A stretch of DNA of 64,000 nt, taken from assembly GCF_000496735.2 (NCBI RefSeq), contig NZ_AYLO01000008.1:34895-98894 (forward strand). The letters run 5' to 3'. Shown piece by piece: positions 1-64,000 of this stretch. Positions within the stretch are counted from its first letter, which is position 1, and each line of letters opens with the position of its first letter. Both the position numbers and the translations under genes were made by a program. This DNA is from Methyloglobulus morosus KoM1. Lineage in GTDB: Bacteria > Pseudomonadota > Gammaproteobacteria > Methylococcales > Methylomonadaceae. Under the pieces are notes generated by a model that worked only from the letters and a program-made list of their open reading frames with translations, was not told the origin of the DNA and made no database searches.

Positions 1-146
1 CCAGCCGATGGCATCAGGATACCTAAGTGCTCAGAAGGAAGCCTAACGAGCAAACCTAATAGGCCCAACAGGATATATAGACCCGCAACCATACCAATTA
101 AGATAAGACTTTTACCAAATTGGATGAACGGCGAGCTATTTGGCAT
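1..146 (-). CDS. Small membrane protein, 3' part missing (runs off left edge)
   Basis: An open frame begins at ATG 146-144 and stays open to the window edge, giving 48 residues. The start shares one base with the mfnB stop (TGATG), so translation is probably coupled and this is the next gene of the cofactor operon. Residues 9-35 form one strongly hydrophobic stretch (FGKSLILIGMVAGLYILLG and onwards), followed by LLVRLPSEHLG. This layout resembles the short DUF2905 family (one membrane helix, then an RLPGD-like motif), but the match is only by eye. Function unknown; position is the main clue. Confidence 0.5.
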   Translation of the reverse strand, partial: MPNSSPFIQFGKSLILIGMVAGLYILLGLLGLLVRLPSEHLGILMPSA

Positions 147-829
147 CAGGAAGAATATTCAGAAATGTTTTGCTTGATAGCCTGGACACGCCGGAGATTT
201 AGATGCCCTACCCTATCGTTTTGGTCGCATAATGCCCCCCTAAAGCCCAAGTAATCAGGTTGATAAGGCATCAATAGGGCAATGTCTTCCAACTTTAAGG
301 AACCCGCAAGGCCACAGAGGACCTGCTTGGTTTTAACGTGGGCGACAAAACGCCCGATCTCGCTTCGAGCCATGATTCCTGTCAATGAACCCTTGGTTTT
401 ATCTTGGGTATCGAGCATGATCCCCTTTAAACCTGCCTCAACAAGGCGGTCTATTAAGCCGAAATCGGGGTTTGTGTCCGCAAATAAGACGGCGATCAAG
501 TTAATAGTTGAAGTCAATTGAGTTAATTTTTCAATGACTTCCTGTTGATTTTCGTCTGGAGAAAAGCCGATTTTGATATAGTTAACACCTGTTTCCGCCA
601 TTTCTTTTACGGCATTAAAAATTAACCCAGATTGCATGGGCAAGTCGCCAATCGTTGCACTGACCGGGCATTGATGACCAATAATGTTGACAATTTCCTT
701 TACCAATTTAATATCCAGCCCGCCCAACGAACCCAATGCGGGTTCTTTGAGGTCAATGATAGCGACATTTTCCGCCAATACCAGCCTCGCTTCATCCACG
801 CTGTTCACACTGGCTAGCATTCCGGTCAT
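146..829 (-). CDS. mfnB: (5-formylfuran-3-yl)methyl phosphate synthase
   Basis: MfnB-type TIM-barrel enzyme of 227 aa. It condenses two glyceraldehyde 3-phosphate molecules to 4-(hydroxymethyl)-2-furancarboxaldehyde phosphate, the furan precursor of methanofuran/methylofuran. The Schiff-base lysine motif IIDLKEPALGSLGG (Lys28) is at the N-terminus, and further family lysines lie in YIKIGF and DTQDKTKGS. The start MTGMLAS is chosen because its ATG overlaps the upstream DUF447 stop by 4 bp (ATGA), with AAGGA upstream; a longer frame to 889 would intrude on DUF447. Methylofuran carries formyl groups in the C1 oxidation pathway, so this gene is a strong methylotroph marker. Confidence 0.9.
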   Translation of the reverse strand: MTGMLASVNSVDEARLVLAENVAIIDLKEPALGSLGGLDIKLVKEIVNIIGHQCPVSATIGDLPMQSGLIFNAVKEMAETGVNYIKIGFSPDENQQEVIEKLTQLTSTINLIAVLFADTNPDFGLIDRLVEAGLKGIMLDTQDKTKGSLTGIMARSEIGRFVAHVKTKQVLCGLAGSLKLEDIALLMPYQPDYLGFRGALCDQNDRVGHLNLRRVQAIKQNISEYSS

Positions 830-1389
830 ATCTTTGCATTCCTTTTGTGATGATCGAGCGCATCCATGAGCCAGCCCCAGGCTTCCCACTCGCGCTCGCC
901 TGCGGTTTTTTCCAAGCCAATGCGTAAATAATCCATTTCCGATTCAATTTTTTCTAACGGCAACATGTCCAATCGGCTAATTAAAATGGCGGCTTCCAGG
1001 ACTGAAAACTGGGCGCGATTGAAACCCGTAAAAGGCCTATGGTTAACCGTATTTACAGGCCTGCAAAATAATTTGGGTCGAGTGGAATCCTCTTCAACCC
1101 TTTCGATTTCTACTTCAGTATGCGCCAATGCACACTCCAAGACCTTACCTGGGATAACTTGTGCAGGTTTCAGCGGCCAATCACGGTGTCCGGTCAAACA
1201 TCCCGCAAACACCCGCACATCATCGCAATAATTGATAACGCCCACCTTCGTTTCCAAAAAATTGTTCAGTGTGGTCGATGGCCGGAAGGGCAAGACAATA
1301 AGGTGAGCCCCCTCCTCATGGATGCCCATCGGGGCGATGTGGACAGTCCCTTCATTATTTTGGGTAATGACGATGGTTTCCAGTATCAT
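826..1389 (-). CDS. DUF447 family flavin-reductase-like protein
   Basis: 187-aa protein with the DUF447 pattern: N-terminal IVITQNNEGTVHIAPMGIHE, then LIVLPFRPSTTLNNF, and a C-terminal helical part. The family is found in methanogens and in H4MPT-using bacteria, always near cofactor genes. Its fold is related to FMN-binding split barrels. The exact reaction is not settled; a role in H4MPT/methylofuran synthesis is inferred from context. It overlaps DUF6513 upstream and mfnB downstream by 4 bp each (ATGA), which implies one transcript and coupled translation. Confidence 0.8.
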   Translation of the reverse strand: MILETIVITQNNEGTVHIAPMGIHEEGAHLIVLPFRPSTTLNNFLETKVGVINYCDDVRVFAGCLTGHRDWPLKPAQVIPGKVLECALAHTEVEIERVEEDSTRPKLFCRPVNTVNHRPFTGFNRAQFSVLEAAILISRLDMLPLEKIESEMDYLRIGLEKTAGEREWEAWGWLMDALDHHKRNAKI

Positions 1390-2771
1390 TTTTTTAAGGT
1401 AGTCCCGGCAGGTTTAAAACTGTGCAGGTCAACGGTTTGCTCGGCGCTGTCGCTGGCACAACCCCAATCCAGCCGCTGGTCTTGATTGAACCGCTTGCCT
1501 AATTGCCAGGCAATCTCAGCCCGTGCCAATTCCACACCTAAATAAAAGGCATGCCCAGGATCATTCGCCACTGCCAACTTGGGGTAAAGATCAAACGGGT
1601 CGCTCGCCGTATGGAATCCGTCCCGGTTAAAGAGATGGATGCCCTCAGTGCTGGTTTGGATGCGGTAGCTAGGATCGGTAATCTGGCCAGCCAGTTCCTT
1701 GATTTCATCCGCCGAATAAGGAAACGGCGAGGTCTCGTGCAAGGCCATCAGGCTAGAGTCGATATGCTTAGGCAAGGTGTCTTGCTCTTTAGCCGCAAAC
1801 ATAATACGCCGTGCAATATCGGATTCTTTGACGGCGCGGCACGCATGACGACTGACTTCGGTGGCAAGGATTTGGTTAATGTTGAGTTCCGAACAAATCC
1901 CCAACAACAAGGCATTCATCCCAGCCGTATCGGCATGGGTCAATTCGGTGATGTTGCCCACACCCATCATGATCTCAATTTCGGGATGCCGCTTCCTGAC
2001 CTCATGATAGCGCACGATGGACTCGGTAAAGCCGAAATGGATGGGATCGAGGATGGGATCGACGATGAATGGGCGATTTTTGCCTTGCATGACCGAAATT
2101 GCACGGTCGAGCGACGCTAAATCTTCATGCGTTTCAGGAATCAAAATCGGCGTTGCAGCGACTTCATCGGCGATCCACAATGTATTTTCGTGCAGGCTGA
2201 GGAGATAATCAGCCCCTGCCTTTCCACCTCGAAGCAAGTCGTCGCTGTTTAGTGAATCGATACTGACAATGAATCCTTGTCGTTTGAGTGCCTGGATTGC
2301 CTCTTCCATGTGCGGAAAATCCGTGCTCGGCAAACAGCCGATGTCGATAACGTCCGCACCATTTTTTTTGTAATAGTTAGCGCGTTTGACAATTTCTTCG
2401 ATGCCAATATGGGGCGCATCAACAATTTCGGCATAAATCTTGACGTTATAGCGGTTTAAATCGTATTGATGTGCCGCCTTGCCGAAATACTGGGGCAAAT
2501 CCTTGAGCTCATCCGGCCCCCTTTCTACCGTCACATCCAGTTCTTTCGCCAAAGCCCCAACATCGCCACGGCAGCGACCCGGGATGATAATGCGGTTTGC
2601 GCCGAAGGTATCTTTTAATCGGCGAAGGATCATGTCTGTCGTTATCAGGGCGGCGACTTTAACGCCAAGTTGATGAACCGTATAGGTAAATTCTGGCTGC
2701 ATTTTTTTCAGGATGCCACGCAATTGCTTTTCTGCCAACCTGCCGGTGAGAAAAAGTAGATGCTCGCTCAT
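1386..2771 (-). CDS. Dihydropteroate synthase-like protein (DUF6513)
   Basis: 461-aa protein with an N-terminal domain of about 120 aa (FLTGRLAEKQL, PGRCRGD) followed by a DHPS-like TIM barrel (GADVIDIGCLPS, ISVMQGKNRPFIVDP, MGVGNITELTHAD). Homologues occur in methanogens and in methylotroph H4MPT clusters, where they are candidates for joining the pterin to an arylamine, the step folP performs for folate. A true folP (3372-4196) is divergently encoded 600 bp away, so this copy is unlikely to be the folate enzyme. Overlaps the flavoprotein stop by 4 bp and DUF447 by 4 bp. Confidence 0.82.
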   Translation of the reverse strand: MSEHLLFLTGRLAEKQLRGILKKMQPEFTYTVHQLGVKVAALITTDMILRRLKDTFGANRIIIPGRCRGDVGALAKELDVTVERGPDELKDLPQYFGKAAHQYDLNRYNVKIYAEIVDAPHIGIEEIVKRANYYKKNGADVIDIGCLPSTDFPHMEEAIQALKRQGFIVSIDSLNSDDLLRGGKAGADYLLSLHENTLWIADEVAATPILIPETHEDLASLDRAISVMQGKNRPFIVDPILDPIHFGFTESIVRYHEVRKRHPEIEIMMGVGNITELTHADTAGMNALLLGICSELNINQILATEVSRHACRAVKESDIARRIMFAAKEQDTLPKHIDSSLMALHETSPFPYSADEIKELAGQITDPSYRIQTSTEGIHLFNRDGFHTASDPFDLYPKLAVANDPGHAFYLGVELARAEIAWQLGKRFNQDQRLDWGCASDSAEQTVDLHSFKPAGTTLKK

Positions 2772-3304
2772 GCCAATGCCGCTAGCCGTTGTTTAACCGT
2801 GTCGATCAATTCTTCAACGCTTTCCACGACGGTGGTGTATTCAAAACTGCGTATTTTTTCCGTGCCTTCCAAATCGATTTTGCGCGGATAAACCATCACT
2901 TTCCCACCCGGTGCCGTCGTTTCCATTTCCGGAGCAATATCGCAAGGATAGACAATGCACGGCACTTTGCACTTCCCTGCCTGTGAGTAGAGGTTAGTCA
3001 CCAGATTGTCGGCAATACCCAGTACGCACTTGGCAATCGTATTCGAGGTGGCGGGTGCCATCACGAAGGTATGGTAATAGCCTTTGTAAAACAGGCCGAC
3101 GGGCGGAGAGGAGGCCGTCTTGTCACGATAAACCGGATGTATAGCCCGCACTGCATCCAAACTAATGCCGTACATTTTCAGCACTTCCTCGCCCGCCGGA
3201 CTGATATAGACATCCACATCCTGCAAGGTCAGCAAAAAGTCCAGGCATTCTTCTATATAATGACCAGAACCGGTAATCGCCCAGGCCAGACGGGGTTTAC
3301 TCAT
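2768..3304 (-). CDS. Flavoprotein, dihydromethanopterin reductase (DmrB/AfpA-like)
   Basis: 178-aa Flavoprotein-family (PF02441) protein: MSKPRLAWAITGSGHYIEE is the N-terminal FMN-binding strand and loop, APATSNTIAKCVLGIADNLVTN the second conserved block, and CIVYPCDIAPEME includes the cysteine region. Relatives reduce dihydromethanopterin to tetrahydromethanopterin (DmrB), matching its place as first gene of the H4MPT operon. The ATG at 3304 is preferred: upstream codons are not protein-like and would run through the folP promoter. The 67-bp gap to folP is a divergent promoter region. Confidence 0.78.
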   Translation of the reverse strand: MSKPRLAWAITGSGHYIEECLDFLLTLQDVDVYISPAGEEVLKMYGISLDAVRAIHPVYRDKTASSPPVGLFYKGYYHTFVMAPATSNTIAKCVLGIADNLVTNLYSQAGKCKVPCIVYPCDIAPEMETTAPGGKVMVYPRKIDLEGTEKIRSFEYTTVVESVEELIDTVKQRLAALA

Positions 3305-3371
3305 GACAACAACAAGTAGGAATAGTCCTTTTATTATAAGGTAGCTTGGACAACGCACACAGGAAAATCGA

Positions 3372-4196
3372 GTGGACTTTAACGAAAGACAAAAACCGCT
3401 GATTATGGGCATTTTAAATGTAACCCCTGACAGCTTTTCCGACGGCGGCCAATATGTCCGCACCGATGCGGCAGTACGACAAGTTGGACGCATGTTGGCG
3501 GAAGGGGCCGATATCATCGACATCGGCGGCGAATCCACACGCCCTGGCTCTGGCCCGATCAGTTCGGAGGAGCAAGTGCGGCGCGTCATTCCTATTATCC
3601 TCGCCATTCGCAAACAGTTCACCAATGACAGGCTGATTAGCATCGATACAACCCTAAGCCCCGTGGCAGAAGCCGCATTAGATGCAGGCGCCAATCTTAT
3701 TAACGATGTCTCGGCGGGGCAGGATGACCCCGATATTCTAGCTTTGGCCGCCAAAAGGTCAGTCCCTATCATCCTTATGCATAGGTTAGGAACGTCGCTT
3801 ACGATGCAGGATAACCCTCATTACGATAAGGTGGTATCGGAAATCCTTGATTTTCTACAATCAAGGGTTTCTGCTGCCCTAGCGGCGGGCATTCATAAAG
3901 AAAATATCTTAATCGACCCTGGCATTGGCTTTGGTAAGCGCAGGCAAGATAACCTCGATTTATTGGCAAATCTTGATAAATTCGTCGAACTCGGATTCCC
4001 CGTGCTGTTGGGGACAAGCCGCAAACGGTTTATGGGCGCGATCTGCAATGTCGCCGAGCCTTCCGAACTGGTCACCGCAACCGCCGTCACCACTGCACTA
4101 GGCGTAATGGCAGGCGTAAAGCTGTTTCGGGTACATGATGTGAAGGAAAATCGGCAAGCAGCAGATGTGGCTTGGGCGATTAAGCAGAGCCTTTAA
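3372..4196 (+). CDS. folP: Dihydropteroate synthase
   Basis: 274-aa DHPS joining p-aminobenzoate to the hydroxymethyldihydropterin pyrophosphate in folate synthesis. Signature 1 (MGILNVTPDSFSDGG) is at residues 12-26, signature 2 (DIGGESTRPGS) near residue 58, and the conserved tail motif RVHDV is present. The start is GTG at 3372, preceded by AGGAAAA. It begins a plus-strand cluster and is divergent from the H4MPT operon, so folate and H4MPT pterin genes share an intergenic region. Confidence 0.95.
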   Translation: MDFNERQKPLIMGILNVTPDSFSDGGQYVRTDAAVRQVGRMLAEGADIIDIGGESTRPGSGPISSEEQVRRVIPIILAIRKQFTNDRLISIDTTLSPVAEAALDAGANLINDVSAGQDDPDILALAAKRSVPIILMHRLGTSLTMQDNPHYDKVVSEILDFLQSRVSAALAAGIHKENILIDPGIGFGKRRQDNLDLLANLDKFVELGFPVLLGTSRKRFMGAICNVAEPSELVTATAVTTALGVMAGVKLFRVHDVKENRQAADVAWAIKQSL

Positions 4197-4210
4197 CTCA
4201 AAACAACCGA

Positions 4211-5113
4211 ATGCACCCAGAACTGGTTAAACTGGAACAAAGCTTCGGCTTATCCGTCCTGACTAAAATTGACGATCCCCTCCTGGATGATTATCAAGTC
4301 AGCTTATGGATAAAACGGGACGACCTGTTGCATCCTATAATTTCCGGCAACAAATGGCGTAAGCTCAAATACAACCTGGATCATGCCTTGTCTTTAGGCG
4401 CGGACACCCTGATCAGCATGGGTGGCACCTATTCAAACCACCTGCACGCCTTGGCGTATACGGGCAAAATCCTCGGGCTGAAAACCATTGGCATCATTCG
4501 CGGCGAAAAACCGGCCCTGTTAACCCCTACCCTGCAAGATATGCAGAATTGGGGCATGGAGCTTAGGTTTATCTCCCGCACAGAATTTCGGCATTACAGA
4601 AATTATAGGGATTGGCAAGACTTGCCCGACATCAAGCCCAACGAATTTTGGCTACCGGAAGGCGGGGCAAACCACCTTGCACTCAAAGGCATGGCTGAAT
4701 TGGTCAATGAAATTGACATTGAATACGACACCTTATGCGTAGCATGTGGAACGGGCGTAACCTTAGCCGGCTTAATCGATGCCGTTCCTGGACGACAATC
4801 CGCATTAGGTTTCGCCGCATTAAAACACGCCGATTTTTTACAGCCTGACGTGAAATCTTTATTGTCAAAAAACAGTAATAATTGGGAAATAATTCTGGAT
4901 TATCATTGTGGTGGATTTGCCAACACTAGCCTAGAATTAACGTCATTTATGCATGCCTTTACGCAAAAAACATCCATCCCTCTAGATCCCGTGTACACCG
5001 GAAAAATGTTGTACGGCCTCTATGACCTGATTGCAAAAGGCTATTTTAAGCCGGGACAGCGTATTATTGCGTTGCATACAGGAGGATTACAAGGAAACCG
5101 GGGCTACGCCTGA
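4211..5113 (+). CDS. PLP-dependent ACC deaminase/D-cysteine desulfhydrase family protein
   Basis: 300-aa fold-type II PLP enzyme. The candidate PLP lysine is Lys48 in SGNKWRKLKYN, followed by GGTYSNHLHALAY, and the phosphate-binding loop is CGTGVTLAG. The family includes ACC deaminase and D-cysteine desulfhydrase; the substrate cannot be told from sequence. It starts 14 bp after folP and its stop shares one base with the next start (TGATG). Confidence 0.85.
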   Translation: MHPELVKLEQSFGLSVLTKIDDPLLDDYQVSLWIKRDDLLHPIISGNKWRKLKYNLDHALSLGADTLISMGGTYSNHLHALAYTGKILGLKTIGIIRGEKPALLTPTLQDMQNWGMELRFISRTEFRHYRNYRDWQDLPDIKPNEFWLPEGGANHLALKGMAELVNEIDIEYDTLCVACGTGVTLAGLIDAVPGRQSALGFAALKHADFLQPDVKSLLSKNSNNWEIILDYHCGGFANTSLELTSFMHAFTQKTSIPLDPVYTGKMLYGLYDLIAKGYFKPGQRIIALHTGGLQGNRGYA

Positions 5114-5772
5114 TGCAAAGAATATTAGAACTTGAGTTAATGGAAGACGTGGACCAAGTGATCGCTTATGCGCAAGCTGATTTTGAAAAGCCGCATAATG
5201 ATTTTTTACAACGACTTAAAACCTTTGTAAATGAACCGACATTCAATGGCAAGGCGCTGGATTTAGGCTGCGGCTCAGGGGACATCAGCCGACGATTTGC
5301 TTCAGCTTTCCCATTTAGTAAAATTGATGCTGTTGACGGCTCCAAACCCATGATAGATTATGCGTTAAATTCGATTGATCCTGTGTTACAACTTAGACTT
5401 AACTTCATACACGGCAAGTTACCTGATACCGTATTACCCGAATCCAGTTACGACATTATTTTCAGCAACAGTTTGTTACATCACTTACCGAATCCGCAAG
5501 TGCTTTGGCAACTCATCAAAAAGTGTTCAGCACCCGGTACGCGCATAGTTGTGATGGATTTGCTTAGGCCCGTTTCAAAAAAAATGGCAAAAACGCTAGT
5601 GGAAATGTACGCTATAGACGAACCGAAAATATTGCAGCGGGATTTTTATAATTCCTTGTTGGCGGCATTTAGCCTTGAAGAAATCGACAAGCAATTGGCT
5701 TTTGCAGAGTTACCGCTAGCTATCGAACAAGTCAGCGACCGGCATGTTTTTTTATCGGGCATTGCAAACTGA
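5113..5772 (+). CDS. Class I SAM-dependent methyltransferase
   Basis: 219-aa protein with the SAM-binding motif I ALDLGCGSGDIS around residues 48-58, an acidic motif II region (IDAVDGSKPM), and motif IV/post-I DIIFSNSLLHHL. The substrate is unknown. It overlaps the preceding gene by one base and ends 10 bp before ppk1, so it is part of the folP-def cluster. The Methyltransf_11/25 type fits small-molecule methylation, but nothing here names the target. Confidence 0.82.
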   Translation: MQRILELELMEDVDQVIAYAQADFEKPHNDFLQRLKTFVNEPTFNGKALDLGCGSGDISRRFASAFPFSKIDAVDGSKPMIDYALNSIDPVLQLRLNFIHGKLPDTVLPESSYDIIFSNSLLHHLPNPQVLWQLIKKCSAPGTRIVVMDLLRPVSKKMAKTLVEMYAIDEPKILQRDFYNSLLAAFSLEEIDKQLAFAELPLAIEQVSDRHVFLSGIAN

Positions 5773-5782
5773 TGGGCAATTT

Positions 5783-7894
5783 ATGGCAAACCTGACTGTA
5801 GCACCGAAAGAGACATTACAGATTATCGACCTGCAAAGGCCGGAATTCTATATCAACCGTGAACTCAGCCTACTGGAGTTCAACAAACGCGTATTGGCAC
5901 AAGCGAAAGATGAAAACGTCCCATTACTGGAGCGGCTAAATTACCTGTGCATCTCGTGCTCCAATCTCGATGAATTCTACGAAGTCCGGGTTGCTGGCGT
6001 TATCCAGATGGAGGCGATAGACCCCAAAGCGACTGGGCAGGATGGCTTAAACCCCCATGAACAGTTAGAGCTGATTTCCGTTAACGCCCATGAATTGGTG
6101 ACTGAGCAATATCGGGTACTCAATGAACTATTGATCCCTAAACTTAAACAAGAAAATATCCGCTTTATTCGTCGCACTGACTGGACGGAAGCGCAACATC
6201 AATGGCTGCAAACGTACTTCAGCGATCAGTTGTTGCCTATTTTATCCCCCGTCGGATTAGATTCCGCCCATCCTTTCCCCCGGATATTAAACAAGAGCTT
6301 AAACTTCATCATCTCGTTGACGGGCAAGGATGCGTTTGGCCGCAACAGTGGACGCGCTATTTTGCAAGCCCCCCGATCATTGCCGCGCATCATTCAATTT
6401 CCTGCAGAAGAAACCCAAAGTGGGCCTACCGATTTCGTGTTCTTGTCGTCGATTATCCATGCTTTTGTGGGCGAGCTGTTTAATGGTATGCATGTTAAGG
6501 GCTGCTATCAATTCAGGGTAACGCGAAACAGTGATTTTTTTGTTGATGACGATGCTATAGACGACTTACTGCTCGCAGTGCAAGGCGAATTGGCCACGCG
6601 CAATTACGGGGACGAAGTGCGCCTGGAGATTGATGCCAATTGCCCCGATGAAACGGTCAGTTTCTTACTTGACCGCTTTGAAATGACCAAGGATCGGCTG
6701 TTCTTGGTGGATGGCCCTGTCAACCTTAACCGCTTACAGGAAATTATTGCGCTGGTAGGTCGTCCAGACTTGAAATTTGCGTCTTTCAAGCCGACGACCC
6801 CTTTACAATTCAGCCGAAACACCGACATTTTTGCAGTTATCAAAAAACAGGATATTTTACTGCACCATCCATTTGAATCCTTTTCGCCCGTCGTTGAGTT
6901 CCTTCGCCAAGCGGCAGTTGCGCCGGATGTGCTGGCAATCAAACAAACGCTTTACCGTACTGGTGCTGAATCACCGATAGTTAATGCCCTGATAAAAGCA
7001 GCGATGGCGGGGAAGGAAGTGACAGTTGTCATTGAACTCAGGGCGCGGTTTGACGAGAAAGACAATATCAGCTTGGCCGCCAAGCTCCAAGAAGCTGCCG
7101 TGCATGTCGTGTACGGCGTGGTCGGCTATAAAACCCACGCCAAAATGTGCCTGGTACTAAAGCGGGAAGGCAAAGAATTACGCAATTACGTGCACTTAGG
7201 TACGGGGAATTACCACCCCAAAACAGCGTTGCTGTATACGGATTATGGTTTATTTTCCTGCGATAAAGACCTGGGCGAAGATGTACGGCGGGTATTCGCA
7301 CAATTGACCAGTTTAGGTAAAGTCAGTAAACTCAATAAATTGCTGCAATCTCCCTTTACCCTACACAGCGGCATTATCGAAAAGATTGAACGGGAAATTG
7401 CATACGCCCAGGCAGGTAAAGCCGCCAAAATCATCTTTAAGGCAAATGCCATCGTTGAAGAACAAATTATCCAGGCGTTGTACCGCGCTTCGCAAGCGGG
7501 CGTTAAAATAAAACTCATCATTCGCGGTATTTGTTGCCTTAAGCCAGGCATTCCAGGGGTATCGGAAAACATAGAAGTCCGTTCCATTATCGGCCGTTTC
7601 CTGGAACATGCCCGTGTCTATGCCTTTGCGAATGACGGTAACTGGGAAGTTTATGCTGCCAGCGCAGACTTGATGAACCGCAATATGTTCCAACGTGTGG
7701 AAGCTTGTTTTCCCATTGAAAGCAAACGCTTACATAATAGGATTTTGCATGACCTGGATACCTACCTAAGTGATAACAGCCAATCTTGGTCGCTACAAGC
7801 AAACGGGAGTTATAAACAAAATCATCGTAAAAGGAATGAAGCCGCCATCCAGGCACAGACAGTGCTTATGCAAGAGCTACAAAACCAGCCATGA
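5783..7894 (+). CDS. ppk1: Polyphosphate kinase 1
   Basis: 703-aa PPK1 polymerising the ATP gamma-phosphate into polyphosphate. The N-terminal domain opens with YINRELSLLEFNKRVL and SCSNLDEFYEVRV. Two PLD-like catalytic domains follow: YKTHAKMCLV carries the autophosphorylated histidine (His452), then LGTGNYHPKTA and SADLMNRNMFQRVEACFP. The start at 5783 (MANLTVA) is chosen because an in-frame codon at 5744 would overlap the methyltransferase and lacks similarity. The stop overlaps def by 4 bp (ATGA). Confidence 0.95.
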   Translation: MANLTVAPKETLQIIDLQRPEFYINRELSLLEFNKRVLAQAKDENVPLLERLNYLCISCSNLDEFYEVRVAGVIQMEAIDPKATGQDGLNPHEQLELISVNAHELVTEQYRVLNELLIPKLKQENIRFIRRTDWTEAQHQWLQTYFSDQLLPILSPVGLDSAHPFPRILNKSLNFIISLTGKDAFGRNSGRAILQAPRSLPRIIQFPAEETQSGPTDFVFLSSIIHAFVGELFNGMHVKGCYQFRVTRNSDFFVDDDAIDDLLLAVQGELATRNYGDEVRLEIDANCPDETVSFLLDRFEMTKDRLFLVDGPVNLNRLQEIIALVGRPDLKFASFKPTTPLQFSRNTDIFAVIKKQDILLHHPFESFSPVVEFLRQAAVAPDVLAIKQTLYRTGAESPIVNALIKAAMAGKEVTVVIELRARFDEKDNISLAAKLQEAAVHVVYGVVGYKTHAKMCLVLKREGKELRNYVHLGTGNYHPKTALLYTDYGLFSCDKDLGEDVRRVFAQLTSLGKVSKLNKLLQSPFTLHSGIIEKIEREIAYAQAGKAAKIIFKANAIVEEQIIQALYRASQAGVKIKLIIRGICCLKPGIPGVSENIEVRSIIGRFLEHARVYAFANDGNWEVYAASADLMNRNMFQRVEACFPIESKRLHNRILHDLDTYLSDNSQSWSLQANGSYKQNHRKRNEAAIQAQTVLMQELQNQP

Positions 7895-8418
7895 CACAAA
7901 CCTGCGAAATCGCCCAACTGGGTGCAACAGTACTGCGGCAACAGGCTGAGATTGTCGAGCATGTCGATAATCCCGACATCCGGCAAATCATCAAAGCCAT
8001 GCAAGCCGCCTTGGCGACGACCCAAGGTGTAGGGCTTGCCGCGCCGCAAATCAGCCAACTCAAGCGAATCATCATTGTTGCATCAAGGCCGACTGATCGT
8101 TATCCCAGCGCACCATTAATGCAGCCGACCGTTATGATCAATCCCGTGTTCGAACCCCTCTCGGATGAGAAAGAAAAAGACTGGGAAGGTTGCTTAAGCG
8201 TTCCCGGCATACGCGCCCTAGTGCCGCGCTTTAAATCCATTGAGGTAAAATATGCCGATGAGCAAGGCTACCGTATTGAAACGCAACTGGAAGGTTTTGT
8301 CGCCCGGATCTTCCAGCATGAGGCCGACCACCTGGAAGGCAAGATTTACCTGGATCGAGTGGAATGTTCAACAGACATTATCTCTGAAAGTGAGTATTTG
8401 AAACTGTTCCCTCATTGA
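7891..8418 (+). CDS. def: Peptide deformylase
   Basis: 175-aa metal-dependent hydrolase that removes the N-formyl group from nascent proteins. All three motifs are present: GVGLAAPQ (46-53), EGCLS with metal ligand Cys101, and QHEADHLEG with ligands His143/His147 and catalytic Glu144. Its ATG lies inside the ppk1 stop (ATGA). It is not next to fmt here, and could be a second deformylase in the genome; the window cannot show that. Confidence 0.93.
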   Translation: MTQTCEIAQLGATVLRQQAEIVEHVDNPDIRQIIKAMQAALATTQGVGLAAPQISQLKRIIIVASRPTDRYPSAPLMQPTVMINPVFEPLSDEKEKDWEGCLSVPGIRALVPRFKSIEVKYADEQGYRIETQLEGFVARIFQHEADHLEGKIYLDRVECSTDIISESEYLKLFPH

Positions 8419-8577
8419 AATTATTTTGGCTGACTGACGAAACCGCTTAACCCTACCCTATTGATAATACAGTTTATATTCCTCCGTCATGGCCTATTGC
8501 GACGATAGCCCTCACACTCACCGCAACTTCGAGTAAAATTACCCTAATATAGATTATTGCTTTATCAAGAGGAACTC

Positions 8578-8973
8578 ATGAAGACAGCCTTTATAACTAG
8601 CGCACTGTTATTTGCTTCACTATTTTTTTTAGTTATCGCAGAAGCCGAAACATCGACTGATGAATGGCAAAATACGACTATTTCTGATGCCACCATCAAG
8701 AAAATCCAGGAAGCAAAATATGAATATAAAAAATGTATCGGTGGGCAAATGCAAAAAACCGCTTTTTTGGACATGGACAGCCGCAAAGCAACGGAAGAGA
8801 TCTTAAAGCTGTGCGAACCCATGCTGGGTAAAATGCGCGAGACTTATTTGACAGAAAAAGTGCCTGCCGTGATGGCAGACCGCCATTTGCGGCAAGTCCG
8901 TATCCAGACGACCCGAAAATTGTTGCAGGAATTGATCTTTGCCCAAGCTGGCCGTGGCGCGGTAAAGCCATGA
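8578..8973 (+). CDS. Small secreted protein of the Hsp70/DUF2760 cluster
   Basis: 131-aa protein beginning MKTAFITSALLFASLFFLVIA, a classic Sec signal peptide with likely cleavage near AEA. The mature part is charged and helical with two cysteines (KKCIGG and KLCEPM), which could form a disulfide. ATG 8578 has AGAGGAAC just upstream, so it is preferred over the in-frame codon at 8557. Its stop overlaps the next gene by 4 bp (ATGA). No family recognised; context suggests the exported partner of the module. Confidence 0.7.
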   Translation: MKTAFITSALLFASLFFLVIAEAETSTDEWQNTTISDATIKKIQEAKYEYKKCIGGQMQKTAFLDMDSRKATEEILKLCEPMLGKMRETYLTEKVPAVMADRHLRQVRIQTTRKLLQELIFAQAGRGAVKP

Positions 8974-9650
8974 CTTACATAGAGTCGTTAATGAGCACTT
9001 TCTCCGTCGATTTGACCTTAAGGCCGACCACATTTGACTTATGGCATGTGTGTTTGGCAGGTACCGTGGTGGCCTTGATGGCTGTTATCATCTTGCTACT
9101 GTTGTTGCTATTATTTAGCCGAAGCATGAATAAGACAGTAGCCGAACCCGCGACCGTCCAACCGATTCACGCACAACCCGCTGAACCTACGGTAAAAATT
9201 ATCGAGAAAATCATAGAGGTCGAGAAAATCGTGCCTGCACCCACACCGGAACCTGTAGTCCTTAAGGAATACACGCCGGATGCCGCCCTGCAAGTATTGG
9301 GCTTGCTGCAAAAAGAAGCTCGGTTTATCGACTTCATCAAAGAAGACATCACGGCTTATAGTGATGCCGATATTGGTGTTGCCGCACGGGTGGTGCATGA
9401 TGGCTGCAATAAGGCCCTCAATGCGCACTTCAGCCTTGCGCCTATCCGAACAGAGCAGGAAGGCAGCAATATTACCGTACCTGTCGGTTTTGATGCCACG
9501 GCGATTCGGTTGACCGGCAATATTGTGGGCGCTGCACCGTTTACTGGCAGCCTAGTCCATAAAGGATGGCAAGTGACTGAGGTGCGCTTACCCAAACTCA
9601 CACAGGGACATAACCCCCATATTGTTGCGGCTGCAGAAATTGAATTGTAA
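8970..9650 (+). CDS. DUF2760 family membrane-anchored protein
   Basis: 226-aa protein. One transmembrane helix at about residues 27-49 (VALMAVIILLLLLLLF), then a Pro/Glu-rich linker with VEKIVPAPTPEPV, then the DUF2760 domain: LQVLGLLQKEARFIDFIKED, YSDADIGVAARVVHDGCNKAL, and a C-terminal segment. DUF2760 proteins commonly sit beside unusual Hsp70 genes, as here. Function undescribed; plausibly it recruits the Hsp70s to the inner membrane. The 50-bp gap to the first Hsp70 suggests one transcript. Confidence 0.82.
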   Translation: MTYIESLMSTFSVDLTLRPTTFDLWHVCLAGTVVALMAVIILLLLLLLFSRSMNKTVAEPATVQPIHAQPAEPTVKIIEKIIEVEKIVPAPTPEPVVLKEYTPDAALQVLGLLQKEARFIDFIKEDITAYSDADIGVAARVVHDGCNKALNAHFSLAPIRTEQEGSNITVPVGFDATAIRLTGNIVGAAPFTGSLVHKGWQVTEVRLPKLTQGHNPHIVAAAEIEL

Positions 9651-9700
9651 GCATCGCTATTTTCACGCAATTCCATTCAACTAACTGCCATAATTTATTG

Positions 9701-11545
9701 ATGAATAGCCCTATCAGACCAAAATATACCGTCGGAATTGATTTAGGCACCACGCATTGCGTCATGTCTTATGCCAATCTAGCCAGCTTGGAACAGGATG
9801 AATTTTCCCAACAAGTCATGCCGATTTCGCAGCTTACCGCTCCAGGCACGGTTGAAGACAAGCTCCAATTGCCTTCTTTTATCTATCAAGCCCATGCCGC
9901 AGAACTTGCCAATGGCGCAGCCATCCTGCCTTGGACGAGCAAACCGCAACATCTGGTGGGTGAAATTGCCCGTAATTTGGGCAGCAAGACCCCTATCCGC
10001 CTCGTGTCCAGTGCCAAAAGTTGGCTGTGCCATTCCGGTGTGGATTGCAAAGCGCCGATATTGCCGCCCGATGCGCCAGAAGAAGTCGAACGCATCTCGC
10101 CTTTTCAGGCGACCGTCGCTTATTTGCAGCACCTTAAAAGCGCGTGGCAGCACCAACACCCCGATGCGCCGCTGGAACAGCAAGATCTTGTGATTACCGT
10201 CCCCGCATCGTTTGATCCGGCAGCGCGGGAGCTCACTGTCGAAGCGGCTAGGACCGTTGGCTTAGGCCATGCCATCCTATTGGAAGAACCGCAAGCGGCA
10301 TTTTATAGCTGGATTGAAAAAAGCAGCAAAGATTGGCGCAAGCAAGTTCATGTTGGGGATGTTATTCTTGTCATTGACATCGGCGGCGGCACGACCGACT
10401 TATCCTTAATCGCCGTCACAGAGAATGACGGCAACCTGGAGTTGACCCGTGTGGCGATTGGCGACCATATCCTGCTCGGCGGGGATAACATGGATTTGGC
10501 ACTGGCCTATACCGTGAAAACCAAAGTCGAGACAGAAGAAAACCCTTTGCAACCCTGGCAATTTCAGGCATTGACCCATAGCTGCCGAGATGCGAAAGAA
10601 AAGCTGCTCAATAACATGACGATGGATGTCGCCCCCATAGTCATTGCGAATCGAGGTTCTTCGTTAATTGGCGGCACATTACGGACGGAACTGACCCGCG
10701 ATGAAGTCAATAGCACCTTAGTGGAAGGCTTTTTGCCTATTGTTGCCTCCAATGCAAGGCCTGCAACTCGAGCCCGGACTGGATTGAGGACATCCGGCTT
10801 ACCGTATGCCCAAGATGCGGGTATCACAAGGCATCTCGCCGCATTCCTGGCCAAACAGCAACATGCGACTGGCGAATTGGAAGGCATCAGGCTGACGGAA
10901 AATGCCACATTCATCCATCCTACCGCCGTGCTGTTTAATGGCGGCGTGTTAAAGGCGGATTCCTTGGCTGACCGGATGATGAGCGTATTGAATGGCTGGT
11001 TGCAAGCAGAGCAAGCCCCGCCAGCCAGGTTGTTGTCTGGAACTGACCTCGACCTAGCCGTTGCCAGGGGAGCGGCCTATTACGGCTTTGTCCGCAAAGG
11101 CAAGGGAGTACGCATTAAAGGTGGGGCTGCGGCTTCCTATTACGTCGGCATTGAGAGCGCCATGCCTTCTGTGCCGGGCATTCCGCCCGAAATCCAGGCC
11201 TTATGTATCGCTCCCTTTGGCATGGAAGAAGGCACACAGCAAGAGTTGCCCAATGAGGAATTCGGCTTAGTCATTGGTGAACCTGTCCGTTTCCGCTTTT
11301 TTGCATCGACCAGCCGTCGGTCAGACCGGGTTGGCACCCGCTTAAACCGCTGGAGTCGAGACGAACTGTCGGAACTGGCTGAAATCGAAATCACCTTAGC
11401 CAAAGAAGGCCGTAATGCCGGAGATATTGTTCCCGTCCATTTGTGCGCAGCCGTCACGGAAATCGGTACGCTCGAGCTGCAAGCCGTTTCCCAAAAAGAT
11501 AACTCCCGTTGGAAGATTGAATTTGATGTCAGGTCGGGGGAATAA
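9701..11545 (+). CDS. Hsp70 family protein (short, non-DnaK)
   Basis: 614-aa Hsp70-class ATPase. Phosphate-1 motif TVGIDLGTTHC, phosphate-2 VIDIGGGTTDLSLI and adenosine motif LFNGGVLKADS are intact, so ATP hydrolysis is expected. The substrate-binding part is shortened and lacks a DnaK-like lid and the EEVD-like tail. The ATG at 9701 is preferred over a TTG three bases earlier. It is followed 60 bp later by a longer paralogue, and both have the unusual ILLGGDN(M/I)DLALA nucleotide-domain signature. No dnaJ or grpE is nearby, which argues for a dedicated role. Confidence 0.88.
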   Translation: MNSPIRPKYTVGIDLGTTHCVMSYANLASLEQDEFSQQVMPISQLTAPGTVEDKLQLPSFIYQAHAAELANGAAILPWTSKPQHLVGEIARNLGSKTPIRLVSSAKSWLCHSGVDCKAPILPPDAPEEVERISPFQATVAYLQHLKSAWQHQHPDAPLEQQDLVITVPASFDPAARELTVEAARTVGLGHAILLEEPQAAFYSWIEKSSKDWRKQVHVGDVILVIDIGGGTTDLSLIAVTENDGNLELTRVAIGDHILLGGDNMDLALAYTVKTKVETEENPLQPWQFQALTHSCRDAKEKLLNNMTMDVAPIVIANRGSSLIGGTLRTELTRDEVNSTLVEGFLPIVASNARPATRARTGLRTSGLPYAQDAGITRHLAAFLAKQQHATGELEGIRLTENATFIHPTAVLFNGGVLKADSLADRMMSVLNGWLQAEQAPPARLLSGTDLDLAVARGAAYYGFVRKGKGVRIKGGAAASYYVGIESAMPSVPGIPPEIQALCIAPFGMEEGTQQELPNEEFGLVIGEPVRFRFFASTSRRSDRVGTRLNRWSRDELSELAEIEITLAKEGRNAGDIVPVHLCAAVTEIGTLELQAVSQKDNSRWKIEFDVRSGE

Positions 11546-11605
11546 GCATCAAACGCCAGCATCCAACCCTGTCCGCAAGCATATCCAAGCAGTTTTAAGC
11601 AACCC

Positions 11606-14440
11606 GTGCAAAACCCATCTCCCCAATACCACGTCGGCATCGACCTGGGTACGACGCATACGGCGGTTGCTTATGCCAAAATCGGCAACCCGCAAGACAT
11701 TCAGTTATTCCAGATTGAACAACTGACCGCGCCGGGGCAAGTCGAAGCGAAACCCTTATTGCCGTCAGCGCGTTATCATCCGGCTGAAAACGAACTTTCC
11801 GAAGCCGAACTTGTTTTTTCCCAATCCGGTACTCGCGCCGTTATCGGTGAAGCCGCACGATTGTTGGGCGCGAAGTCCAAAGGACGATTGGTGGCCAGCG
11901 CCAAAAGCTGGTTGTCACATCCCACGGTTGACCATCATGCCAAGATCCTGCCCTGGGGCAGTGATGAAAGCATCGAGAAAGTCTCCCCCATCGATGCCAG
12001 TGCCAGCTATCTCAGGCATATTTGCACCGTTTGGGGCATTCGCAACCCGAGCGCACCCTTAGAAAATCAGGATATTGTGATTACCGTGCCGGCTTCTTTT
12101 GATGAAGCCGCACGGTCGCTTACCCTGGAAGCGGCAAACCGGGCGGGACTCCATAGCGTCAGGCTGCTCGAAGAACCCCAGGCGGTCTGTTACGACTGGC
12201 TACGCCGCAACAGTGGCAATATCCATGACGCGCTGGAAAATATACAGTTGTTGTTAATCTGCGATGTAGGCGGCGGCACGACTGACCTGACATTAATAAA
12301 AGTCGAAAAACAGGGCCAAACTGATCCTAAGCTAACCCGGATTGCCGTGGGCGACCATATTTTACTGGGCGGGGACAACATTGATTTGGCCTTGGCGCAT
12401 CTCGTCGAAAGTCGCTTGCAGTCAGGCCAGTCCCGCTTGTCTACGGCGGATTTTTCCCAGTTGAATGAACAATGCCGCACCACCAAGGAACACTTGCTGG
12501 CAGAAAATGCACCAGGACAAGTGACCATTACCTTATTGGGCGGCGGTTCCAAATTGATTGGGGGATCGCGCTCCGCCATTTTGACTCAGGACGATGTCAA
12601 ACGAATCGCCTTGGACGGCTTCTTCCCGCTCACCCAATTAGACGACACGCCGGACAGGAAACGCAGCGGTGTGGTGGAATTTGGTTTGCCGTACGCGGCA
12701 GAACCGGCCATCAGCAAACATATCGCCGCGTTTTTAAACCTGCACAAACAGGCTGCCCTGGAGGCATTGCAAGGCACAGGGACAGTGCCCGATGCTATAT
12801 TACTGAACGGCGGCCTCTTCCGCAGCCAAACGATCACCCAAAGAATCCTTGACCTATGCAATGCCTGGAGCCCAAAGCCCTTGGTCTTGCTTGAGAACGA
12901 CTACCCTGATATTTCTGTGGCGTATGGCGCAGTCGGTTATGCCATCGCCAGACATGACAAAAAACTCAAAATTGGCGGCGGTGCGGCGCGGAGTTATTTT
13001 CTGTTGATCGACACAAACGTATCGGCGCAAGCACCGATCACGAAATCGCCTACGAAATACGGAGTTTGCGTACTGCCAAAAGGTAGTGCAGAAGGCAAGG
13101 AAATCATTTTGCATGACCGACGGTTCGCCTTACGTACCGGCACACCCGTCCGGTTTGACTTGGTTTCATATTCGGGCGACCAGCCCTTCAAACCTGGGGG
13201 CATTACCGAAATTAGCGATGACTTCCATGCCCTGCCCCCACTTGTCGTAGTGTTTGATACCGAGACCGCCCATCAAGACACCGAAACGGTTGTGCAGCTA
13301 GGTGTCACCCAAACCGATCTGGGAACGCTTAAAATTCAATGTATTGCAGTAAATGATGCGGCAAACCAGGAAACGGCAACACACCAAACGATAGGCGACA
13401 ACCCACAACAACGCTGGGATGTGGAATTCCAAATCAGGAAACAAGACACTATCAGGACTCCGGTCAATACCGAATTACCCCCCCAATTCAATGCGGCTAT
13501 CGAGCTAATACAGGCCGTATTCGGCACTAAATCCAAACAAATCAACCCAAACGCAGTCAAAAGCCTCCGTTCCGATCTCGAAAGGCTGCTGGGTGACCGC
13601 TCGCTATGGGATTCATCCTTGCTCAGGGCATTGTTTGCGGTATTGTGGGAAGGCCATAAATACCGTCGCCGTTCGGAACACCACGAACGGGTTTGGCTCA
13701 GCCTGATCGGCTTTTGCCTACGCCCTGGCTTTGGCTGCCCCCTGGACGACTGGCGCATCCAGCATCTGTGGCAACTCTATCCCCAAGGCATCCAATTCAT
13801 CAACAGCAATCAAAACTGGAGCGAATGGTGGACACTCTGGCGGCGCATAGCCGGCGGCTTGGATGTTGTTACCCAAGAACGGGTTTTTGCCGACATTGCT
13901 AACTATATTAACCCCGCTGCAAGTAGGCAACCTAACATTGCCAAGCAAGCCAAACAGCGCAGTTATGACGATATGGTCATGCTTGCCGCCGTTCTCGAAC
14001 GCTTGCCGATTGCCAAAAAAATAGGCCTTGGCGAATGGCTAATCAAACGATTGGGGAAAGCGAATGAATCCCAACAGACATGGTGGGCCGTAGGCCGCGT
14101 GGGTGCACGTATCCCTTTTTATGGCAATAGCCATGATGTGATTCCAACCGCTACCATTGAAAAATGGTTGGACCTCTTGTTAGTGCAAGACTGGAAAAAG
14201 AATCGGCAGGCAGCTTTCGCCGCCATGCTGTTAAGCCGTAAAAGTGGCGATCGTGTCCGTGATATTGATGAACCGCTCAGCATGAAAATTATTGATAAGC
14301 TAAAAATAAGCAAAACGCCTTATGCTTGGCTAGAAATGGTTGAGCATTATAAAAAGCTCGATGAAAAAGATGAGGCCCAGTTTTATGGAGAAGCGTTACC
14401 GCCGGGATTAAAACTGATACACACGAACTCCGCGTATTGA
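11606..14440 (+). CDS. Hsp70 family protein with C-terminal DUF3731 domain
   Basis: 944-aa protein. Residues 1-600 repeat the plan of the preceding Hsp70 (VGIDLGTTHTAVAY, ICDVGGGTTDLTLI, LLNGGLFRSQ). About 340 extra C-terminal residues correspond to DUF3731, with Trp-rich segments such as DDWRIQHLWQLYPQG and NWSEWWTLWRRIAGG. The start is GTG at 11606; no better ATG lies upstream. The two Hsp70s are clearly tandem paralogues that then diverged in the C-terminus. With DUF2760 this forms a recurrent bacterial module whose clients are unknown. Confidence 0.88.
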   Translation: MQNPSPQYHVGIDLGTTHTAVAYAKIGNPQDIQLFQIEQLTAPGQVEAKPLLPSARYHPAENELSEAELVFSQSGTRAVIGEAARLLGAKSKGRLVASAKSWLSHPTVDHHAKILPWGSDESIEKVSPIDASASYLRHICTVWGIRNPSAPLENQDIVITVPASFDEAARSLTLEAANRAGLHSVRLLEEPQAVCYDWLRRNSGNIHDALENIQLLLICDVGGGTTDLTLIKVEKQGQTDPKLTRIAVGDHILLGGDNIDLALAHLVESRLQSGQSRLSTADFSQLNEQCRTTKEHLLAENAPGQVTITLLGGGSKLIGGSRSAILTQDDVKRIALDGFFPLTQLDDTPDRKRSGVVEFGLPYAAEPAISKHIAAFLNLHKQAALEALQGTGTVPDAILLNGGLFRSQTITQRILDLCNAWSPKPLVLLENDYPDISVAYGAVGYAIARHDKKLKIGGGAARSYFLLIDTNVSAQAPITKSPTKYGVCVLPKGSAEGKEIILHDRRFALRTGTPVRFDLVSYSGDQPFKPGGITEISDDFHALPPLVVVFDTETAHQDTETVVQLGVTQTDLGTLKIQCIAVNDAANQETATHQTIGDNPQQRWDVEFQIRKQDTIRTPVNTELPPQFNAAIELIQAVFGTKSKQINPNAVKSLRSDLERLLGDRSLWDSSLLRALFAVLWEGHKYRRRSEHHERVWLSLIGFCLRPGFGCPLDDWRIQHLWQLYPQGIQFINSNQNWSEWWTLWRRIAGGLDVVTQERVFADIANYINPAASRQPNIAKQAKQRSYDDMVMLAAVLERLPIAKKIGLGEWLIKRLGKANESQQTWWAVGRVGARIPFYGNSHDVIPTATIEKWLDLLLVQDWKKNRQAAFAAMLLSRKSGDRVRDIDEPLSMKIIDKLKISKTPYAWLEMVEHYKKLDEKDEAQFYGEALPPGLKLIHTNSAY

Positions 14441-14851
14441 CTAGCCTTGGTTAAAGTGTATAACCAGAAGGTAACACCGCATTTTTGGTTGTTGCGATGG
14501 TTTACCTCAATTTACTGACAGCTAATTGAAATATAGGTAATACCACTTATTGTGAAGGGCTGGAAGTTTACGTAAGCTATTGCTTAAGATTACTAAAGCA
14601 TTCGTTAACTACGTCTCCAGCGCTATTTTTTATAGATGCCGTTACTTTTTTTAAGGCACAAGCTATAGTTGTAACCAAATGGACTTAACATGCCTATCAA
14701 TCCGGCCATTTTGGTTATTTTTTAGCATGTTTTTTTAAGACTTAGTATAGAAATGCGCTACGCGTTCGGCAATTGGAAAGAAAGCCTATACTTCTTTGAA
14801 TATAGTCTGTGTTTAACTCATCTTTTATGACTGGTTTGTCGAACTAGAATT
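14441..14851. other. Non-coding stretch between the Hsp70 cluster and the ExeA-type ATPase
   Basis: 411 bp, AT-rich, with no credible reading frame on either strand. I see no clear terminator hairpin with a T-tract. It probably holds the promoter of the downstream gene, with TATACT at 14787-14792 as a weak -10 candidate lacking a convincing -35. Confidence 0.4.
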
Positions 14852-15778
14852 ATGTACACAAATTTTTTTGGCCTGACAAAAAAACCATTTTCGCTCAGCC
14901 CTGACCCCAGTTTTCTCTACTTAAGCCCCAATCATAAGAAAGCGCTGACTACCCTGAGATATGGTTTAGTAAGCCAAGCCAGTATAACCGTCATTACTGG
15001 AGAGATTGGCTCGGGCAAGACTACCTTAATCATGGCAGTTTTGGAAAAAGTCCAGAACCAATGCACTGTCGGCTTGATCACCAATACCCACAGTGCATTT
15101 GGCGACCTGTTGACCTGGGTTTTGGCTTCGTTCGACATCCCCCATGAGTCCAAAAATAAGGCCGAACGCTACCAGATTTTTACCCGATTCCTGGCCGAAG
15201 AACATAAAAAGCAACGTCGCGTCATTTTGATCGTCGATGAAGCTCAAAACATGGACATTGAAACATTGGAGGAGCTAAGGCTGCTCTCCAACATCAACGT
15301 AGCGGATCAAATCAAATTACAAATGATTTTGGTCGGACAACCTGAGCTGGTCGACAAACTGAACCAACCGGAACTCGTCCAATTTGCACAGCGTATCTCT
15401 ATTGAATACCATCTGAAACCGCTCAATTTCGAAGAAACGCGAAACTACATCGCACACCGTTTATTGATAGCCGGTGTCAATTCCACGATCTTTAATGAGG
15501 CGGCATTAGCGGCAATATATTTTTACACTGAAGGCGTGCCGCGCCTGATCAACAACATCTGTGACTTGGCAATGGTTTTTGCCTTTGCGGCGGAAACCAA
15601 AAAGATAGGCTGGAAAACCATTACCGAAGTGGTAAACGAAAGAAAAACAGGGGGTATCAGGCGTTTTAAAGGGACTATTTCGACAGAACCCACCTTGATG
15701 GATCGAGCAACAGAAGCCGAGCGTCTACGCAGGGATATTTTGGACAAGACCAAAATCGATATTTCAAGGTCGCTTTGA
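14852..15778 (+). CDS. ExeA/GspA-type AAA ATPase
   Basis: 308-aa P-loop ATPase starting MYTNFFGLTKKPFSLSPDP, the standard opening of ExeA/GspA and MshM relatives. Walker A GEIGSGKTT at 50-58, Walker B VILIVDEAQN at 124-133, sensor region QMILVGQPEL, and the C-terminal helical lid with EGVPRLINNICD. Relatives help place secretins or pili through the cell wall, or accompany exosortase loci. There is no GspB-like periplasmic domain at the end, and no secretin or exosortase gene nearby, so the partner system is elsewhere. Confidence 0.85.
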   Translation: MYTNFFGLTKKPFSLSPDPSFLYLSPNHKKALTTLRYGLVSQASITVITGEIGSGKTTLIMAVLEKVQNQCTVGLITNTHSAFGDLLTWVLASFDIPHESKNKAERYQIFTRFLAEEHKKQRRVILIVDEAQNMDIETLEELRLLSNINVADQIKLQMILVGQPELVDKLNQPELVQFAQRISIEYHLKPLNFEETRNYIAHRLLIAGVNSTIFNEAALAAIYFYTEGVPRLINNICDLAMVFAFAAETKKIGWKTITEVVNERKTGGIRRFKGTISTEPTLMDRATEAERLRRDILDKTKIDISRSL

Positions 15779-15871
15779 GAGCAGCGTAAGCACGTACATA
15801 ATCAACACATGGCCTTTGTGTTGGGCTTGCAGAAACCCATAAAACTTCCCTACTATTTGTCGGCTTTTTGG

Positions 15872-17482
15872 TCAGGCAACTTCCTTTTTTAGCACAGGCA
15901 CGGCACTGATCAACTTTTTGGTGTAAGCGTGTTGGGGCTTGAAAAGCACCTGCCCGACACTACCTTGCTCTATTATTTTTCCTTGATACATGACGGCTAC
16001 GTCATCCGCTATTTCGGCTACAACGGCGAGATCATGGGTAATAAACAAATAGCTGATACCCTGCTCCTTCTGCAGATCCTTTAATAGCCGGATTACCTGC
16101 GCCTGCACAGAGACATCCAGCGCACTCGTCGGCTCATCGCACACGATCAGTTTTGGCCTTACCGCCAAGGCACGGGCGATACAAATCCGCTGCCGTTGCC
16201 CACCGGAAAATTCATGCGGGTAACGCAATGCGGCATCTTCGGGCAAACCGACTTGCTGCAGCAATTGCCGTACACGTCCCTTGCACTCAACGGCGTCAAT
16301 ATCTGGATGCAGCGCACCGATGCCTTCTGCAATAATATCGCCTACCAGCATTCTGGGATTCATCGAAGAAAACGGATCTTGGAATACAATCTGTATATTG
16401 GCGCGTTGTCTCCTTAACAATTCGCCTTGTAAGCCGTCCAAATCCAAGCCGTCAATCTTGACCGACCCAAAACTGCCTGGGATCAAATTGAGCAAACCTT
16501 TTCCCAAGGTCGTCTTGCCGCAACCGGATTCACCGACCAAGGCCAGCGTCTTGCCTTGCTGGATAGTAAGGCTTACCCCGTCCACAGCGCGCACATAACC
16601 TACGATGCGCTTGAATAAGCCTTTACGTATCGGATAATGGCAATGAAAATTGTCCACTTGAAGCAAAGGCGGCTTTTCTTCGGGGCAACGGTTCAAGCCG
16701 CTTTGCATGGATGGCAGGGCAGCTAGCAACTTACGGGTGTAAGGGTGCTGGGCTTGCGTAAATAAGTCCGATGAAGAGCTAGATTCAACAATTTTACCGT
16801 GTTGCATCACGGCGACCCGATCCGCCATCGTGGAAACCAGCGCAAGATCGTGGCTAATAAGCCACAGTGCCATGCCAGTTTGCTGTTGGATGCTTTTCAG
16901 TAAGGCCAATATTTGCGCCTGGATCGTCACATCCAGCGATGTCGTCGGCTCATCCGCAATCAGCAAATCCGGCTTGCCTGCCAAGGCAATCGCTATCATC
17001 ACCCGTTGCCGCTGGCCGCCGGACAATTGGTGGGGAAAGTCCTTTATCCGCTGCTGCGGCTCCGGCAGTTCAACTTGCTGCAACAATTCCAATACACGCC
17101 GCTGTACCCCATTATTGGACAGGGGAAAGTGTTGTCGGACGGCTTCTGCAACTTGGTCGCCTATGGTCATGACTGGATTCAGCGATGACATGGGATCCTG
17201 AAAAATCAAGCCGATACGACGACCACGGATCTTGCACAATTCCAATTCGGACAGCTTTAATAAGTTTTCGCCTTGCAAGCTAATCGACGCGGCATTGAGA
17301 GTAGCGTTATTGGGCAGCAATCTAAGTACCGACAAAGCCGTAATCGATTTCCCAGAACCCGACTCGCCGACGAGGGCGAATGTTTCCCCCGCATAAAGTG
17401 TAAAGCTGATGTCATCGACAACCGGTTGGGATCGGCCAAAACGGACACTCAAATTTTCGACGGAAAGCAATGGCTCAGTCAT
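15872..17482 (-). CDS. yejF: Peptide ABC transporter, fused dual ATPase subunit (YejF-like)
   Basis: 536-aa protein with two complete ABC domains. Domain 1: Walker A GESGSGKS, signature LSGGQRQRV, Walker B LLIADEPTTSLD. Domain 2: Walker A GESGCGKT, signature FSGGQRQRI, Walker B LIVCDEPTSALD. This Opp/Dpp-class duplicated layout is that of YejF. The ATG at 17482 (MTEPLLSVENLS) is chosen; the longer frame to 17548 only covers the end of the broken Trp-rich gene. It powers the permease at 17818-19167, but no binding protein or second permease is present here. Confidence 0.88.
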   Translation of the reverse strand: MTEPLLSVENLSVRFGRSQPVVDDISFTLYAGETFALVGESGSGKSITALSVLRLLPNNATLNAASISLQGENLLKLSELELCKIRGRRIGLIFQDPMSSLNPVMTIGDQVAEAVRQHFPLSNNGVQRRVLELLQQVELPEPQQRIKDFPHQLSGGQRQRVMIAIALAGKPDLLIADEPTTSLDVTIQAQILALLKSIQQQTGMALWLISHDLALVSTMADRVAVMQHGKIVESSSSSDLFTQAQHPYTRKLLAALPSMQSGLNRCPEEKPPLLQVDNFHCHYPIRKGLFKRIVGYVRAVDGVSLTIQQGKTLALVGESGCGKTTLGKGLLNLIPGSFGSVKIDGLDLDGLQGELLRRQRANIQIVFQDPFSSMNPRMLVGDIIAEGIGALHPDIDAVECKGRVRQLLQQVGLPEDAALRYPHEFSGGQRQRICIARALAVRPKLIVCDEPTSALDVSVQAQVIRLLKDLQKEQGISYLFITHDLAVVAEIADDVAVMYQGKIIEQGSVGQVLFKPQHAYTKKLISAVPVLKKEVA

Positions 17483-17499
17483 AGTGTTATTTTCAGTAT

Positions 17500-17834
17500 T
17501 TAACGCCATCCAGCTAACCGTTGTGTATGGTCTTTCAGTTCTTGCCAAACCATTTCATATTCGTTATGCGTAAGCACTGCTTCGACGATGCAAGTGATAC
17601 CAATCCCAATAAATTTTTATTTGAATTCCCCTCATCCTGACCTTCTCCCTCTGGAGAAGGAATAATACGAGAATTTATTGGGATTGGTATGATTACCACA
17701 CCTTGCCCATCTTCACTAGTACGCGTGACCAGAAAATGTTTTTCCTTATCTTGTGGTGTGACCGCCGTCCATTTGCTCAACAACAATTTAGCGGGATTTA
17801 TTCGATTGCCCGTCGGTTTATTTAAAGCTTTCAT
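17500..17834 (-). pseudogene. Trp-rich protein (TIGR02450 family) interrupted by a MITE
   Basis: The 5' part reads MKALNKPTGNRINPAKLLLS then SKWTAVTPQDKEKHFLVTR, the hallmark of the small TIGR02450 family. After GQGVVI the frame enters a 91-bp inverted-repeat element. On the far side, ITCIVEAVLTHNEYEMVWQE and ELKDHTQRLAGWR complete the family pattern up to TAA at 17502-17500. Removing the element plus one 4-bp target copy restores an exact 79-aa frame (240 bp). The uncorrected frame would give a 99-aa product with a meaningless tail. The start overlaps the yejE end by 17 bp. Confidence 0.85.
17595..17693. mobile_element. MITE-like element, 19-bp perfect terminal inverted repeats, 4-bp target duplication
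   Basis: ATACCAATCCCAATAAATT at 17597-17615 is the exact reverse complement of 17672-17690. TGAT at 17595-17598 is repeated at 17690-17693, consistent with a 4-bp target-site duplication around a core of about 91 bp (17599-17689). The centre holds an imperfect CTTCTCC...GGAGAAGG palindrome. It encodes nothing, so it would need a transposase supplied elsewhere. It interrupts a recognisable gene, which marks it as a recent insertion rather than a fixed intergenic palindrome. Confidence 0.85.
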
Positions 17835-19167
17835 TGCCCGCGCTCCTCGGATCAAACGCATCCTGCACGACATCGGCAAACAAATTGGCCGCCAATACCA
17901 GGGCAAACATAAATACGAAGGCAGCGGACAATGACCACCACACGACAGGTTCGCGTGCCATTTCCAGGCGCGCGCCGTTAATCATATTGCCCCAACTATA
18001 AGTCGTAGGATCAACACCAATATTGATATACGACAGCACGGCTTCCGCCAATACCAAGGAACTGAAATCCAGCACGACGGAAATCAATACGATGTGCATC
18101 ACATTAGGCAAAATATGGCGCAGCAAAATGGCATGTTGCTTCACACCCAATGCGTAGGCAGCTTGCACATATTCCATTTCCCTCAGCTTTAAGGTCTCCG
18201 CCCTGAGCAAACGACATAAGCCCGTCCAACTGGTCACGCCTAAAATCATGCACAGGAACAGCAAGCGCATATCGGCACGGACAATCACACTGGTAAATGC
18301 GGACTCATGGTTTGCCATGTACACTTGCACCATCAATACCGATGCCGCTATCAGCAATACGCCGGGGATGGAATTAAGCGTGGTGTAGAGGTATTGGATG
18401 ACATCATCCACCCAACCCCGAAAAAATCCGGCCAGGATGCCGAACAAGATCGCCAAGGGCAACATGATAAGCGTGGTCAGCGTACCAATGACCAAGCCGG
18501 TACGGATACTTTTAACGGCTTGGTAAAAGACATCTTCACCCACTTTATCTGTCCCTAACACATGATAATAAAGTGACAGGTAGCTAAAAATTGCGCTTAT
18601 CACGATAAGCGTGAATAGGGTTAACATGACGGGGCGTAAGGCAAAAAACGCGGGCGTTGCCCCATATCGCAAATAGCTTATGACGGCCGATAAGAGCAAA
18701 AAGACAATGAAAAAAGCCACACCCAGCAAGAAACCGAGCCCTGCTTTTTGCAAAATATCGCCCAGCTTCCCTTTTCCTGGATCGGCCAAATGCTTGCCGC
18801 CATACACCAGTCGCGGATAATCCCAAACCCTATCACCGTCTTTTGCTATCATCTCCTTGCTGTACAAAGTTGTGGCAAACGGCGCGGAATAAGTCTTCTC
18901 GGACTGCTCCCGCAATGGGGTAGCGCAGTAGTCCAGCAGGCTGATAATCTCGTTGCTCCCTTCTTGCTTCGGCTTGAAATGAAGCGAATCGAGCAGGCCG
19001 ACCAACAGGAAGAACAGCAACACCACCAAGGACACCATGCCCACGTTGCTGCGGGCTATCTTATTGAGCGGACGTTGGATATGCGGTTTGTCGTGCAGGT
19101 AAAACCCGATACTGACCGATGCCAGCAATAACAGGAATATCAACGCGTCGGTCCACAATAAGGTCAT
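17818..19167 (-). CDS. yejE: Peptide ABC transporter permease (YejE/OppC-like), enlarged
   Basis: 449-aa inner-membrane permease. Six or more hydrophobic segments are visible, and the cytoplasmic EAA loop reads YVQAAYALGVKQHAILLRHILPN-like, typical of OppC-type permeases. The protein is about 100 residues longer than usual YejE, because a soluble, probably periplasmic, segment of roughly 90 residues after the second helix precedes another pair of helices. It is the upstream partner of yejF. The genes expected before it (substrate-binding protein and YejB) are missing; the neighbour is a hydrolase. Confidence 0.82.
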   Translation of the reverse strand: MTLLWTDALIFLLLLASVSIGFYLHDKPHIQRPLNKIARSNVGMVSLVVLLFFLLVGLLDSLHFKPKQEGSNEIISLLDYCATPLREQSEKTYSAPFATTLYSKEMIAKDGDRVWDYPRLVYGGKHLADPGKGKLGDILQKAGLGFLLGVAFFIVFLLLSAVISYLRYGATPAFFALRPVMLTLFTLIVISAIFSYLSLYYHVLGTDKVGEDVFYQAVKSIRTGLVIGTLTTLIMLPLAILFGILAGFFRGWVDDVIQYLYTTLNSIPGVLLIAASVLMVQVYMANHESAFTSVIVRADMRLLFLCMILGVTSWTGLCRLLRAETLKLREMEYVQAAYALGVKQHAILLRHILPNVMHIVLISVVLDFSSLVLAEAVLSYINIGVDPTTYSWGNMINGARLEMAREPVVWWSLSAAFVFMFALVLAANLFADVVQDAFDPRSAGNESFK

Positions 19168-19213
19168 GGCAGGAGTTTCAACTTAATTTGCTAGACGGGT
19201 TCAATAACGAACC

Positions 19214-19933
19214 TTACGCGAATATTTCAGCAAAGAAATTTCGCATGGCTATCCACGAACGCCTATCGGCATCGGCCTGATAGACCGTGCCAAAACCGGG
19301 ATCGTTGGCAACGGGATTGGTGAAAGCATGGACGGTATGTCCATACGATACAAATTGCCAATCGGCATCAGCTTGGGTCATTTCTTCCTGGAACGCAAGC
19401 ACTAGCTCAGGTGGCACCATCGGGTCATCGCGTCCATGCAAGGCCAAGATTTTTGCCTTGATAAGGTTGCCTTTGGTATTGTCCGGTGCGCCGAGCAAGC
19501 CGTGAAAACTCACCACACCTTTAATGTCCACACCCGTCCGCGCCAAATCCAGGACACACAGTCCGCCGAAACAAAAACCCATCGCGGCGATAAGTTTGTC
19601 ATCCACCCAAGGCAATTGCTTAACAGCATTCAAGGCGGCTTTCATTCGGTCCTGTAATTTCTTCCGATCCGCCAAAAAGGGTTGCATCAACTTAGCGTTT
19701 TCTTCCGCACCGCTCCCTAAAACACCCTTGCCGTACATGTCCAATGCAAAACCCACATAACCCAATTCGGCCAATTTCCTGGCCTTATCCGCAACGAAAG
19801 CATCCCTCCCACCCCAGGCATGGCTGATAAGCACCGCAGGTCGTCGGCCTGTTACGCTATCGTCAAAAGCAAAGAAAGCCTCCAATGCCACGTCTCCATC
19901 CAGGTAAACGACAGTATTTTCGATGATCGCCAT
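19214..19933 (-). CDS. Dienelactone hydrolase family protein
   Basis: 239-aa alpha/beta hydrolase. The DLH-type triad is visible: nucleophile Cys121 in GFCFGG, Asp170 in HGRDDPMVPP, His202 in GHTVHAFTNP. The Cys nucleophile marks the DLH branch rather than esterases. The substrate is unknown; no catechol or chlorocatechol pathway genes are nearby. It is followed by yejE after 46 bp on the same strand, but without functional link. Confidence 0.87.
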   Translation of the reverse strand: MAIIENTVVYLDGDVALEAFFAFDDSVTGRRPAVLISHAWGGRDAFVADKARKLAELGYVGFALDMYGKGVLGSGAEENAKLMQPFLADRKKLQDRMKAALNAVKQLPWVDDKLIAAMGFCFGGLCVLDLARTGVDIKGVVSFHGLLGAPDNTKGNLIKAKILALHGRDDPMVPPELVLAFQEEMTQADADWQFVSYGHTVHAFTNPVANDPGFGTVYQADADRRSWIAMRNFFAEIFA

Positions 19934-19949
19934 GCTTATCCTCGCACCG

Positions 19950-20444
19950 TTAATTGCTTACACTGAGTTTGCCCGATTTTTGTAAGGACTCCAAGAAGCC
20001 CAAAGAAGCTTCTTGCACCATATCCAAGACCCGCTCAAAACCCAGCTTTTCGCCATAGTAAGGGTCGGGGACCTCACGGATGCCTAAATGCGGTGCATAA
20101 TCGAGAAAATACTTAACCTTAGCCTTATGCTCATCGGGACACTCATGAAACAGTATTGAATAATTGTCGTCATCCATGGCAAGCACATAGTCAAAATATT
20201 CGAAGTCGCTGCCATGAACCTTTCTGGCACGTAAATGTTGTAATTCCACACCGCGTTTCAAAGCGGCTTTTTGGGCTCGTGCGTCCGGTGGATTACCGAC
20301 ATGGTAAGCATGAGTCCCCGCTGAATCGACAGTAAATCGGTCAGCCAAATTTTTTGAGGCAATGATTTTTGTAAATACGCCCTCTGCAGTTGGTGATCGG
20401 CAGATATTGCCCATGCAGACGAAAAGTACTTTGATTTTTTCCAT
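19950..20444 (-). CDS. Low-molecular-weight protein-tyrosine phosphatase
   Basis: 164-aa enzyme. The phosphate loop CMGNICRS (nucleophile Cys10, Arg16) opens the protein, and the general acid is Asp127 in DPYYGE. Bacterial relatives dephosphorylate tyrosine kinases of exopolysaccharide export or act as stand-alone phosphatases. No tyrosine kinase is nearby, so the stand-alone type is likely. It lies 16 bp upstream of the dienelactone hydrolase start on the same strand. Confidence 0.92.
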   Translation of the reverse strand: MEKIKVLFVCMGNICRSPTAEGVFTKIIASKNLADRFTVDSAGTHAYHVGNPPDARAQKAALKRGVELQHLRARKVHGSDFEYFDYVLAMDDDNYSILFHECPDEHKAKVKYFLDYAPHLGIREVPDPYYGEKLGFERVLDMVQEASLGFLESLQKSGKLSVSN

Positions 20445-20481
20445 AATTTTTTAACGTATAAGCAATGGCTAAGTAACGGGA

Positions 20482-20907
20482 TTAAAACAGCAGAAAGGAC
20501 GCCAAGTAATTGACGAGCAAAAAGGCTGAAACAAGAAGCACCCGGTCAGTGACAGTCATCGCTTGCCAATCCTGGGTAATAGCCCCGACAAATTCCGTCC
20601 ATTCGATTTGCATACGGTGGCCTGCACTCCTAAAAAGTTGCACCAGCATTTTCCATAAAAAATATATTAAGATCCCTACCAGCACGAGCAAAATATAAAA
20701 CACAATCAATTGCGTTTCATGAAGCTCTGTTTCAAACGTATGTTCAATGAGCTTGTCCAACGCCATTTCGACGACTTCAAACAAGAGATGTAAAGCTTCC
20801 AATATATGGCCGAAAATTACATCGTAAAAACCGACCAAAACGCTGATGGTAATACCAAGCAAACTCAGATGAAAAATGAATTTCTGATAAATCTGCCTGT
20901 TATTCAT
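20482..20907 (-). CDS. Small integral membrane protein, function unknown
   Basis: 141-aa protein with three or four predicted helices: LSLLGITISVLVGFYDVIFG, IVFYILLVLVGILIYFLWKM and a C-terminal VLLVSAFLLVNYLASFLLF. A charged amphipathic loop separates the first two. I do not recognise a family. It lies between purL and the phosphatase on the same strand, with gaps of about 40 bp. Confidence 0.6.
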   Translation of the reverse strand: MNNRQIYQKFIFHLSLLGITISVLVGFYDVIFGHILEALHLLFEVVEMALDKLIEHTFETELHETQLIVFYILLVLVGILIYFLWKMLVQLFRSAGHRMQIEWTEFVGAITQDWQAMTVTDRVLLVSAFLLVNYLASFLLF

Positions 20908-20948
20908 ACCTTACCTGACAGTAGGAGAATTAATCTGATGATCTGGCC

Positions 20949-23900
20949 TTAGCTTATCCATACCCTGGCATTCCTGAATAGCCGCATCCATCCGCCATCT
21001 TCCTGCCAATCCTGCGGATGCCAGGAATTCTGTATTGTCCTAAAACACCGTTCAGGATGCGGCATCATGATGGTAAAGCGTCCATCGCTTGTCGTCAATC
21101 CGGTTATGCCTAAGGGTGAACCATTGGGATTTGCCGGAAATGCTTCGGTTATCTTGCCGTAATTATCCACATAACTCAATGCAACTTTATTGGCGTTGGC
21201 CACAATTGAAGGTTCGCCTTCAAAGACAGCGCGTCCTTCGCCATGCGCAACCACCACGGGCAAGCGGGAACCTGCCATACCGGAAAATAACAAGGAAGGC
21301 GACGGTTGGACTTCCACCATGACCACCCTGGCCTCAAATTGTTCTGAAGTGTTACGCACAAAGCGCGGCCAATGTCCTGATCCTGGGATGATCTCAGTCA
21401 AACCCGACATCATTTGGCAACCATTGCATACACCCAAGCCGAAACTGTCCTGCCGCGCAAAAAACGCCGTAAATTCATCTTTGGCGCGTGGGTTGAACAA
21501 AATGGATTTGGCCCAACCGCCACCTGCACCCAGCACATCGCCATAAGAAAAACCGCCACAAGCGGCAAGCCCGACAAATCCAGCCAAACTCACCCGTCCA
21601 TAGATGATGTCGCTCATGTGGACATCGACACAGGCAAATCCGGCACGGTCAAATGCCGCCGCCATTTCCACATGACCGTTTACGCCTTGCTCACGCAAGA
21701 TAGCGATTTTAGGTTTTGTCGTGTTGATATACGGTGCGGTAATGTCGTCATTGGCATCAAAGGTCAGTTTCGCATGCAATCCGACATCATCGTTATCTTT
21801 AATTCGCTCAAATTGTTGGTATGCACAGTCAGGATTGTCGCGAAGCGCTTGCATCTTATAACTCACTTCCGACCAAACAGATTGCAACTCAGCGCGGCTA
21901 GACGAGTAGATGACCTTATCGGCACGAAAAATCGACAACTGCTGGCCTTCGGTTAATCCGCCAATAATATGGACTCCGCCAGAAAATCCGGCTTGCTTAA
22001 ATAAACCGATAACCTCATTGGTGTCATGACGTGATACTTGAATAACTGCGCCCAATTCTTCATTGAACAATGCTGCCAACACATCGTCGCCAAGATTATC
22101 GATACATAAATCAACACCTAATCGACTGGCAAAATGCATTTCTGCAACGGTCGCCAACAGGCCGCCGTCCGAACGGTCATGGTACGCCAACAGCTTGTTT
22201 TGCTTATTTAGGGTTTGGATAGTATTAAAAAAGCCTTTCAATAAACTCGGATCGTCAAGGTCAGGATTGACATTACCCATCTGTCGATAAACCTGCGCTA
22301 ACACCGACCCACCCAAACGATTTTTCCCTAAACCCAGGTCGACCAGGATCAACACGCTATCAGCGACATCTTGCAATTGCGGCGTCAGGGTTTTAGCGAC
22401 ATCATCCACGGGCGCAAATGCCGTAATAATCAACGACAACGGCGCGGTCATGGTCTTTTCACCCTGATCGTCTTGCCAAACCGTCTTCATCGACAAGGAA
22501 TCCTTGCCCACAGGAATGGCAATGCCCAGTTCTGGGCATAATTCCAGCCCGACGGCCTTTACGGTATCGAATAAAGCCGCATCTTCGCCTTGAGTGCCTG
22601 CCGCCGCCATCCAATTCGCGGACAATTTAATGTCCCCTAATGCATCAATACTGGCGGCGGCAATATTGGTAATCGCCTCACCCACCGCCATCCGGCCTGA
22701 TGCAGGCGCGTCGATAACGGCGATGGGCGCGCGTTCACCCATCGCCATCGCTTCACCCGTAAGCGCATGAAAACCGGATGCGGTGACAGCAACATCGGCA
22801 ACGGGCACTTGCCAAGGGCCGACCATTTGGTCCCTGGCAACCAGGCCGGTAACAGAACGGTCGCCGATATGGATCAAGAAACTTTTGTCGGCGACTGCCG
22901 GGAAAGATAAAACCCGTTTGATCGCCTCATCCAGTCGTACGCCACCCAAATCCAATTCGGTTTTGGAGGCCGTGAAACGCTCAACCTTGCGGTGCATTTT
23001 AGGCGGCTTGCCGAATAGCACGGACATGGGCAAATCGACGGGCTTATTCCCTAATAATGAATCGCTGAGTGTTAAATGTTCTTGTTCAGTCGCCTTGCCG
23101 ATAACGGCATACAGGCAATGTTCCCGCTCGCAAAATGCAGCAAACAGTTCCAACGCTTCGGGTTTAATGGCAATGACGTAGCGTTCCTGGGCTTCATTGC
23201 ACCAGATTTGCATGGGCGACATGCCCAGATCGGCATTTTGGACGTGGCGCAATTCAAACTGTCCGCCACGACCACAATCATGGATGATTTCCGGCACGGC
23301 ATTGGACAAGCCGCCGGCTCCAATGTCATGGATAGAAATAATCGGCGATTCGTCACCTAAGGCATTGCAATGGTTGATGACTTCCTGGCAGCGCCGCTGC
23401 ATTTCAGGGTTTTCACGCTGGACTGAGGCAAAATCCAGGTCTTCTGCACCTGACCCCGAAGCCTGTGACGAAGCCGCGCCGCCGCCCAGGCCAATCAGCA
23501 TGGCAGGGCCGCCCAGGATAATAATCAACGAACCAGCGGGTATCGGCTGCTTGTTCACCAGCATGGGACGAATCGCACCCATGCCGCCTGCTACCATGAT
23601 TGGTTTGTGGTAACCCCGGTATTCATTATCCTTACCCATCACGGCTTGTTCAAAACTGCGAAAATACCCTGCCAAATTAGGCCGACCAAATTCATTGTTG
23701 AATGCCGCACCGCCCAACGGGGCTTCCAACATAATCTGTAAGGCGGACGCTATGCGTTCAGGTTTACCGTGGTCCTTTTCCCAGGGTTGCGGAAAACCTG
23801 GGATAAGCAAGTGCGATACCGAAAATCCAGTTAACCCGGCCTTGGTCGCGGATCCTCTCCCTGTTGCGCCTTCATCCCTTATCTCCCCGCCCGAACCCGT

Positions 23901-24836
23901 TGCTGCACCAGGAAAAGGCGAAATAGCCGTGGGGTGGTTGTGGGTCTCAACCTTCATGAGCAAATGAGCCGCCTCTTCGGTATAGCCGTATTCTCCGGTC
24001 ATGGGGTTGCGGATGAAAACTTGGGTGTTCGCGCCTTCAACAACGGAAGAGTTATCGCTATAAGCCGTTAAAACTCCTTTTGGACTAAGGGCTGTGCTAT
24101 TGCGGATCATGGCGAACAAAGTCTGTGCCTGTTCGATGCCGTCTATCGTCCAGTTCGCGTTAAAAATTTTATGGCGACAATGTTCGGAATTGGCTTGGGC
24201 AAACATCATCAATTCCACGTCGGTCGGGTTCCTGCCCAGTGCGGTAAAGCTGGCGCTTAAGTAGTCGATCTCATCTTCGGATAAGGCCATGCCCAACTGC
24301 GTGTTGGCTGATACCAACGCACCACGGCCTTGCCCCAAAATATCGACTGACTGCAATAGCTTTGGCTTATGCTCCGCAAAAAAATCGGTTGGAATATCGC
24401 CAAAGTAGACGGATTGGGTCATGCGGTCGTGCAGCCAAGCCGATAAGCGTTTTCTAGTATCCTCAGATAAGCCGGTATTTGCCACTATCGAATACTCAAT
24501 GCCCCGCTCGATACGCCTGACGGAATTCAAGCCACAACGTTGGGCAATTTCCGTCGCTTTGCTGGACCAAGGTGAAATCGTCCCTGCCCGTGGCACGACC
24601 AGCCATTTTTCGGGAATCAAAGCATCAAAAGGTTCTTGTTTGACGACTGCTGTCCCATAAGAAAGCAATTGGCTTAATATTTCCAATTCCTGGTCTTTCA
24701 AACCTTCGCCCGCATCGACAAAATGAATAAATCGTGCGCTTTTCAAAGTGACGCCACCCTCTATCTCTCGTAACTGAGAATTCAGCGGACGGATACGAAA
24801 ATCTGATAAGGCGTTTGAACCTGGGAGTTTAAGCAT
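20949..24836 (-). CDS. purL: Phosphoribosylformylglycinamidine synthase
   Basis: 1295-aa single-chain PurL of the gammaproteobacterial type, converting FGAR to FGAM with glutamine and ATP in purine synthesis. Order: PurS-like N-terminus, linker, two AIRS-type halves ([21 protein letters not shown] and the second half near GKDSLSMKT), and a C-terminal class I glutamine amidotransferase with nucleophile Cys in GVCNGCQMM and His-Glu in PHPERCFR. Length and motifs are complete. It stands alone, with a 160-bp gap before bamC. Confidence 0.97.
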
Positions 24837-24996
24837 GTGGGTGAGGACGGCTAAAAATTAGGGATTAGCATCACAAAAGATACTGGGTAACTGGAATGAC
24901 GAAAAGTTAGTGTTATTGTATCGCCACCGCGACATTCGATTTAATCGGGTTCTCGCACCGAAGGCTGAGCACTTTCTTTTATTTCGCTAAAAAAGC

Positions 24997-25791
24997 TTAC
25001 GGATTGTTTTCGTTATCTGGCTGTGATTTTTTAGCCAAATCCGCTTTTATGGTATCCGCCATCAGTTTCAACAAGCGCAAAGCGGCTTCATCGTTGAGCA
25101 TCGGCAAATGCTCTTCATTCAGGACGATCGTATCGGTTTGCTGGCCATGCTCTTCGAGCTTGAGCACAAATGTCTTGTCATTTACGCCGATTCCCTTGAA
25201 GAGAAAGATAATTTCATCCATAAATGAATCGTCTTTTGCTTTTTTTTCGTCGGGATCATACTGGATAACGATTTGTGCCTTATCGTGATTCCGTTCAGTG
25301 ACTTCGATGGTATTGCGGCTCAATGCCTTATTGACTACGCGCCAGGATTTTGAAAATCCCGCCCCTAAACGCAATCGGCTTTCACCGTCGTCATATTTAA
25401 CGATTTGCACGGATAAAACGATATCCCGCCCATCGGATTCTGCGGCTGGCGTTATGGGCGTGCTGGATACTTCCGGGGTAGCGGAAGGTGTAGTTTCCAG
25501 GGCGTTTTCCGACAACGCACCAGTTGCTGGCGGCTGATCTGCATTATCTGTCGTTGTGCCGACCTCGCTACGTTCAAGATTTTCGGCTGGGGAGGGTGTT
25601 TCCGCAACACCATCGCTACTCGGGTTCTCTGCCGACTTATTTTTCCTTAAATCAGCCGGATAATTGATCAACGGAATTTCGGTAGTGTATTGGTAATCCC
25701 TTTCCTTATCTGGAAAGTAACTTTCCAGATAACTGCAACCAGCCGACAAAATCGCGGTAAAACCAACAATGCAAATGCCTATCCTATTCAT
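24997..25791 (-). CDS. bamC: Outer membrane assembly lipoprotein BamC
   Basis: 264-aa lipoprotein: signal peptide with lipobox LSAGC (Cys19). The N-terminal region resembles the BamC stretch that contacts BamD (YTTEIPLINYPADLR). A Pro/Thr/Glu-rich spacer of about 80 residues is followed by a helix-grip domain (SWRVVNKALSRNTIEVTERN). It is directly downstream of dapA with a 9-bp gap, as in enterobacteria. The low-complexity linker is longer than in E. coli, and only one helix-grip domain is evident, so the C-terminal domain may be reduced. Confidence 0.85.
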   Translation of the reverse strand: MNRIGICIVGFTAILSAGCSYLESYFPDKERDYQYTTEIPLINYPADLRKNKSAENPSSDGVAETPSPAENLERSEVGTTTDNADQPPATGALSENALETTPSATPEVSSTPITPAAESDGRDIVLSVQIVKYDDGESRLRLGAGFSKSWRVVNKALSRNTIEVTERNHDKAQIVIQYDPDEKKAKDDSFMDEIIFLFKGIGVNDKTFVLKLEEHGQQTDTIVLNEEHLPMLNDEAALRLLKLMADTIKADLAKKSQPDNENNP

Positions 25792-25800
25792 AATATGGCA

Positions 25801-26679
25801 CTACACTCTAATCTCGGCTTGCTGCATGGCTTGACGTACCGGGGCAAAACAATCTTCCGTCAACCAAGTTAACGGCAAACGGATACCCTTGCCCATCAAG
25901 CCCATTTCAGCCACCGCCCATTTTACGGGTATGGGATTGGCTTGGATAAATAGCTGCTTGTGCAATCCTGCCAGTTTGTTGTCGAGCGCCAACGCGGTTT
26001 CTGCGTCGCCCTTAATGGCCGCCATAATCATTTCGTGCATTAACTTAGGGGCGACATTACCCGTGACGGTAATCGTGCCGTTGCCGCCCAACAAGCAGCA
26101 TTCACGGCTGGTGGCATCATCGCCGCTATAGACGGCGAAGTGTGCACCGGCCAAATCCCGGATGGTTTTTATTCTGGACAAATCCCCAGTCGCTTCCTTA
26201 ACACCAACAATATTAGGTAACTTCGATAGCCGTCCGACAGTTTCCGGCAACATATCGCAAGCCGTCCGCCCAGGGACATTGTATAGAATCTGAGGAATAT
26301 CAACGGCCTCGCTAATGGCCTTATAATGCAAGTACAAGCCTTCTTGGGTCGGCTTATTATAATACGGTGTGACGATCAAACAGGCATCTGCGGCCACATC
26401 TTTCGCCCTGCGTGTCAGGGTAATGGCTTCAGTGGTGGAATTTGAACCCGTTCCGGCGATGATGGGAATCCGGCCTTGCGCATAATCCACGGTAGCCTTG
26501 ATGACATCGCAATGTTCGTCCTCGTCCAACGTGGCAGATTCACCCGTCGTGCCGACCGCTACGATGGCATCCGTACCCTGCGCTATGTGGAATTCGACTA
26601 ATTTCTGCAAGCTTGCCCAATCCACCGCGCCAGTTTCATCCATGGGCGTGACTAAAGCGACGATACTACCTTGAATCAT
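25801..26679 (-). CDS. dapA: 4-hydroxy-tetrahydrodipicolinate synthase
   Basis: 292-aa TIM-barrel lyase joining pyruvate with aspartate semialdehyde in lysine and diaminopimelate synthesis. Motifs: GTTGESATL (substrate threonines), YNVPGRT (catalytic Tyr), and GVKEATGD with the Schiff-base lysine. Length is standard. First gene of the dapA-bamC pair. Confidence 0.96.
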
Positions 26680-26900
26680 TTATTCTCTCGATCAAAATGG
26701 CTATTTTTAAACTTTTCTTTATAGTGGGCATTATAACAAGCAAATCGTTTAAAAAGGTATGGATAAGGGTCGTGCCAATTTGACGTGCCTGCACATCTTA
26801 CGCGTTTGGGCAAAAAGTTGGGATGAAGGTGGATTTAAAGCATTTTCCTTGTTTTATTACTCTTCGCTTTGCCCCTACACCTGAAGGGGCGGTTAAAGAT

Positions 26901-27803
26901 TTAATCCTTGTCGTCAATCTCAAAGAAAATCCATTTGACGCGGCTGTTGGTTTGCTTGATCTGCCTTTCCATGGCGTTAATCTCTTGGACGGCAGAATGG
27001 ACTGACAGTTCGGGCTTTAATTCCGCTTTGATGGCGACCATGACAGAATTACCATGGTTAATTGCCCAAACGTTTAGCACCCGCATAACACAAGCCTGGG
27101 CTTCCAGGTAAGTCTGTATGCTGGTCCGAACGTCTTCGGCAGATTCCCCTATCAAGAGCGAATGTATCTCAGCACCAACCACGGCTGCGACTGTAACCAA
27201 CAATAGTCCAATAATCATGGAACCTAAGGCATCAAAGGCCGTATTTCCGGTCATAACGGTTAAACCCAAAGCAACCAGTGCAAACACCAAGCCCAGCAAA
27301 GCGGCGATATCTTCGCCCGTCACTACCATCAACTCGCTGGAATGGGTCGTTTTAAACCATTGCCAAAGTGATTGTTTCCCCTTCTCTTCCTTCATCGCCG
27401 ACAACGCACCTTTCAACGAAAGGGCTTCCATGATGATTGCAGCCAACAAAACCAGCAATGCAATTTTGGCATTCTCTATGGCTTGGGGATGATGATACCT
27501 GTCCCAACCTTCATAGATCGCAAAAACGCCACCGATTGAAAACAGGATAAATGCGACCATCATTGACCAGATATAGGACTCGCGTTCATAGCCCATGGGG
27601 TGTTTTTGGGTTGCCGCCTTTGCAGAACGCTTCATACCGATTACCAATAACACTTGGTTGCCGCAATCGGCGTAAGAATGGATCGCCTCAGCCAACATGG
27701 AGCCCGAACCTGTCCAAACGGCCGCGCCGCTCTTCGCTAAGGCGATACCTAAATTGGCCGTAAATGCATATAGCACTGCTTTAATTGAGTTATTATCCGA
27801 CAT
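26901..27803 (-). CDS. Cation diffusion facilitator (Zn/Mn-type efflux), SLC30A9-like
   Basis: 300-aa transporter with six helices in the CDF pattern. The metal-site helix reads AEAIHSYADCGNQ, where the usual form in this subgroup is HSLADTGNQ, and a second site is visible as VVTGEDIAALLG. A cytoplasmic C-terminal domain carries the EIHSLLIGESAED region. MSDNNSIKAV (ATG 27803) is preferred over the longer frame to 27866, whose extra residues are not family-like. Metal specificity cannot be assigned. Confidence 0.85.
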   Translation of the reverse strand: MSDNNSIKAVLYAFTANLGIALAKSGAAVWTGSGSMLAEAIHSYADCGNQVLLVIGMKRSAKAATQKHPMGYERESYIWSMMVAFILFSIGGVFAIYEGWDRYHHPQAIENAKIALLVLLAAIIMEALSLKGALSAMKEEKGKQSLWQWFKTTHSSELMVVTGEDIAALLGLVFALVALGLTVMTGNTAFDALGSMIIGLLLVTVAAVVGAEIHSLLIGESAEDVRTSIQTYLEAQACVMRVLNVWAINHGNSVMVAIKAELKPELSVHSAVQEINAMERQIKQTNSRVKWIFFEIDDKD

Positions 27804-28056
27804 ATATTTGGGGCTTGTTAAAATTTTTGGTAAAAAGTTAGTGTAAAAATATACACCTAAGTCCACTCATTTTGATTATATCTAAGCATGTAAGCGTAAG
27901 CTGTAAGTAATTATACGTATTGTTAATATTCAATAGCCTTGAAAGAATAGCACTAGCTAATAATTTTGCATCTAGCTATGAAGCATATTATCCGCATGAA
28001 TCATGTGTGCGATTTAATATTTCGTTTTTAAATGTTTTTCAAAGGCATAACATTCT

Positions 28057-28809
28057 ATGGGAATATTTAGTTTATCAAAAAAATCTCTGTTAGGACTTAT
28101 ATTGGTTGCGGCTCTTTCATCGGGCAATTCTTACGCTGCCAAGATTGTCTTAAGCTTTGAGGGAATCGGCGATTTGACGCCAATAAACGACTTTTACAAT
28201 GGGGGTGCTGATGGAGTGCGAGTGGGCAACTCCGGCATTGATTACGGCGTTCAGTTCTCGAATGACGCTGACGGAATAATTGATGAAGATGTCAGCTTAA
28301 ATTTCAGCGGTCTTTTCGCCAATGAACCATCGGCCAGTACTGCCCTGATCTTTAGGGAAGGTGGCGTTGCAACCATGAACGTGGAGGCAGGTTTCGAGTC
28401 AGGCTTCTCTTTTTTCTATAGCTCTTCTGCTGATGCAGTTGTAAACATTTATGATGGCTTGGATGGAACCGGTAATTTATTAGCATCCTTAAATCTCGCC
28501 GTTAACTTCAAAAATAATAATTGCCAAGGTGACCCTGGTGGTGGTTATTGCCATTGGGATTCCATTGGTGTGAAATTCTATGGCAAGGCTCGATCAGTCG
28601 TGTTTGAAGGCCCAAGGGAATTCACATTTTATGATGACATTACATTGGGCAGCCCTGCCCCGAATGATTGTAAAAAAGATTTTAGAGGGCATCGGCGGGA
28701 TCGTCACTCTAGTGATAACGACGATATTTCTATGGATGACGAAATCCGAAGCGAATGTAAAGATTCTCGGCGGCAACGACGTAACCGCTACTCTTTTAGG
28801 CAAAATTAA
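28057..28809 (+). CDS. Secreted protein resembling PEP-CTERM ectodomains, C-terminus replaced
   Basis: 250-aa protein with a signal peptide (LLGLILVAALSSGNSYAAK). The mature part has the beta-rich pattern of PEP-CTERM surface proteins: IGDLTPINDFYNGGADGVR, YGVQFSNDADGII, and FYDDITLGSPAP. In that class the last motif is normally followed by a VPEP sorting signal and helix. Here it is followed by a charged, Arg/Asp-rich tail of about 48 residues with no membrane helix. An overlapping frame (28658-28876) encodes a hydrophobic segment. This suggests loss or replacement of the sorting signal. Confidence 0.65.
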   Translation: MGIFSLSKKSLLGLILVAALSSGNSYAAKIVLSFEGIGDLTPINDFYNGGADGVRVGNSGIDYGVQFSNDADGIIDEDVSLNFSGLFANEPSASTALIFREGGVATMNVEAGFESGFSFFYSSSADAVVNIYDGLDGTGNLLASLNLAVNFKNNNCQGDPGGGYCHWDSIGVKFYGKARSVVFEGPREFTFYDDITLGSPAPNDCKKDFRGHRRDRHSSDNDDISMDDEIRSECKDSRRQRRNRYSFRQN

Positions 28810-28834
28810 ATCTCGTAACCATCATTGCAGCAGA

Positions 28835-28864
28835 GATTCCAAAGCAGGCCCCTGCTTTGGAATC
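28835..28864. repeat. Perfect 14-bp inverted repeat between convergent genes
   Basis: GATTCCAAAGCAGG at 28835-28848 pairs perfectly with 28851-28864 across a 2-base centre. It lies 26 bp after the secreted-protein stop and upstream of the convergent Rieske gene end. There is no T-run on either side, so it is a weak terminator candidate; it could instead stabilise mRNA ends or be a repeat remnant. Confidence 0.6.
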
Positions 28865-28936
28865 CAATTGGCGTGACCATATCGACAAAATCAAGATCAG
28901 TTGTTTTTAAGCCACTTATATATAACCTTGGTTCAT

Positions 28937-29257
28937 TCAATTGGAATATTCATCCTTGACCTGCACTAGGCCATTTTCAACCCTGACCGGGAAACAGGCA
29001 ATGTCTTCATAAGCGGGAGGGGATTTCACCGCACCGGTTTTAATACAAAATCGTGCGCCGTGCCGAGGACAAATAATCTGGTCGCCATCTATCAAACCGT
29101 CCGCTATGGGTGCGCCATCGTGGCTGCACACATCTTCAATCGCGTAACATTCGCCGCCAATTTTGAAGACGGCAACATTGACCCCGTCAACATCAACGAC
29201 AATATGTCCGCCTTCAGCTAACGCCGTTTGTTCTATTGCATTGATCCATACTGACAT
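28937..29257 (-). CDS. Rieske 2Fe-2S protein (NirD-like small ferredoxin)
   Basis: 106-aa soluble Rieske protein. The cluster ligands are Cys-x-His in DVCSHDGAPI and Cys-x2-His in CPRHGARF. It has no membrane anchor or signal, so it is a cytoplasmic electron carrier of the NirD or dioxygenase-ferredoxin type. No oxygenase or nitrite reductase large subunit is adjacent. It starts 16 bp after rsmJ on the same strand. Confidence 0.88.
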   Translation of the reverse strand: MSVWINAIEQTALAEGGHIVVDVDGVNVAVFKIGGECYAIEDVCSHDGAPIADGLIDGDQIICPRHGARFCIKTGAVKSPPAYEDIACFPVRVENGLVQVKDEYSN

Positions 29258-29273
29258 TTTATCAACACCTGGG

Positions 29274-30050
29274 TTAACATTTTAAATATACATCATAGCG
29301 CAATAGTTTACCGTGAAAACTATCATTCGGCTTACCGCCCAATGGCTCGGCATAATCTGGGCTTTTCACCACGACGCGCTTACCTGCCGCTTTATAAGCG
29401 GCTGCAAACAACTGCTCCTTATCGCTATCATCCCCCACCAAATCCCGCAATACCCTAATGGATTTTTTTGCTAAAGCTGATTTTTTGCGCTTCGGCGGAA
29501 ACATGGGGTCAAGGTAAACGCAATCGGGCTGATCGACTAACTCGGTTAAACAGGCTAGCGCATCACCTTTCAGCAAAGTGGGCAGTTCGAGTCCCAAGCG
29601 CTGCACCCAATCTTGCTGGGCGAGCCTCCGATAAGCATCGTCCAATAATTCCGCCATAATCGGATTGCGTTCGATACTGGTAATCCGATAGCCCATACGA
29701 AACATAGCCAAACTATCCTGTCCCCAGCCCGCAGTGGCATCAACCACGGTTTGAGTTTTCTTTCCTATCGCTTGCGCGAATGCTCCGGTTTTGGGCATAG
29801 GCCAAGTCCGTTGCTCACCTTGGCGATGTTCTATGTCAACGGTCAAACCCGAGCTTTTAATACTGTCCTTATCCAGTAAAGACAAGCGGCCTTCGCGCCA
29901 GCTTAGCCAAAACTGCAGCTCTTTGTTTAAACCCATTTCTGTGCTGGATAGCAAGCTTATGCCCAGCTTTGTTGCCAATTGCTCGATTGCGGCTATATCA
30001 TCCTGTCCATCGTAAAGAACGGCAATCTTGTCTCGCCAATCACACTGCAT
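29274..30050 (-). CDS. rsmJ: 16S rRNA (guanine1516-N2)-methyltransferase
   Basis: 258-aa RsmJ. Diagnostic segments: VDATAGWGQDSLAMFRMGY (SAM site), YLDPMFPPKRKKSALAKKS, and VKSPDYAEPLGGKPNDSFHG-like tail. It methylates G1516 of 16S rRNA. The family is essentially gammaproteobacterial, supporting the taxonomic reading. Starts 23 bp after the GFA gene. Confidence 0.94.
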   Translation of the reverse strand: MQCDWRDKIAVLYDGQDDIAAIEQLATKLGISLLSSTEMGLNKELQFWLSWREGRLSLLDKDSIKSSGLTVDIEHRQGEQRTWPMPKTGAFAQAIGKKTQTVVDATAGWGQDSLAMFRMGYRITSIERNPIMAELLDDAYRRLAQQDWVQRLGLELPTLLKGDALACLTELVDQPDCVYLDPMFPPKRKKSALAKKSIRVLRDLVGDDSDKEQLFAAAYKAAGKRVVVKSPDYAEPLGGKPNDSFHGKLLRYDVYLKC

Positions 30051-30073
30051 TTGTAATGCTTTAAATCGCCGAA

Positions 30074-30514
30074 CTAGGTTTTACTGGCATCAGGTGGCGG
30101 GGGCTGTCCTTCCGTACGCGGAATACTATCGCTAATGCACGCCCAACCAGGTGCCTCGGAAGTCCAGATAGTGATCTCCGGTTTTGCAATTTCAGGATCG
30201 TCCAGCGTACCGGCACGTACGATAATGAGATGTGGCCGCACTTCCGCTGAACTAAAAAGATGCGTTCCGCACACTGGGCAGAAGCGGCGGTGCATTTGAT
30301 TGCCGCTGTCGGCAACACTGGGGAAATCCCGCGTCTCGCCGCTTATGCTCATAGCAGCGCTGGGAAAGGTCACGTTGACCGTCGCATTGCCGGCAGCCAT
30401 ATATTGGCACAACCGACACCAGCAAACCCGCGTGGTAATCGGTGCTGCGTTGATCTCATAGCGTACGGCTTTGCATAAGCAGCCGCCGGTGATTCGTTTG
30501 TCGATTTTATCCAT
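30074..30514 (-). CDS. GFA family (glutathione-dependent formaldehyde-activating-like) Zn protein
   Basis: 146-aa CENP-V/GFA protein. Zinc-binding cysteines are in GGCLCKAVRY, CWCRLCQYMAAG, and FCPVCGTHLF. The founding member was proposed to speed S-hydroxymethylglutathione formation from formaldehyde, though this role is disputed and many relatives act elsewhere. A link to formaldehyde would fit a methylotroph but is only suggestive. Confidence 0.85.
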   Translation of the reverse strand: MDKIDKRITGGCLCKAVRYEINAAPITTRVCWCRLCQYMAAGNATVNVTFPSAAMSISGETRDFPSVADSGNQMHRRFCPVCGTHLFSSAEVRPHLIIVRAGTLDDPEIAKPEITIWTSEAPGWACISDSIPRTEGQPPPPDASKT

Positions 30515-30575
30515 GGTTTAACTTTGTTGCTTAAAGATACTTGGCCCAGTATCGCTAAATTTATGCAAAATAATG

Positions 30576-31028
30576 TCACTCCGTCGAAACCGGCTGCTGC
30601 TGGTTTTTCAACGCCGCATCCAACGTATGCCATGCCAAGGTCGCACATTTTACGCGTGCCGGATACTCGCGTACACCAGCCAAAACAGCTAACTTTCCGA
30701 CCGCTTCCAATTGGATGTCTTCGCTTTTGCCTGTTGTCATTTCGTGGAAAGTCTTGAATAAGGCTTCGGCTTCCGCTTCGGTTTTGTCTTTGATAATCTC
30801 GGTCATTAGTGATACGGAAGCGGTCGAGATGGCGCAGCCGGAACCCTGAAAACTGGCGTCGACGATCCTGTCGCCGTCCATTTTTAAATACAACGTCAAG
30901 CGGTCACCGCATAAGGGGTTGAAACCTTCCACTTTCCGGTCAGCATCCGCGATCACCCGAAAGTTGCGCGGATTGCGGTTGTGGTCGAATATGACTTCTT
31001 GGTAGAGGTCGCGTAAATCTTCAAACAT
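30576..31028 (-). CDS. sufU: SUF system NifU-type scaffold/sulfur acceptor
   Basis: 150-aa SufU/IscU-fold protein. Three conserved Cys sites: NPLCGDRL, GSGCAIS and VKCATLAW, with the roughly 20-residue SufU-type insertion before the third. SufU binds Zn and takes persulfide sulfur from SufS. It is the distal gene of the suf operon here, separated from sufS by the 183-aa protein at 31108-31659. Confidence 0.9.
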   Translation of the reverse strand: MFEDLRDLYQEVIFDHNRNPRNFRVIADADRKVEGFNPLCGDRLTLYLKMDGDRIVDASFQGSGCAISTASVSLMTEIIKDKTEAEAEALFKTFHEMTTGKSEDIQLEAVGKLAVLAGVREYPARVKCATLAWHTLDAALKNQQQPVSTE

Positions 31029-31107
31029 GATTGTTTATTAGGTTATCTTGGACGAACTATAAGGGAACTTTTCCAGGCTTAAATAGAAGATGGTTAAGTT
31101 TTTGGTG

Positions 31108-31659
31108 TCATTGATCTTTATGCCGAATATGGACATACTCTTCATAGCAATATCTCAGGTCGTCATGAAAACCCCAGCCGATTCCACGTGTATTATTGAC
31201 GACCGCAAGCAAGCGATCCTCGAATTCAGCAAGCATTTGTTCCTTGAGCAAAAATTTTAAGGTGTTTTCATACATACTCACCATGCTGTTGTAAAACGGT
31301 TCGTCAATATCACCAAACTCATTGGTATAAACAACCCCGGATTCGACATAAGCCAGCATGATGTCGGCAATGCCGTACTTTGATACTGCCACTTTTTTGT
31401 ATTCAGAAATCGCTTTACGGGCAATTGAAACCCGCGCGTCAGGATATTCTTTTTTAAACCCTGGCACAAACTCAGCCCTAACAATGTTTTTATACTTGCG
31501 TTGGATTGCCGAGTCATCGCCCCCTGAAAATTTAGCTTGATAGTGTTCTTTTACTTGCGGGAATGTTTTATACAAAGAGGCAATATCTTCGATCAAGTCC
31601 ATATTGGTCTTGGTTTTTAACAATTGTTTTAATATTGTTAGCGATAATTTCTCGGCCAT
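31108..31659 (-). CDS. Uncharacterised helical protein (DUF6155-like)
   Basis: 183-aa, mostly helical and soluble, with Lys-rich N-terminus (LTILKQLLKTKTNMDLIEDI) and a patterned centre (FVPGFKKEYPDARVSIARKA). It resembles the DUF6155 family by eye, but I cannot confirm this. No catalytic motif is evident. It starts 4 bp after sufS and precedes sufU, so it is transcribed with the Fe-S genes; whether it works with them is unknown. Confidence 0.6.
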   Translation of the reverse strand: MAEKLSLTILKQLLKTKTNMDLIEDIASLYKTFPQVKEHYQAKFSGGDDSAIQRKYKNIVRAEFVPGFKKEYPDARVSIARKAISEYKKVAVSKYGIADIMLAYVESGVVYTNEFGDIDEPFYNSMVSMYENTLKFLLKEQMLAEFEDRLLAVVNNTRGIGWGFHDDLRYCYEEYVHIRHKDQ

Positions 31660-31662
31660 GAT

Positions 31663-32898
31663 TTAACTTAATTCAAACACATCTATCAAAGATTCTATCC
31701 CATTCATCAACACATCAATTTCTTGTCTAGTATTATACATGGCAAACGAGGCTCTCGCCGTGGCGGGTACACCGTAAAACTCCATTACCGGCATGGCGCA
31801 GTGATGCCCTGCCCTTATCGCAATCCCTAAGCTATCCAGCATGGTACCGATGTCGTGAGGATGGATTCTATCCAGCACAAAAGACAGGATAGCGCCTTTG
31901 TCTCCCGCCTCGCCGATTATCCTTAAACCTTTAATTTGCTTGGCTTGTTGTGTGGCATAGTCCAGCAATTCAGCTTCATAAGCGGCGATGTTTGCCATGC
32001 CGATTTCGTTTAGGTAGTCGATAGCCGCACCTAAGCCGATCACATCGGCGATACTGGGTGTGCCCGCTTCAAATTTATGCGGTAATCCGGCGTATGTGGA
32101 TTTTTCAAAACTGACGGTCTTGATCATATCGCCGCCGCCTTGGTACGGCGGCATGGCTTCCAACAAGGCTTGCTTACCATACATCACCCCGATGCCGGAC
32201 GGCCCGTACAATTTATGGCCTGAGAAGACGTAGAAATCGCAATCTAACGCCTGCACATCAACGGCAAGATGCGGGATCGCCTGTGCGCCATCGAGCATGA
32301 CGGGGATGTTATGGGCATGGGCAGCAGCAATAATAAGTTCGACCGGGTTGATCGTACCCAGCGCATTCGACATGTGGGCAACAGCAACCAGTCGGGTTTT
32401 GTTATTCAACAAGGAAGCAAATTCGTTATAAAGTAATTCGCCCTGAATATTCATCGAGGCAACTTTCAGCACCGCACCCGTTTGTTCGCACAGCATTTGC
32501 CAGGGTACGATATTGGAATGGTGTTCCATGGCGGTAATCACAATCTCATCACCCGCCTTGATATTAGCCTTGCCGTAGGTTTGGGCAATCAGGTTAATGG
32601 CTTCGGTCGCGCCGCGCACGAAGATGATTTCCTTGCTGCTGGCTGCGTTGATAAAGCCGCGCACCTTCTCCCGTGCTGCTTCAAACTTGTCGGTCGCACG
32701 GACGCTTAAGGTATGCACACCCCGATGGATGTTGGCGTACTCGTGCCTATAGACATGGCTGATGCTGTCGATAACCGCATTCGGCTTTTGGCAACTGGCG
32801 GCATTATCGAGATATACCAGCGGTTTGTTGCGGATTTTTTCGGCCAATATAGGGAAGTCGGCGCGGATAAGTTCAACTGGGAACGATGTTAAAGCCAC
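31663..32898 (-). CDS. sufS: Cysteine desulfurase SufS
   Basis: 411-aa class II desulfurase (PLP) supplying sulfur for Fe-S assembly. PLP lysine in FSGHKLYGPSGIG, cofactor histidine in ITAMEHHSNIVPW, and the active-site Cys in RAGHHCAMP. The GTG start at 32898 overlaps the sufD end by 10 bp. The acceptor SufU is two genes downstream. Confidence 0.95.
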   Translation of the reverse strand: MALTSFPVELIRADFPILAEKIRNKPLVYLDNAASCQKPNAVIDSISHVYRHEYANIHRGVHTLSVRATDKFEAAREKVRGFINAASSKEIIFVRGATEAINLIAQTYGKANIKAGDEIVITAMEHHSNIVPWQMLCEQTGAVLKVASMNIQGELLYNEFASLLNNKTRLVAVAHMSNALGTINPVELIIAAAHAHNIPVMLDGAQAIPHLAVDVQALDCDFYVFSGHKLYGPSGIGVMYGKQALLEAMPPYQGGGDMIKTVSFEKSTYAGLPHKFEAGTPSIADVIGLGAAIDYLNEIGMANIAAYEAELLDYATQQAKQIKGLRIIGEAGDKGAILSFVLDRIHPHDIGTMLDSLGIAIRAGHHCAMPVMEFYGVPATARASFAMYNTRQEIDVLMNGIESLIDVFELS

Positions 32899-34274
32899 TC
32901 TTTCTCAACTCCTTCCTGCGGAAACCGTACCAACACCTGTTCCAACACTTTGTCATGCAAGCTTCTAATCTTGATTTTATCCACCATCTCATTTGCAAAG
33001 GCGAAGGTCAGCATGTTCCGGGCCGTTTCTTCGTCGACGCTGCGGGATTGCAGATAGAAAATCGACTTTTCGTCCAGTTGGCCGACGGTTACGCCGTGTC
33101 CGCACTTAACGTCGTCGGCATAAATTTCCAATTGCGGTTTGGTGTCAGCTTCGGCATCATCCGATAACAACAAGTTACGGTTATTCATTTGCGAATCGGT
33201 TTTTTGGGCATCTTCCGCAACGATGACCCGTCCCTGAAAAACGCCTCTGGCACGGTCATCCAACACACCTTTGTACATTTCCCTGCTGATGGCGCGGGGC
33301 TTAAGGTGATTGATTCGTGTATGGTTATCCAGATGCTGGCGTTTTACGCCTAGATACAAGCCATTCAATGTACATTCCGATGCCTGATCCAAATCGGCAT
33401 GAATATCGCAACGTGCCAACAATCCACCCAAGGCAAAGTTGTGATGGGAAAACCGTGCATCTTTCGCTTGCTTAACGTAAATACCGCCAAAATGGTAGGC
33501 TTTTTCCGATTCTGTTTGCATTTTATAAAGCGTTAACTGGGCGTTTTGTTCGACAAACACTTCCGTGACTGCCGCCGTCAGATAAGCATTCGCCGCACCT
33601 GTTCCAGGCAGGCTTGCGGCATACACGCCATCCCTGGCGATACCCAATCCGACAAAAGTTTCTATCACTTGGGCTTCGGCACTTTCAGCAATGATGACCA
33701 GATTGCGTGTCGTTGCCATCACATCGGCTTCGGTCACGATATTCAGCAATTGAATCGGTTTGGCTAAAATTTGTTTGGCTGGCACATGCACTAATATGCC
33801 ATCGGTAAACCATGCGGTATTGAAGGCGACGAAGCTATGCTCTTGATTATTGACCGCTTGCCCTAAGTATTTTTCGACCATTTGCGGCTGTTTTTCTAAG
33901 GCATCCGCCATACTCACGATTAAAACGCCCTCAGGCAAACCATCTAACCGAGAATACTCTGCGGAATAATGACCATTGACCAACACCACCGACCAAGCAT
34001 CTTCTAGTCGTTGTGATTTCAGCCAATTTGCATCAAGAGCCTGTAGGTTAGGCTTCGACACGGAGTCCAACACCGGTGCAAACCACTTCTTCTCGATAGC
34101 GGACACATTCGTGTAACGCCATTCTTCCTCACGGGGGGAAGGAAAGCCGTTTGCGGAAAATTTTTCTAAGGCATCTTTTCGTAATTGCTGCAGCCAAGGT
34201 AAATTTTGCCCTGGCAATATCGGCACTATCGCTTCATATTCAGCCACATAGCGGCTGGTGGATTCTGTTGCCAT
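32889..34274 (-). CDS. sufD: Fe-S assembly protein SufD
   Basis: 461-aa beta-helix scaffold partner of SufB and SufC. C-terminal block: CGHGVTVGQLDEKSIFYLQS and RSVDEETARNML, the conserved SufBD core. ATG 34274 (MATESTSRY) shares its A with the sufC stop (TAATG). A longer frame to 34310 would only overlap sufC. N-terminal part is longer and less conserved, as usual for SufD. Confidence 0.95.
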   Translation of the reverse strand: MATESTSRYVAEYEAIVPILPGQNLPWLQQLRKDALEKFSANGFPSPREEEWRYTNVSAIEKKWFAPVLDSVSKPNLQALDANWLKSQRLEDAWSVVLVNGHYSAEYSRLDGLPEGVLIVSMADALEKQPQMVEKYLGQAVNNQEHSFVAFNTAWFTDGILVHVPAKQILAKPIQLLNIVTEADVMATTRNLVIIAESAEAQVIETFVGLGIARDGVYAASLPGTGAANAYLTAAVTEVFVEQNAQLTLYKMQTESEKAYHFGGIYVKQAKDARFSHHNFALGGLLARCDIHADLDQASECTLNGLYLGVKRQHLDNHTRINHLKPRAISREMYKGVLDDRARGVFQGRVIVAEDAQKTDSQMNNRNLLLSDDAEADTKPQLEIYADDVKCGHGVTVGQLDEKSIFYLQSRSVDEETARNMLTFAFANEMVDKIKIRSLHDKVLEQVLVRFPQEGVEKEWL

Positions 34275-35035
34275 TAAGCAGCCACCCCCGGCTGACTGGT
34301 TTCTACCCAACTGTAACCTTTTTCTTCCAGCTCCAAGGCTAATTCAGGCCCGCCGGATTTAACGATCTGCCCATGCGCCAACACATGCACGAAATCAGGC
34401 TTAATGTAGTCGAGCAAACGCTGATAATGGGTAATCATCACAAAGGCACGATTCTCGGAACGCAAAGAATTAACGCCATCCGCCACGACTTTTAAGGCAT
34501 CAATATCCAGGCCGGAGTCCGTCTCATCAAGGATGCACAGCTTAGGCTCAAGGATTGCCATTTGCAGGATTTCGTTACGTTTCTTTTCACCGCCGGAAAA
34601 GCCTTCGTTGACGGCGCGATAGAGAAATTTTTCATCCATTTCCAACATCTTGACCTTATGTTTCACTAAGGTCAGAAAATCCATCGCATCCACTTCCGGT
34701 TGGCCGTGATGCTTACGCACGGAATTCAACGCTGCTTTCAACAGATATATATTGCTGACACCAGGGATTTCCACCGGATATTGGAACGCCAGGAAAATGC
34801 CTTCCCGCGCCCGGATTTCCGGTGCCATGTCGGTTAAATCCTGGCCCTGATAAGTAATCGAGCCTTGGGTGATTTCATAGCCGCTTTTGCCGGACAGCAC
34901 ATGCGACAACGTACTTTTCCCGGAACCGTTCGGCCCCATGATGGCATGGATTTCACCCGCTTTGATTTCGAGGTCAATCCCTTTCAGGATCGGTTTGTCA
35001 GCCACGCTGACGTGGAGGTTTTCTATAAGGAGCAT
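34274..35035 (-). CDS. sufC: Fe-S assembly ATPase SufC
   Basis: 253-aa ABC-type ATPase. Walker A GPNGSGKST, signature FSGGEKKRNEILQ, Walker B KLCILDETDSGLD. It binds SufB and SufD and drives the SufBC2D cycle. Its upstream partner in the operon should be sufB, but six small accessory genes lie between (35116-36840). Confidence 0.96.
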   Translation of the reverse strand: MLLIENLHVSVADKPILKGIDLEIKAGEIHAIMGPNGSGKSTLSHVLSGKSGYEITQGSITYQGQDLTDMAPEIRAREGIFLAFQYPVEIPGVSNIYLLKAALNSVRKHHGQPEVDAMDFLTLVKHKVKMLEMDEKFLYRAVNEGFSGGEKKRNEILQMAILEPKLCILDETDSGLDIDALKVVADGVNSLRSENRAFVMITHYQRLLDYIKPDFVHVLAHGQIVKSGGPELALELEEKGYSWVETSQPGVAA

Positions 35036-35115
35036 TTTTACAACCTATTAAATTTTAAATTTCTTTGTTCGTTTCCAAACTTTGCACAGAATCAATAAAT
35101 CAAGTCTTACTCTGA

Positions 35116-35475
35116 TTAGTTCACACCAGGAATCCCTTCAAAATCCTTGTCCTGCGTCCACAATGTTGCTTGAAAGCCATAAGCTGTCGCCAAAATAATG
35201 CTATCGGCCATCGGTAATTTATGTTGGATAGAAAGTTTGCCAGCATATACTGCTAATTCAGGGTTTAGATCGACACATTTACCTTGCTGCATTAAAGCAA
35301 TGGCTTGTAATCCCTGTGATTCGTTGGTTTGCTGGGTTACGCGCTTAAATACCTCATACAAACTAATAACGGGGACGATAAGGTTTTCAATATCCTCTAT
35401 AGCGGCAGAGAAAAAATCCGCGTTTTTGCCATCAGCAAAATATTCCAGCCAACCGGATGAATCGACAACATTCAT
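35116..35475 (-). CDS. vapC: VapC-type PIN-domain toxin
   Basis: 119-aa PIN ribonuclease. Acidic residues: Asp5 (MNVVDSSGW), Glu in SLYEVFKR, Asp in MADSIILATA and Asp in WTQDKDFEGI. VapC toxins cleave tRNA or rRNA. The start overlaps the antitoxin stop by 4 bp (ATGA). Part of the insert between sufB and sufC. Confidence 0.9.
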   Translation of the reverse strand: MNVVDSSGWLEYFADGKNADFFSAAIEDIENLIVPVISLYEVFKRVTQQTNESQGLQAIALMQQGKCVDLNPELAVYAGKLSIQHKLPMADSIILATAYGFQATLWTQDKDFEGIPGVN

Positions 35476-35678
35476 ATTCGGTCATTTTCCCGCTGAATGC
35501 AGGTGTCAATGCCCTTTAAAAAACCTCTAGCTTCCTTGATATTGCGTTGTGGAATCAGCTCAATCCGGTCGCCGAATTGAAGCAATTGCACTTGTTGCCC
35601 CGGCTTAATATGCAGAGCCTCGCAGATAGCTGCTGGCAACGGCAATTCGAGTTTTGGCGAAATGGTAACTGTTTGCAT
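35472..35678 (-). CDS. vapB: VapB-type AbrB-fold antitoxin
   Basis: 68-aa protein with a swapped-hairpin AbrB DNA-binding domain: VTISPKLELPLPAAICEAL and LLQFGDRIELIPQR, then a short C-terminal toxin-binding tail. It neutralises VapC and probably represses the pair. Ends 4 bp inside vapC. The promoter likely lies in the 108 bp upstream that also hold a palindromic repeat. Confidence 0.87.
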   Translation of the reverse strand: MQTVTISPKLELPLPAAICEALHIKPGQQVQLLQFGDRIELIPQRNIKEARGFLKGIDTCIQRENDRI

Positions 35679-35739
35679 AAGTTCAAACCTTCAAATTGAG
35701 GCAATAATTTTCTTAGATGTTATTCGTTTAATTTCATAC

Positions 35740-35765
35740 GGCGGAATACGCTTCGCTATTCCGCC
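35740..35765. repeat. REP-like palindrome
   Basis: GGCGGAATA, CGCTTCGC loop, TATTCCGCC: a 9-bp perfect stem upstream of vapB. This GGCGGAATA(GC)GCGAAGCGTATTCCGCC type is widespread in intergenic DNA of several gammaproteobacteria. It may act as a transcription or mRNA boundary inside the sufB-sufC insert. Confidence 0.65.
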
Positions 35766-35791
35766 CTACAGCTCTAGATGCCTTATAGATA

Positions 35792-35983
35792 TTAATTTTC
35801 TTTTAAATACATATTAATTTTTTCACTTAGCTCTTCAATTTCTTTATTTATTTTTTCAATTTCTATGTTGAGAGGTTCAATATTTGTATTATGAAAATCA
35901 CGGCTAATTCTTGCTTTTTCAATCCCTTCGGCCAGACCTGTTGTATTGGAATTATGAGAACTTTGCCAATTAGCCATTGTCAT
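35792..35983 (-). CDS. Small coiled-coil protein, unknown
   Basis: 63 aa, AT-rich. The C-terminal half IEKINKEIEELSEKINMY is a clear coiled coil. The ATG at 35983 is preferred because GAGGAT lies 7 bases upstream; an in-frame ATG at 36040 lacks a Shine-Dalgarno site. No family recognised. It lies in the accessory insert, between the AbiC-like fragment and vapBC. Confidence 0.5.
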   Translation of the reverse strand: MTMANWQSSHNSNTTGLAEGIEKARISRDFHNTNIEPLNIEIEKINKEIEELSEKINMYLKEN

Positions 35984-36064
35984 TTTTCTATCCTCAAGCT
36001 TATAAAGTTGACTTGTTTTATAATCGAAAATAGTGACCATTGCAGCTAGTCGGAGCTGATCTAA

Positions 36065-36358
36065 CTAAGCGTTAGTGGATACTTTCAGAAGTTTTCTTGT
36101 TTCTTCTAACTCCGTTTTCTGTAATTCATAAGTTTTTGCGATTAAATAAAACGCAAAAGCCGCAATAATGGGGTTAAGTATTCCACCTACATAATCACCA
36201 AAAGTACCCCATACTCCATTATCTTTGGATAACCCATTATGAAAATTGTAAAAATAAAATCCGACAATTATGAGTACGATAAAGCAAATAATTACTACAA
36301 TTTTTTTAGAATCAACGGCGCTAGTTAGTGATTTATTTTCTTTATTTGAATTATCCAT
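36065..36358 (-). CDS. Truncated AbiC-like membrane protein
   Basis: 97 aa with two helices around the motif WGTFGDYVGGILNPI, then a short coiled segment (LQKTELEETRKLLK) and stop. The motif matches the N-terminal part of the full-length AbiC-like protein at 39394-40230 (WGQFGDYLGGVLNPI). It lacks the cytoplasmic effector domain, so it may be a degraded copy or a stand-alone membrane partner. AT-rich compared with the suf genes around it. Confidence 0.7.
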   Translation of the reverse strand: MDNSNKENKSLTSAVDSKKIVVIICFIVLIIVGFYFYNFHNGLSKDNGVWGTFGDYVGGILNPIIAAFAFYLIAKTYELQKTELEETRKLLKVSTNA

Positions 36359-36380
36359 AGCTCACCGCTTTAAATATCAC

Positions 36381-36590
36381 CTAAGCAAATAACAGCCGCC
36401 CCTTTGGGTCAGGGACATTATGTCCTAGCTCTCTTGCTGTCGTTATCCATTCTTCGATAACGATTTCAGCATTTTTAACGGCTTCCTGATAATTGCTACC
36501 ATCCGCCATACATCCAGGCAATTCTGGCACTTCGGCAATATATGCCTGATCTTCTTCGCTCCAGTAGATAATCATTTCGTATTTAGTCAT
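36381..36590 (-). CDS. hicB: HicB-type antitoxin
   Basis: 69-aa HicB partial RNase H fold: YWSEEDQAYIAEVPELPGCM followed by ADGSNYQEAVKNAEIVIEEW. Lacks a C-terminal DNA-binding extension, so autoregulation may need HicA or be absent. Overlaps the hicA end by 8 bp. Confidence 0.88.
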   Translation of the reverse strand: MTKYEMIIYWSEEDQAYIAEVPELPGCMADGSNYQEAVKNAEIVIEEWITTARELGHNVPDPKGRLLFA

Positions 36591-36840
36591 TCTTCAACTC
36601 CAAACGATAACGTACGATAATCTGGCGTACCTGTTTAACCTGATAAGGTTTAGCCATTGCTCCCAATGGTTGTAAATTGATAATTTCAACCACACCCTCC
36701 TTGCTAAAAATATGGTGGTCGCCACGAATCCGTTCTTGAAAACCCAAAAGTAAAAGTAACTGCTTTAATTCAGAAAATGTAACATTGGTATCGGAACGTC
36801 CAAATATAACTTTCTCTAAAACTTTATTGTATTTACCCAC
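36583..36840 (-). CDS. hicA: HicA-type mRNA interferase toxin
   Basis: 85-aa HicA dsRBD-like toxin with the catalytic histidine region RGDHHIF (His42/43). The GTG start at 36840-36838 shares one base with the sufB TAG stop (TAGTG). Thus the toxin has no promoter space of its own and is probably translated by re-initiation after sufB. Longer than the minimal 60-aa HicA because of an N-terminal 20 residues. Confidence 0.85.
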   Translation of the reverse strand: MGKYNKVLEKVIFGRSDTNVTFSELKQLLLLLGFQERIRGDHHIFSKEGVVEIINLQPLGAMAKPYQVKQVRQIIVRYRLELKND

Positions 36841-38288
36841 TACCCAACCGACCCTTCCAAACTCAGCCCCAACAAAGCTTGCGCTTCAACCGCAAATTCC
36901 ATCGGCAATTCCTTAAACACTTCCTTACAGAAGCCGTTAACGATCATCGAGACTGCATCTTCTGCCGATAAGCCGCGTTGCTGGCAGAAGAACAATTGGT
37001 CTTCGCTGATCTTGGATGTCGTTGCCTCGTGTTCGACTTGCGCAGACGGCTGTTTGACTTCAACGTAAGGGAAGGTGTGCGCGCCGCATTTGTCGCCGAC
37101 CAATAAGGAATCGCACTGAGTATAGTTACGGGCGTTTTCGGCGCTTTTCAACACTTTGACCAAGCCGCGATAGGTGTTTTGCGCGCGGCCTGCCGAAATG
37201 CCTTTCGACACTATCGTGCTGCGGGTGTTTTTGCCGATGTGGATCATCTTGGTGCCGGTGTCGGCTTGTTGCCTGTTGTTGGTGACGGCCACCGAATAAA
37301 ACTCGCCGATGGTGTTGTCGCCGGTTAAGATGCAACTGGGATATTTCCAGGTGATGGCGGAACCGGTTTCCACCTGCGTCCAGGACACTTTGGCGTTATC
37401 GCCCCGGCAATCGGCACGTTTGGTGACGAAATTATAAATGCCGCCCTTGCCTTCCTTGTCGCCCGGATACCAGTTTTGTACGGTGGAGTATTTAATCGAC
37501 GCGTCTTTCAACGCAATCAGTTCGACGACCGCTGCATGTAATTGGTTTTCATCCCGCATCGGCGCAGTGCACCCTTCAAGGTAAGACACATGACTGCCTT
37601 CATCGGCAATAATCAAGGTGCGCTCGAATTGTCCCGTGTTGGCGGCGTTAATGCGGAAATAAGTGGACAACTCCATCGGGCATCGCACGCCTTTGGGAAT
37701 ATAGACAAACGAGCCATCAGTAAATACGGCAGAATTCAATGCGGCAAAGAAGTTATCGCCAGTCGGAACCACCGAACTGAGATATTGCTTAATTAAATCC
37801 GGATGATCGCGCAAAGCTTCGGAAATCGGACAGAAAATGACGCCCGCTTCTTTTAGTTTACCCTTGAATGTTGTTGCGACTGACACGCTATCGAAAACGG
37901 CATCTACTGCAACGCCTGCCAGACGTTCTTGTTCGTCCAGTGGAATACCCAGCTTTTTATAGGCATCCAAGACTTGAGGATCGACTTCACCCAGGCTTTT
38001 GGGGCCGTCTTCCTTGCGTTTGGGTGCGGAATAGTAACTGATCGCCTGATAATCGATTGGCTCGATGTTCAATTGCGCCCAATCCGGCGACTTCATGGTC
38101 TGCCAGTGGCGGAATGCTTTTAACCGGTATTCCAGCATGAAGTCCGGTTCATTTTTGACCTTGGACAGTCTATGGATAACAGCCTCGTCCAGGCCAACGG
38201 GAAAGGTATCGGTTTCCAGTTCGGTAACAAAGCCTTGCTTATAGCTTTGGTTTATCAGGTTATTGATTTCTTTGGCGCTAGCGGACAT
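36840..38288 (-). CDS. sufB: Fe-S assembly protein SufB
   Basis: 482-aa scaffold on which the Fe-S cluster forms within SufBC2D. Conserved core: [19 protein letters not shown] and [19 protein letters not shown], plus [14 protein letters not shown]. Length is typical. It lies 63 bp after the Rrf2 regulator and before hicA with a one-base overlap, instead of before sufC as usual. Confidence 0.96.
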
Positions 38289-38351
38289 AACAATTGTCTC
38301 TTTATTTACAAGGATGTAATGTAGGCAAAAAACGCAGGGGCAGTTTTTTGC

Positions 38352-38801
38352 CTAGCGATATAAACTGGAAACAGGGATCAGGAATTCTTGCGGCATATTA
38401 ATTGGCTTAATCATATCCGCCAGGGTTACCACTTCCAGCGCATGTTGGATGGCCTGGTTAATCAAGCCCCAATTGGCACTGATACCGCAACCCGAAGCCT
38501 GCCCACACCCTTCATGGCTTATGCTGCATTCGGTCAAGGCAATAGGCCCTTCCAACGCACTGATAACGTCCGCTACAGAAATAAGTTCAGGTGACCTCGC
38601 CAATGCATAACCTCCCTTAATGCCGCGCGTAGACACCAGCACATTGGCATTCACCAATATTTTCAAAACTTTGCTGACTGTCGGCAACGCAATTCCGGTT
38701 GCTTCCGCCACCCCCATTGCCGAATTCGTTTGACCGCTCTCTTTCGCGATATGGCTGAGTATGACTGTAGCGTAGTCGGTGAGTTTGCTTAAGCGTAACA
38801 T
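38352..38801 (-). CDS. Rrf2/IscR-family SUF operon regulator
   Basis: 149-aa winged-helix regulator of the proteobacterial suf-regulator type. Helix-turn-helix at MGVAEATGIALPTVSKVLKI; cluster-ligand cysteines Cys92, Cys99 and Cys105 (CSISHEGCGQASGC) likely hold a 2Fe-2S cluster. It heads the suf operon and probably represses it when Fe-S supply is adequate. RBS AGGAG lies upstream of ATG 38801. Confidence 0.9.
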   Translation of the reverse strand: MLRLSKLTDYATVILSHIAKESGQTNSAMGVAEATGIALPTVSKVLKILVNANVLVSTRGIKGGYALARSPELISVADVISALEGPIALTECSISHEGCGQASGCGISANWGLINQAIQHALEVVTLADMIKPINMPQEFLIPVSSLYR

Positions 38802-38819
38802 ACCTGCTCCTGTAATTGA

Positions 38820-38853
38820 GGACTATTTTAGTCCTATTTAGTTCCCGAGTAAA
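38820..38853 (-). promoter_or_regulatory. suf promoter with overlapping Rrf2/IscR-type operator
   Basis: On the minus strand, -35 TTTACT (38853-38848) and -10 TAAAAT (38830-38825) are separated by exactly 17 bp. The palindrome GGACTATTTTAGTCC (38820-38834) covers the -10 and resembles the IscR type 1 core GACTA-N3-TAGTC. It ends 19 bp before the regulator start. The sequence is direct; that the neighbouring regulator binds it is inference. Confidence 0.75.
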
Positions 38854-38954
38854 GCGGTTATGCTATACAACACGAGTTGTTACTATTTTTGTCGGCTGGC
38901 AACAGCAGCTAGTTGCGGTTAGAATGAATCCGAGCTAGCCTAAAAAGGTGAATT

Positions 38955-39332
38955 ATGACCATAAAGAAAACCCAAATCGATGCCCACAAATCAGCCAAAA
39001 TCGTATCCGAAGCGCGAAAGCAGCAGGAATTACGGGACCAATCCTACCGTGGGCAAGCGCTGAAAATGTACCCGTGGATTTGCGGGCGTTGTGCACGGGA
39101 ATTTACCCATGTGAATCTTAGCGAACTGACGGTTCATCACCGCAACCACAACCACGACGACAACCCACCCGACGGCAGCAACTGGGAATTGCTGTGCCTG
39201 TATTGTCATGACAACGAGCATCAACGCTATGAGGAAACGCGGTTTGGCAATGCGAAAGCGGCAGCTTCAAATGCAACGGCTGGCAGTCATAATCCGTTTG
39301 CTAACCTTAAGGATTTGATGAATAAGAAATAA
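38955..39332 (+). CDS. yajD: YajD-family HNH nuclease
   Basis: 125-aa HNH protein. Zn-ribbon cysteines CGRCAREF and LLCLYCHDNEHQ frame the HNH core LTVHHRNHNHDDNPPDGSNW. Matches YajD in length and order. AAGGTG lies upstream of the ATG. Substrate unknown; YajD is a chromosomal housekeeping family, not a clear phage nuclease. Divergent from the suf operon. Confidence 0.9.
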   Translation: MTIKKTQIDAHKSAKIVSEARKQQELRDQSYRGQALKMYPWICGRCAREFTHVNLSELTVHHRNHNHDDNPPDGSNWELLCLYCHDNEHQRYEETRFGNAKAAASNATAGSHNPFANLKDLMNKK

Positions 39333-39393
39333 ATATTTCGTTAGTAATTTACGCTTGTAAATTCATTTTTTGATTATAAAACAACATCTGCCT

Positions 39394-40230
39394 ATGAATG
39401 AAAGCCACGAATTAGATTCTTCGAATCAAAAGCTTACTTTCGTAAGATCTTGTTTTGGTTGGCTAGAAGAAAAATCGTTTGTAATACTACCATCCATAGC
39501 TGTTTTACTAACTTTCAGTGTTGTATCCGTATATTTTCATTACTTTAGCGGTGAGGTATTAGTTGAGCATGACAAGTGGGGGCAGTTCGGGGATTATCTA
39601 GGCGGTGTTCTCAACCCAATCTTTGGTTTTCTCGGGTTTATTGCCCTACTTTTAACGCTTAAATTGCAGAGACAAGAACTTAAGTTATCTACCGAAGAAT
39701 TGGCAAAGTCTGCAAAAGCCCTCGAGCTACAGAACAAAGCCCTAGCCCAACAGAACTTTGAAAACACTTTTTTTCAGTTATTGCGGCGACACGGAGAATT
39801 GGTTTCCGAAGCAAGTTATAACAATCTCACTGGTCGCTATGTTTTCCAGAACTTATACCAAACTAGGCTAACCCATATCTATAATAATGAGGTTACTAAA
39901 GTGGAGGACATTAACGAAAGGGCAATAACTTCTTACAAAGTTTTTTTCTCTCACCATCATCACTTACTGGCACACTATTTTCGGGTTCTCTATCATGTAT
40001 TCAAATTTATCGACACGAGCCAATTATCAGAGGACGATAAATCTAATTATGCAAATATAGCTCGCGCACAGCTTTCATCTTACGAACTTTGCCTGATGTT
40101 TTACAATGGAATTTATGGAGAAGGAAAAGTGGGTTTTAAGCCGCTTATCGAAAAGTATGGACTGCTTAAACACCTTGACACGAACCTTTTACTTGACTCT
40201 AAAGCATATGGAAAACCGTTCTTTTTATGA
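39394..40230 (+). CDS. Putative phage abortive-infection protein (AbiC-like)
   Basis: 278 aa. Two N-terminal helices flank WGQFGDYLGGVLNPIFGFLG, the family hallmark, followed by a coiled coil (ELAKSAKALELQNKALAQQN) and a helical effector domain starting ENTFFQLLRRHGELV. The ATG at 39394 is preferred over a TTG at 39370. The frame ends in AYGKPFFL; another frame continues for about 22 codons (KTAFLSYTDRTKFYEAVETE), hinting at a late frameshift. It is AT-rich. Inferred role: membrane-anchored antiphage defence. Confidence 0.75.
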   Translation: MNESHELDSSNQKLTFVRSCFGWLEEKSFVILPSIAVLLTFSVVSVYFHYFSGEVLVEHDKWGQFGDYLGGVLNPIFGFLGFIALLLTLKLQRQELKLSTEELAKSAKALELQNKALAQQNFENTFFQLLRRHGELVSEASYNNLTGRYVFQNLYQTRLTHIYNNEVTKVEDINERAITSYKVFFSHHHHLLAHYFRVLYHVFKFIDTSQLSEDDKSNYANIARAQLSSYELCLMFYNGIYGEGKVGFKPLIEKYGLLKHLDTNLLLDSKAYGKPFFL

Positions 40231-40327
40231 AAAAACGGCTTTTCTAAGTTATACAGATAGGACTAAATTCTATGAAGCAGTGGAAACGGAGTAGTACAGA
40301 GGAACCCGAATTCGTGGCTTCTATTTC

Positions 40328-40354
40328 CCCGCATTTCGTTACACTTCATGCGGG
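40328..40354. repeat. Palindromic repeat between convergent genes
   Basis: CCCGCAT, 13-base loop, ATGCGGG. It lies 8 bp beyond the rnhA stop and about 100 bp after the AbiC-like stop. Its layout (CCCGCAT...TTCGTTACACTTC...ATGCGGGCTACGG) matches a common dispersed intergenic repeat style and may serve as a bidirectional terminator, though no T-run follows. Confidence 0.55.
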
Positions 40355-40361
40355 CTACGGC

Positions 40362-40796
40362 TTATAAGTTGTCAATGCCCAAATTCGCCAACTGATCCGC
40401 CCGGTCATTCCCATTATTCCCGGAATGCCCCTTGACCCAAAGCCACTCGATTTGATGCGGCAATCTGGCGGCATCCAGCCTGCGCCATAAGTCTTCGTTT
40501 TTAACCGCCGATTTATTCGCTGTCTTCCAACCCCGCTTTTTCCAATTTTCCAACCATTCGGTAATGCCTTGTAGGACGTATTTGGAATCAGAATGCAATT
40601 GCACCTGACAAGGCTTGGTCAAGGTTTCCAGGGCATTGATCACCGCCGTCAATTCCATGCGGTTATTTGTGGTTTCGCGTTCGCCCCCATACAACTCTTT
40701 CTTATTGTCCTTATAGCGCAGAATCGCACCCCATCCGCCAGGGCCTGGGTTGCCACGGCAGGCACCGTCGGTGTAAATTATTACCATCTCATTCAT
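40362..40796 (-). CDS. rnhA: Ribonuclease HI
   Basis: 144-aa RNase HI that cleaves RNA in RNA-DNA hybrids. Catalytic Asp10, Glu48, Asp70 and Asp134 with His124 fall at exactly the E. coli positions ([45 protein letters not shown]). Starts 5 bp after the methyltransferase, the yafS-rnhA order known from enterobacteria. Confidence 0.97.
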
Positions 40797-40801
40797 GTTT
40801 T

Positions 40802-41503
40802 TTATTTAGGGTGACTGGTCATTGCCGAACCTGCTAGCGCAACACGCGGGCTTAAGTTTTTTACTGGCGTTAAGGGAATCAAATTATACCGTCGTTTTAT
40901 CGCCTTGACCCCATAGGCCGTCGACGACAAGGAAAAGGCATTCGCCATTTTGACATGCGTCGTTTTGATGGAATCCAGGTTGAATTGGGAAACTGTCGTC
41001 ACCTCAAAATTCAGCAACTTTAACCAGTCGATGACGCGTGCTCGACGGATAAAATGCCCGCGCCAAGAATCTGCCAAGCGCTTGTCCCACAGATATTGAT
41101 ACCTAACCCAGACGCTCCAAGGGTTAAAGTTCAATATCACCACTGTGCCTTCCGGTTTCAACACCCGTTCCACTTCGCGCATGGTCTGAAAGCGGAAAGC
41201 ATCAAACTCAAGGAGGTGCGGCAGGATAATCATATCGACGCTGTCGGATTGCAGGGGCAGGTGATACGCCTTTGCACGGATTTTTCTGGCGTCCTTATAA
41301 CCTAAGTTTTTGGCATCCAGTATCGTATAATTTGTATAAAGTGTGCAGTCGACAAACTCGTTTTCCCAGCCTAACCCGCCTATCTGTAAGACCGTCTGCT
41401 TGCAACTGACGATAATCGCGCCACCCAGGTATTCGACCTCCAGGTCTCGCAACAGCTTGCCGCGTGGCGTTTGGTAGTAAGCAAATAGGAAATCGCGTTT
41501 CAT
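40802..41503 (-). CDS. SAM-dependent methyltransferase (YafS-like)
   Basis: 233-aa Methyltransf_11-type protein. Motif I is degenerate ([13 protein letters not shown]), while motif [25 protein letters not shown] and the motif IV-like [11 protein letters not shown] are clear. The E. coli order mltD-gloB-yafS-rnhA is partly kept, with mltD divergent here and gloB absent. Substrate unknown. Confidence 0.82.
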
Positions 41504-41596
41504 GGCTTAAATTTTATTATCATTAACTTTATATATTTCAATAAAAACAAGCTATAATGAGCCAATCCTATGTTTAAACTTTACTTAAAGGGTTAG

Positions 41597-43312
41597 ATGA
41601 TGCGCAACAATTCTAACAGGTCAGTCAAATTTCTTATTTTTTTGATCGCATTGATCGTTGCCGGTTGTTCCGATGCGCCCAAAGAACCTTTAGCCGTCAG
41701 TGAAACTCCTGATGCCTCAACGTCTTATACCAACTCGGCAAAACAAACTTCAAAACTTCATTTCAAAAAACGGCTTAGAAATCTTTTTTCCCATCATGAT
41801 ACGGTTTGGGAAAGGATGATTTCACTTTATTCTTTCCCCGAAGTCGATAATGAGCGCATCAATGCCGAATTAAGTTACTACCTCAACCATCCTGATTATA
41901 TCGCCAGAGTCCAGGAACGTGCCGCACCTTACATGCACCTTATCCTGGATGAGATTGAAGCAAAAAACCTGCCTGGCGAATTAGCTTTGCTACCCGTCGT
42001 CGAAAGCGCGTTTATCCCCGAAGCTTACTCACGCAGTGCCGCCTCCGGGCTTTGGCAATTCATCCCCTCAACGGGTCGCTTGTTCGGGCTGGAACAAAAC
42101 TCCTGGTACGATGGCCGACGTGATGTCTATGCGTCTACCCAAGCCGCCACTACATTCCTTAAAAGTCTCAGCGAAGAATTCAATGGCGACTATTTTCTTG
42201 CCTTGGCATCGTATAACTGGGGTAAAGGCAATGTTGCCAAAGCCATCATGCGTAACGAATACCAAGGTTTGCCCACCGACTATTGGTCTTTGGACCTTCC
42301 TAAGGAAACAGAAGATTATGTACCACGGTTATTGGCAATTGCCAAATTATTCGCTAATGCTGAACAATACGGTATCCGTTTACAAAATATTCCCAACAAG
42401 CCTTATTGCGAAGTGGTCAATGTCGGCTCCCAACTGGACATAGACAAAGCCGCTGAACTGGCACAAACCCCGCTTAGCCACTTCCTAAAATTAAATCCTT
42501 GCTTCAAGAAGGGCAGCACCGCGCCTTATGGCCCACACCGCTTGTTGATTCCGTCCCATCGCGTAGAGGCTTTCAAACAAAATCTGGCACGCTTGCCTTA
42601 TGAAGAGAGGGTTGACCAAAGGCAACGTGATGCAGAACTGTTGGCCGAAAAAATTCGCCAAAATGAATTAATGGCGCAAAAAATGCGCGATGAAGAAGAG
42701 AAATTTGAAACACGCCGCAAACGGGAAGTCATCGTATCAAAACGCTATTATGCAGGGACACCTACCCAGAGATATCAGGTTCACCGGGGCGAAACTCTTT
42801 CTACTATCGCCAGGAACCACGGTACCACGGTTGAAAATTTGCGCCGCATTAACCACTTATCCAAAAACACGGTCAACTCAGGCGGCTACCTGAAAGTGCC
42901 TGCATCAGGTAGACACACAACCGTGATAATGGAAGCAAGCAAATCTGGTAAAACGAAAATGTCAGGTGGACAAGTCTACATCGTCAAGAAAGGGGACACG
43001 TTTTATAACGTCTCAAAACGCTTTGCGGTCAGCCGAAATGATATTGCCGCCAGGAACAACATCTCGCCTAACGGCAGCCTTCGGATGGGACAAAAGCTAG
43101 TCATAAAGGGAGGGGCTCAGCAACTCGCTTCCGCATCGCCGTCCCGCCTTATTCGTTATAAGGTAAAGAAAGGCGACTCACTGATGCAACTTTCCAGAAA
43201 ATTTGGCGTGCCTTTGAATGAACTCCGTAAATCTAACCCGCAAACCAGCAAAGGACTGCTTCCAGGCCAAAGCATAAAGATATTGGTTGATAATACGGAT
43301 CGCGCCACTTAA
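41597..43312 (+). CDS. mltD: Membrane-bound lytic murein transglycosylase D
   Basis: 571-aa lipoprotein. Lipobox IVAGC (Cys24). The SLT domain at about 100-260 holds the catalytic Glu in LPVVESAFIPEAYS and the family run ASGLWQFIPSTGRLFG. Three LysM repeats follow (YQVHRGETLSTIARNHG near 395, YIVKKGDTFYNVSKRF near 460, YKVKKGDSLMQLSRKFG near 515), separated by a Glu/Arg-rich helix. It cleaves peptidoglycan at the outer membrane inner face. Confidence 0.95.
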   Translation: MMRNNSNRSVKFLIFLIALIVAGCSDAPKEPLAVSETPDASTSYTNSAKQTSKLHFKKRLRNLFSHHDTVWERMISLYSFPEVDNERINAELSYYLNHPDYIARVQERAAPYMHLILDEIEAKNLPGELALLPVVESAFIPEAYSRSAASGLWQFIPSTGRLFGLEQNSWYDGRRDVYASTQAATTFLKSLSEEFNGDYFLALASYNWGKGNVAKAIMRNEYQGLPTDYWSLDLPKETEDYVPRLLAIAKLFANAEQYGIRLQNIPNKPYCEVVNVGSQLDIDKAAELAQTPLSHFLKLNPCFKKGSTAPYGPHRLLIPSHRVEAFKQNLARLPYEERVDQRQRDAELLAEKIRQNELMAQKMRDEEEKFETRRKREVIVSKRYYAGTPTQRYQVHRGETLSTIARNHGTTVENLRRINHLSKNTVNSGGYLKVPASGRHTTVIMEASKSGKTKMSGGQVYIVKKGDTFYNVSKRFAVSRNDIAARNNISPNGSLRMGQKLVIKGGAQQLASASPSRLIRYKVKKGDSLMQLSRKFGVPLNELRKSNPQTSKGLLPGQSIKILVDNTDRAT

Positions 43313-43689
43313 GGCGACGGGCGGAAGTTATCAATCCCTTGCTTTGCCCTGGGCGGATCAATTTGATCACGCTATGAAAGCGCACTAACCAGTTATTGCT
43401 ATTGCGGTATCACCGCAACACTTGCATTCAATCGAATTAGTGTGATCTTTATTTAGAGCGTTTTAGCATTTTTTTGAAGAAATTAGCTCGCTTCCCAGAT
43501 GCACTCGCCAATATTTACTTAATCGTAACACACTAAAAGTCCACTGACTTACGCAGGTACCAACCCCCCAAAGTGCTGTGTTTGCCGTTATTCAAATAGG
43601 CGTAGATATTCGAATTGAGCCATACATTTAGATACAAGTCCCTAAGTCAAATACGTAAATTTCGAACAACAGGTTACTTAAACCCTAAA
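43313..43689. other. Intergenic region after mltD
   Basis: 377 bp without a credible gene. It contains a small hairpin TGCGGT-ATC-ACCGCA near 43405 and GATCAATTTGATC near 43357, either of which could help end mltD transcription. In-frame codons from 43615 are considered 5' leader of the next gene. Confidence 0.35.
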
Positions 43690-44958
43690 ATGACAGAAAC
43701 AACCATTCACTTATTCGCTGTAGGCTTCAAAAGCCGTTTTTCGGTACGACTTTTTAAACACGGCAGCCAATTGTTGAAATGCATGTTATTGACATGTTTG
43801 GTATTGCCGTTAATTTCCTCTTGCAATCTTACAAATCAAGTTCGCTTAAGCACGGGGACAACAAATTACAGCCATTATCCCGATGGAGGAGGCTTGTATG
43901 TTTCTGCGGCATTTGGCCCTGACGGCCGCTTATGGCGGGTTGTGCCAGAAAAGCATTTTATTTATGTCGATGTTTCGTCAGATTTAGGCAAAACTTTCAG
44001 CGCACCTGTCCGTATCAATAAGGAATCCCAACAAATCAAGGTAAGCGGTGAAAACAGGCCGGGCATAGTTGTTGATCGGCTTGGACATATCTATATAATT
44101 TATGCCGCCGAAAGCAACCAGCCATCCACTATTTTTTATAGTGTCTCCAAGGACGAAGGCCGCAACTTTTCTGCGCCCGCGCCGCTAAGCGACAATGCCG
44201 CTGACGCCAACACCTTCCAAGGCCGATTCGGAGTGGATCGTAAGGATAAAGTCTTTGTGTTTTGGCACGATGAGCGCAACCGCACCGATTGGCGGCAGGC
44301 AGGAAACGCCATATACTTCACCACTATAGACGGGAACACGGGCCTGAGCACCCCTGCACGAAAGGTGTCCGATACCCTGTGCGATTGCTGCCGTATTGCT
44401 ACGGCTTTTGACAAGGCTAACCAAGCCGTCTTGTTTACGCGCTTTATTTATCCGGTCGGAATTAGGGACCACGGCTTGTTAAAAATCCAAGCAGATAACA
44501 AAGAACCGTTGTCCTGGCGCGTCACGTTCGACAACTGGGTTATCGAGGGTTGTCCTGAACACGGCCCGGCTCTTGCCATCAGCGAAGACGACAGATACCA
44601 CATTGCTTGGTTTACCCAAGGTAGTGTCCGGCAAGGTTTGTTTTATGCCTATTCAACTGATGAAGGACAACATTTTTCAAACCCATTAGCTTTCGGTGAG
44701 TTGAAAAACTTGCCCAGCCACCCCGATATTCTGGCGCAAGGCCAGCACATTATCCTGACTTGGACAGAATTTGACGGCAAACAAACACAGCTTAAGGTAA
44801 TGCATTCCAATGATGCTGGCGTGACGTGGTTGCCGGCAAAATCCATTGGGAGACTCAATTCAGAAGCAGACTTCCCATTCCTGCTGAACAATAAGCAAGG
44901 CGTGTTTGTCTCGTGGAATAGCAAGATTGACGGCTATCAATTGATTCACGTGAATTGA
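43690..44958 (+). CDS. BNR-repeat (sialidase-like) lipoprotein
   Basis: 422 aa from ATG 43690. The signal LLTCLVLPLISSC gives a lipobox Cys at about residue 45. The rest is a beta-propeller with BNR/Asp-box-like repeats: DLGKTFSAPV, DEGRNFSAPA, DEGQHFSNPL and DAGVTWLPAK. A CDCC motif lies between blades (TLCDCCRIATAFD) and may bind metal. No sialidase Arg triad is obvious, so the enzymatic role is doubtful. The start is uncertain: 43615 and 43783 are alternatives. Confidence 0.72.
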   Translation: MTETTIHLFAVGFKSRFSVRLFKHGSQLLKCMLLTCLVLPLISSCNLTNQVRLSTGTTNYSHYPDGGGLYVSAAFGPDGRLWRVVPEKHFIYVDVSSDLGKTFSAPVRINKESQQIKVSGENRPGIVVDRLGHIYIIYAAESNQPSTIFYSVSKDEGRNFSAPAPLSDNAADANTFQGRFGVDRKDKVFVFWHDERNRTDWRQAGNAIYFTTIDGNTGLSTPARKVSDTLCDCCRIATAFDKANQAVLFTRFIYPVGIRDHGLLKIQADNKEPLSWRVTFDNWVIEGCPEHGPALAISEDDRYHIAWFTQGSVRQGLFYAYSTDEGQHFSNPLAFGELKNLPSHPDILAQGQHIILTWTEFDGKQTQLKVMHSNDAGVTWLPAKSIGRLNSEADFPFLLNNKQGVFVSWNSKIDGYQLIHVN

Positions 44959-45341
44959 TAGCCGGAAAATTTTTGCGATATTTAATTAAAACTGCTCGCC
45001 ATGCTACATTCGAGAATTAACTATTAATTTTTCACTGAGGGACTCCCTAGTTTAGGCAAGTCGCATTATCGTGTGAAAAATGCCTAAAAATCCCTCCTGA
45101 AATCCAGTGTCATAATCGCAAAACTGTGTGGAAAAGTAGATAAGCCAATGCTTATTCGACAATGATCCCCTTCGGTTATTACTAAACGTCGGCAAAACCA
45201 GAAGCGCACAAACCATTATCAACACCAAACCTCTCGTACTACAACAAAATACCTTGTTTGCACCACCTCGTAAAGCGTTTGAACACGAAGTTCCATTTAC
45301 CTATTCCCAATGAAGAAATTATCTTGATTCCTTGCGCCTGT
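44959..45341. other. Intergenic region with interleaved inverted repeats
   Basis: 383 bp between convergent genes, no credible ORF. At 45028-45096 three complementary pairs occur: TTTTTCAC (45028-45035) with GTGAAAAA (45073-45080), GAGGGA (45037-45042) with TCCCTC (45091-45096), and TTTAGGCA (45051-45058) with TGCCTAAA (45081-45088). The last two nest; the first crosses them, a pseudoknot-like plan. It may be a structured RNA end or a decayed mobile palindrome. Confidence 0.4.
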
Positions 45342-47785
45342 TTAAAACTCCGTCCACGCGCCATCGCTATCTAGAGGTTTGGCAGGTTTTTCCTTACTTT
45401 TAGGTGTTTCTGGATTTGCAATAAGGCGTGGCACTGGCTTTTGAACAACGTTCGGGCTGTTAACAGGGCGGAGCACTGTCAACAGCCCGGTGCCCGAATC
45501 AAGGCGGAATTGCGCCATCGTCTCGGTTAACATATCAGCTTGTTCCTCCAAGGATTCGGCGGCCGCCGATGCTTGCTCGACCAGCGCGGCGTTTTGTTGC
45601 GTCACCTCGTCCATCTGGTTCACGGCTTGATTTACCTGGTCGATGCCTGAGCTTTGCTCCGCCGAAGCCGATGCGATCTCAGACATGATGTCGGTGACGC
45701 GGTTGACCAAGACCACAATTTCGTCCATGGTCTTGCCTGCTTCGCTGACCAGCATACTGCCGTCTTTTACTTTTTCGACCGAATCGCCGATCAAGCCCTT
45801 GATTTCTTTTGCCGCCGCCGAACGTTGCGCCAGGTTGCGCACCTCGCTCGCCACCACCGCAAAGCCGCGCCCCTGTTCACCTGCACGGCCCGCTTCAACC
45901 GCTGCATTTAGGGCCAGGATGTTGGTCTGTAAGGCAATGCCATCAATTACGCTAATAATATCAACAATTTTACCGGCACTTTCATTGATGGCGTTCATGG
46001 TGCCGACTACTTGCTGCACAACGTTCCCGCCCTTGATCGCCACATTCGATGATTCCAAGGCTCTTTGGTTAGCCTGTTTCGCATTGTCAGCGTTCTGTTT
46101 GACCGTGGAGGCCAGCTCTTCCATGCTGGAGGCGGTTTCTTCCAGGCTGGCCGCTTGTTGTTCTGTGCGATGGGACAAGTCGGTATTGCCAGAGGCAATT
46201 TCCTTGGCTGCGGTGTTAATCGCTTCCACAGCGGACTTGATATCCAAAACCAATTTCGACAGGTTTGCCACGGTGACATTGCAGTCGTCTTTTAATTGGC
46301 CAAACATCCCTTGGTATTCATTGGTGATCTTTTCGGTGAGGTCGCCCCGCGATAAGGCGTCCAATATTCGCATCACTTCGCTCAAGCCTACGTGGCTGGT
46401 TTGCATCAACGTATTGATGTCTTTGCCCAAAGCTAGGAAGAAGCCTTCCTTTCCGGACAACTCTATGCGTTTGGTAAAGTTGCCTTGCCCAGCAGCGTTT
46501 ACGATATCAGCGACTTCGCTTTCAATGGCGACTTCATTGGTACGGTCATTCCATTCGACAACCGAGCCCAAACGTTCTCCCTGTTCGGTAATTACCGGAT
46601 TGGCGACCAATGAGAAAGTACGCCCACCTATTTGGATCTGGGTACGATGGGTACTGGTGAAACTGGTCAACATGCCTCGTTGGTGCGACGGTTTCTTATG
46701 AAATTGGTCTATGTTTGAGCCCATTAGGCGGGAAACATTGAAGCTCGGCAAGGCTTTGCGTACGTCAGCCTCTGCCTGTGTCAACATGCCGACAATGGAT
46801 TTATTCATGTAAATGATGTTATGTTCGTTGTCGGCCATCATCACGTTGGTGGAAACATTGTCCAAGGCGATGCGGATGCGGGAATTTTCGGCAGAAAGTT
46901 TCTCTTCCTTCTCACGGGCTGCAATTTCTGCCGCTTGGTGCGTTAATTCGGCTGTCATGTCTACCCATTCCGCTACGGTGCCTAACTCAGCGCCATTACC
47001 ATCAATGACGGGGTTGACAGTCACCTGCAGGTTGCGGCCACCTATTTCCAACATGGCAGTGTGGCTGGATGTCAGGTTCTTCAGTAGCCGCGCTTGGTGC
47101 TCCGGAGTACTGTGGAAACAGTCGATGTTGACACCAACCAAGTTGTCGGCGTTGAAATTCGGTAACTGTTTGCGGATGCTTGTTTCAGCTTCTTTAAGCA
47201 GCTTTTGCACGGACTTGTTTACATAGGTGATGTCCCGGTCGGTGTCGGCGATCATGATCCCTGTACTGACGTTGTTTAATGCACCCTTGCTGGCTATGAG
47301 CCCAGCCAATACGTCATTGGTGGCGTTGAGGGATTCCTTAATGGTGTTAAAATCACCTTTGTAGTTAGTGGTGATCTTAGGCGGTAAATTGCCCTTTCCA
47401 ATATTATGGACATAATCCGTTAACATAAATAACGGCTCCGTCAACGCATCGAGTATCATGTTGACACCTTCCGCAGTCGTTCGGTATAAACCATCCGGCA
47501 GATTACCTAATCCCATTCGAGTAGACAGTTTACCAACCTGGATACCTCCAATCACTTTGCTGAACTCCTTATCGAAGAGTGTTGATGTGCTTATGTGACG
47601 GTGGCCTTCCAAAGCCCGCTGTTCTATCTTAACGGCTTTTTTTTCAATGCCTGCATGAGTGGGACGACCGGATCATTGCCTGATGTGTCGATGTGGCCGA
47701 TAAGTTCGCCGTCCGTCATCAGATCGACGATTTTCACCGCCTCTTCGATACGGGATTTTAATATTTTGTTGCCTGAAAATAACAT
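45342..47785 (-). CDS. Cytoplasmic methyl-accepting chemotaxis protein, two PAS domains (frameshifted at A8)
   Basis: The gene should begin at ATG 47785 (SD AAGGGGAT, product starting [20 protein letters not shown]) and read 814 aa, but an A8 tract (T8 at 47637-47644 on the plus strand) puts the 5' part in another frame; one more A restores it. The remaining long frame starts only at TTG 47612 (756 aa). Domains of the repaired protein: no membrane helix, tandem similar PAS domains at about 170-275 and 290-400, a HAMP-like region, then the signalling hairpin ([20 protein letters not shown]). The C-terminus AWTEF fits the CheR-docking pentapeptide. Likely a soluble redox/ligand sensor. Confidence 0.85.
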
Positions 47786-48803
47786 ATGGATCCCCTTGGT
47801 TTTACGTTAATTTTTAAATAAAAAATAAGCCGTATCAAGATGCTAGGGTGTTTGAGAAACGGCCATACCGGAATTTCTGCAAACCAGGATTAGCATACAA
47901 GGCCATCGCTCAACCTGGTTTCGGACGCAACACAAAAATCTAACTTAGACTCTAACATTCTTCATAAGGGGCATTAGCAATCTGACTGCCAATGATTCCA
48001 GTAAGGCTGCGGATTCTTCCGATGAAGTGGCTGATGCTATGCCAATGGTTCTTCAATCAGGGTCGTAGCCAACTGCAAAAGCTTGCTTTTTCCCGATTTA
48101 ATTTGAATATGTTATTGGATTAGCAATCGTCAGATGGGAAAGGCGAATCAACTCGAATACTAGCCCGAACCTGCGTGGTGTATACATCCCCACTCCTTTG
48201 ATTTTGATAGATTGGAATAACGGTTTGGTAAGAAAAAACTGACTTGGTACGTTAATTATTCATAATGCGAATTATTTGTCAAGAAATTTATTGATACTGG
48301 GTCGTGCGCCATAACCCTAAAAATTTACCATTCCTTATCATATCAGTACGTTACTATAATTTTGTGTTGCTATAATATAGCCGTATCGAGGAAAAGCACG
48401 ACCAGGATTACCATGTTTATGCCGTTCCCAGTAGAAGACCGCTGCATAACTCAGCCCAAAATCATCCTGAATTCCAACGAACCAAAAAAATAAGAAAACC
48501 TCAAAAAAACGAAAGTTCTATTCCAATTTTGATGCCGAAGTACTGCCAATTCCTCGTTTGACCGGCTATCCTGTAGCTTTTTGCGATAACGACATCAATC
48601 CTGTTCAGTAAAAAATCAACTGAGTAAAAATTCATTAACCCAATAGGAAGAGGTTTTTTGTCATGAGACTCATCTATCAGTGGTTAGGCAATCATTTGAT
48701 GAATGGGGGTCATAGATCATTTGGGTTGAATAAACGGAGGCTTCCACACTACTTCAATTCGAAGTCCCCTCGGGTATTAGCCTCTAATCCGTTTATTAAA
48801 CCG
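47786..48803. other. 1-kb gene-poor region
   Basis: No convincing gene. Visible items: AAACCAGG/CCTGGTTT inverted repeat (47881-47888 with 47914-47921); short coding-like fragments such as VLPIPRLTGYPVAFCDNDIN near 48537-48597, which suggest a decayed gene; and a 60-codon plus-strand frame at 48663-48845 with a GGAAGAGG leader that I do not trust. AATAAACGG (48728-48736) pairs with CCGTTTATT (48789-48797), enclosing AGGC/GCCT, and could be a terminator for the convergent side. Confidence 0.35.
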
Positions 48804-49193
48804 TCAGACTTTTTCGTCGATTACTTCAGTAGTAATGTGGGGTGACTCAAGGCAGAAATTATCGGGGCTTAAAATAACCCTTGTGAATTCAATAAATTCT
48901 ATTGGTGAATTTTCGTAATGTTCGATAGTGATTTCGGCATCATCTTCTGTATATATTGGATATTTAGTTAATGCCAAAAATTCACTTCTAAGTTTCAAAA
49001 GTTTCTCGTCAACATTGATTCCGCGCTGTTCTAACCTGAGTCTGACATAGGGTTCGTTCAGAAATTCGATTGTTTTTCGTAAGGCAACCCTAAGCGTGGT
49101 TATCCGCTGCTTTGGCGTTGCTTGCAGATTCGTTAAATTATATTGTAATACAGGCAAAAGCCGTTGTGAGTGTTGCGAAAGTTCAGTATTCAT
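48804..49193 (-). CDS. Hypothetical protein
   Basis: 129 aa from ATG 49193 (a GTG at 49238 would add 15 residues). Mainly helical N-terminus (LSQHSQRLLPVLQYNLTNLQ), a charged centre (RLRLEQRGINVDEKLLKLRS) and acidic C-terminus. AT-rich, no signal peptide, no recognised family. Codon pattern is consistent with a real gene but the surroundings are decayed, so it may be accessory DNA. Confidence 0.45.
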   Translation of the reverse strand: MNTELSQHSQRLLPVLQYNLTNLQATPKQRITTLRVALRKTIEFLNEPYVRLRLEQRGINVDEKLLKLRSEFLALTKYPIYTEDDAEITIEHYENSPIEFIEFTRVILSPDNFCLESPHITTEVIDEKV

Positions 49194-49677
49194 ATATGAA
49201 ATGATCTTATTGAAAATGAGTGAGGATGGAATATTCACGCCTCATGCGACGCGTCTATTTCCCCATATTTTAAAAGTTGATAAAAAGTATATTTCTAAAC
49301 CTTGATGGTTGCTATTGGTATGATTACCTAGCCAATGTAATCATATCAAGGAGGCTGGCTGACGCAGGGAATCAGATAAAAGGCCTGGTTTGAAATACAG
49401 CGTGCAAGAATCACAGACGACCCTGATGTTCATCTTGGACTAAGCGATTTGGTCTTTGAAACGATGCCTATTGGGAAGGGAATACAATTTGAATGGTTTC
49501 TTTGGCAAAAATTATAAATTTACTTTCAGTGTCGAGTACGGTCGGTGAGCACGAAAACGATGTGGTTGTTACCTAACCAAAAATATGTAAAAACAGGTTA
49601 TTCAAATAATAACACAAATAACAATGAGTTAGCGCCATGTAATGGTTGCGCTAGATTCTAATCGAATACTCGTTTAA
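49194..49677. other. Gene-poor region with hairpin and decayed coding remnant
   Basis: TATGATTAC (49320-49328) pairs with GTAATCATA (49337-49345), an 8-base loop hairpin, followed at once by an AAGGAGG box (49348-49354) but no start codon at the right distance. Downstream, about 45 open codons (49380-49515) read protein-like (KAWFEIQRARITDDPDVHLG then SDLVFETMPIGKGIQFEWF) after an in-frame TAA. I read this as a remnant of a lost gene. Confidence 0.35.
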
Positions 49678-50340
49678 CTATGCCGCCAAACGCGATTCAA
49701 GCAATGCCATAACTTCCTCACAGCCGATGACTGCTTTAGGCTGATCGCGGATATATTTCGCGAGTGCCGCAATGGCGTACCAGTTTGAATGCTTGTTTAC
49801 AAAGCTGAAAGCCGCCAAAAAAAGCTCTATCAGTTTTCTGTCGCGTTCGGCTTTGTCTGGCATAAAACATTCCATGTAGTCCGTAATCAGCTCAATATCA
49901 GCATTGCCACCATAAAAACGCAGTGCAGCAATATTGACAAGATTGGCATTAAAAACTTCATCATCCCGCAATGCTATATATTTGGCTTCTGCCAACGATC
50001 CCGCCAAAACATTGATGACATCCGCTTCAAAAGCGCTGCGAAACTCTTCTTGCTGTTGCCAGGAAAAATCCTGAGTAAGGCCCGAAAACGATAACGGCAA
50101 ACTCTGTATTAATCGACCTCCTTCAACTTTCGCAGTGTATTTGTCCTGTAAGCGCGAGAGGTGTTGCCCCTCTTCATCTTGTTGCGTAATGATGATTTGA
50201 AAATGCACAGCCGGTAGTCGTTTTAGTTTATTGCCCAGATAAATGGCGGTAGCCCGGCCTGCTTGATGATAAGCGCTACCCTTATCGATATGGATCTGAG
50301 ATTCTCGTTGGCTATTAGAAGCCGTGCGATGTTGTTTCAT
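49678..50340 (-). CDS. M41 (FtsH)-like peptidase-fold protein with degenerate active site
   Basis: 220 aa. The segment AYHQAGRATAIYLGNKLKR aligns by eye with the peptidase M41 helix YHEAGHAVAAYLLG, but HEAGH is replaced by HQAGR, losing the catalytic Glu and one Zn-binding His. The C-terminal half (HSNWYAIAALAKYIRDQP, IGCEEVMALL) has the typical helical end of small stand-alone M41-like proteins. There is no AAA domain. Likely catalytically dead; it could be a regulatory relic. Confidence 0.6.
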   Translation of the reverse strand: MKQHRTASNSQRESQIHIDKGSAYHQAGRATAIYLGNKLKRLPAVHFQIIITQQDEEGQHLSRLQDKYTAKVEGGRLIQSLPLSFSGLTQDFSWQQQEEFRSAFEADVINVLAGSLAEAKYIALRDDEVFNANLVNIAALRFYGGNADIELITDYMECFMPDKAERDRKLIELFLAAFSFVNKHSNWYAIAALAKYIRDQPKAVIGCEEVMALLESRLAA

Positions 50341-50699
50341 ATTCGCCTCGTTGAAAAAAATGCGGACTCAACGTCAGCCCGCTTTTATAGAGAGGAAGGA
50401 TACCAACTGCTGCAGGACGTGAACACCCACAAAAGTCGGTAACAGTCTAACGTCATTTCCCAGCAGTTGGTATGTGACAAATTGTCGCACCCTAAGGCGC
50501 ATAGTTATGCCGCATAAATCAATATCCTGGCTGAATGTCTTAATACCTCTATGTGAAAAAATATCTTTTCGAACGGGCTTCTTCAAATAAGGACATGATA
50601 ATTTGCTTGTTGCGCCTATCTGAAACTGTAAAAGCAGGATGTACAATTTATTTAAATAACAATAAGATATAAATTATTGTGTTGATTATTTGGTTTACC
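50341..50699. other. Intergenic region with spaced inverted repeat
   Basis: TACCAACTGCTG at 50401-50412 is the exact complement of 50461-50472, spaced by 48 bp. A 90-codon minus-strand frame (50374-50646) crosses it but has no protein-like features. The right end passes into the tetR promoter. Confidence 0.4.
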
Positions 50700-50729
50700 T
50701 TGACAAATCAAGACAACCGGTCGTATTAT
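50700..50729 (+). promoter_or_regulatory. tetR promoter with operator in the spacer
   Basis: Consensus -35 TTGACA (50700-50705), 18-bp spacer, -10 TATTAT (50724-50729). The imperfect palindrome AAGACAACCGGTCGTATT (50710-50727) fills the spacer and recurs with two changes at 51343-51360. Its placement predicts autorepression by the TetR protein encoded 10 bp downstream. Confidence 0.75.
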
Positions 50730-50738
50730 AAATCCGTG

Positions 50739-51329
50739 ATGATGCCTAAAAAACAAATTAACAAAGAAAACCTCCTCGCCCAAGGGGTACAACTATTGAT
50801 GCAACAGGGATATCATGGTACGGGACTTAAAGAAATCCTGGATGCTGTACAAATCCCTAAAGGATCTTTTTATAACTACTTTGCAAGCAAAGAAAGTTAT
50901 GCTGCCGAGGTCATCCAGTATTACATCGAGCCTTTCATCATACAACTCGATAGCCACCTTCAACACCCTGAATGCGATGGCTTGACTGCCCTTAAGAATT
51001 ATTTCAATGAATTGATTGTCGAACTGGAAAAAGCGAACTTTAAGGGTGGTTGCCTACTGGGCAACTTGATGGGAGAAATCGGCGACACCAGCGAAATCTG
51101 CCAGAAATCCTTGCAGTTGGCGATCCAACGATATCAAGGTTTACTCGCTGCCGGACTGAAAAAAGCGCAAAAGGAAGGCACGATCCGCACGGATAAATCT
51201 GCCGATGAGATGGCGGATTTATTGGTAAATATGTGGCAAGGCGCATTGCTGCGAATGAAGATAGAGCAAACGGCTGAGCCATTAAAGCAATGTTGCCATG
51301 ATTTACTGGATGATTATTTCAAAGTGTGA
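50739..51329 (+). CDS. TetR/AcrR-family regulator (NemR/AcuR-like)
   Basis: 196 aa. N-terminal helix-turn-helix LKEILDAVQIPKGSFYNYFA; the ligand domain has GGCLLGNLMGEIGD, a Cys-containing motif shared with NemR/AcuR-type regulators that sense reactive electrophiles. ATG 50739 (or the adjacent ATG 50742) follows the operator; the longer frame from 50679 would run through the promoter. It is upstream of and co-oriented with the DUF4242-ferredoxin-mtoX genes, which carry the same operator. Confidence 0.88.
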   Translation: MMPKKQINKENLLAQGVQLLMQQGYHGTGLKEILDAVQIPKGSFYNYFASKESYAAEVIQYYIEPFIIQLDSHLQHPECDGLTALKNYFNELIVELEKANFKGGCLLGNLMGEIGDTSEICQKSLQLAIQRYQGLLAAGLKKAQKEGTIRTDKSADEMADLLVNMWQGALLRMKIEQTAEPLKQCCHDLLDDYFKV

Positions 51330-51333
51330 TGTA

Positions 51334-51362
51334 ATTACATTAAAGACGACTGGTCGTATTTT
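51334..51362 (+). promoter_or_regulatory. Promoter/operator of the DUF4242-mtoX operon
   Basis: AAGACGACTGGTCGTATT (51343-51360) matches the tetR operator at 16 of 18 bases and is an imperfect palindrome (AA-ACGAC--GTCGT-TT). A weak -35 ATTACA (51334-51339) and -10 TATTTT (51357-51362) are 17 bp apart, with the operator covering the spacer. Two copies, one per promoter, argue that one TetR protein controls both. Confidence 0.72.
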
Positions 51363-51378
51363 ATTAGAGGAGAACGAA

Positions 51379-51654
51379 ATGCCGAAATACCTTATAGAAC
51401 GAGAAATACCTGGTGCTGGTGCTTTGACACCCGACCAACTGCAAGCTATATCCCAGAAATCCTGTGGCGTCCTACGCGGAATGGGACCGCAAATCCAATG
51501 GCTGGAAAGCTATGTGACCGATGATAAGGTCTATTGCGTTTATATCGCGCCGGATGAAGCGACTGTTAGGTCACATGCCGAACAAGGCGGTTTCCCGGCG
51601 AATAAAATTTCTCAGATTAAAACGATTATCGATCCCACCACCGGTGAAAGTTAA
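51379..51654 (+). CDS. DUF4242 protein (SCO4226-like Ni-binding fold)
   Basis: 91 aa: PKYLIEREIPGAGALTPDQL, ESYVTDDKVYCVYIAPDEAT, HAEQGGFPANKI, the DUF4242 pattern. A Streptomyces relative (SCO4226) binds nickel on a ferredoxin-like fold; biological role unknown. AGAGGAGAAC lies just before ATG 51379. First gene after the second operator. Confidence 0.85.
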   Translation: MPKYLIEREIPGAGALTPDQLQAISQKSCGVLRGMGPQIQWLESYVTDDKVYCVYIAPDEATVRSHAEQGGFPANKISQIKTIIDPTTGES

Positions 51655-51689
51655 CCGCATTGACATCTTTAACCCAGAGGGGACACGCC

Positions 51690-51869
51690 ATGCAAGTGAC
51701 ATGGGATGAAAACAAATGTTGTCATACTGGGGTTTGCGTTAAATCCTTACCTGACGTGTTTAGGATTGAAGACGGCCAATTTGTCATTGACCCATCTAAA
51801 GCTAGCGAAGCAGAGGTTAAGGACATTGTCTGCCAATGCCCATCAGGAGCGTTGGAAACAAAGGATTGA
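51690..51869 (+). CDS. Small 4Fe-4S mono-cluster ferredoxin (Fer4_19 type)
   Basis: 59 aa. Cysteines at 10, 11, 16, 48 and 50 (NKCCHTGVCVKSLPDVF and VCQCPSGAL) match the divergent mono-cluster ferredoxin family. GAGGGG precedes ATG 51690, so this start is preferred to 51660. It lies between DUF4242 and the SBP56 gene, 35 and 52 bp from them, so it is a plausible electron carrier of the operon, though SBP56 is periplasmic and this protein has no signal. Confidence 0.87.
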   Translation: MQVTWDENKCCHTGVCVKSLPDVFRIEDGQFVIDPSKASEAEVKDIVCQCPSGALETKD

Positions 51870-51921
51870 CGTTATCGGTTCCATCGTTAAATAAAATAAC
51901 TACAAAATCAGAGAGGAAAAC

Positions 51922-53289
51922 ATGAAAGCAAACACACCAAACCTGAGCAACAAGTTAAAGACTATATGCGCGGTGGCTTTAAGCACCGTAGCCTTGAGCG
52001 GAATAACCACCCATTCAGCGCTCGCCGATGAAACCTGCCTATCGCCTTATGCGCCAAAAATCACCGGACAGGAAGATTTTGTCTACATCTGGACATTAGG
52101 CATAGAAGGCTTGGGCGACGAACAAGATAAGCTCGTGACAGTTGATGTCAACCCGAAATCGAAGACTTACGGTAAAGTCGTCAATACTTTATCAGTCGGC
52201 GGGCGTAATGAAGCGCATCATTCAGGTGTAACCGATGATAGGCAATATCTTTGGGCGGCAGGTTTGGATACCAACAAAGTATTCGTGTTCGACATCCATA
52301 CCGACCCCGCAAAACCGACCTTGACTAACACCATTACCGACCTGGTAGCCAAAAGCGGCGGCGTCGTTGGCCCACACACCACGTATGCGTTGCCTGGACG
52401 CATGATCCTAACGGGGCTATCCAACAACAAAGATAACGGCGGGCGCACCGGCTTGGTCGAATACACTAACGACGGCAAATACATCGACACCCACTGGATG
52501 CCGACCGACAGCGACCTGCAAGGCGCGGTTAAAACCGGGAAATACGCCGACGGCTACGGCTATGACCTGCGCGTGATGCCACGCAATAACTTGATGCTGA
52601 CTTCGTCGTTCACTGGCTGGTCGAATTATATGATGGATTTCGGCAAAATGCTGGCTGATCCTGAAGCGATGAAACGCTTCGGCAATACCGTGGTGCAATG
52701 GGATTTACACACCAAACAGCCGAAAAAAGTGTTTGACGTCCCCGGCGCGCCATTAGAAATACGCTGCGCCTGGGGCGAAAAACACGACTATTGCTTCACC
52801 AGCACCGCTTTAACCTCAAAAATTTGGCTTATCCACAAAGACAAAAAAGGTGAATGGCAAGCCAAGGATGTCGCTGACATCGGTGACCCCGCCAAAATCC
52901 CGCTGCCCGTGGACATTTCCATCGCTAGCGATGACAAATTATTGTGGGCAAACACTTTCATGGACGGCACGACCCGCGCCTTTGACATCACCGATCCGTT
53001 CAAGCCCAAACAAGTGTACGAACATAAAATCGGCGCACAGGTGAACATGGTATCCTCAAGCTGGGACGGCAAACGCATCTACTTTACTTCCTCGCTACTG
53101 GCAAACTGGGACAAAAAAGGCAAAGACAACGAGCAATTCTTCAAAGCCTACGATTGGGACGGCAAAAAGCTAAACGAGAAAATCGCCATCGACTTTACCA
53201 AAGAAAAACTCGGTAGGCCGCATCAAATGGTATTTGGGGCTTATCAGCTTTACGGTGGCGACAAGACGACCAAGAAAGGTAAGGGATAG
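51922..53289 (+). CDS. mtoX: Periplasmic SBP56 family protein, likely methanethiol oxidase
   Basis: 455 aa. Signal peptide with cleavage near SALA-DE, then a beta-propeller of the selenium-binding protein family. Bacterial members of this periplasmic type (MtoX) are copper enzymes oxidising methanethiol to formaldehyde, H2S and H2O2. Candidate copper histidines are His99-His100 (EAHHSGV), His152 (VGPHTTY) and His434 (GRPHQMV). SD AGAGGAAAAC. The product formaldehyde could go to the H4MPT enzyme MtdB encoded next. Substrate is inferred from family, not shown. Confidence 0.87.
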   Translation: MKANTPNLSNKLKTICAVALSTVALSGITTHSALADETCLSPYAPKITGQEDFVYIWTLGIEGLGDEQDKLVTVDVNPKSKTYGKVVNTLSVGGRNEAHHSGVTDDRQYLWAAGLDTNKVFVFDIHTDPAKPTLTNTITDLVAKSGGVVGPHTTYALPGRMILTGLSNNKDNGGRTGLVEYTNDGKYIDTHWMPTDSDLQGAVKTGKYADGYGYDLRVMPRNNLMLTSSFTGWSNYMMDFGKMLADPEAMKRFGNTVVQWDLHTKQPKKVFDVPGAPLEIRCAWGEKHDYCFTSTALTSKIWLIHKDKKGEWQAKDVADIGDPAKIPLPVDISIASDDKLLWANTFMDGTTRAFDITDPFKPKQVYEHKIGAQVNMVSSSWDGKRIYFTSSLLANWDKKGKDNEQFFKAYDWDGKKLNEKIAIDFTKEKLGRPHQMVFGAYQLYGGDKTTKKGKG

Positions 53290-53302
53290 CGACTTGCGTG
53301 GC

Positions 53303-53344
53303 ATATAGTCGTAATGTCGACAATCTGGCGTTTATCGACTATAT
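53303..53344. repeat. Inverted repeat between mtoX and mtdB
   Basis: ATATAGTCG (53303-53311) and CGACTATAT (53336-53344) form a 9-bp stem with a 24-base loop. It lies 14 bp after the mtoX stop. With no T-run it may be a weak terminator or processing site that separates mtoX from mtdB expression. Confidence 0.4.
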
Positions 53345-53384
53345 TTCTGGTTTGTTCTAACACAGCCACCAAGGTAAACATCCA

Positions 53385-54302
53385 ATGTCGCAAAGAATCC
53401 TGTACTTTCTAACTCCCGGCGCAAACATTAGCCCCTTTGATGTAACGATGGCGGCTGATGCGGGCTTTGATATTATCCTGCCGATCACAAACGTAGACCC
53501 GAAACAAGTGACCGCCATTGTACAGGATGCGATTTTTTGCCGCCCCCCTAGCCGCTTTAATGACACGGGCATATTTATCGGTGGCCGCGACGTGCATTTG
53601 GCGACAGATATGTTCCAAAGCGCCAAAAAGGCGATGGTCGGCCCGTTTGAAGTGGGCGTTTTTGCTGATCCTAATGGCGCTTATACCACGTCGGCCAGTG
53701 TTGTCGCACTGGTCGATCAGGTGCTTAAAGAACATCATGGCAAGAGCTTAAACGGATGCAAGGTTTCTATATTCGGTACAGGCCCTGTCGGCACTTGTGT
53801 GGCAATCCTGGCGGCGAAACAAGGCGCTAGCGTTAGCTTGTGCCAATTAGTCGCTGAAGATGAGCAGCGGGCAGTCATTAGTTTTTGCGAACGCTATCAA
53901 ACTGATGTGAAATGGGTTTCAACCCAAACCAATAAGGAAAAAACGGAAGAAATCGAAAACTCTGATGTGATAGTCTGCGCTGCAAAAGCGGGCATACGCA
54001 TACTGGAAGGACATTTGAACAATGCCAAAAAATTACTGGTGGTAGCGGACACCAACGCCGTACCTCCCAGCGGCGTAACGGGGGTAAATTTGAATGATTT
54101 AGGCGCAGCCGTTGACTTTGCCTACGGCAGCTTCCGCAGTATCGGGCCCATGGCTATCGGCAATTTAAAATACAAGACCCAATTTGGTTTGTTTGAGGAA
54201 ATCCATAAGGGAAGCAAGGCTGCGCTGATCGATTTTACTGATGCCTATGCGTTTGCCTTGTCAGTGCTTGAGAAGAAAGCGAAAAAACAACAGGCCGGAT
54301 GA
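53385..54302 (+). CDS. mtdB: NAD(P)-dependent methylene-H4MPT dehydrogenase
   Basis: 305-aa MtdB, oxidising methylene-H4MPT to methenyl-H4MPT in the formaldehyde oxidation pathway. N-terminal MSQRILYFLTPGANISPFDV and PITNVDPKQV are family-specific; the Rossmann motif is SIFGTGPVGTCVAIL; tail GSFRSIGPMAIGNLKYKTQ is conserved. AAGGT precedes the ATG. This is the clearest marker of H4MPT-linked C1 metabolism in the window. Confidence 0.95.
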   Translation: MSQRILYFLTPGANISPFDVTMAADAGFDIILPITNVDPKQVTAIVQDAIFCRPPSRFNDTGIFIGGRDVHLATDMFQSAKKAMVGPFEVGVFADPNGAYTTSASVVALVDQVLKEHHGKSLNGCKVSIFGTGPVGTCVAILAAKQGASVSLCQLVAEDEQRAVISFCERYQTDVKWVSTQTNKEKTEEIENSDVIVCAAKAGIRILEGHLNNAKKLLVVADTNAVPPSGVTGVNLNDLGAAVDFAYGSFRSIGPMAIGNLKYKTQFGLFEEIHKGSKAALIDFTDAYAFALSVLEKKAKKQQAG

Positions 54303-54392
54303 AGGCATTGACGGGAATCTTTTGCCAGTGTGCCCCCCTCGGATTAAGGAGTTCCTAAAAATTCACAAAGTCCTTATCCGTAGCGGGTATTT

Positions 54393-54860
54393 TCAGGGAT
54401 TCACTTTATTGATCGGCTCTGGTTTTCCCTGCAAATAAGAGGCATTGGGGTCGATAATAAAATGCGTGTTCATGGCGGTCCTGCCCAGTAGCATACGAAA
54501 ACGCATAGATTCCCGGTTGGTCAATGTAATCTCCGCTTGTATCCGGTGCGAACCGAAATTTAACTGGGTTTCAATGACATAACGGAGTTGCCTATGCCCA
54601 CCGGAATCCGAAACCAGTCGCCGGTCTTTGACGGGGGCATGGCATTCAGTAAGAAAATCGCCTTGCTTTTGCTTAGGCTGCACCGTAAACATCAACCAAT
54701 TCTCGCCGCCTTTCTGGTAGGGCTCAAGGGTAACGACATGTAGCGCAGACGACCGCGCACCCGTATCGATTTTGGCTTTAATTTGGGCGATGCCCAGATC
54801 AGGCAAGGCCACCCATTCACGCCAGCCTAACATAGGCAATTCAGTTGGTTTGTCAGTCAT
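54393..54860 (-). CDS. Retropepsin-like (ATP-dependent zinc protease) family protein
   Basis: 155 aa, PF05618 type. The aspartic-protease-like IDTGARSSALH (Asp32) and LLGRTAMNTHFIIDP near the end mark the retropepsin fold. Relatives accompany RimK ligases or metal stress genes; neither is adjacent. Soluble, no signal peptide. Convergent with mtdB. Confidence 0.85.
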   Translation of the reverse strand: MTDKPTELPMLGWREWVALPDLGIAQIKAKIDTGARSSALHVVTLEPYQKGGENWLMFTVQPKQKQGDFLTECHAPVKDRRLVSDSGGHRQLRYVIETQLNFGSHRIQAEITLTNRESMRFRMLLGRTAMNTHFIIDPNASYLQGKPEPINKVNP

Positions 54861-55048
54861 GAGAATAAATCGTCCCCGTAATCCTCCGCCTATTAAATCG
54901 ATTATTAGCTGGAATCAATATCCGATTTTGCCCATAAAGTAAAAAGCGGCTTGCGCTTTAATGCAATATGCTTCATTTTCACAAGAGCTTGCCGTTGCAG
55001 GCAATAAGCCTGTAACCTTGGGACATAGGAATCTTGGAAGCCAGCATT

Positions 55049-55678
55049 ATGCTTGAATATACCGATTATCTAAAAATATTTATTGCCCTATTGGCTGTCG
55101 TCGATCCGTTGGCGGCAATGCCGATCATTTTCTCAATGACGGAAGGGGACAAGACATCTGACTTGAAAGAAATCTCCCGAACCGTTGTGTTGTCGGTCAC
55201 TACGGTATTGTTGGTGGCACTTTATCTTGGGCAAGAGGTGCTGAAATTCTTCGGTATCAGCCTAAACTCGTTCCGGGTGAGCGGCGGAATCCTGCTCATG
55301 CTGATGTCGCTGTCAATGCTACAAGGCAAAATCAGTGAAACCGTCCGCAACGAGGAAGAAGCGAAAGAAGGCGAAACAAGGCAACGAGCCGTTGTGCCCA
55401 TATCAATCCCGTTGTTGGCAGGCCCTGGTGCGATTAGCACGGTCATACTTTACGCCCATAAGGGCAACGGATTACAGCACTATTTTATGATAAGCCTTGA
55501 TATTATTGCCGTTGCCGCTATTTTATGGTGTGTATTACGGGCAACGCCTTGGCTAACTGAGCGTTTGAGCCAAACTGCAATCAATATTGTGATTCGACTG
55601 ATGGGGCTAATTTTATTGGCGCTAGCCGTTGAATTTATTGCGGGTGGGCTGAAAGGCTTATTCCCTAAATTAGCGTGA
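55049..55678 (+). CDS. MarC-family integral membrane protein
   Basis: 209 aa with six helices; MLEYTDYLKIFIALLAVVDP and the conserved VPISIPLLAGPGAISTVI are MarC/SNG1-like. ATG 55049 follows GGAAG; an in-frame TTG at 55034 is less likely. Function of this family is unsettled despite the multidrug-resistance name. Confidence 0.88.
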   Translation: MLEYTDYLKIFIALLAVVDPLAAMPIIFSMTEGDKTSDLKEISRTVVLSVTTVLLVALYLGQEVLKFFGISLNSFRVSGGILLMLMSLSMLQGKISETVRNEEEAKEGETRQRAVVPISIPLLAGPGAISTVILYAHKGNGLQHYFMISLDIIAVAAILWCVLRATPWLTERLSQTAINIVIRLMGLILLALAVEFIAGGLKGLFPKLA

Positions 55679-55764
55679 TAGGGATGCAGCCTTGTGGCTG
55701 AGGAAACCCGCCGTCAATGGCCAATACTTCACCATACGATGCCTCTAGCGACTTCCCTGTTAGA

Positions 55765-56697
55765 TTAAGCAATGCTCCACACCTTTAAGTCAACACTCTC
55801 GTCAAGTTCTAAGGTATTGACGCGGCGTAGCTTCTGCTTAGGTCCCAACTCGCTGTCGTACACTTTTTTGATACCGTCGCCCAGTGAGCTTTCAATGTCG
55901 CGAATATTGGAAACCAAGCGTTCCAGGCCGCTGATTTCGACCGAAGCCGCCTGATCCGATCCCCACATGGCGCGGTCAAGGGTAATATGCCGCTCAACAA
56001 AGCAAGCGCCCATCGCCACGGCTGCCCAAGTGGGCGCCAAACCCGTTTCATGGCCGGAATATCCGATAGGGACGTTGGGATATAGCGTTTTTAGGGTGTG
56101 CAACATCCGTAGATTCAATTCGCTGGTTTTGCAGGGATAGGTGGATGTGGAATGCGCTATCAATAAATTCTCACACCGAATCAATTCAATAGCCGCCTCG
56201 ATTTCCACCATCGTAGACATACCGGTAGATACAATCATAGGCCGCTTTGTCGAACGTTTCTTTTTCAATAAAGCCGCATCGGTTAATGAAGCGGATGCAA
56301 CTTTGTAACAGGGCGGATCAAATTGTTCCATAAAATCGACAGCTTCTTCGTCCCAACAGGAAGCGAACCAGTCAATTTTGAGGTCTTTGCAGATCCTGTC
56401 AATTTGGGTGTATTGGGCCTTATTGAATTCGACTTTATGGCGATATTCGATATACGTCATGACGCCCCAAGGGGTATCGCGCTTAATGTCCCGTTGGTCT
56501 GGAGGTACGCATAAATCAGGTGTCCTCTTTTGGAACTTGACTGCATCACAACCCGCTTTTGCCGCACCTTCAATTAATCGGCGTGCGTTATCAATATCAC
56601 CGTTATGGTTGATGCCGATTTCAGCAATGACGTAGACCGGATGTTGATCGCCAACCCAACGATAACCTACTTTTACTTCATTTTTTATCTTATTCAT
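55765..56697 (-). CDS. NeuB-family nonulosonate synthase lacking SAF domain
   Basis: 310 aa. NeuB TIM barrel: VYVIAEIGINHNGDIDNARR, DAVKFQKRTPDL, STGMSTMVEIEAAIE, PNVPIGYSGHETG, and VERHITLDRAMWGSDQAAS. It joins PEP with an aldose to form a nine-carbon (or related) acid. The C-terminal antifreeze-like (SAF) domain of about 60 aa in typical NeuB is missing. ATG 56697 with AAGGAT. Last gene of the six-gene minus-strand cluster. Confidence 0.87.
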   Translation of the reverse strand: MNKIKNEVKVGYRWVGDQHPVYVIAEIGINHNGDIDNARRLIEGAAKAGCDAVKFQKRTPDLCVPPDQRDIKRDTPWGVMTYIEYRHKVEFNKAQYTQIDRICKDLKIDWFASCWDEEAVDFMEQFDPPCYKVASASLTDAALLKKKRSTKRPMIVSTGMSTMVEIEAAIELIRCENLLIAHSTSTYPCKTSELNLRMLHTLKTLYPNVPIGYSGHETGLAPTWAAVAMGACFVERHITLDRAMWGSDQAASVEISGLERLVSNIRDIESSLGDGIKKVYDSELGPKQKLRRVNTLELDESVDLKVWSIA

Positions 56698-56723
56698 TGT
56701 GATCCTTAAAAATGAGTTATTAC

Positions 56724-57242
56724 TTAGTATCGATGGGCAATAATCCATTCCGCAAAATCACGGAATGCCCCTTGCCCGCCATTCGTCTTGCAACGGTAGA
56801 TAACGGCATCGATTATCTTCGGCATTGCATCTTGCGGTGCTGCAGTCAGTCCCTTTTGATTGACCGTGTTTATCACGTCCAAATCATTGTAGTCATCCCC
56901 TATGTAAGCTATTTCTTCCAGTTTAAAATCTGTCTTGGCCAGGATTTCGAGCAGCTTTTTAGGTTTGTCTTTAATGCCTAAATAAAGATATTTAATAGTT
57001 AATTTGTCTGCCCTTGTTTTAATGCTGCCTGAAATTTCCCCCGACATGATGCCGGTTTCAATGCCACAATCCCTCAAGCGTTCTACGCCCATGCCATCCC
57101 GGATGGAGAACCGTTTCATGATTTCGCCCGCGTCGGAATAATAAACGCCCGTGTCGGTTAGCACGCCGTCATTATCGGTCAGCACCAATTTGATTTTTTT
57201 GGCCCTGCTGACAATTTCATTCCTGTCTAACTGGCTGTTCAT
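56724..57242 (-). CDS. KdsC-type HAD phosphatase
   Basis: 172 aa. Nucleophile motif VLTDNDGVLTDTG (DxD variant), IRDGMGVERLRDCGIETGIM, and the late acidic motif IGDDYNDLDV. In nonulosonate or Kdo routes such enzymes remove the phosphate left after condensation. ATG 57242 follows GGGGAG. It ends 26 bp before neuB. Confidence 0.88.
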   Translation of the reverse strand: MNSQLDRNEIVSRAKKIKLVLTDNDGVLTDTGVYYSDAGEIMKRFSIRDGMGVERLRDCGIETGIMSGEISGSIKTRADKLTIKYLYLGIKDKPKKLLEILAKTDFKLEEIAYIGDDYNDLDVINTVNQKGLTAAPQDAMPKIIDAVIYRCKTNGGQGAFRDFAEWIIAHRY

Positions 57243-57255
57243 TGACTCCCCTGCC

Positions 57256-58089
57256 CTACCACGCTGTCCATCCCCCGTCGACGACAAGGTTCGCACCCGT
57301 CATGTAACTTGAAGCATCGCTAGCAAGAAAAATGACAGGCCCTTGATAATCGGTGGGCTCTGCCATTCGACCCAGCGGTGTGCGTTTTGCATAATTAGCG
57401 ACAAAAAATGGATCTTGGTGATTTTCGACGCCGCCAGGCGATAAGGTATTGACCCTGACCCCCCGATGACCCCAATAGGCGGCAAGGAACCGGGTAAAGG
57501 AAATGACTGCGCCTTTGGTGACAGGATAGGCAGCCGATTTATAAAAGCTTTGTGAGCCGTCCGCACGGGCATACAAAGATTGATCCGGTGCGACCAAGCC
57601 ATAAGTGGAGGCAATATTGATGATGCTGCCAGAGCCTTGTTTCGCCATTTCATTGCCCAAGACCTGGGCGCATAAAAATAGGCCGGTGATATTGACATCC
57701 AGCGAACGCTGGAACAATTCCAAGGGATAATTCTCAAATTTGGATTGCTCTGCCGCCGCAGCCGGATTTTCAAACATATCGTTAATGGCGGCGTTATTGA
57801 CTAACGCATCAATTTTCAAAAACTGTTCGAGAATTCGGTCTTTAAGTTCGACAACGGATTCCTTATGGGTGATGTCGCAACTTAACCCTAACGATTTTAT
57901 CGAGTATTCGATTGATAATTCGCTGGCGAAAACGTCACAGGCTTGCTGGTCTAAATCAGTCACAACCACATTCGCCCCGGCTTCGGCTAACGCCCTGCAA
58001 TGATTTTTGCCCATTAGCCCCAAACTGCCCGTGACAACGGCGACTTTGCCCTCTAACGAGAAAAGTTTAGGCATAGGTAAATGATCCAT
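57256..58089 (-). CDS. Short-chain dehydrogenase/reductase
   Basis: 277 aa. NAD(P) motif VVTGSLGLMGKNH (the usual TGxxxGIG has changed to TGSLGLMG), NNAA at 98-101, catalytic Ser161, Tyr188 and Lys192 (YPVTK). Overlaps the aminotransferase stop by one base (TAATG). Likely oxidises or reduces a sugar hydroxyl in the cluster; the substrate is not evident. Confidence 0.87.
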   Translation of the reverse strand: MDHLPMPKLFSLEGKVAVVTGSLGLMGKNHCRALAEAGANVVVTDLDQQACDVFASELSIEYSIKSLGLSCDITHKESVVELKDRILEQFLKIDALVNNAAINDMFENPAAAAEQSKFENYPLELFQRSLDVNITGLFLCAQVLGNEMAKQGSGSIINIASTYGLVAPDQSLYARADGSQSFYKSAAYPVTKGAVISFTRFLAAYWGHRGVRVNTLSPGGVENHQDPFFVANYAKRTPLGRMAEPTDYQGPVIFLASDASSYMTGANLVVDGGWTAW

Positions 58090-59483
58090 TACAATTTTGG
58101 CTTGGTATTAAAGTTAGTGACTTTCCTGAATACCGGCTCGACAGGCAACCCTTTTAAAGAGCCGGAGACGTTGTTTTCATCCACCGCTTTTTTCAATAGG
58201 CTTAAGACATCGCCATAAGCTTGCAAGGTGTAATCGATGTCGCTGTCGGTATGGGAAAAACATAGATTGTGGAATCCGCCCCATAAAATCCCGCGCTTAA
58301 TCATTTCTTGCTGTACTAAGGATTTCATCAGCAAGGCATTTTCAGTGGCATGGGAAAAGGTAATGATCGTCCGTGCATCCGCCCCGTTGCAGGCGGTATA
58401 AGGCATATTCAGGGACTGCGCGATTTCGTTATAGCCGTCCTTCAGTTTTTTACCTTGTTGGGCTAAAAATCCGGGGACATTGTGCAACCGTAATTCATTG
58501 ATCGTCGCTTTGGCCGCCGCCAACGAAAGCGCTTCCCCTCCGAAAGTGGTAAAGAAGAAAATATCTTTGTCGCATAGCTGCATCAATTCCTGCTTGCCGC
58601 ACAAAATCGAAAGCGGCATCCCATTGGCAACGGCTTTGGAAAAGCAAATCAAGTCTGCATCGACACCAAAATACTGTTGCGCCCCGCCAACCGATAGCCG
58701 AAATCCCGTCCACATCTCATCAAAAATAAGCACAATGCCTTTTCGGGTACAGAGCTCGCGGAGTTTTTGCAGAAAGCCGTCCTTGGGCGCTTCAAAGACG
58801 GTCGGTTCAAGAATGATGCAGGCAATATCGTCATCCAGCGAATTTTCCACCGATTCGATGTCGTTGTAGTTAAAGGTGAAGGTCAATTCACTGACGGATA
58901 AGGGAACACCCTTGTCCCGGTCGGTAACGCCAATGTACCAATCATGCCAGCCGTGATAACCGCAACACAGGACCTTGTTCTTAGCCGTTGCCGCCCGCGC
59001 CAGCCGGACAGCAGCCGTGGTCACGTCACAACCGGTTTTGCTGTAGCGGACCATTTCGGCATTAGGGACAACATCGCGGATCAATTCGGCGACTTCAACT
59101 TCCAACGGGTGCATTTGTGAAAACGTAATGCCATCGTTCAATTGCTCTCGTATCGCGCTATCGACCGCCTCGTAGCCATAACCCAGCGATATGGGCCCAA
59201 TAGCCATTTGGTAATCGATGTATTCATTGCCGTCCACATCCCAAACATGCGAGCCCTTGCCTTTTTTTAAATATTTAGGCGCGATGCCATGGATGTATTG
59301 TCCCGGCCCTTTCGCCAGGGTTTGGGTATAGGCGGGTATTAACCCTGTCGCGCGTTGATACAACGCATTGCTTTGATCGATCACGGGATACAGCTCGTTA
59401 AATTTGACCGAGTTAGCCCTGGCTTTGGACTCTCCTTGCATCTGTTCGTGGTAATTTTTCATAAGCTTGCGTCGCAATTCCAT
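58089..59483 (-). CDS. Class III (GSA-type) aminotransferase
   Basis: 464 aa. PLP fold type I of the glutamate-1-semialdehyde aminomutase branch: SKTGCDVTTAAVRLARAAT, YHGWHDWY, IFDEMWTGFRLS, and Schiff-base Lys in CFSKAVANGMP. In a sugar cluster it is more likely to introduce an amino group into a keto-sugar than to make aminolevulinate. Overlaps both neighbours by one base. Confidence 0.87.
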   Translation of the reverse strand: MELRRKLMKNYHEQMQGESKARANSVKFNELYPVIDQSNALYQRATGLIPAYTQTLAKGPGQYIHGIAPKYLKKGKGSHVWDVDGNEYIDYQMAIGPISLGYGYEAVDSAIREQLNDGITFSQMHPLEVEVAELIRDVVPNAEMVRYSKTGCDVTTAAVRLARAATAKNKVLCCGYHGWHDWYIGVTDRDKGVPLSVSELTFTFNYNDIESVENSLDDDIACIILEPTVFEAPKDGFLQKLRELCTRKGIVLIFDEMWTGFRLSVGGAQQYFGVDADLICFSKAVANGMPLSILCGKQELMQLCDKDIFFFTTFGGEALSLAAAKATINELRLHNVPGFLAQQGKKLKDGYNEIAQSLNMPYTACNGADARTIITFSHATENALLMKSLVQQEMIKRGILWGGFHNLCFSHTDSDIDYTLQAYGDVLSLLKKAVDENNVSGSLKGLPVEPVFRKVTNFNTKPKL

Positions 59484-60283
59484 TAGATAATTCTGGTCTG
59501 GGATTGGGTGACAGTTGACAATTCAGTCAAATGATTTCGATACCAATTAACGCCGTTGTATTGTGAATTGATCCGGACAATCTCAGGTTTCCTGTCCAGT
59601 AAGTCCAAGATATGGGTCAAGGTAAAAATCGGGTTTCCCGGTGTCCAAAGCTCTTCGTAGATCACCTGGATAAATTCATAATCTTCTGGATAATCAACCG
59701 TAAAACGGTGCGACATGGAATAGTCCAGGCCAGTTTCCCATTCGACATTACCAATCCGAAACCGGCCCGGCTGATCCCAAACATAAGGTGTCGTGTGTTC
59801 CCGTTCAAAAGGGTTTTTGGCGTTAAGCCAGGCCCATTCCAGCGCAGCAAAGGACACCACTTCAACATCATTCCCGTCTGGGTATGTCGCCGGGTGTAAG
59901 TTGCTGACGTAATCGTATTGCTGGGGATGGTCGAGATAAAAATTCAATACCTTATCAATAATGGCAGGGTCGATCAGCGGGCAATCGGACGGAATTTTCA
60001 CGACAGCGTCCGGTTTGCCGGCTAACGCCGCTTGATAATGTCGGTCGAGCAAGTCAGTCGAATGCCCGCTAAAACAATCTAATCCGTTTAATTGGCATAG
60101 CTTACGTATGGGCTGGTCTTCGGCATCGGTCGTTGTAGCGATAACAAATTCAAACGGCGTTTTCGCCGCCAGAATTCGCTCCGCCTGCCTTAACAGTAAC
60201 GGCTGCCCGGCCAACGGCATCATCACCTTATTGCCAAACCGGGACGACCCTGTCCTTGCCTGCATAATGACGAGAATTTTCAT
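59483..60283 (-). CDS. SpsF-like cytidylyltransferase
   Basis: 266 aa. N-terminal MQARTGSSRFGNKVMMPLAG is the nucleotide-binding motif of SpsF/NeuA-type CMP-sugar synthases; IPSDCPLIDPAIIDKVL holds the metal site. Expected to activate the sugar acid with CTP. Starts directly at the end of the preceding gene (0-bp gap) and overlaps the aminotransferase. Confidence 0.87.
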   Translation of the reverse strand: MKILVIMQARTGSSRFGNKVMMPLAGQPLLLRQAERILAAKTPFEFVIATTTDAEDQPIRKLCQLNGLDCFSGHSTDLLDRHYQAALAGKPDAVVKIPSDCPLIDPAIIDKVLNFYLDHPQQYDYVSNLHPATYPDGNDVEVVSFAALEWAWLNAKNPFEREHTTPYVWDQPGRFRIGNVEWETGLDYSMSHRFTVDYPEDYEFIQVIYEELWTPGNPIFTLTHILDLLDRKPEIVRINSQYNGVNWYRNHLTELSTVTQSQTRII

Positions 60284-61357
60284 TTACGGATTCGGGCGTA
60301 GCCGTTGTTGAATGCGGTTGGTAAAGTGCTTGACTACCGGCGCCCAATTTTCAGTCGGAAGCAACCTGGGTCTCGAATACCGTATTGGGATAACTCCACT
60401 TGCCACTTCCTGACGGACAATTTTTGCAATATGGTTGGCCGAATTTCCGTCATTTTGGATAGGTGTCAACCTTTTTAAGGTTTCAAGCGGATAATCGGAA
60501 TAAACTTCCTTGCCCAATGCAATGCCGACATAAACCGTTGAGGAAAAACGTGTTATTAAGGTTTCGCAATTTGCGATCATCTGTTCGGCACCACCTAATT
60601 CATAGACCAAGGCCTGTGGTGCCCATTGGTTAATTTCTCGGGTTGCTTTCGCAAAATTTTCGTTGGGGTGCAGCTTAAAGATAAGCTGCCGTCCGTTTGC
60701 AACTGCTAACGCATTCTCAATGATTTTTTTGCGGTTTTCGTACTGGAACGTTTCGCGTGTGTCCGAGGTACAGACCAATACGAAATTTTTGTGCGGAAAA
60801 TCATTCTCGTGGTATTTCGCACAATGGTCAAAGTTAGGTATCCCAGTGACACAGATTTTTTCTGGATTTACGCCTTTGCGGATAAATAAATCACGATAAC
60901 CTTCACTGGCGACACAAAATTTTTGGTAGGCCTGACTTAATCCTGTTGTTGCCGTGCCGGCAATCCAACGCGGCAGGAAAGGCAATGCCTTGACTAAATG
61001 AAAAGCCAAGTTTTCTGGATCGGTCATCCCCTCTTGCACCAGGATGATTTTCTTATGGTGAATGTTTCTTTGCACCACTAAGTCGGAACAGGTAACGACT
61101 AATTCGTAATCGTATTGGCTGCCGCCGTTGTCGATAGGCAGATTATGTTGTTGCAAATAAGCAAGACAGCGCTGGATCAACTTATTGCCCATGACGGTCA
61201 TCTCGGCAAGCCGCGCGTGGTAAAGCGCTTTTTCAAGACCATCCGAATAATAAGGCGTAAACCAAGCCTCATATTCGGGTAAGGCGTTAGCAATTTGGTG
61301 CATTTGGGTGGTCTGGTTAATTGAACCACAGATAAACAAGATTTTTTTCTTCTGCAT
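60284..61357 (-). CDS. GT-B-like glycosyltransferase/polysaccharide protein
   Basis: 357 aa. KILFICGSINQTTQMHQIAN opens a Rossmann-like half; the second half has VTGIPNFDHCAKY, IFKLHPNENF and ANCETLITRFSSTVYVGIALG, a pattern seen in CDP-glycerophosphotransferases, UDP-GlcNAc 2-epimerase-like and sialyl-type transferases. As first gene of the cluster it probably transfers the CMP-activated sugar, or acts as the epimerase step. Exact activity not assignable. Confidence 0.65.
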   Translation of the reverse strand: MQKKKILFICGSINQTTQMHQIANALPEYEAWFTPYYSDGLEKALYHARLAEMTVMGNKLIQRCLAYLQQHNLPIDNGGSQYDYELVVTCSDLVVQRNIHHKKIILVQEGMTDPENLAFHLVKALPFLPRWIAGTATTGLSQAYQKFCVASEGYRDLFIRKGVNPEKICVTGIPNFDHCAKYHENDFPHKNFVLVCTSDTRETFQYENRKKIIENALAVANGRQLIFKLHPNENFAKATREINQWAPQALVYELGGAEQMIANCETLITRFSSTVYVGIALGKEVYSDYPLETLKRLTPIQNDGNSANHIAKIVRQEVASGVIPIRYSRPRLLPTENWAPVVKHFTNRIQQRLRPNP

Positions 61358-61837
61358 AGGCTTCAGTAACTAGGGGTAAATAGCCTGTTCTTTTTAGGAA
61401 ACTAAGACTCTCAACCCGATTGTACAAACCAATTGTTACAACTTTTCAAGTCAAAAAAACTTGTTGATATTTTTTAAGGGGAACATTAATTAATGTTCTT
61501 GGACAAGCCATGATTGACATTAATCATAGGGTTTTATGCCTAAATATGGCCCAACCATGAGGAACAACCCGTGTGGAGACAGCTAAAATGACCGGACACT
61601 TTCAAACGAAAGATTATACGTTTCAAACGGGGTGTTGATGTGTCGCCAGTAATGGCACAGATGTCATGTAATTAAGCGGGCCTTATCTTTTTGATACTCA
61701 GCCATTGAATTTAGGGGATCAGAAAAACCACTGGCATGGTCCTGATGCTAATCTGGCAGGCTGTGTGGCCAACAAGAATGTGTGCCCAATGAAGGGGTTG
61801 ACATGGCCTTGTTTCGGCGCAGGCATTATTTCTTGGG
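61358..61837. other. Intergenic region upstream of the nonulosonate cluster
   Basis: 480 bp. The left part should carry the cluster promoter (minus strand); AT-rich DNA at 61430-61500 fits. A 66-codon minus-strand frame at 61711-61911 overlaps the next gene and is not protein-like. Nothing else recognised. Confidence 0.35.
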
Positions 61838-62248
61838 TCAGTTTTCGGAAATCTTGAGCAGCCAGCCATCGGCAGCCCGGCACGACGGAATCTTGGAATC
61901 GATTTTGACATCGACCCGCGCAGCCGTATTGTGAAGCGAATCAGGGATCTTGCCTTTCACCACATAAAACGGGTCTTTAAATTCACTGACAACGTCAACA
62001 TCCTGCTTTTTGATTTGTACGGAGACCTGCTCGGGGTCGTCGAGATTGGACACCACAAAAGAAAACGCCGAGCCCGGTGCAACGGTTGACAAATGTGCCG
62101 GCTGCATCTTGCTCAACTGTGGGCGGACACAAGAAGCGCCTCCCATCGCAGCATTGCCATTGCCACGATGCCCACTATGATCCATTGCCGCATGGGCATC
62201 AAATAACGAACAGGTAAGCAAGGCTATCAACAAGGGCATTTTTTTCAT
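61838..62248 (-). CDS. Small secreted Met/His-containing protein
   Basis: 136 aa. Signal peptide MPLLIALLTCSLFDAHA; the mature N-terminus MDHSGHRGNGNAAMGG is His/Met-rich as in periplasmic copper-handling proteins. The rest is beta-rich with two cysteines (ASCVRPQL and IPSCRAAD), which could form a disulfide. AGGAT precedes the ATG. Copper binding would suit a methanotroph but is inference. Confidence 0.6.
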   Translation of the reverse strand: MKKMPLLIALLTCSLFDAHAAMDHSGHRGNGNAAMGGASCVRPQLSKMQPAHLSTVAPGSAFSFVVSNLDDPEQVSVQIKKQDVDVVSEFKDPFYVVKGKIPDSLHNTAARVDVKIDSKIPSCRAADGWLLKISEN

Positions 62249-62965
62249 TTGGCTAATCCTGTGTATACAGTTGACGAAAACTCCACCTGGACTTGATTAT
62301 ACCCTTTATTCAGTGAATCCAATGTCGTCAATTATAGGACGTCTTTCGACAGGTTCGGGACGGACGATAAGGCTTTAAGGTTCCGTTCGTGATGGGCGTA
62401 ACTGGTCGAGCGGTCAAGCCATGATCGGAATTGATTTAGCCGGAGATTCCTTAAAATAATCCAACAAGACCCTAATACGCCGTTTTCTTAACCCTTAATC
62501 TATCTGTTATTGGCGGTTATGATTTTCCTCGCCAAGGGGAAAGTCGACCCGTGCGGTTTGGGATATAGTTGTATGTTTCCAGGTTTTATAGTATTTTGTA
62601 AACGGTATTTTAGGCTGTCGCCGTAAAACTTGGGCCCAGTCATTAATGTCAATGTTGTTTGGCCATCGTTAGATCTTTAAGGGACGCGATGGCGGAAATT
62701 GAGATCAAGCCAATGCTGAATTACATCATCGACCGGGTGCAAGCAAGGATTAATGAGCGGACTTTATGGGATGGGATAACCATTAGATCATAAGCCTAAT
62801 TGCGTTAATTGTAACGCCCGTGGTCAAAGTTGCTGTGGATAGGTTTATGTTGCGGTGCCTGGACGTTGTAGGAAAGAGAAAAAATATAATAACATTTTAT
62901 TAACCTAAATTAGGCCGCCATTTTGTACTTTGGTGGGCGTATCTATAGCCTGGGAGCACACAACG
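62249..62965. other. 717-bp gene-poor region with possible 34-codon ORF and promoter
   Basis: The only coding candidate is 62689-62793 (+), 34 codons with AAGGG 8 bases upstream (MAEIEIKPMLNYIIDRVQAR...), too short to trust. TATAAT at 62885-62890 is a good -10 for the next gene, with no strong -35. No RNA gene recognised. Confidence 0.35.
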
Positions 62966-63298
62966 ATGTCTACAAAAGAAGAATATTTAGCCAAACTGAA
63001 AACCCAATTGGATAGCTGGCAAGCGGAAGTCGGTGAACTGGAAGCTAAAGCAAGTGAGGCGGTGGAAGACCTTAAACCAGAAATTGAGGAACAAATTACC
63101 AACCTAAAAGCTAAATTTGCTGAAGGCGAAGTGAAGTTTAACGAATTGGCCGATGCGACCGAAGAGGCTTGGGAAGAATTGAAGGTTGATGCGGAAGCAA
63201 AATTCAACGAGTTGATCGGTGACTTCAAAGAAGATGTTCAGGAAGCCGTGGTAGAAGCGAAAGGTATTTGTGCAAAAATTAAAGCCTTTTTCAGCTAA
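62966..63298 (+). CDS. Acidic coiled-coil/amphipathic helix protein
   Basis: 110 aa, Glu/Ala/Lys-rich with an 11-residue-like helical rhythm (KPEIEEQITNLKAKFAEGEV, LADATEEAWEELKVDAEAKF). No signal or membrane segment. Similar small helical proteins occur in many methanotrophs and cyanobacteria and are linked to stress, but no function is proved. ATG 62966 follows GGGAG; the frame upstream to 62930 is not needed. Confidence 0.7.
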   Translation: MSTKEEYLAKLKTQLDSWQAEVGELEAKASEAVEDLKPEIEEQITNLKAKFAEGEVKFNELADATEEAWEELKVDAEAKFNELIGDFKEDVQEAVVEAKGICAKIKAFFS

Positions 63299-63376
63299 AC
63301 CATCAAAAAAGCGACTGCTGTTTTAAACTATTAGTCGTCGTCAGTACGCAGAGTTTTCCTGTTTAGCCTAAGCATT

Positions 63377-63421
63377 AAAGCACACAAAGGACGGCTTAAA
63401 AGCCGACCTTTGTGTTGCTTT
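63377..63421. terminator. Bidirectional hairpin between convergent genes
   Basis: AAAGCACACAAAGG (63377-63390) pairs with CCTTTGTGTTGCTTT (63407-63421, one bulged T), and an inner GGCT-TAAA-AGCC stem lengthens it. About 45 nt in all, between the helical protein and rsgA, which end towards each other. A run of A and T at the base supports termination on both strands. Confidence 0.65.
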
Positions 63422-63468
63422 GGGTTAAGCCGGATAGTTTTTTCAAAAACATGTTTTCAATTATCCCT

Positions 63469-64000
63469 TTAGCCGCCCATTTTTTGGGTTAGCTTCAAAA
63501 ATCGCTGATACCTAGTCATCGCTATCTTGCCGTCTTCCGCCGCCGCACGCACCGCGCAGCCTTTGTCTTGGTGATGGCTGCAATCATTGAACTGGCAGTT
63601 ATCTATAAAAGGCTGGAATTCCCGGTAACCTTGGGCGAGTTGTTGCCGGTTCAAGTCCGCTAGCCCGAATATGGCCACGCCTGGGCTGTCGATTAAATCC
63701 CCGCCGTTGTCGATGTGGTAAAGCGTTGCCGCTGTGGTGGTATGCCGGCCATGTTTGGTCGTTTCTGAAATCGAGTTTGTCCTTACGTTTTTATCGGGGA
63801 CTATCACGTTGGTAATAGAAGATTTGCCTACGCCCGATTGGCCTGTCAGCACACTGGTTTGCTTCTGTAAGGCGAGTTTTAATTCAGGCAAACCACTGCC
63901 TGTTTTTGCGCTCACCTTGTGTATCTGATAGCTTAACTCTTGATAAATCCGTAACTCGTTTTCCAGCGCTTCGGGTACCGGTAAGTCTAGCTTATTTAAT
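63469..64000 (-). CDS. rsgA: Ribosome small-subunit GTPase RsgA (5' part beyond window)
   Basis: The frame stays open to the right edge (about 176 residues seen). G4 LNKLDL is at the very edge, then G1 GQSGVGKSS and G3 IDSPG in the circularly permuted order typical of RsgA. The C-terminal zinc knuckle has Cys/His ligands in DNCQFNDCSHHQDKGC. RsgA helps the final maturation of the 30S subunit. An internal GTG at 63915 is not the start. Confidence 0.92.
   Translation of the reverse strand, partial: LNKLDLPVPEALENELRIYQELSYQIHKVSAKTGSGLPELKLALQKQTSVLTGQSGVGKSSITNVIVPDKNVRTNSISETTKHGRHTTTAATLYHIDNGGDLIDSPGVAIFGLADLNRQQLAQGYREFQPFIDNCQFNDCSHHQDKGCAVRAAAEDGKIAMTRYQRFLKLTQKMGG

Follow-up and report, generated by a model that had tools for sequence, protein, structure and literature searches.

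Bacterial Hsp70 systems closest to the locus

Three types of Hsp70 are recognised in prokaryotes, all of them thought to depend on J-proteins (PMC8215388). In Escherichia coli, HscC operates with the tail-anchored J-proteins DjlB and DjlC; it is independent of GrpE, and an action on plasma-membrane proteins has been proposed (PMC8215388). The locus described here, found in a window of 64,000 nucleotides (the whole stretch of DNA that was analysed) from Methyloglobulus morosus KoM1, is like the HscC system in that specialised Hsp70s are genetically tied to a small inner-membrane partner. It differs in the nature of that partner, a DUF2760 protein in which no J-domain is detected by sequence (PF10816 is the sole match), and in having two paralogous ATPases, Hsp70-1 and Hsp70-2, one bearing a predicted solenoid. 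HscA is likewise a dedicated Hsp70, and its nucleotide-binding domain (NBD) is the best NCBIfam match of both proteins of the pair; HscA, however, has the J-protein HscB, an SBD and a lid, and in a tree of NBDs the pair stands apart from all canonical types (DnaK, HscA and HscC) with a support of 1.0.

Eukaryotic Hsp70 and Hsp110 are two paralogous proteins of the Hsp70 fold, one of them enlarged. The present pair with its one larger member is analogous, but there is no sequence sign of an Hsp110-type exchange factor, and DUF3731 is a predicted solenoid rather than an extended SBD. The Myxococcus xanthus Hsp70 homologues StkA and SglK regulate exopolysaccharide (PMC4319316), a regulatory role for bacterial relatives of Hsp70, although a DUF2760 or DUF3731 partner is not described for them. 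No paper in the literature searched uses DUF2760, DUF3731, PF10816 or PF12531; the families are only catalogued, PF12531 under the name “DNA-K related protein.”

Organization of the locus

The earlier note had listed four open reading frames, and each was found in its place with the size given in Table 1. The frame of the exported Cys-pair protein (SEC) overlaps that of DUF2760 by 4 bp (ATGA), and the Pfam matches reach 180.5 bits for PF10816 and 341.8 bits for PF12531, each against a cut-off of 25. As had been claimed, there is no dnaJ near the module: the contig has no J-domain protein, all eight such proteins of the genome being on other contigs, and DnaK and HscA are encoded elsewhere in the genome. 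The genome has a third PF00012 cluster (C83), a weak one, whose sequence identifies it as MreB. A promoter and terminator scan gave about as many hits as shuffled sequence did. In 27/80 loci Hsp70-2 is followed by another small membrane protein.

Table 1. Genes and domains of the locus (positions are those of the window).
Feature	Position	Strand	Basis or remark
Exported Cys-pair protein (SEC), 131 aa, two Cys	8578..8973	+	ORF
DUF2760 protein, 226 aa	8970..9650	+	PF10816 E=1.3e-53
DUF2760 long membrane helix, residues 15-54	9012..9131	+	DSSP on model; hydropathy
DUF2760 conserved cytoplasmic domain, residues 103-226	9276..9647	+	21 invariant columns
DUF2760 C-terminal tail AAAEIEL (consensus APAEVEL-COOH)	9627..9647	+	Conserved; outside regular secondary structure in model
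Hsp70-1, 614 aa	9701..11545	+	PF00012 7e-18, NBD only
Hsp70-1 NBD; ATPase residues kept, J-docking residues replaced	9701..11098	+	
Gly-rich linker of Hsp70-1 (VRIKGGAAASYY), then the C-terminal domain specific to the pair	11099..11542	+	Not detectably SBD-beta
Hsp70-2, 944 aa, GTG start	11606..14440	+	PF00012 3e-16; PF12531/DUF3731 4e-102
Hsp70-2 NBD	11606..12955	+	
Hsp70-2 linker (LKIGGGAARSYF), then a C-terminal domain homologous to its Hsp70-1 counterpart	12956..13447	+	hhalign 99.9%, E=5e-32
DUF3731, predicted all-helical ARM/HEAT-like solenoid, 16 helices	13445..14437	+	PF12531 4e-102; AF2 model

DUF2760 and the two Hsp70s share one distribution

Among genomes that are kin to each other, so that the counts are not independent events, DUF3731 and DUF2760 were found in 27/398 and 28/398 of a phylum-level sample (the same genomes save for one fragmented genome), in 11/274 and 10/274 of a class-level sample (both in 10 genomes, with the exception at the end of a contig), and in 49 and 51 of 61 relatives, where the sets are nested. 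Co-occurrence still holds where the genes are unlinked, Hsp70-2 being 0.7-2.9 Mb from DUF2760 in, for example, G030, G033, G034, G057 and G060. On plasmids, 11/11 replicons with a P0004 match also have DUF2760; one Thiodictyon plasmid, examined apart from its chromosome, carries DUF2760 and Hsp70-1 without DUF3731. DUF2760 and Hsp70-1 usually appear to be translationally coupled, with a gap of -4 bp in 47/73 distinct loci (50 bp in this window). Taken as a single phylogenetic profile, this distribution marks DUF2760, Hsp70-1 and Hsp70-2/DUF3731 as a genuine unit. No flanking genes outside Methylococcales were common to many families among the matches listed.

The pair lacks the J-docking site and a detectable canonical C-terminal half

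The ATPase motifs are intact, as the earlier note had stated: D8, K70, E171, D194, T199 and D201 are kept family-wide in both paralogues, the exceptions at D8 being alignment gaps in single sequences. R167, N170, T173, V218 and the linker residue D393 are invariant in 37/37 canonical Hsp70s (24 DnaK, 8 HscA, 5 HscC), and in DnaK it is R167 and the docked linker that contact the J-domain (PMC5519331). HscC retains all five and an SBD-beta, whereas in the pair N170E and V218R are found in 65/65 sequences, T173 has become Q, L or K, and D393 is present in 0/65, the LLLDV linker having been replaced by R/K-I-x-G-G-x-A. R167 is gone from Hsp70-1; it is retained in 45/58 Hsp70-2 sequences, and given this, some J-protein contact with Hsp70-2 is possible.

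The C-terminal domains that follow these linkers match one another (Table 1) and have no Pfam match. Compared with 33 canonical SBD-beta sequences their profile probability is below 1%, against 99.8-100% for HscC and HscA versus DnaK as controls; an SBD-beta may be masked by sequence divergence. Both proteins lack a lid, Hsp70-1 stopping after its 148-aa C-terminal domain and Hsp70-2 running on into the predicted solenoid. The missing lids had been noticed before, and the loss proves to be larger, as the linker, the J-site and a detectable SBD-beta have gone too. Judged by sequence, features common only to the pair stand where a classical Hsp70 has its J-docking surface, its hydrophobic linker, a detectable SBD-beta and its lid. 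That the Hsp70s work with the general DnaJ only, the outcome which the earlier note had set against its own reading, is unlikely because the J-site is missing.

DUF2760 and the DUF3731 domain

The AF2 model of DUF2760 has an N-terminal transmembrane (TM) helix, an unstructured linker and a C-terminal cytoplasmic domain, and the 21 invariant columns span several families and two classes. The positive-inside prediction places the C-terminus inside in 47/47 TM-bearing Methylococcales proteins. Many DUF2760 proteins from outside Methylococcales have no TM helix, and possibly an amphipathic N-terminus at most; a tight membrane tether is therefore not universal. We regard the conserved tail as a candidate docking peptide. 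Searches for relatives found no fold match to the model (best Foldseek E 0.09) and no sequence relative in the PDB.

The extra domain of Hsp70-2, put at about 340 aa in the earlier note, is present and measures about 330 aa, 248 aa of which are covered by Pfam. Its AF2 model is all-helical (pLDDT 88.7, pTM 0.87) and predicts an ARM/HEAT-like solenoid: VIA-align superposes it on designed armadillo repeats (Z ~15, rmsd 5-6), with many unrelated solenoids tied, while Foldseek returned no match at E <0.001.

A proposed membrane-tethered pair of ATPases

With a slight lean in its favor, we propose that the trio forms a complex of two ATPases that is tethered to the inner membrane on its cytoplasmic side and does not depend on J-proteins. 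DUF2760, Hsp70-1 and Hsp70-2/DUF3731 would be subunits of one ATP-driven complex, in which DUF2760 would take over the role of a J-protein, its cytoplasmic domain or its APAEVEL tail both anchoring and activating Hsp70-1. Hsp70-1 and its relative Hsp70-2 would work as a pair, the solenoid of Hsp70-2 might serve as an arm that binds clients or partners, and ATP cycles would toggle the states of the complex and so remodel or hold a membrane-located protein. In Methylococcales, SEC, putatively a periplasmic protein of disulfide type, would have joined the operon as an accessory. The earlier claim that the Hsp70 pair is dedicated, linked to the membrane and has no DnaJ or GrpE of its own gains from the unlinked co-occurrence, the C-in topology and the loss of the J-site. 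If the proposal is true, an Hsp70 motor has been kept in a widespread pair while its J-site, linker and substrate domain were discarded, which would be another way of coupling the motor to work at a membrane. With only three genes and a nearly all-or-none profile, J-protein-free drive of an Hsp70 could be tested in tractable hosts, including industrially relevant methanotrophs. Only tentatively would we go on to suggest a fourth bacterial class of Hsp70 beside DnaK, HscA and HscC, with DUF2760 for a J-protein, two obligately paired ATPases, a new C-terminal domain and an ARM-like solenoid gripping the client, to which methanotrophs add a periplasmic input via the Cys-pair protein.

It is doubtful, though worth weighing, that the actin-fold ATPases are instead a regulatory or structural pair and no chaperone, with DUF2760 as the membrane receptor and the nucleotide state of the pair as the output, switching a surface or lifestyle process. 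An undetectable SBD-beta, the missing lids and a scaffold-like solenoid suit this reading, as does the precedent of StkA and SglK (PMC4319316). Vibrio cholerae has an operon, VC1373-1375, that is probably the same one, with orthology by annotation only; HapR, a quorum regulator, activates it directly (PMC10328515), and in biofilms it is repressed (PMC9201469). Control of expression, however, is not function; the published HapR site was sought in the loci examined and found in none, and the V. cholerae identification stays annotation-based. Also against this reading, the trio adjoins groESL on a Bradyrhizobium plasmid, which hints at proteostasis. If the V. cholerae operon is the module, its known quorum-sensing control offers a physiological entry point.

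SEC, a probable addition to the module in Methylococcales

SEC has a signal peptide followed by a predicted helical domain. In family alignments of 43 and 20 sequences, Y50, C53, R69, C79 and R108 are invariant, with both cysteines kept in 43/43; some versions are lipoproteins, and no relative was found in Pfam or the PDB. The gene is present in 51/51 Methylococcales genomes having DUF2760 and lies directly upstream of it at all Methylococcales loci examined but one; its absence from every other copy of the module, the other outcome that the earlier note had set against its reading, is thus not what was found. The laboratory methanotroph Methylotuvimicrobium buryatense 5G has all four genes in one locus. 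In three genomes of one lineage SEC is in frame within the DUF2760 ORF; such a single ORF would place the protein N-out, C-in, but an internal start is possible. On these grounds the envelope-dedicated system of the earlier note, with SEC as sensor or client and DUF2760 relaying a periplasmic signal to the Hsp70s, could be argued for. We consider it quite improbable, since no SEC was detected at the DUF2760 loci of bacteria other than Methylococcales, SEC occurs without DUF3731 or DUF2760 in 12 further genomes of Gammaproteobacteria (in an rppH/mdh/citrate-synthase neighbourhood), the Methylococcales genome G036 keeps SEC without the chaperones, and in G046 SEC is unlinked.

SEC is a lineage-specific add-on and not a core partner of the module. 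The recurrence that had been claimed therefore stands for DUF2760, Hsp70-1 and Hsp70-2, whereas with the secreted member it is confined to Methylococcales; profiling of all four genes, as had been suggested, likewise unites three core families and leaves SEC aside. An envelope task is no more than possible, and the argument for one from the secreted member does not extend to the entire module.

Other proposals

That these are ordinary divergent Hsp70 paralogues using the general DnaJ/CbpA and GrpE is very improbable: the intact ATPase motifs, the J-domain proteins available in the genome and R167 in most Hsp70-2 sequences would allow it, but the docking residues and linker common to canonical Hsp70s, HscC included, are replaced throughout the pair, the SBD-beta is undetectable and the strict tie to DUF2760 is left unexplained.

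Methane oxidation was rejected as a general explanation, as PmoA-type genes occur without the module in two families (f7 and f8), and in three genomes (G040, G047 and G051) the module is present but no PmoA was detected. A role in anti-phage defence was also rejected; the PADLOC matches are weak (PDC-M61B, in the NBD) and accounted for by the common ATPase fold. The module is mostly chromosomal, and one plasmid copy sits among defence genes.

Gene content and distribution of the module

The four open reading frames that the earlier note had placed here are all present where it put them. DUF2760 is matched by Pfam with E=1e-53, an Hsp70 nucleotide-binding domain (NBD) is found by Pfam in both ATPases, and DUF3731 lies at the C-terminal end of the second (Pfam E=4e-102). 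The 4.1 Mb host genome encodes DnaK and HscA outside the module, and there is indeed no dnaJ at the locus, the genome's eight J-domain genes being all on other contigs. The next same-strand gene, for an AAA ATPase (AAA_22), is probably unrelated to the module, given a gap of ~410 bp.

Features of the locus and of related loci (L-numbers)
Feature	Location	Coordinates	Strand	Remark
Exported Cys-pair protein (SEC)	window	8578-8973	+	131 aa
DUF2760	window	8970-9650	+	
Hsp70-1	window	9701-11545	+	
Hsp70-2/DUF3731	window	11606-14440	+	
AAA ATPase (AAA_22)	window	14852-15775	+	
SEC-DUF2760 continuous frame	L011	784-1875		
SEC-DUF2760 continuous frame	L012	760-1875		
SEC-DUF2760 continuous frame	L025	1495-2583		
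Small polytopic protein after Hsp70-2	L059	12818-13171		~117 aa
Small polytopic protein after Hsp70-2	L108	12791-13138		~117 aa; 25 further loci of L047-L126

The three core genes form one unit, and the fit between the DUF3731 and DUF2760 profiles is close to all-or-none. Of 398 genomes sampled at phylum level, 27 carry DUF3731 (about seven families, hence not 27 independent events) and 28 carry DUF2760, the sets differing by one fragmented assembly; a class sample of 274 genomes gave 11 and 10, with 10 in common, and in the eleventh DUF3731 genome the contig stops within Hsp70-1, short of the expected DUF2760 position. Among 61 relatives the counts are 49 and 51, one set nested in the other. 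DUF2760 and Hsp70-1 share a 4-bp overlap at 47/73 loci. DUF2760 was not found within the stretch for most of 80 Methylococcales Hsp70-2 loci, some of these stretches being short. Co-occurrence outlives the loss of linkage, since Hsp70-2 lies 0.7-2.9 Mb from DUF2760 in G030, G033, G034, G057 and G060. This shared profile, even of unlinked genes, together with the J-site changes described below, strengthens the proposal of a dedicated Hsp70 pair.

Plasmid copies with all module parts occur in Burkholderia, Caballeronia and Bradyrhizobium; on pCB82_1 of Bradyrhizobium sp. CB82 (L259), typed as conjugative, the trio lies directly upstream of groES-groEL. Plasmid pTs485 of Candidatus Thiodictyon syntrophicum (L260) carries DUF2760-Hsp70-1 without DUF3731, among anti-phage and TIR-domain genes. 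One genome, G045, has two module copies (L203, L204), and in family f184 (L193, L194) an ABC-F type ATPase gene precedes DUF2760 by 3-21 bp, apparently in the same operon.

The exported protein

SEC lies immediately upstream of DUF2760 at all Methylococcales loci examined but one, and is found in 52/61 relatives, including 51/51 with DUF2760; both cysteines are invariant (43/43 sequences), and a lipoprotein is predicted in 9/48 loci checked. Three genomes of one genus have SEC and DUF2760 in one continuous reading frame, where separate translation is possible because a good Shine-Dalgarno-like stretch precedes the internal ATG. No DUF2760 locus outside Methylococcales was found to have SEC; 12 non-Methylococcales genomes have it without the trio, its neighbours at the loci read being mostly genes for an rppH-type Nudix protein, malate dehydrogenase and citrate synthase. 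G036 keeps SEC and lacks the chaperones, and in G046 SEC is unlinked. SEC is an ancient exported protein that one order has recruited to the DUF2760 operon, and therefore an accessory of the module; the suggestion of an envelope task, drawn from the secreted member, is weakened by its absence from DUF2760 loci elsewhere and its occurrence without the trio. Distant homologues in other Gammaproteobacteria (L239-L250) are often directly preceded by the gene for another small exported protein.

The Hsp70 pair and DUF3731

Both proteins were aligned with 37 canonical Hsp70s (24 DnaK, 8 HscA, 5 HscC) taken from comparable genomes, and retain the ATPase residues. At the J-domain docking positions, all invariant in the 37, N170 is replaced by E and V218 by R in 65/65 sequences of the pair, T173 by Q in nearly all, and R167 is lost in Hsp70-1 and retained by most Hsp70-2; the contact of DnaK with the J-domain involves R167 and the docked linker (PMC5519331). 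The canonical LLLD linker is replaced by R/K-I-x-G-G-x-A. The C-terminal domains (~148 aa) match one another (hhalign 99.9%, E=5e-32) and have no match among Pfam families or PDB sequences; against the DnaK-type substrate-binding domain (SBD-beta) the probability is <1%, a missing profile match being no proof of a different fold, with control values of 99.8% for HscC and 100% for HscA against DnaK. An NBD tree sets the pair apart from every canonical type (support 1.0). The earlier description of intact ATPase motifs without DnaK lids thus stands for the ATPase residues and understates the rest: with J-site, linker and C-terminal domain all differing, "lidless DnaK" is too weak a term for a retained motor with different coupling parts.

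The AlphaFold2 model of DUF3731 (57 homologues) is confident and all-helical, with 16 helices (pLDDT 88.7, pTM 0.87). Its similarity to ARM/HEAT solenoids (Z up to 15, rmsd 5-6) is of the degree expected of helical repeats generally, and we therefore call the predicted fold ARM/HEAT-like and claim no closer assignment. The 23 invariant alignment columns, many of them charged, suggest a conserved binding surface.

DUF2760 and the proposed mechanism

Methylococcales DUF2760 is modelled as a cytoplasmic domain joined by an unstructured linker to a long membrane helix, and the positive-inside rule predicts C-in topology in 47/47. Its C-terminal end, APAEVEL, is nearly invariant and modelled without regular secondary structure; we propose it as a candidate docking element for a partner. 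The strength of membrane attachment varies among families, as many members elsewhere have no TM segment and at most a possible amphipathic N-terminal helix.

From the parts, their profile and coupling, the predicted topology, the residue changes and the solenoid model we infer that the proteins form a physical complex at the inner membrane: DUF2760, taking the role of a J-protein, would anchor, activate and regulate the pair, and the Hsp70-2 solenoid would serve as a binding arm in client handling. In keeping with a membrane site, a further small, conserved, polytopic membrane protein without a Pfam family is encoded within ~100 bp after Hsp70-2 in 27/80 loci (<=20 bp in 26/27); the window shows no such gene after its Hsp70-2. 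The closest functional analogue is HscC, whose partners are tail-anchored J-proteins (PMC8215388); HscC has both the canonical J-site and SBD-beta, whereas the pair has neither the canonical J-site nor a detectable SBD-beta.

The module is real, widespread and uncharacterised, a variant among Hsp70 systems and not a separate type of its own; no paper found in our literature search names DUF2760, DUF3731 or their Pfam accessions. Judged by its DnaK-related annotation, the V. cholerae operon VC1373-1375 probably corresponds to this module. HapR activates the operon's promoter both in vivo and in vitro (PMC10328515), the genes were found repressed in biofilms (PMC9201469), and a polymyxin B study counts VC1374 among the transcripts altered in a vc1639 sensor-kinase mutant relative to wild type (PMC5636140).
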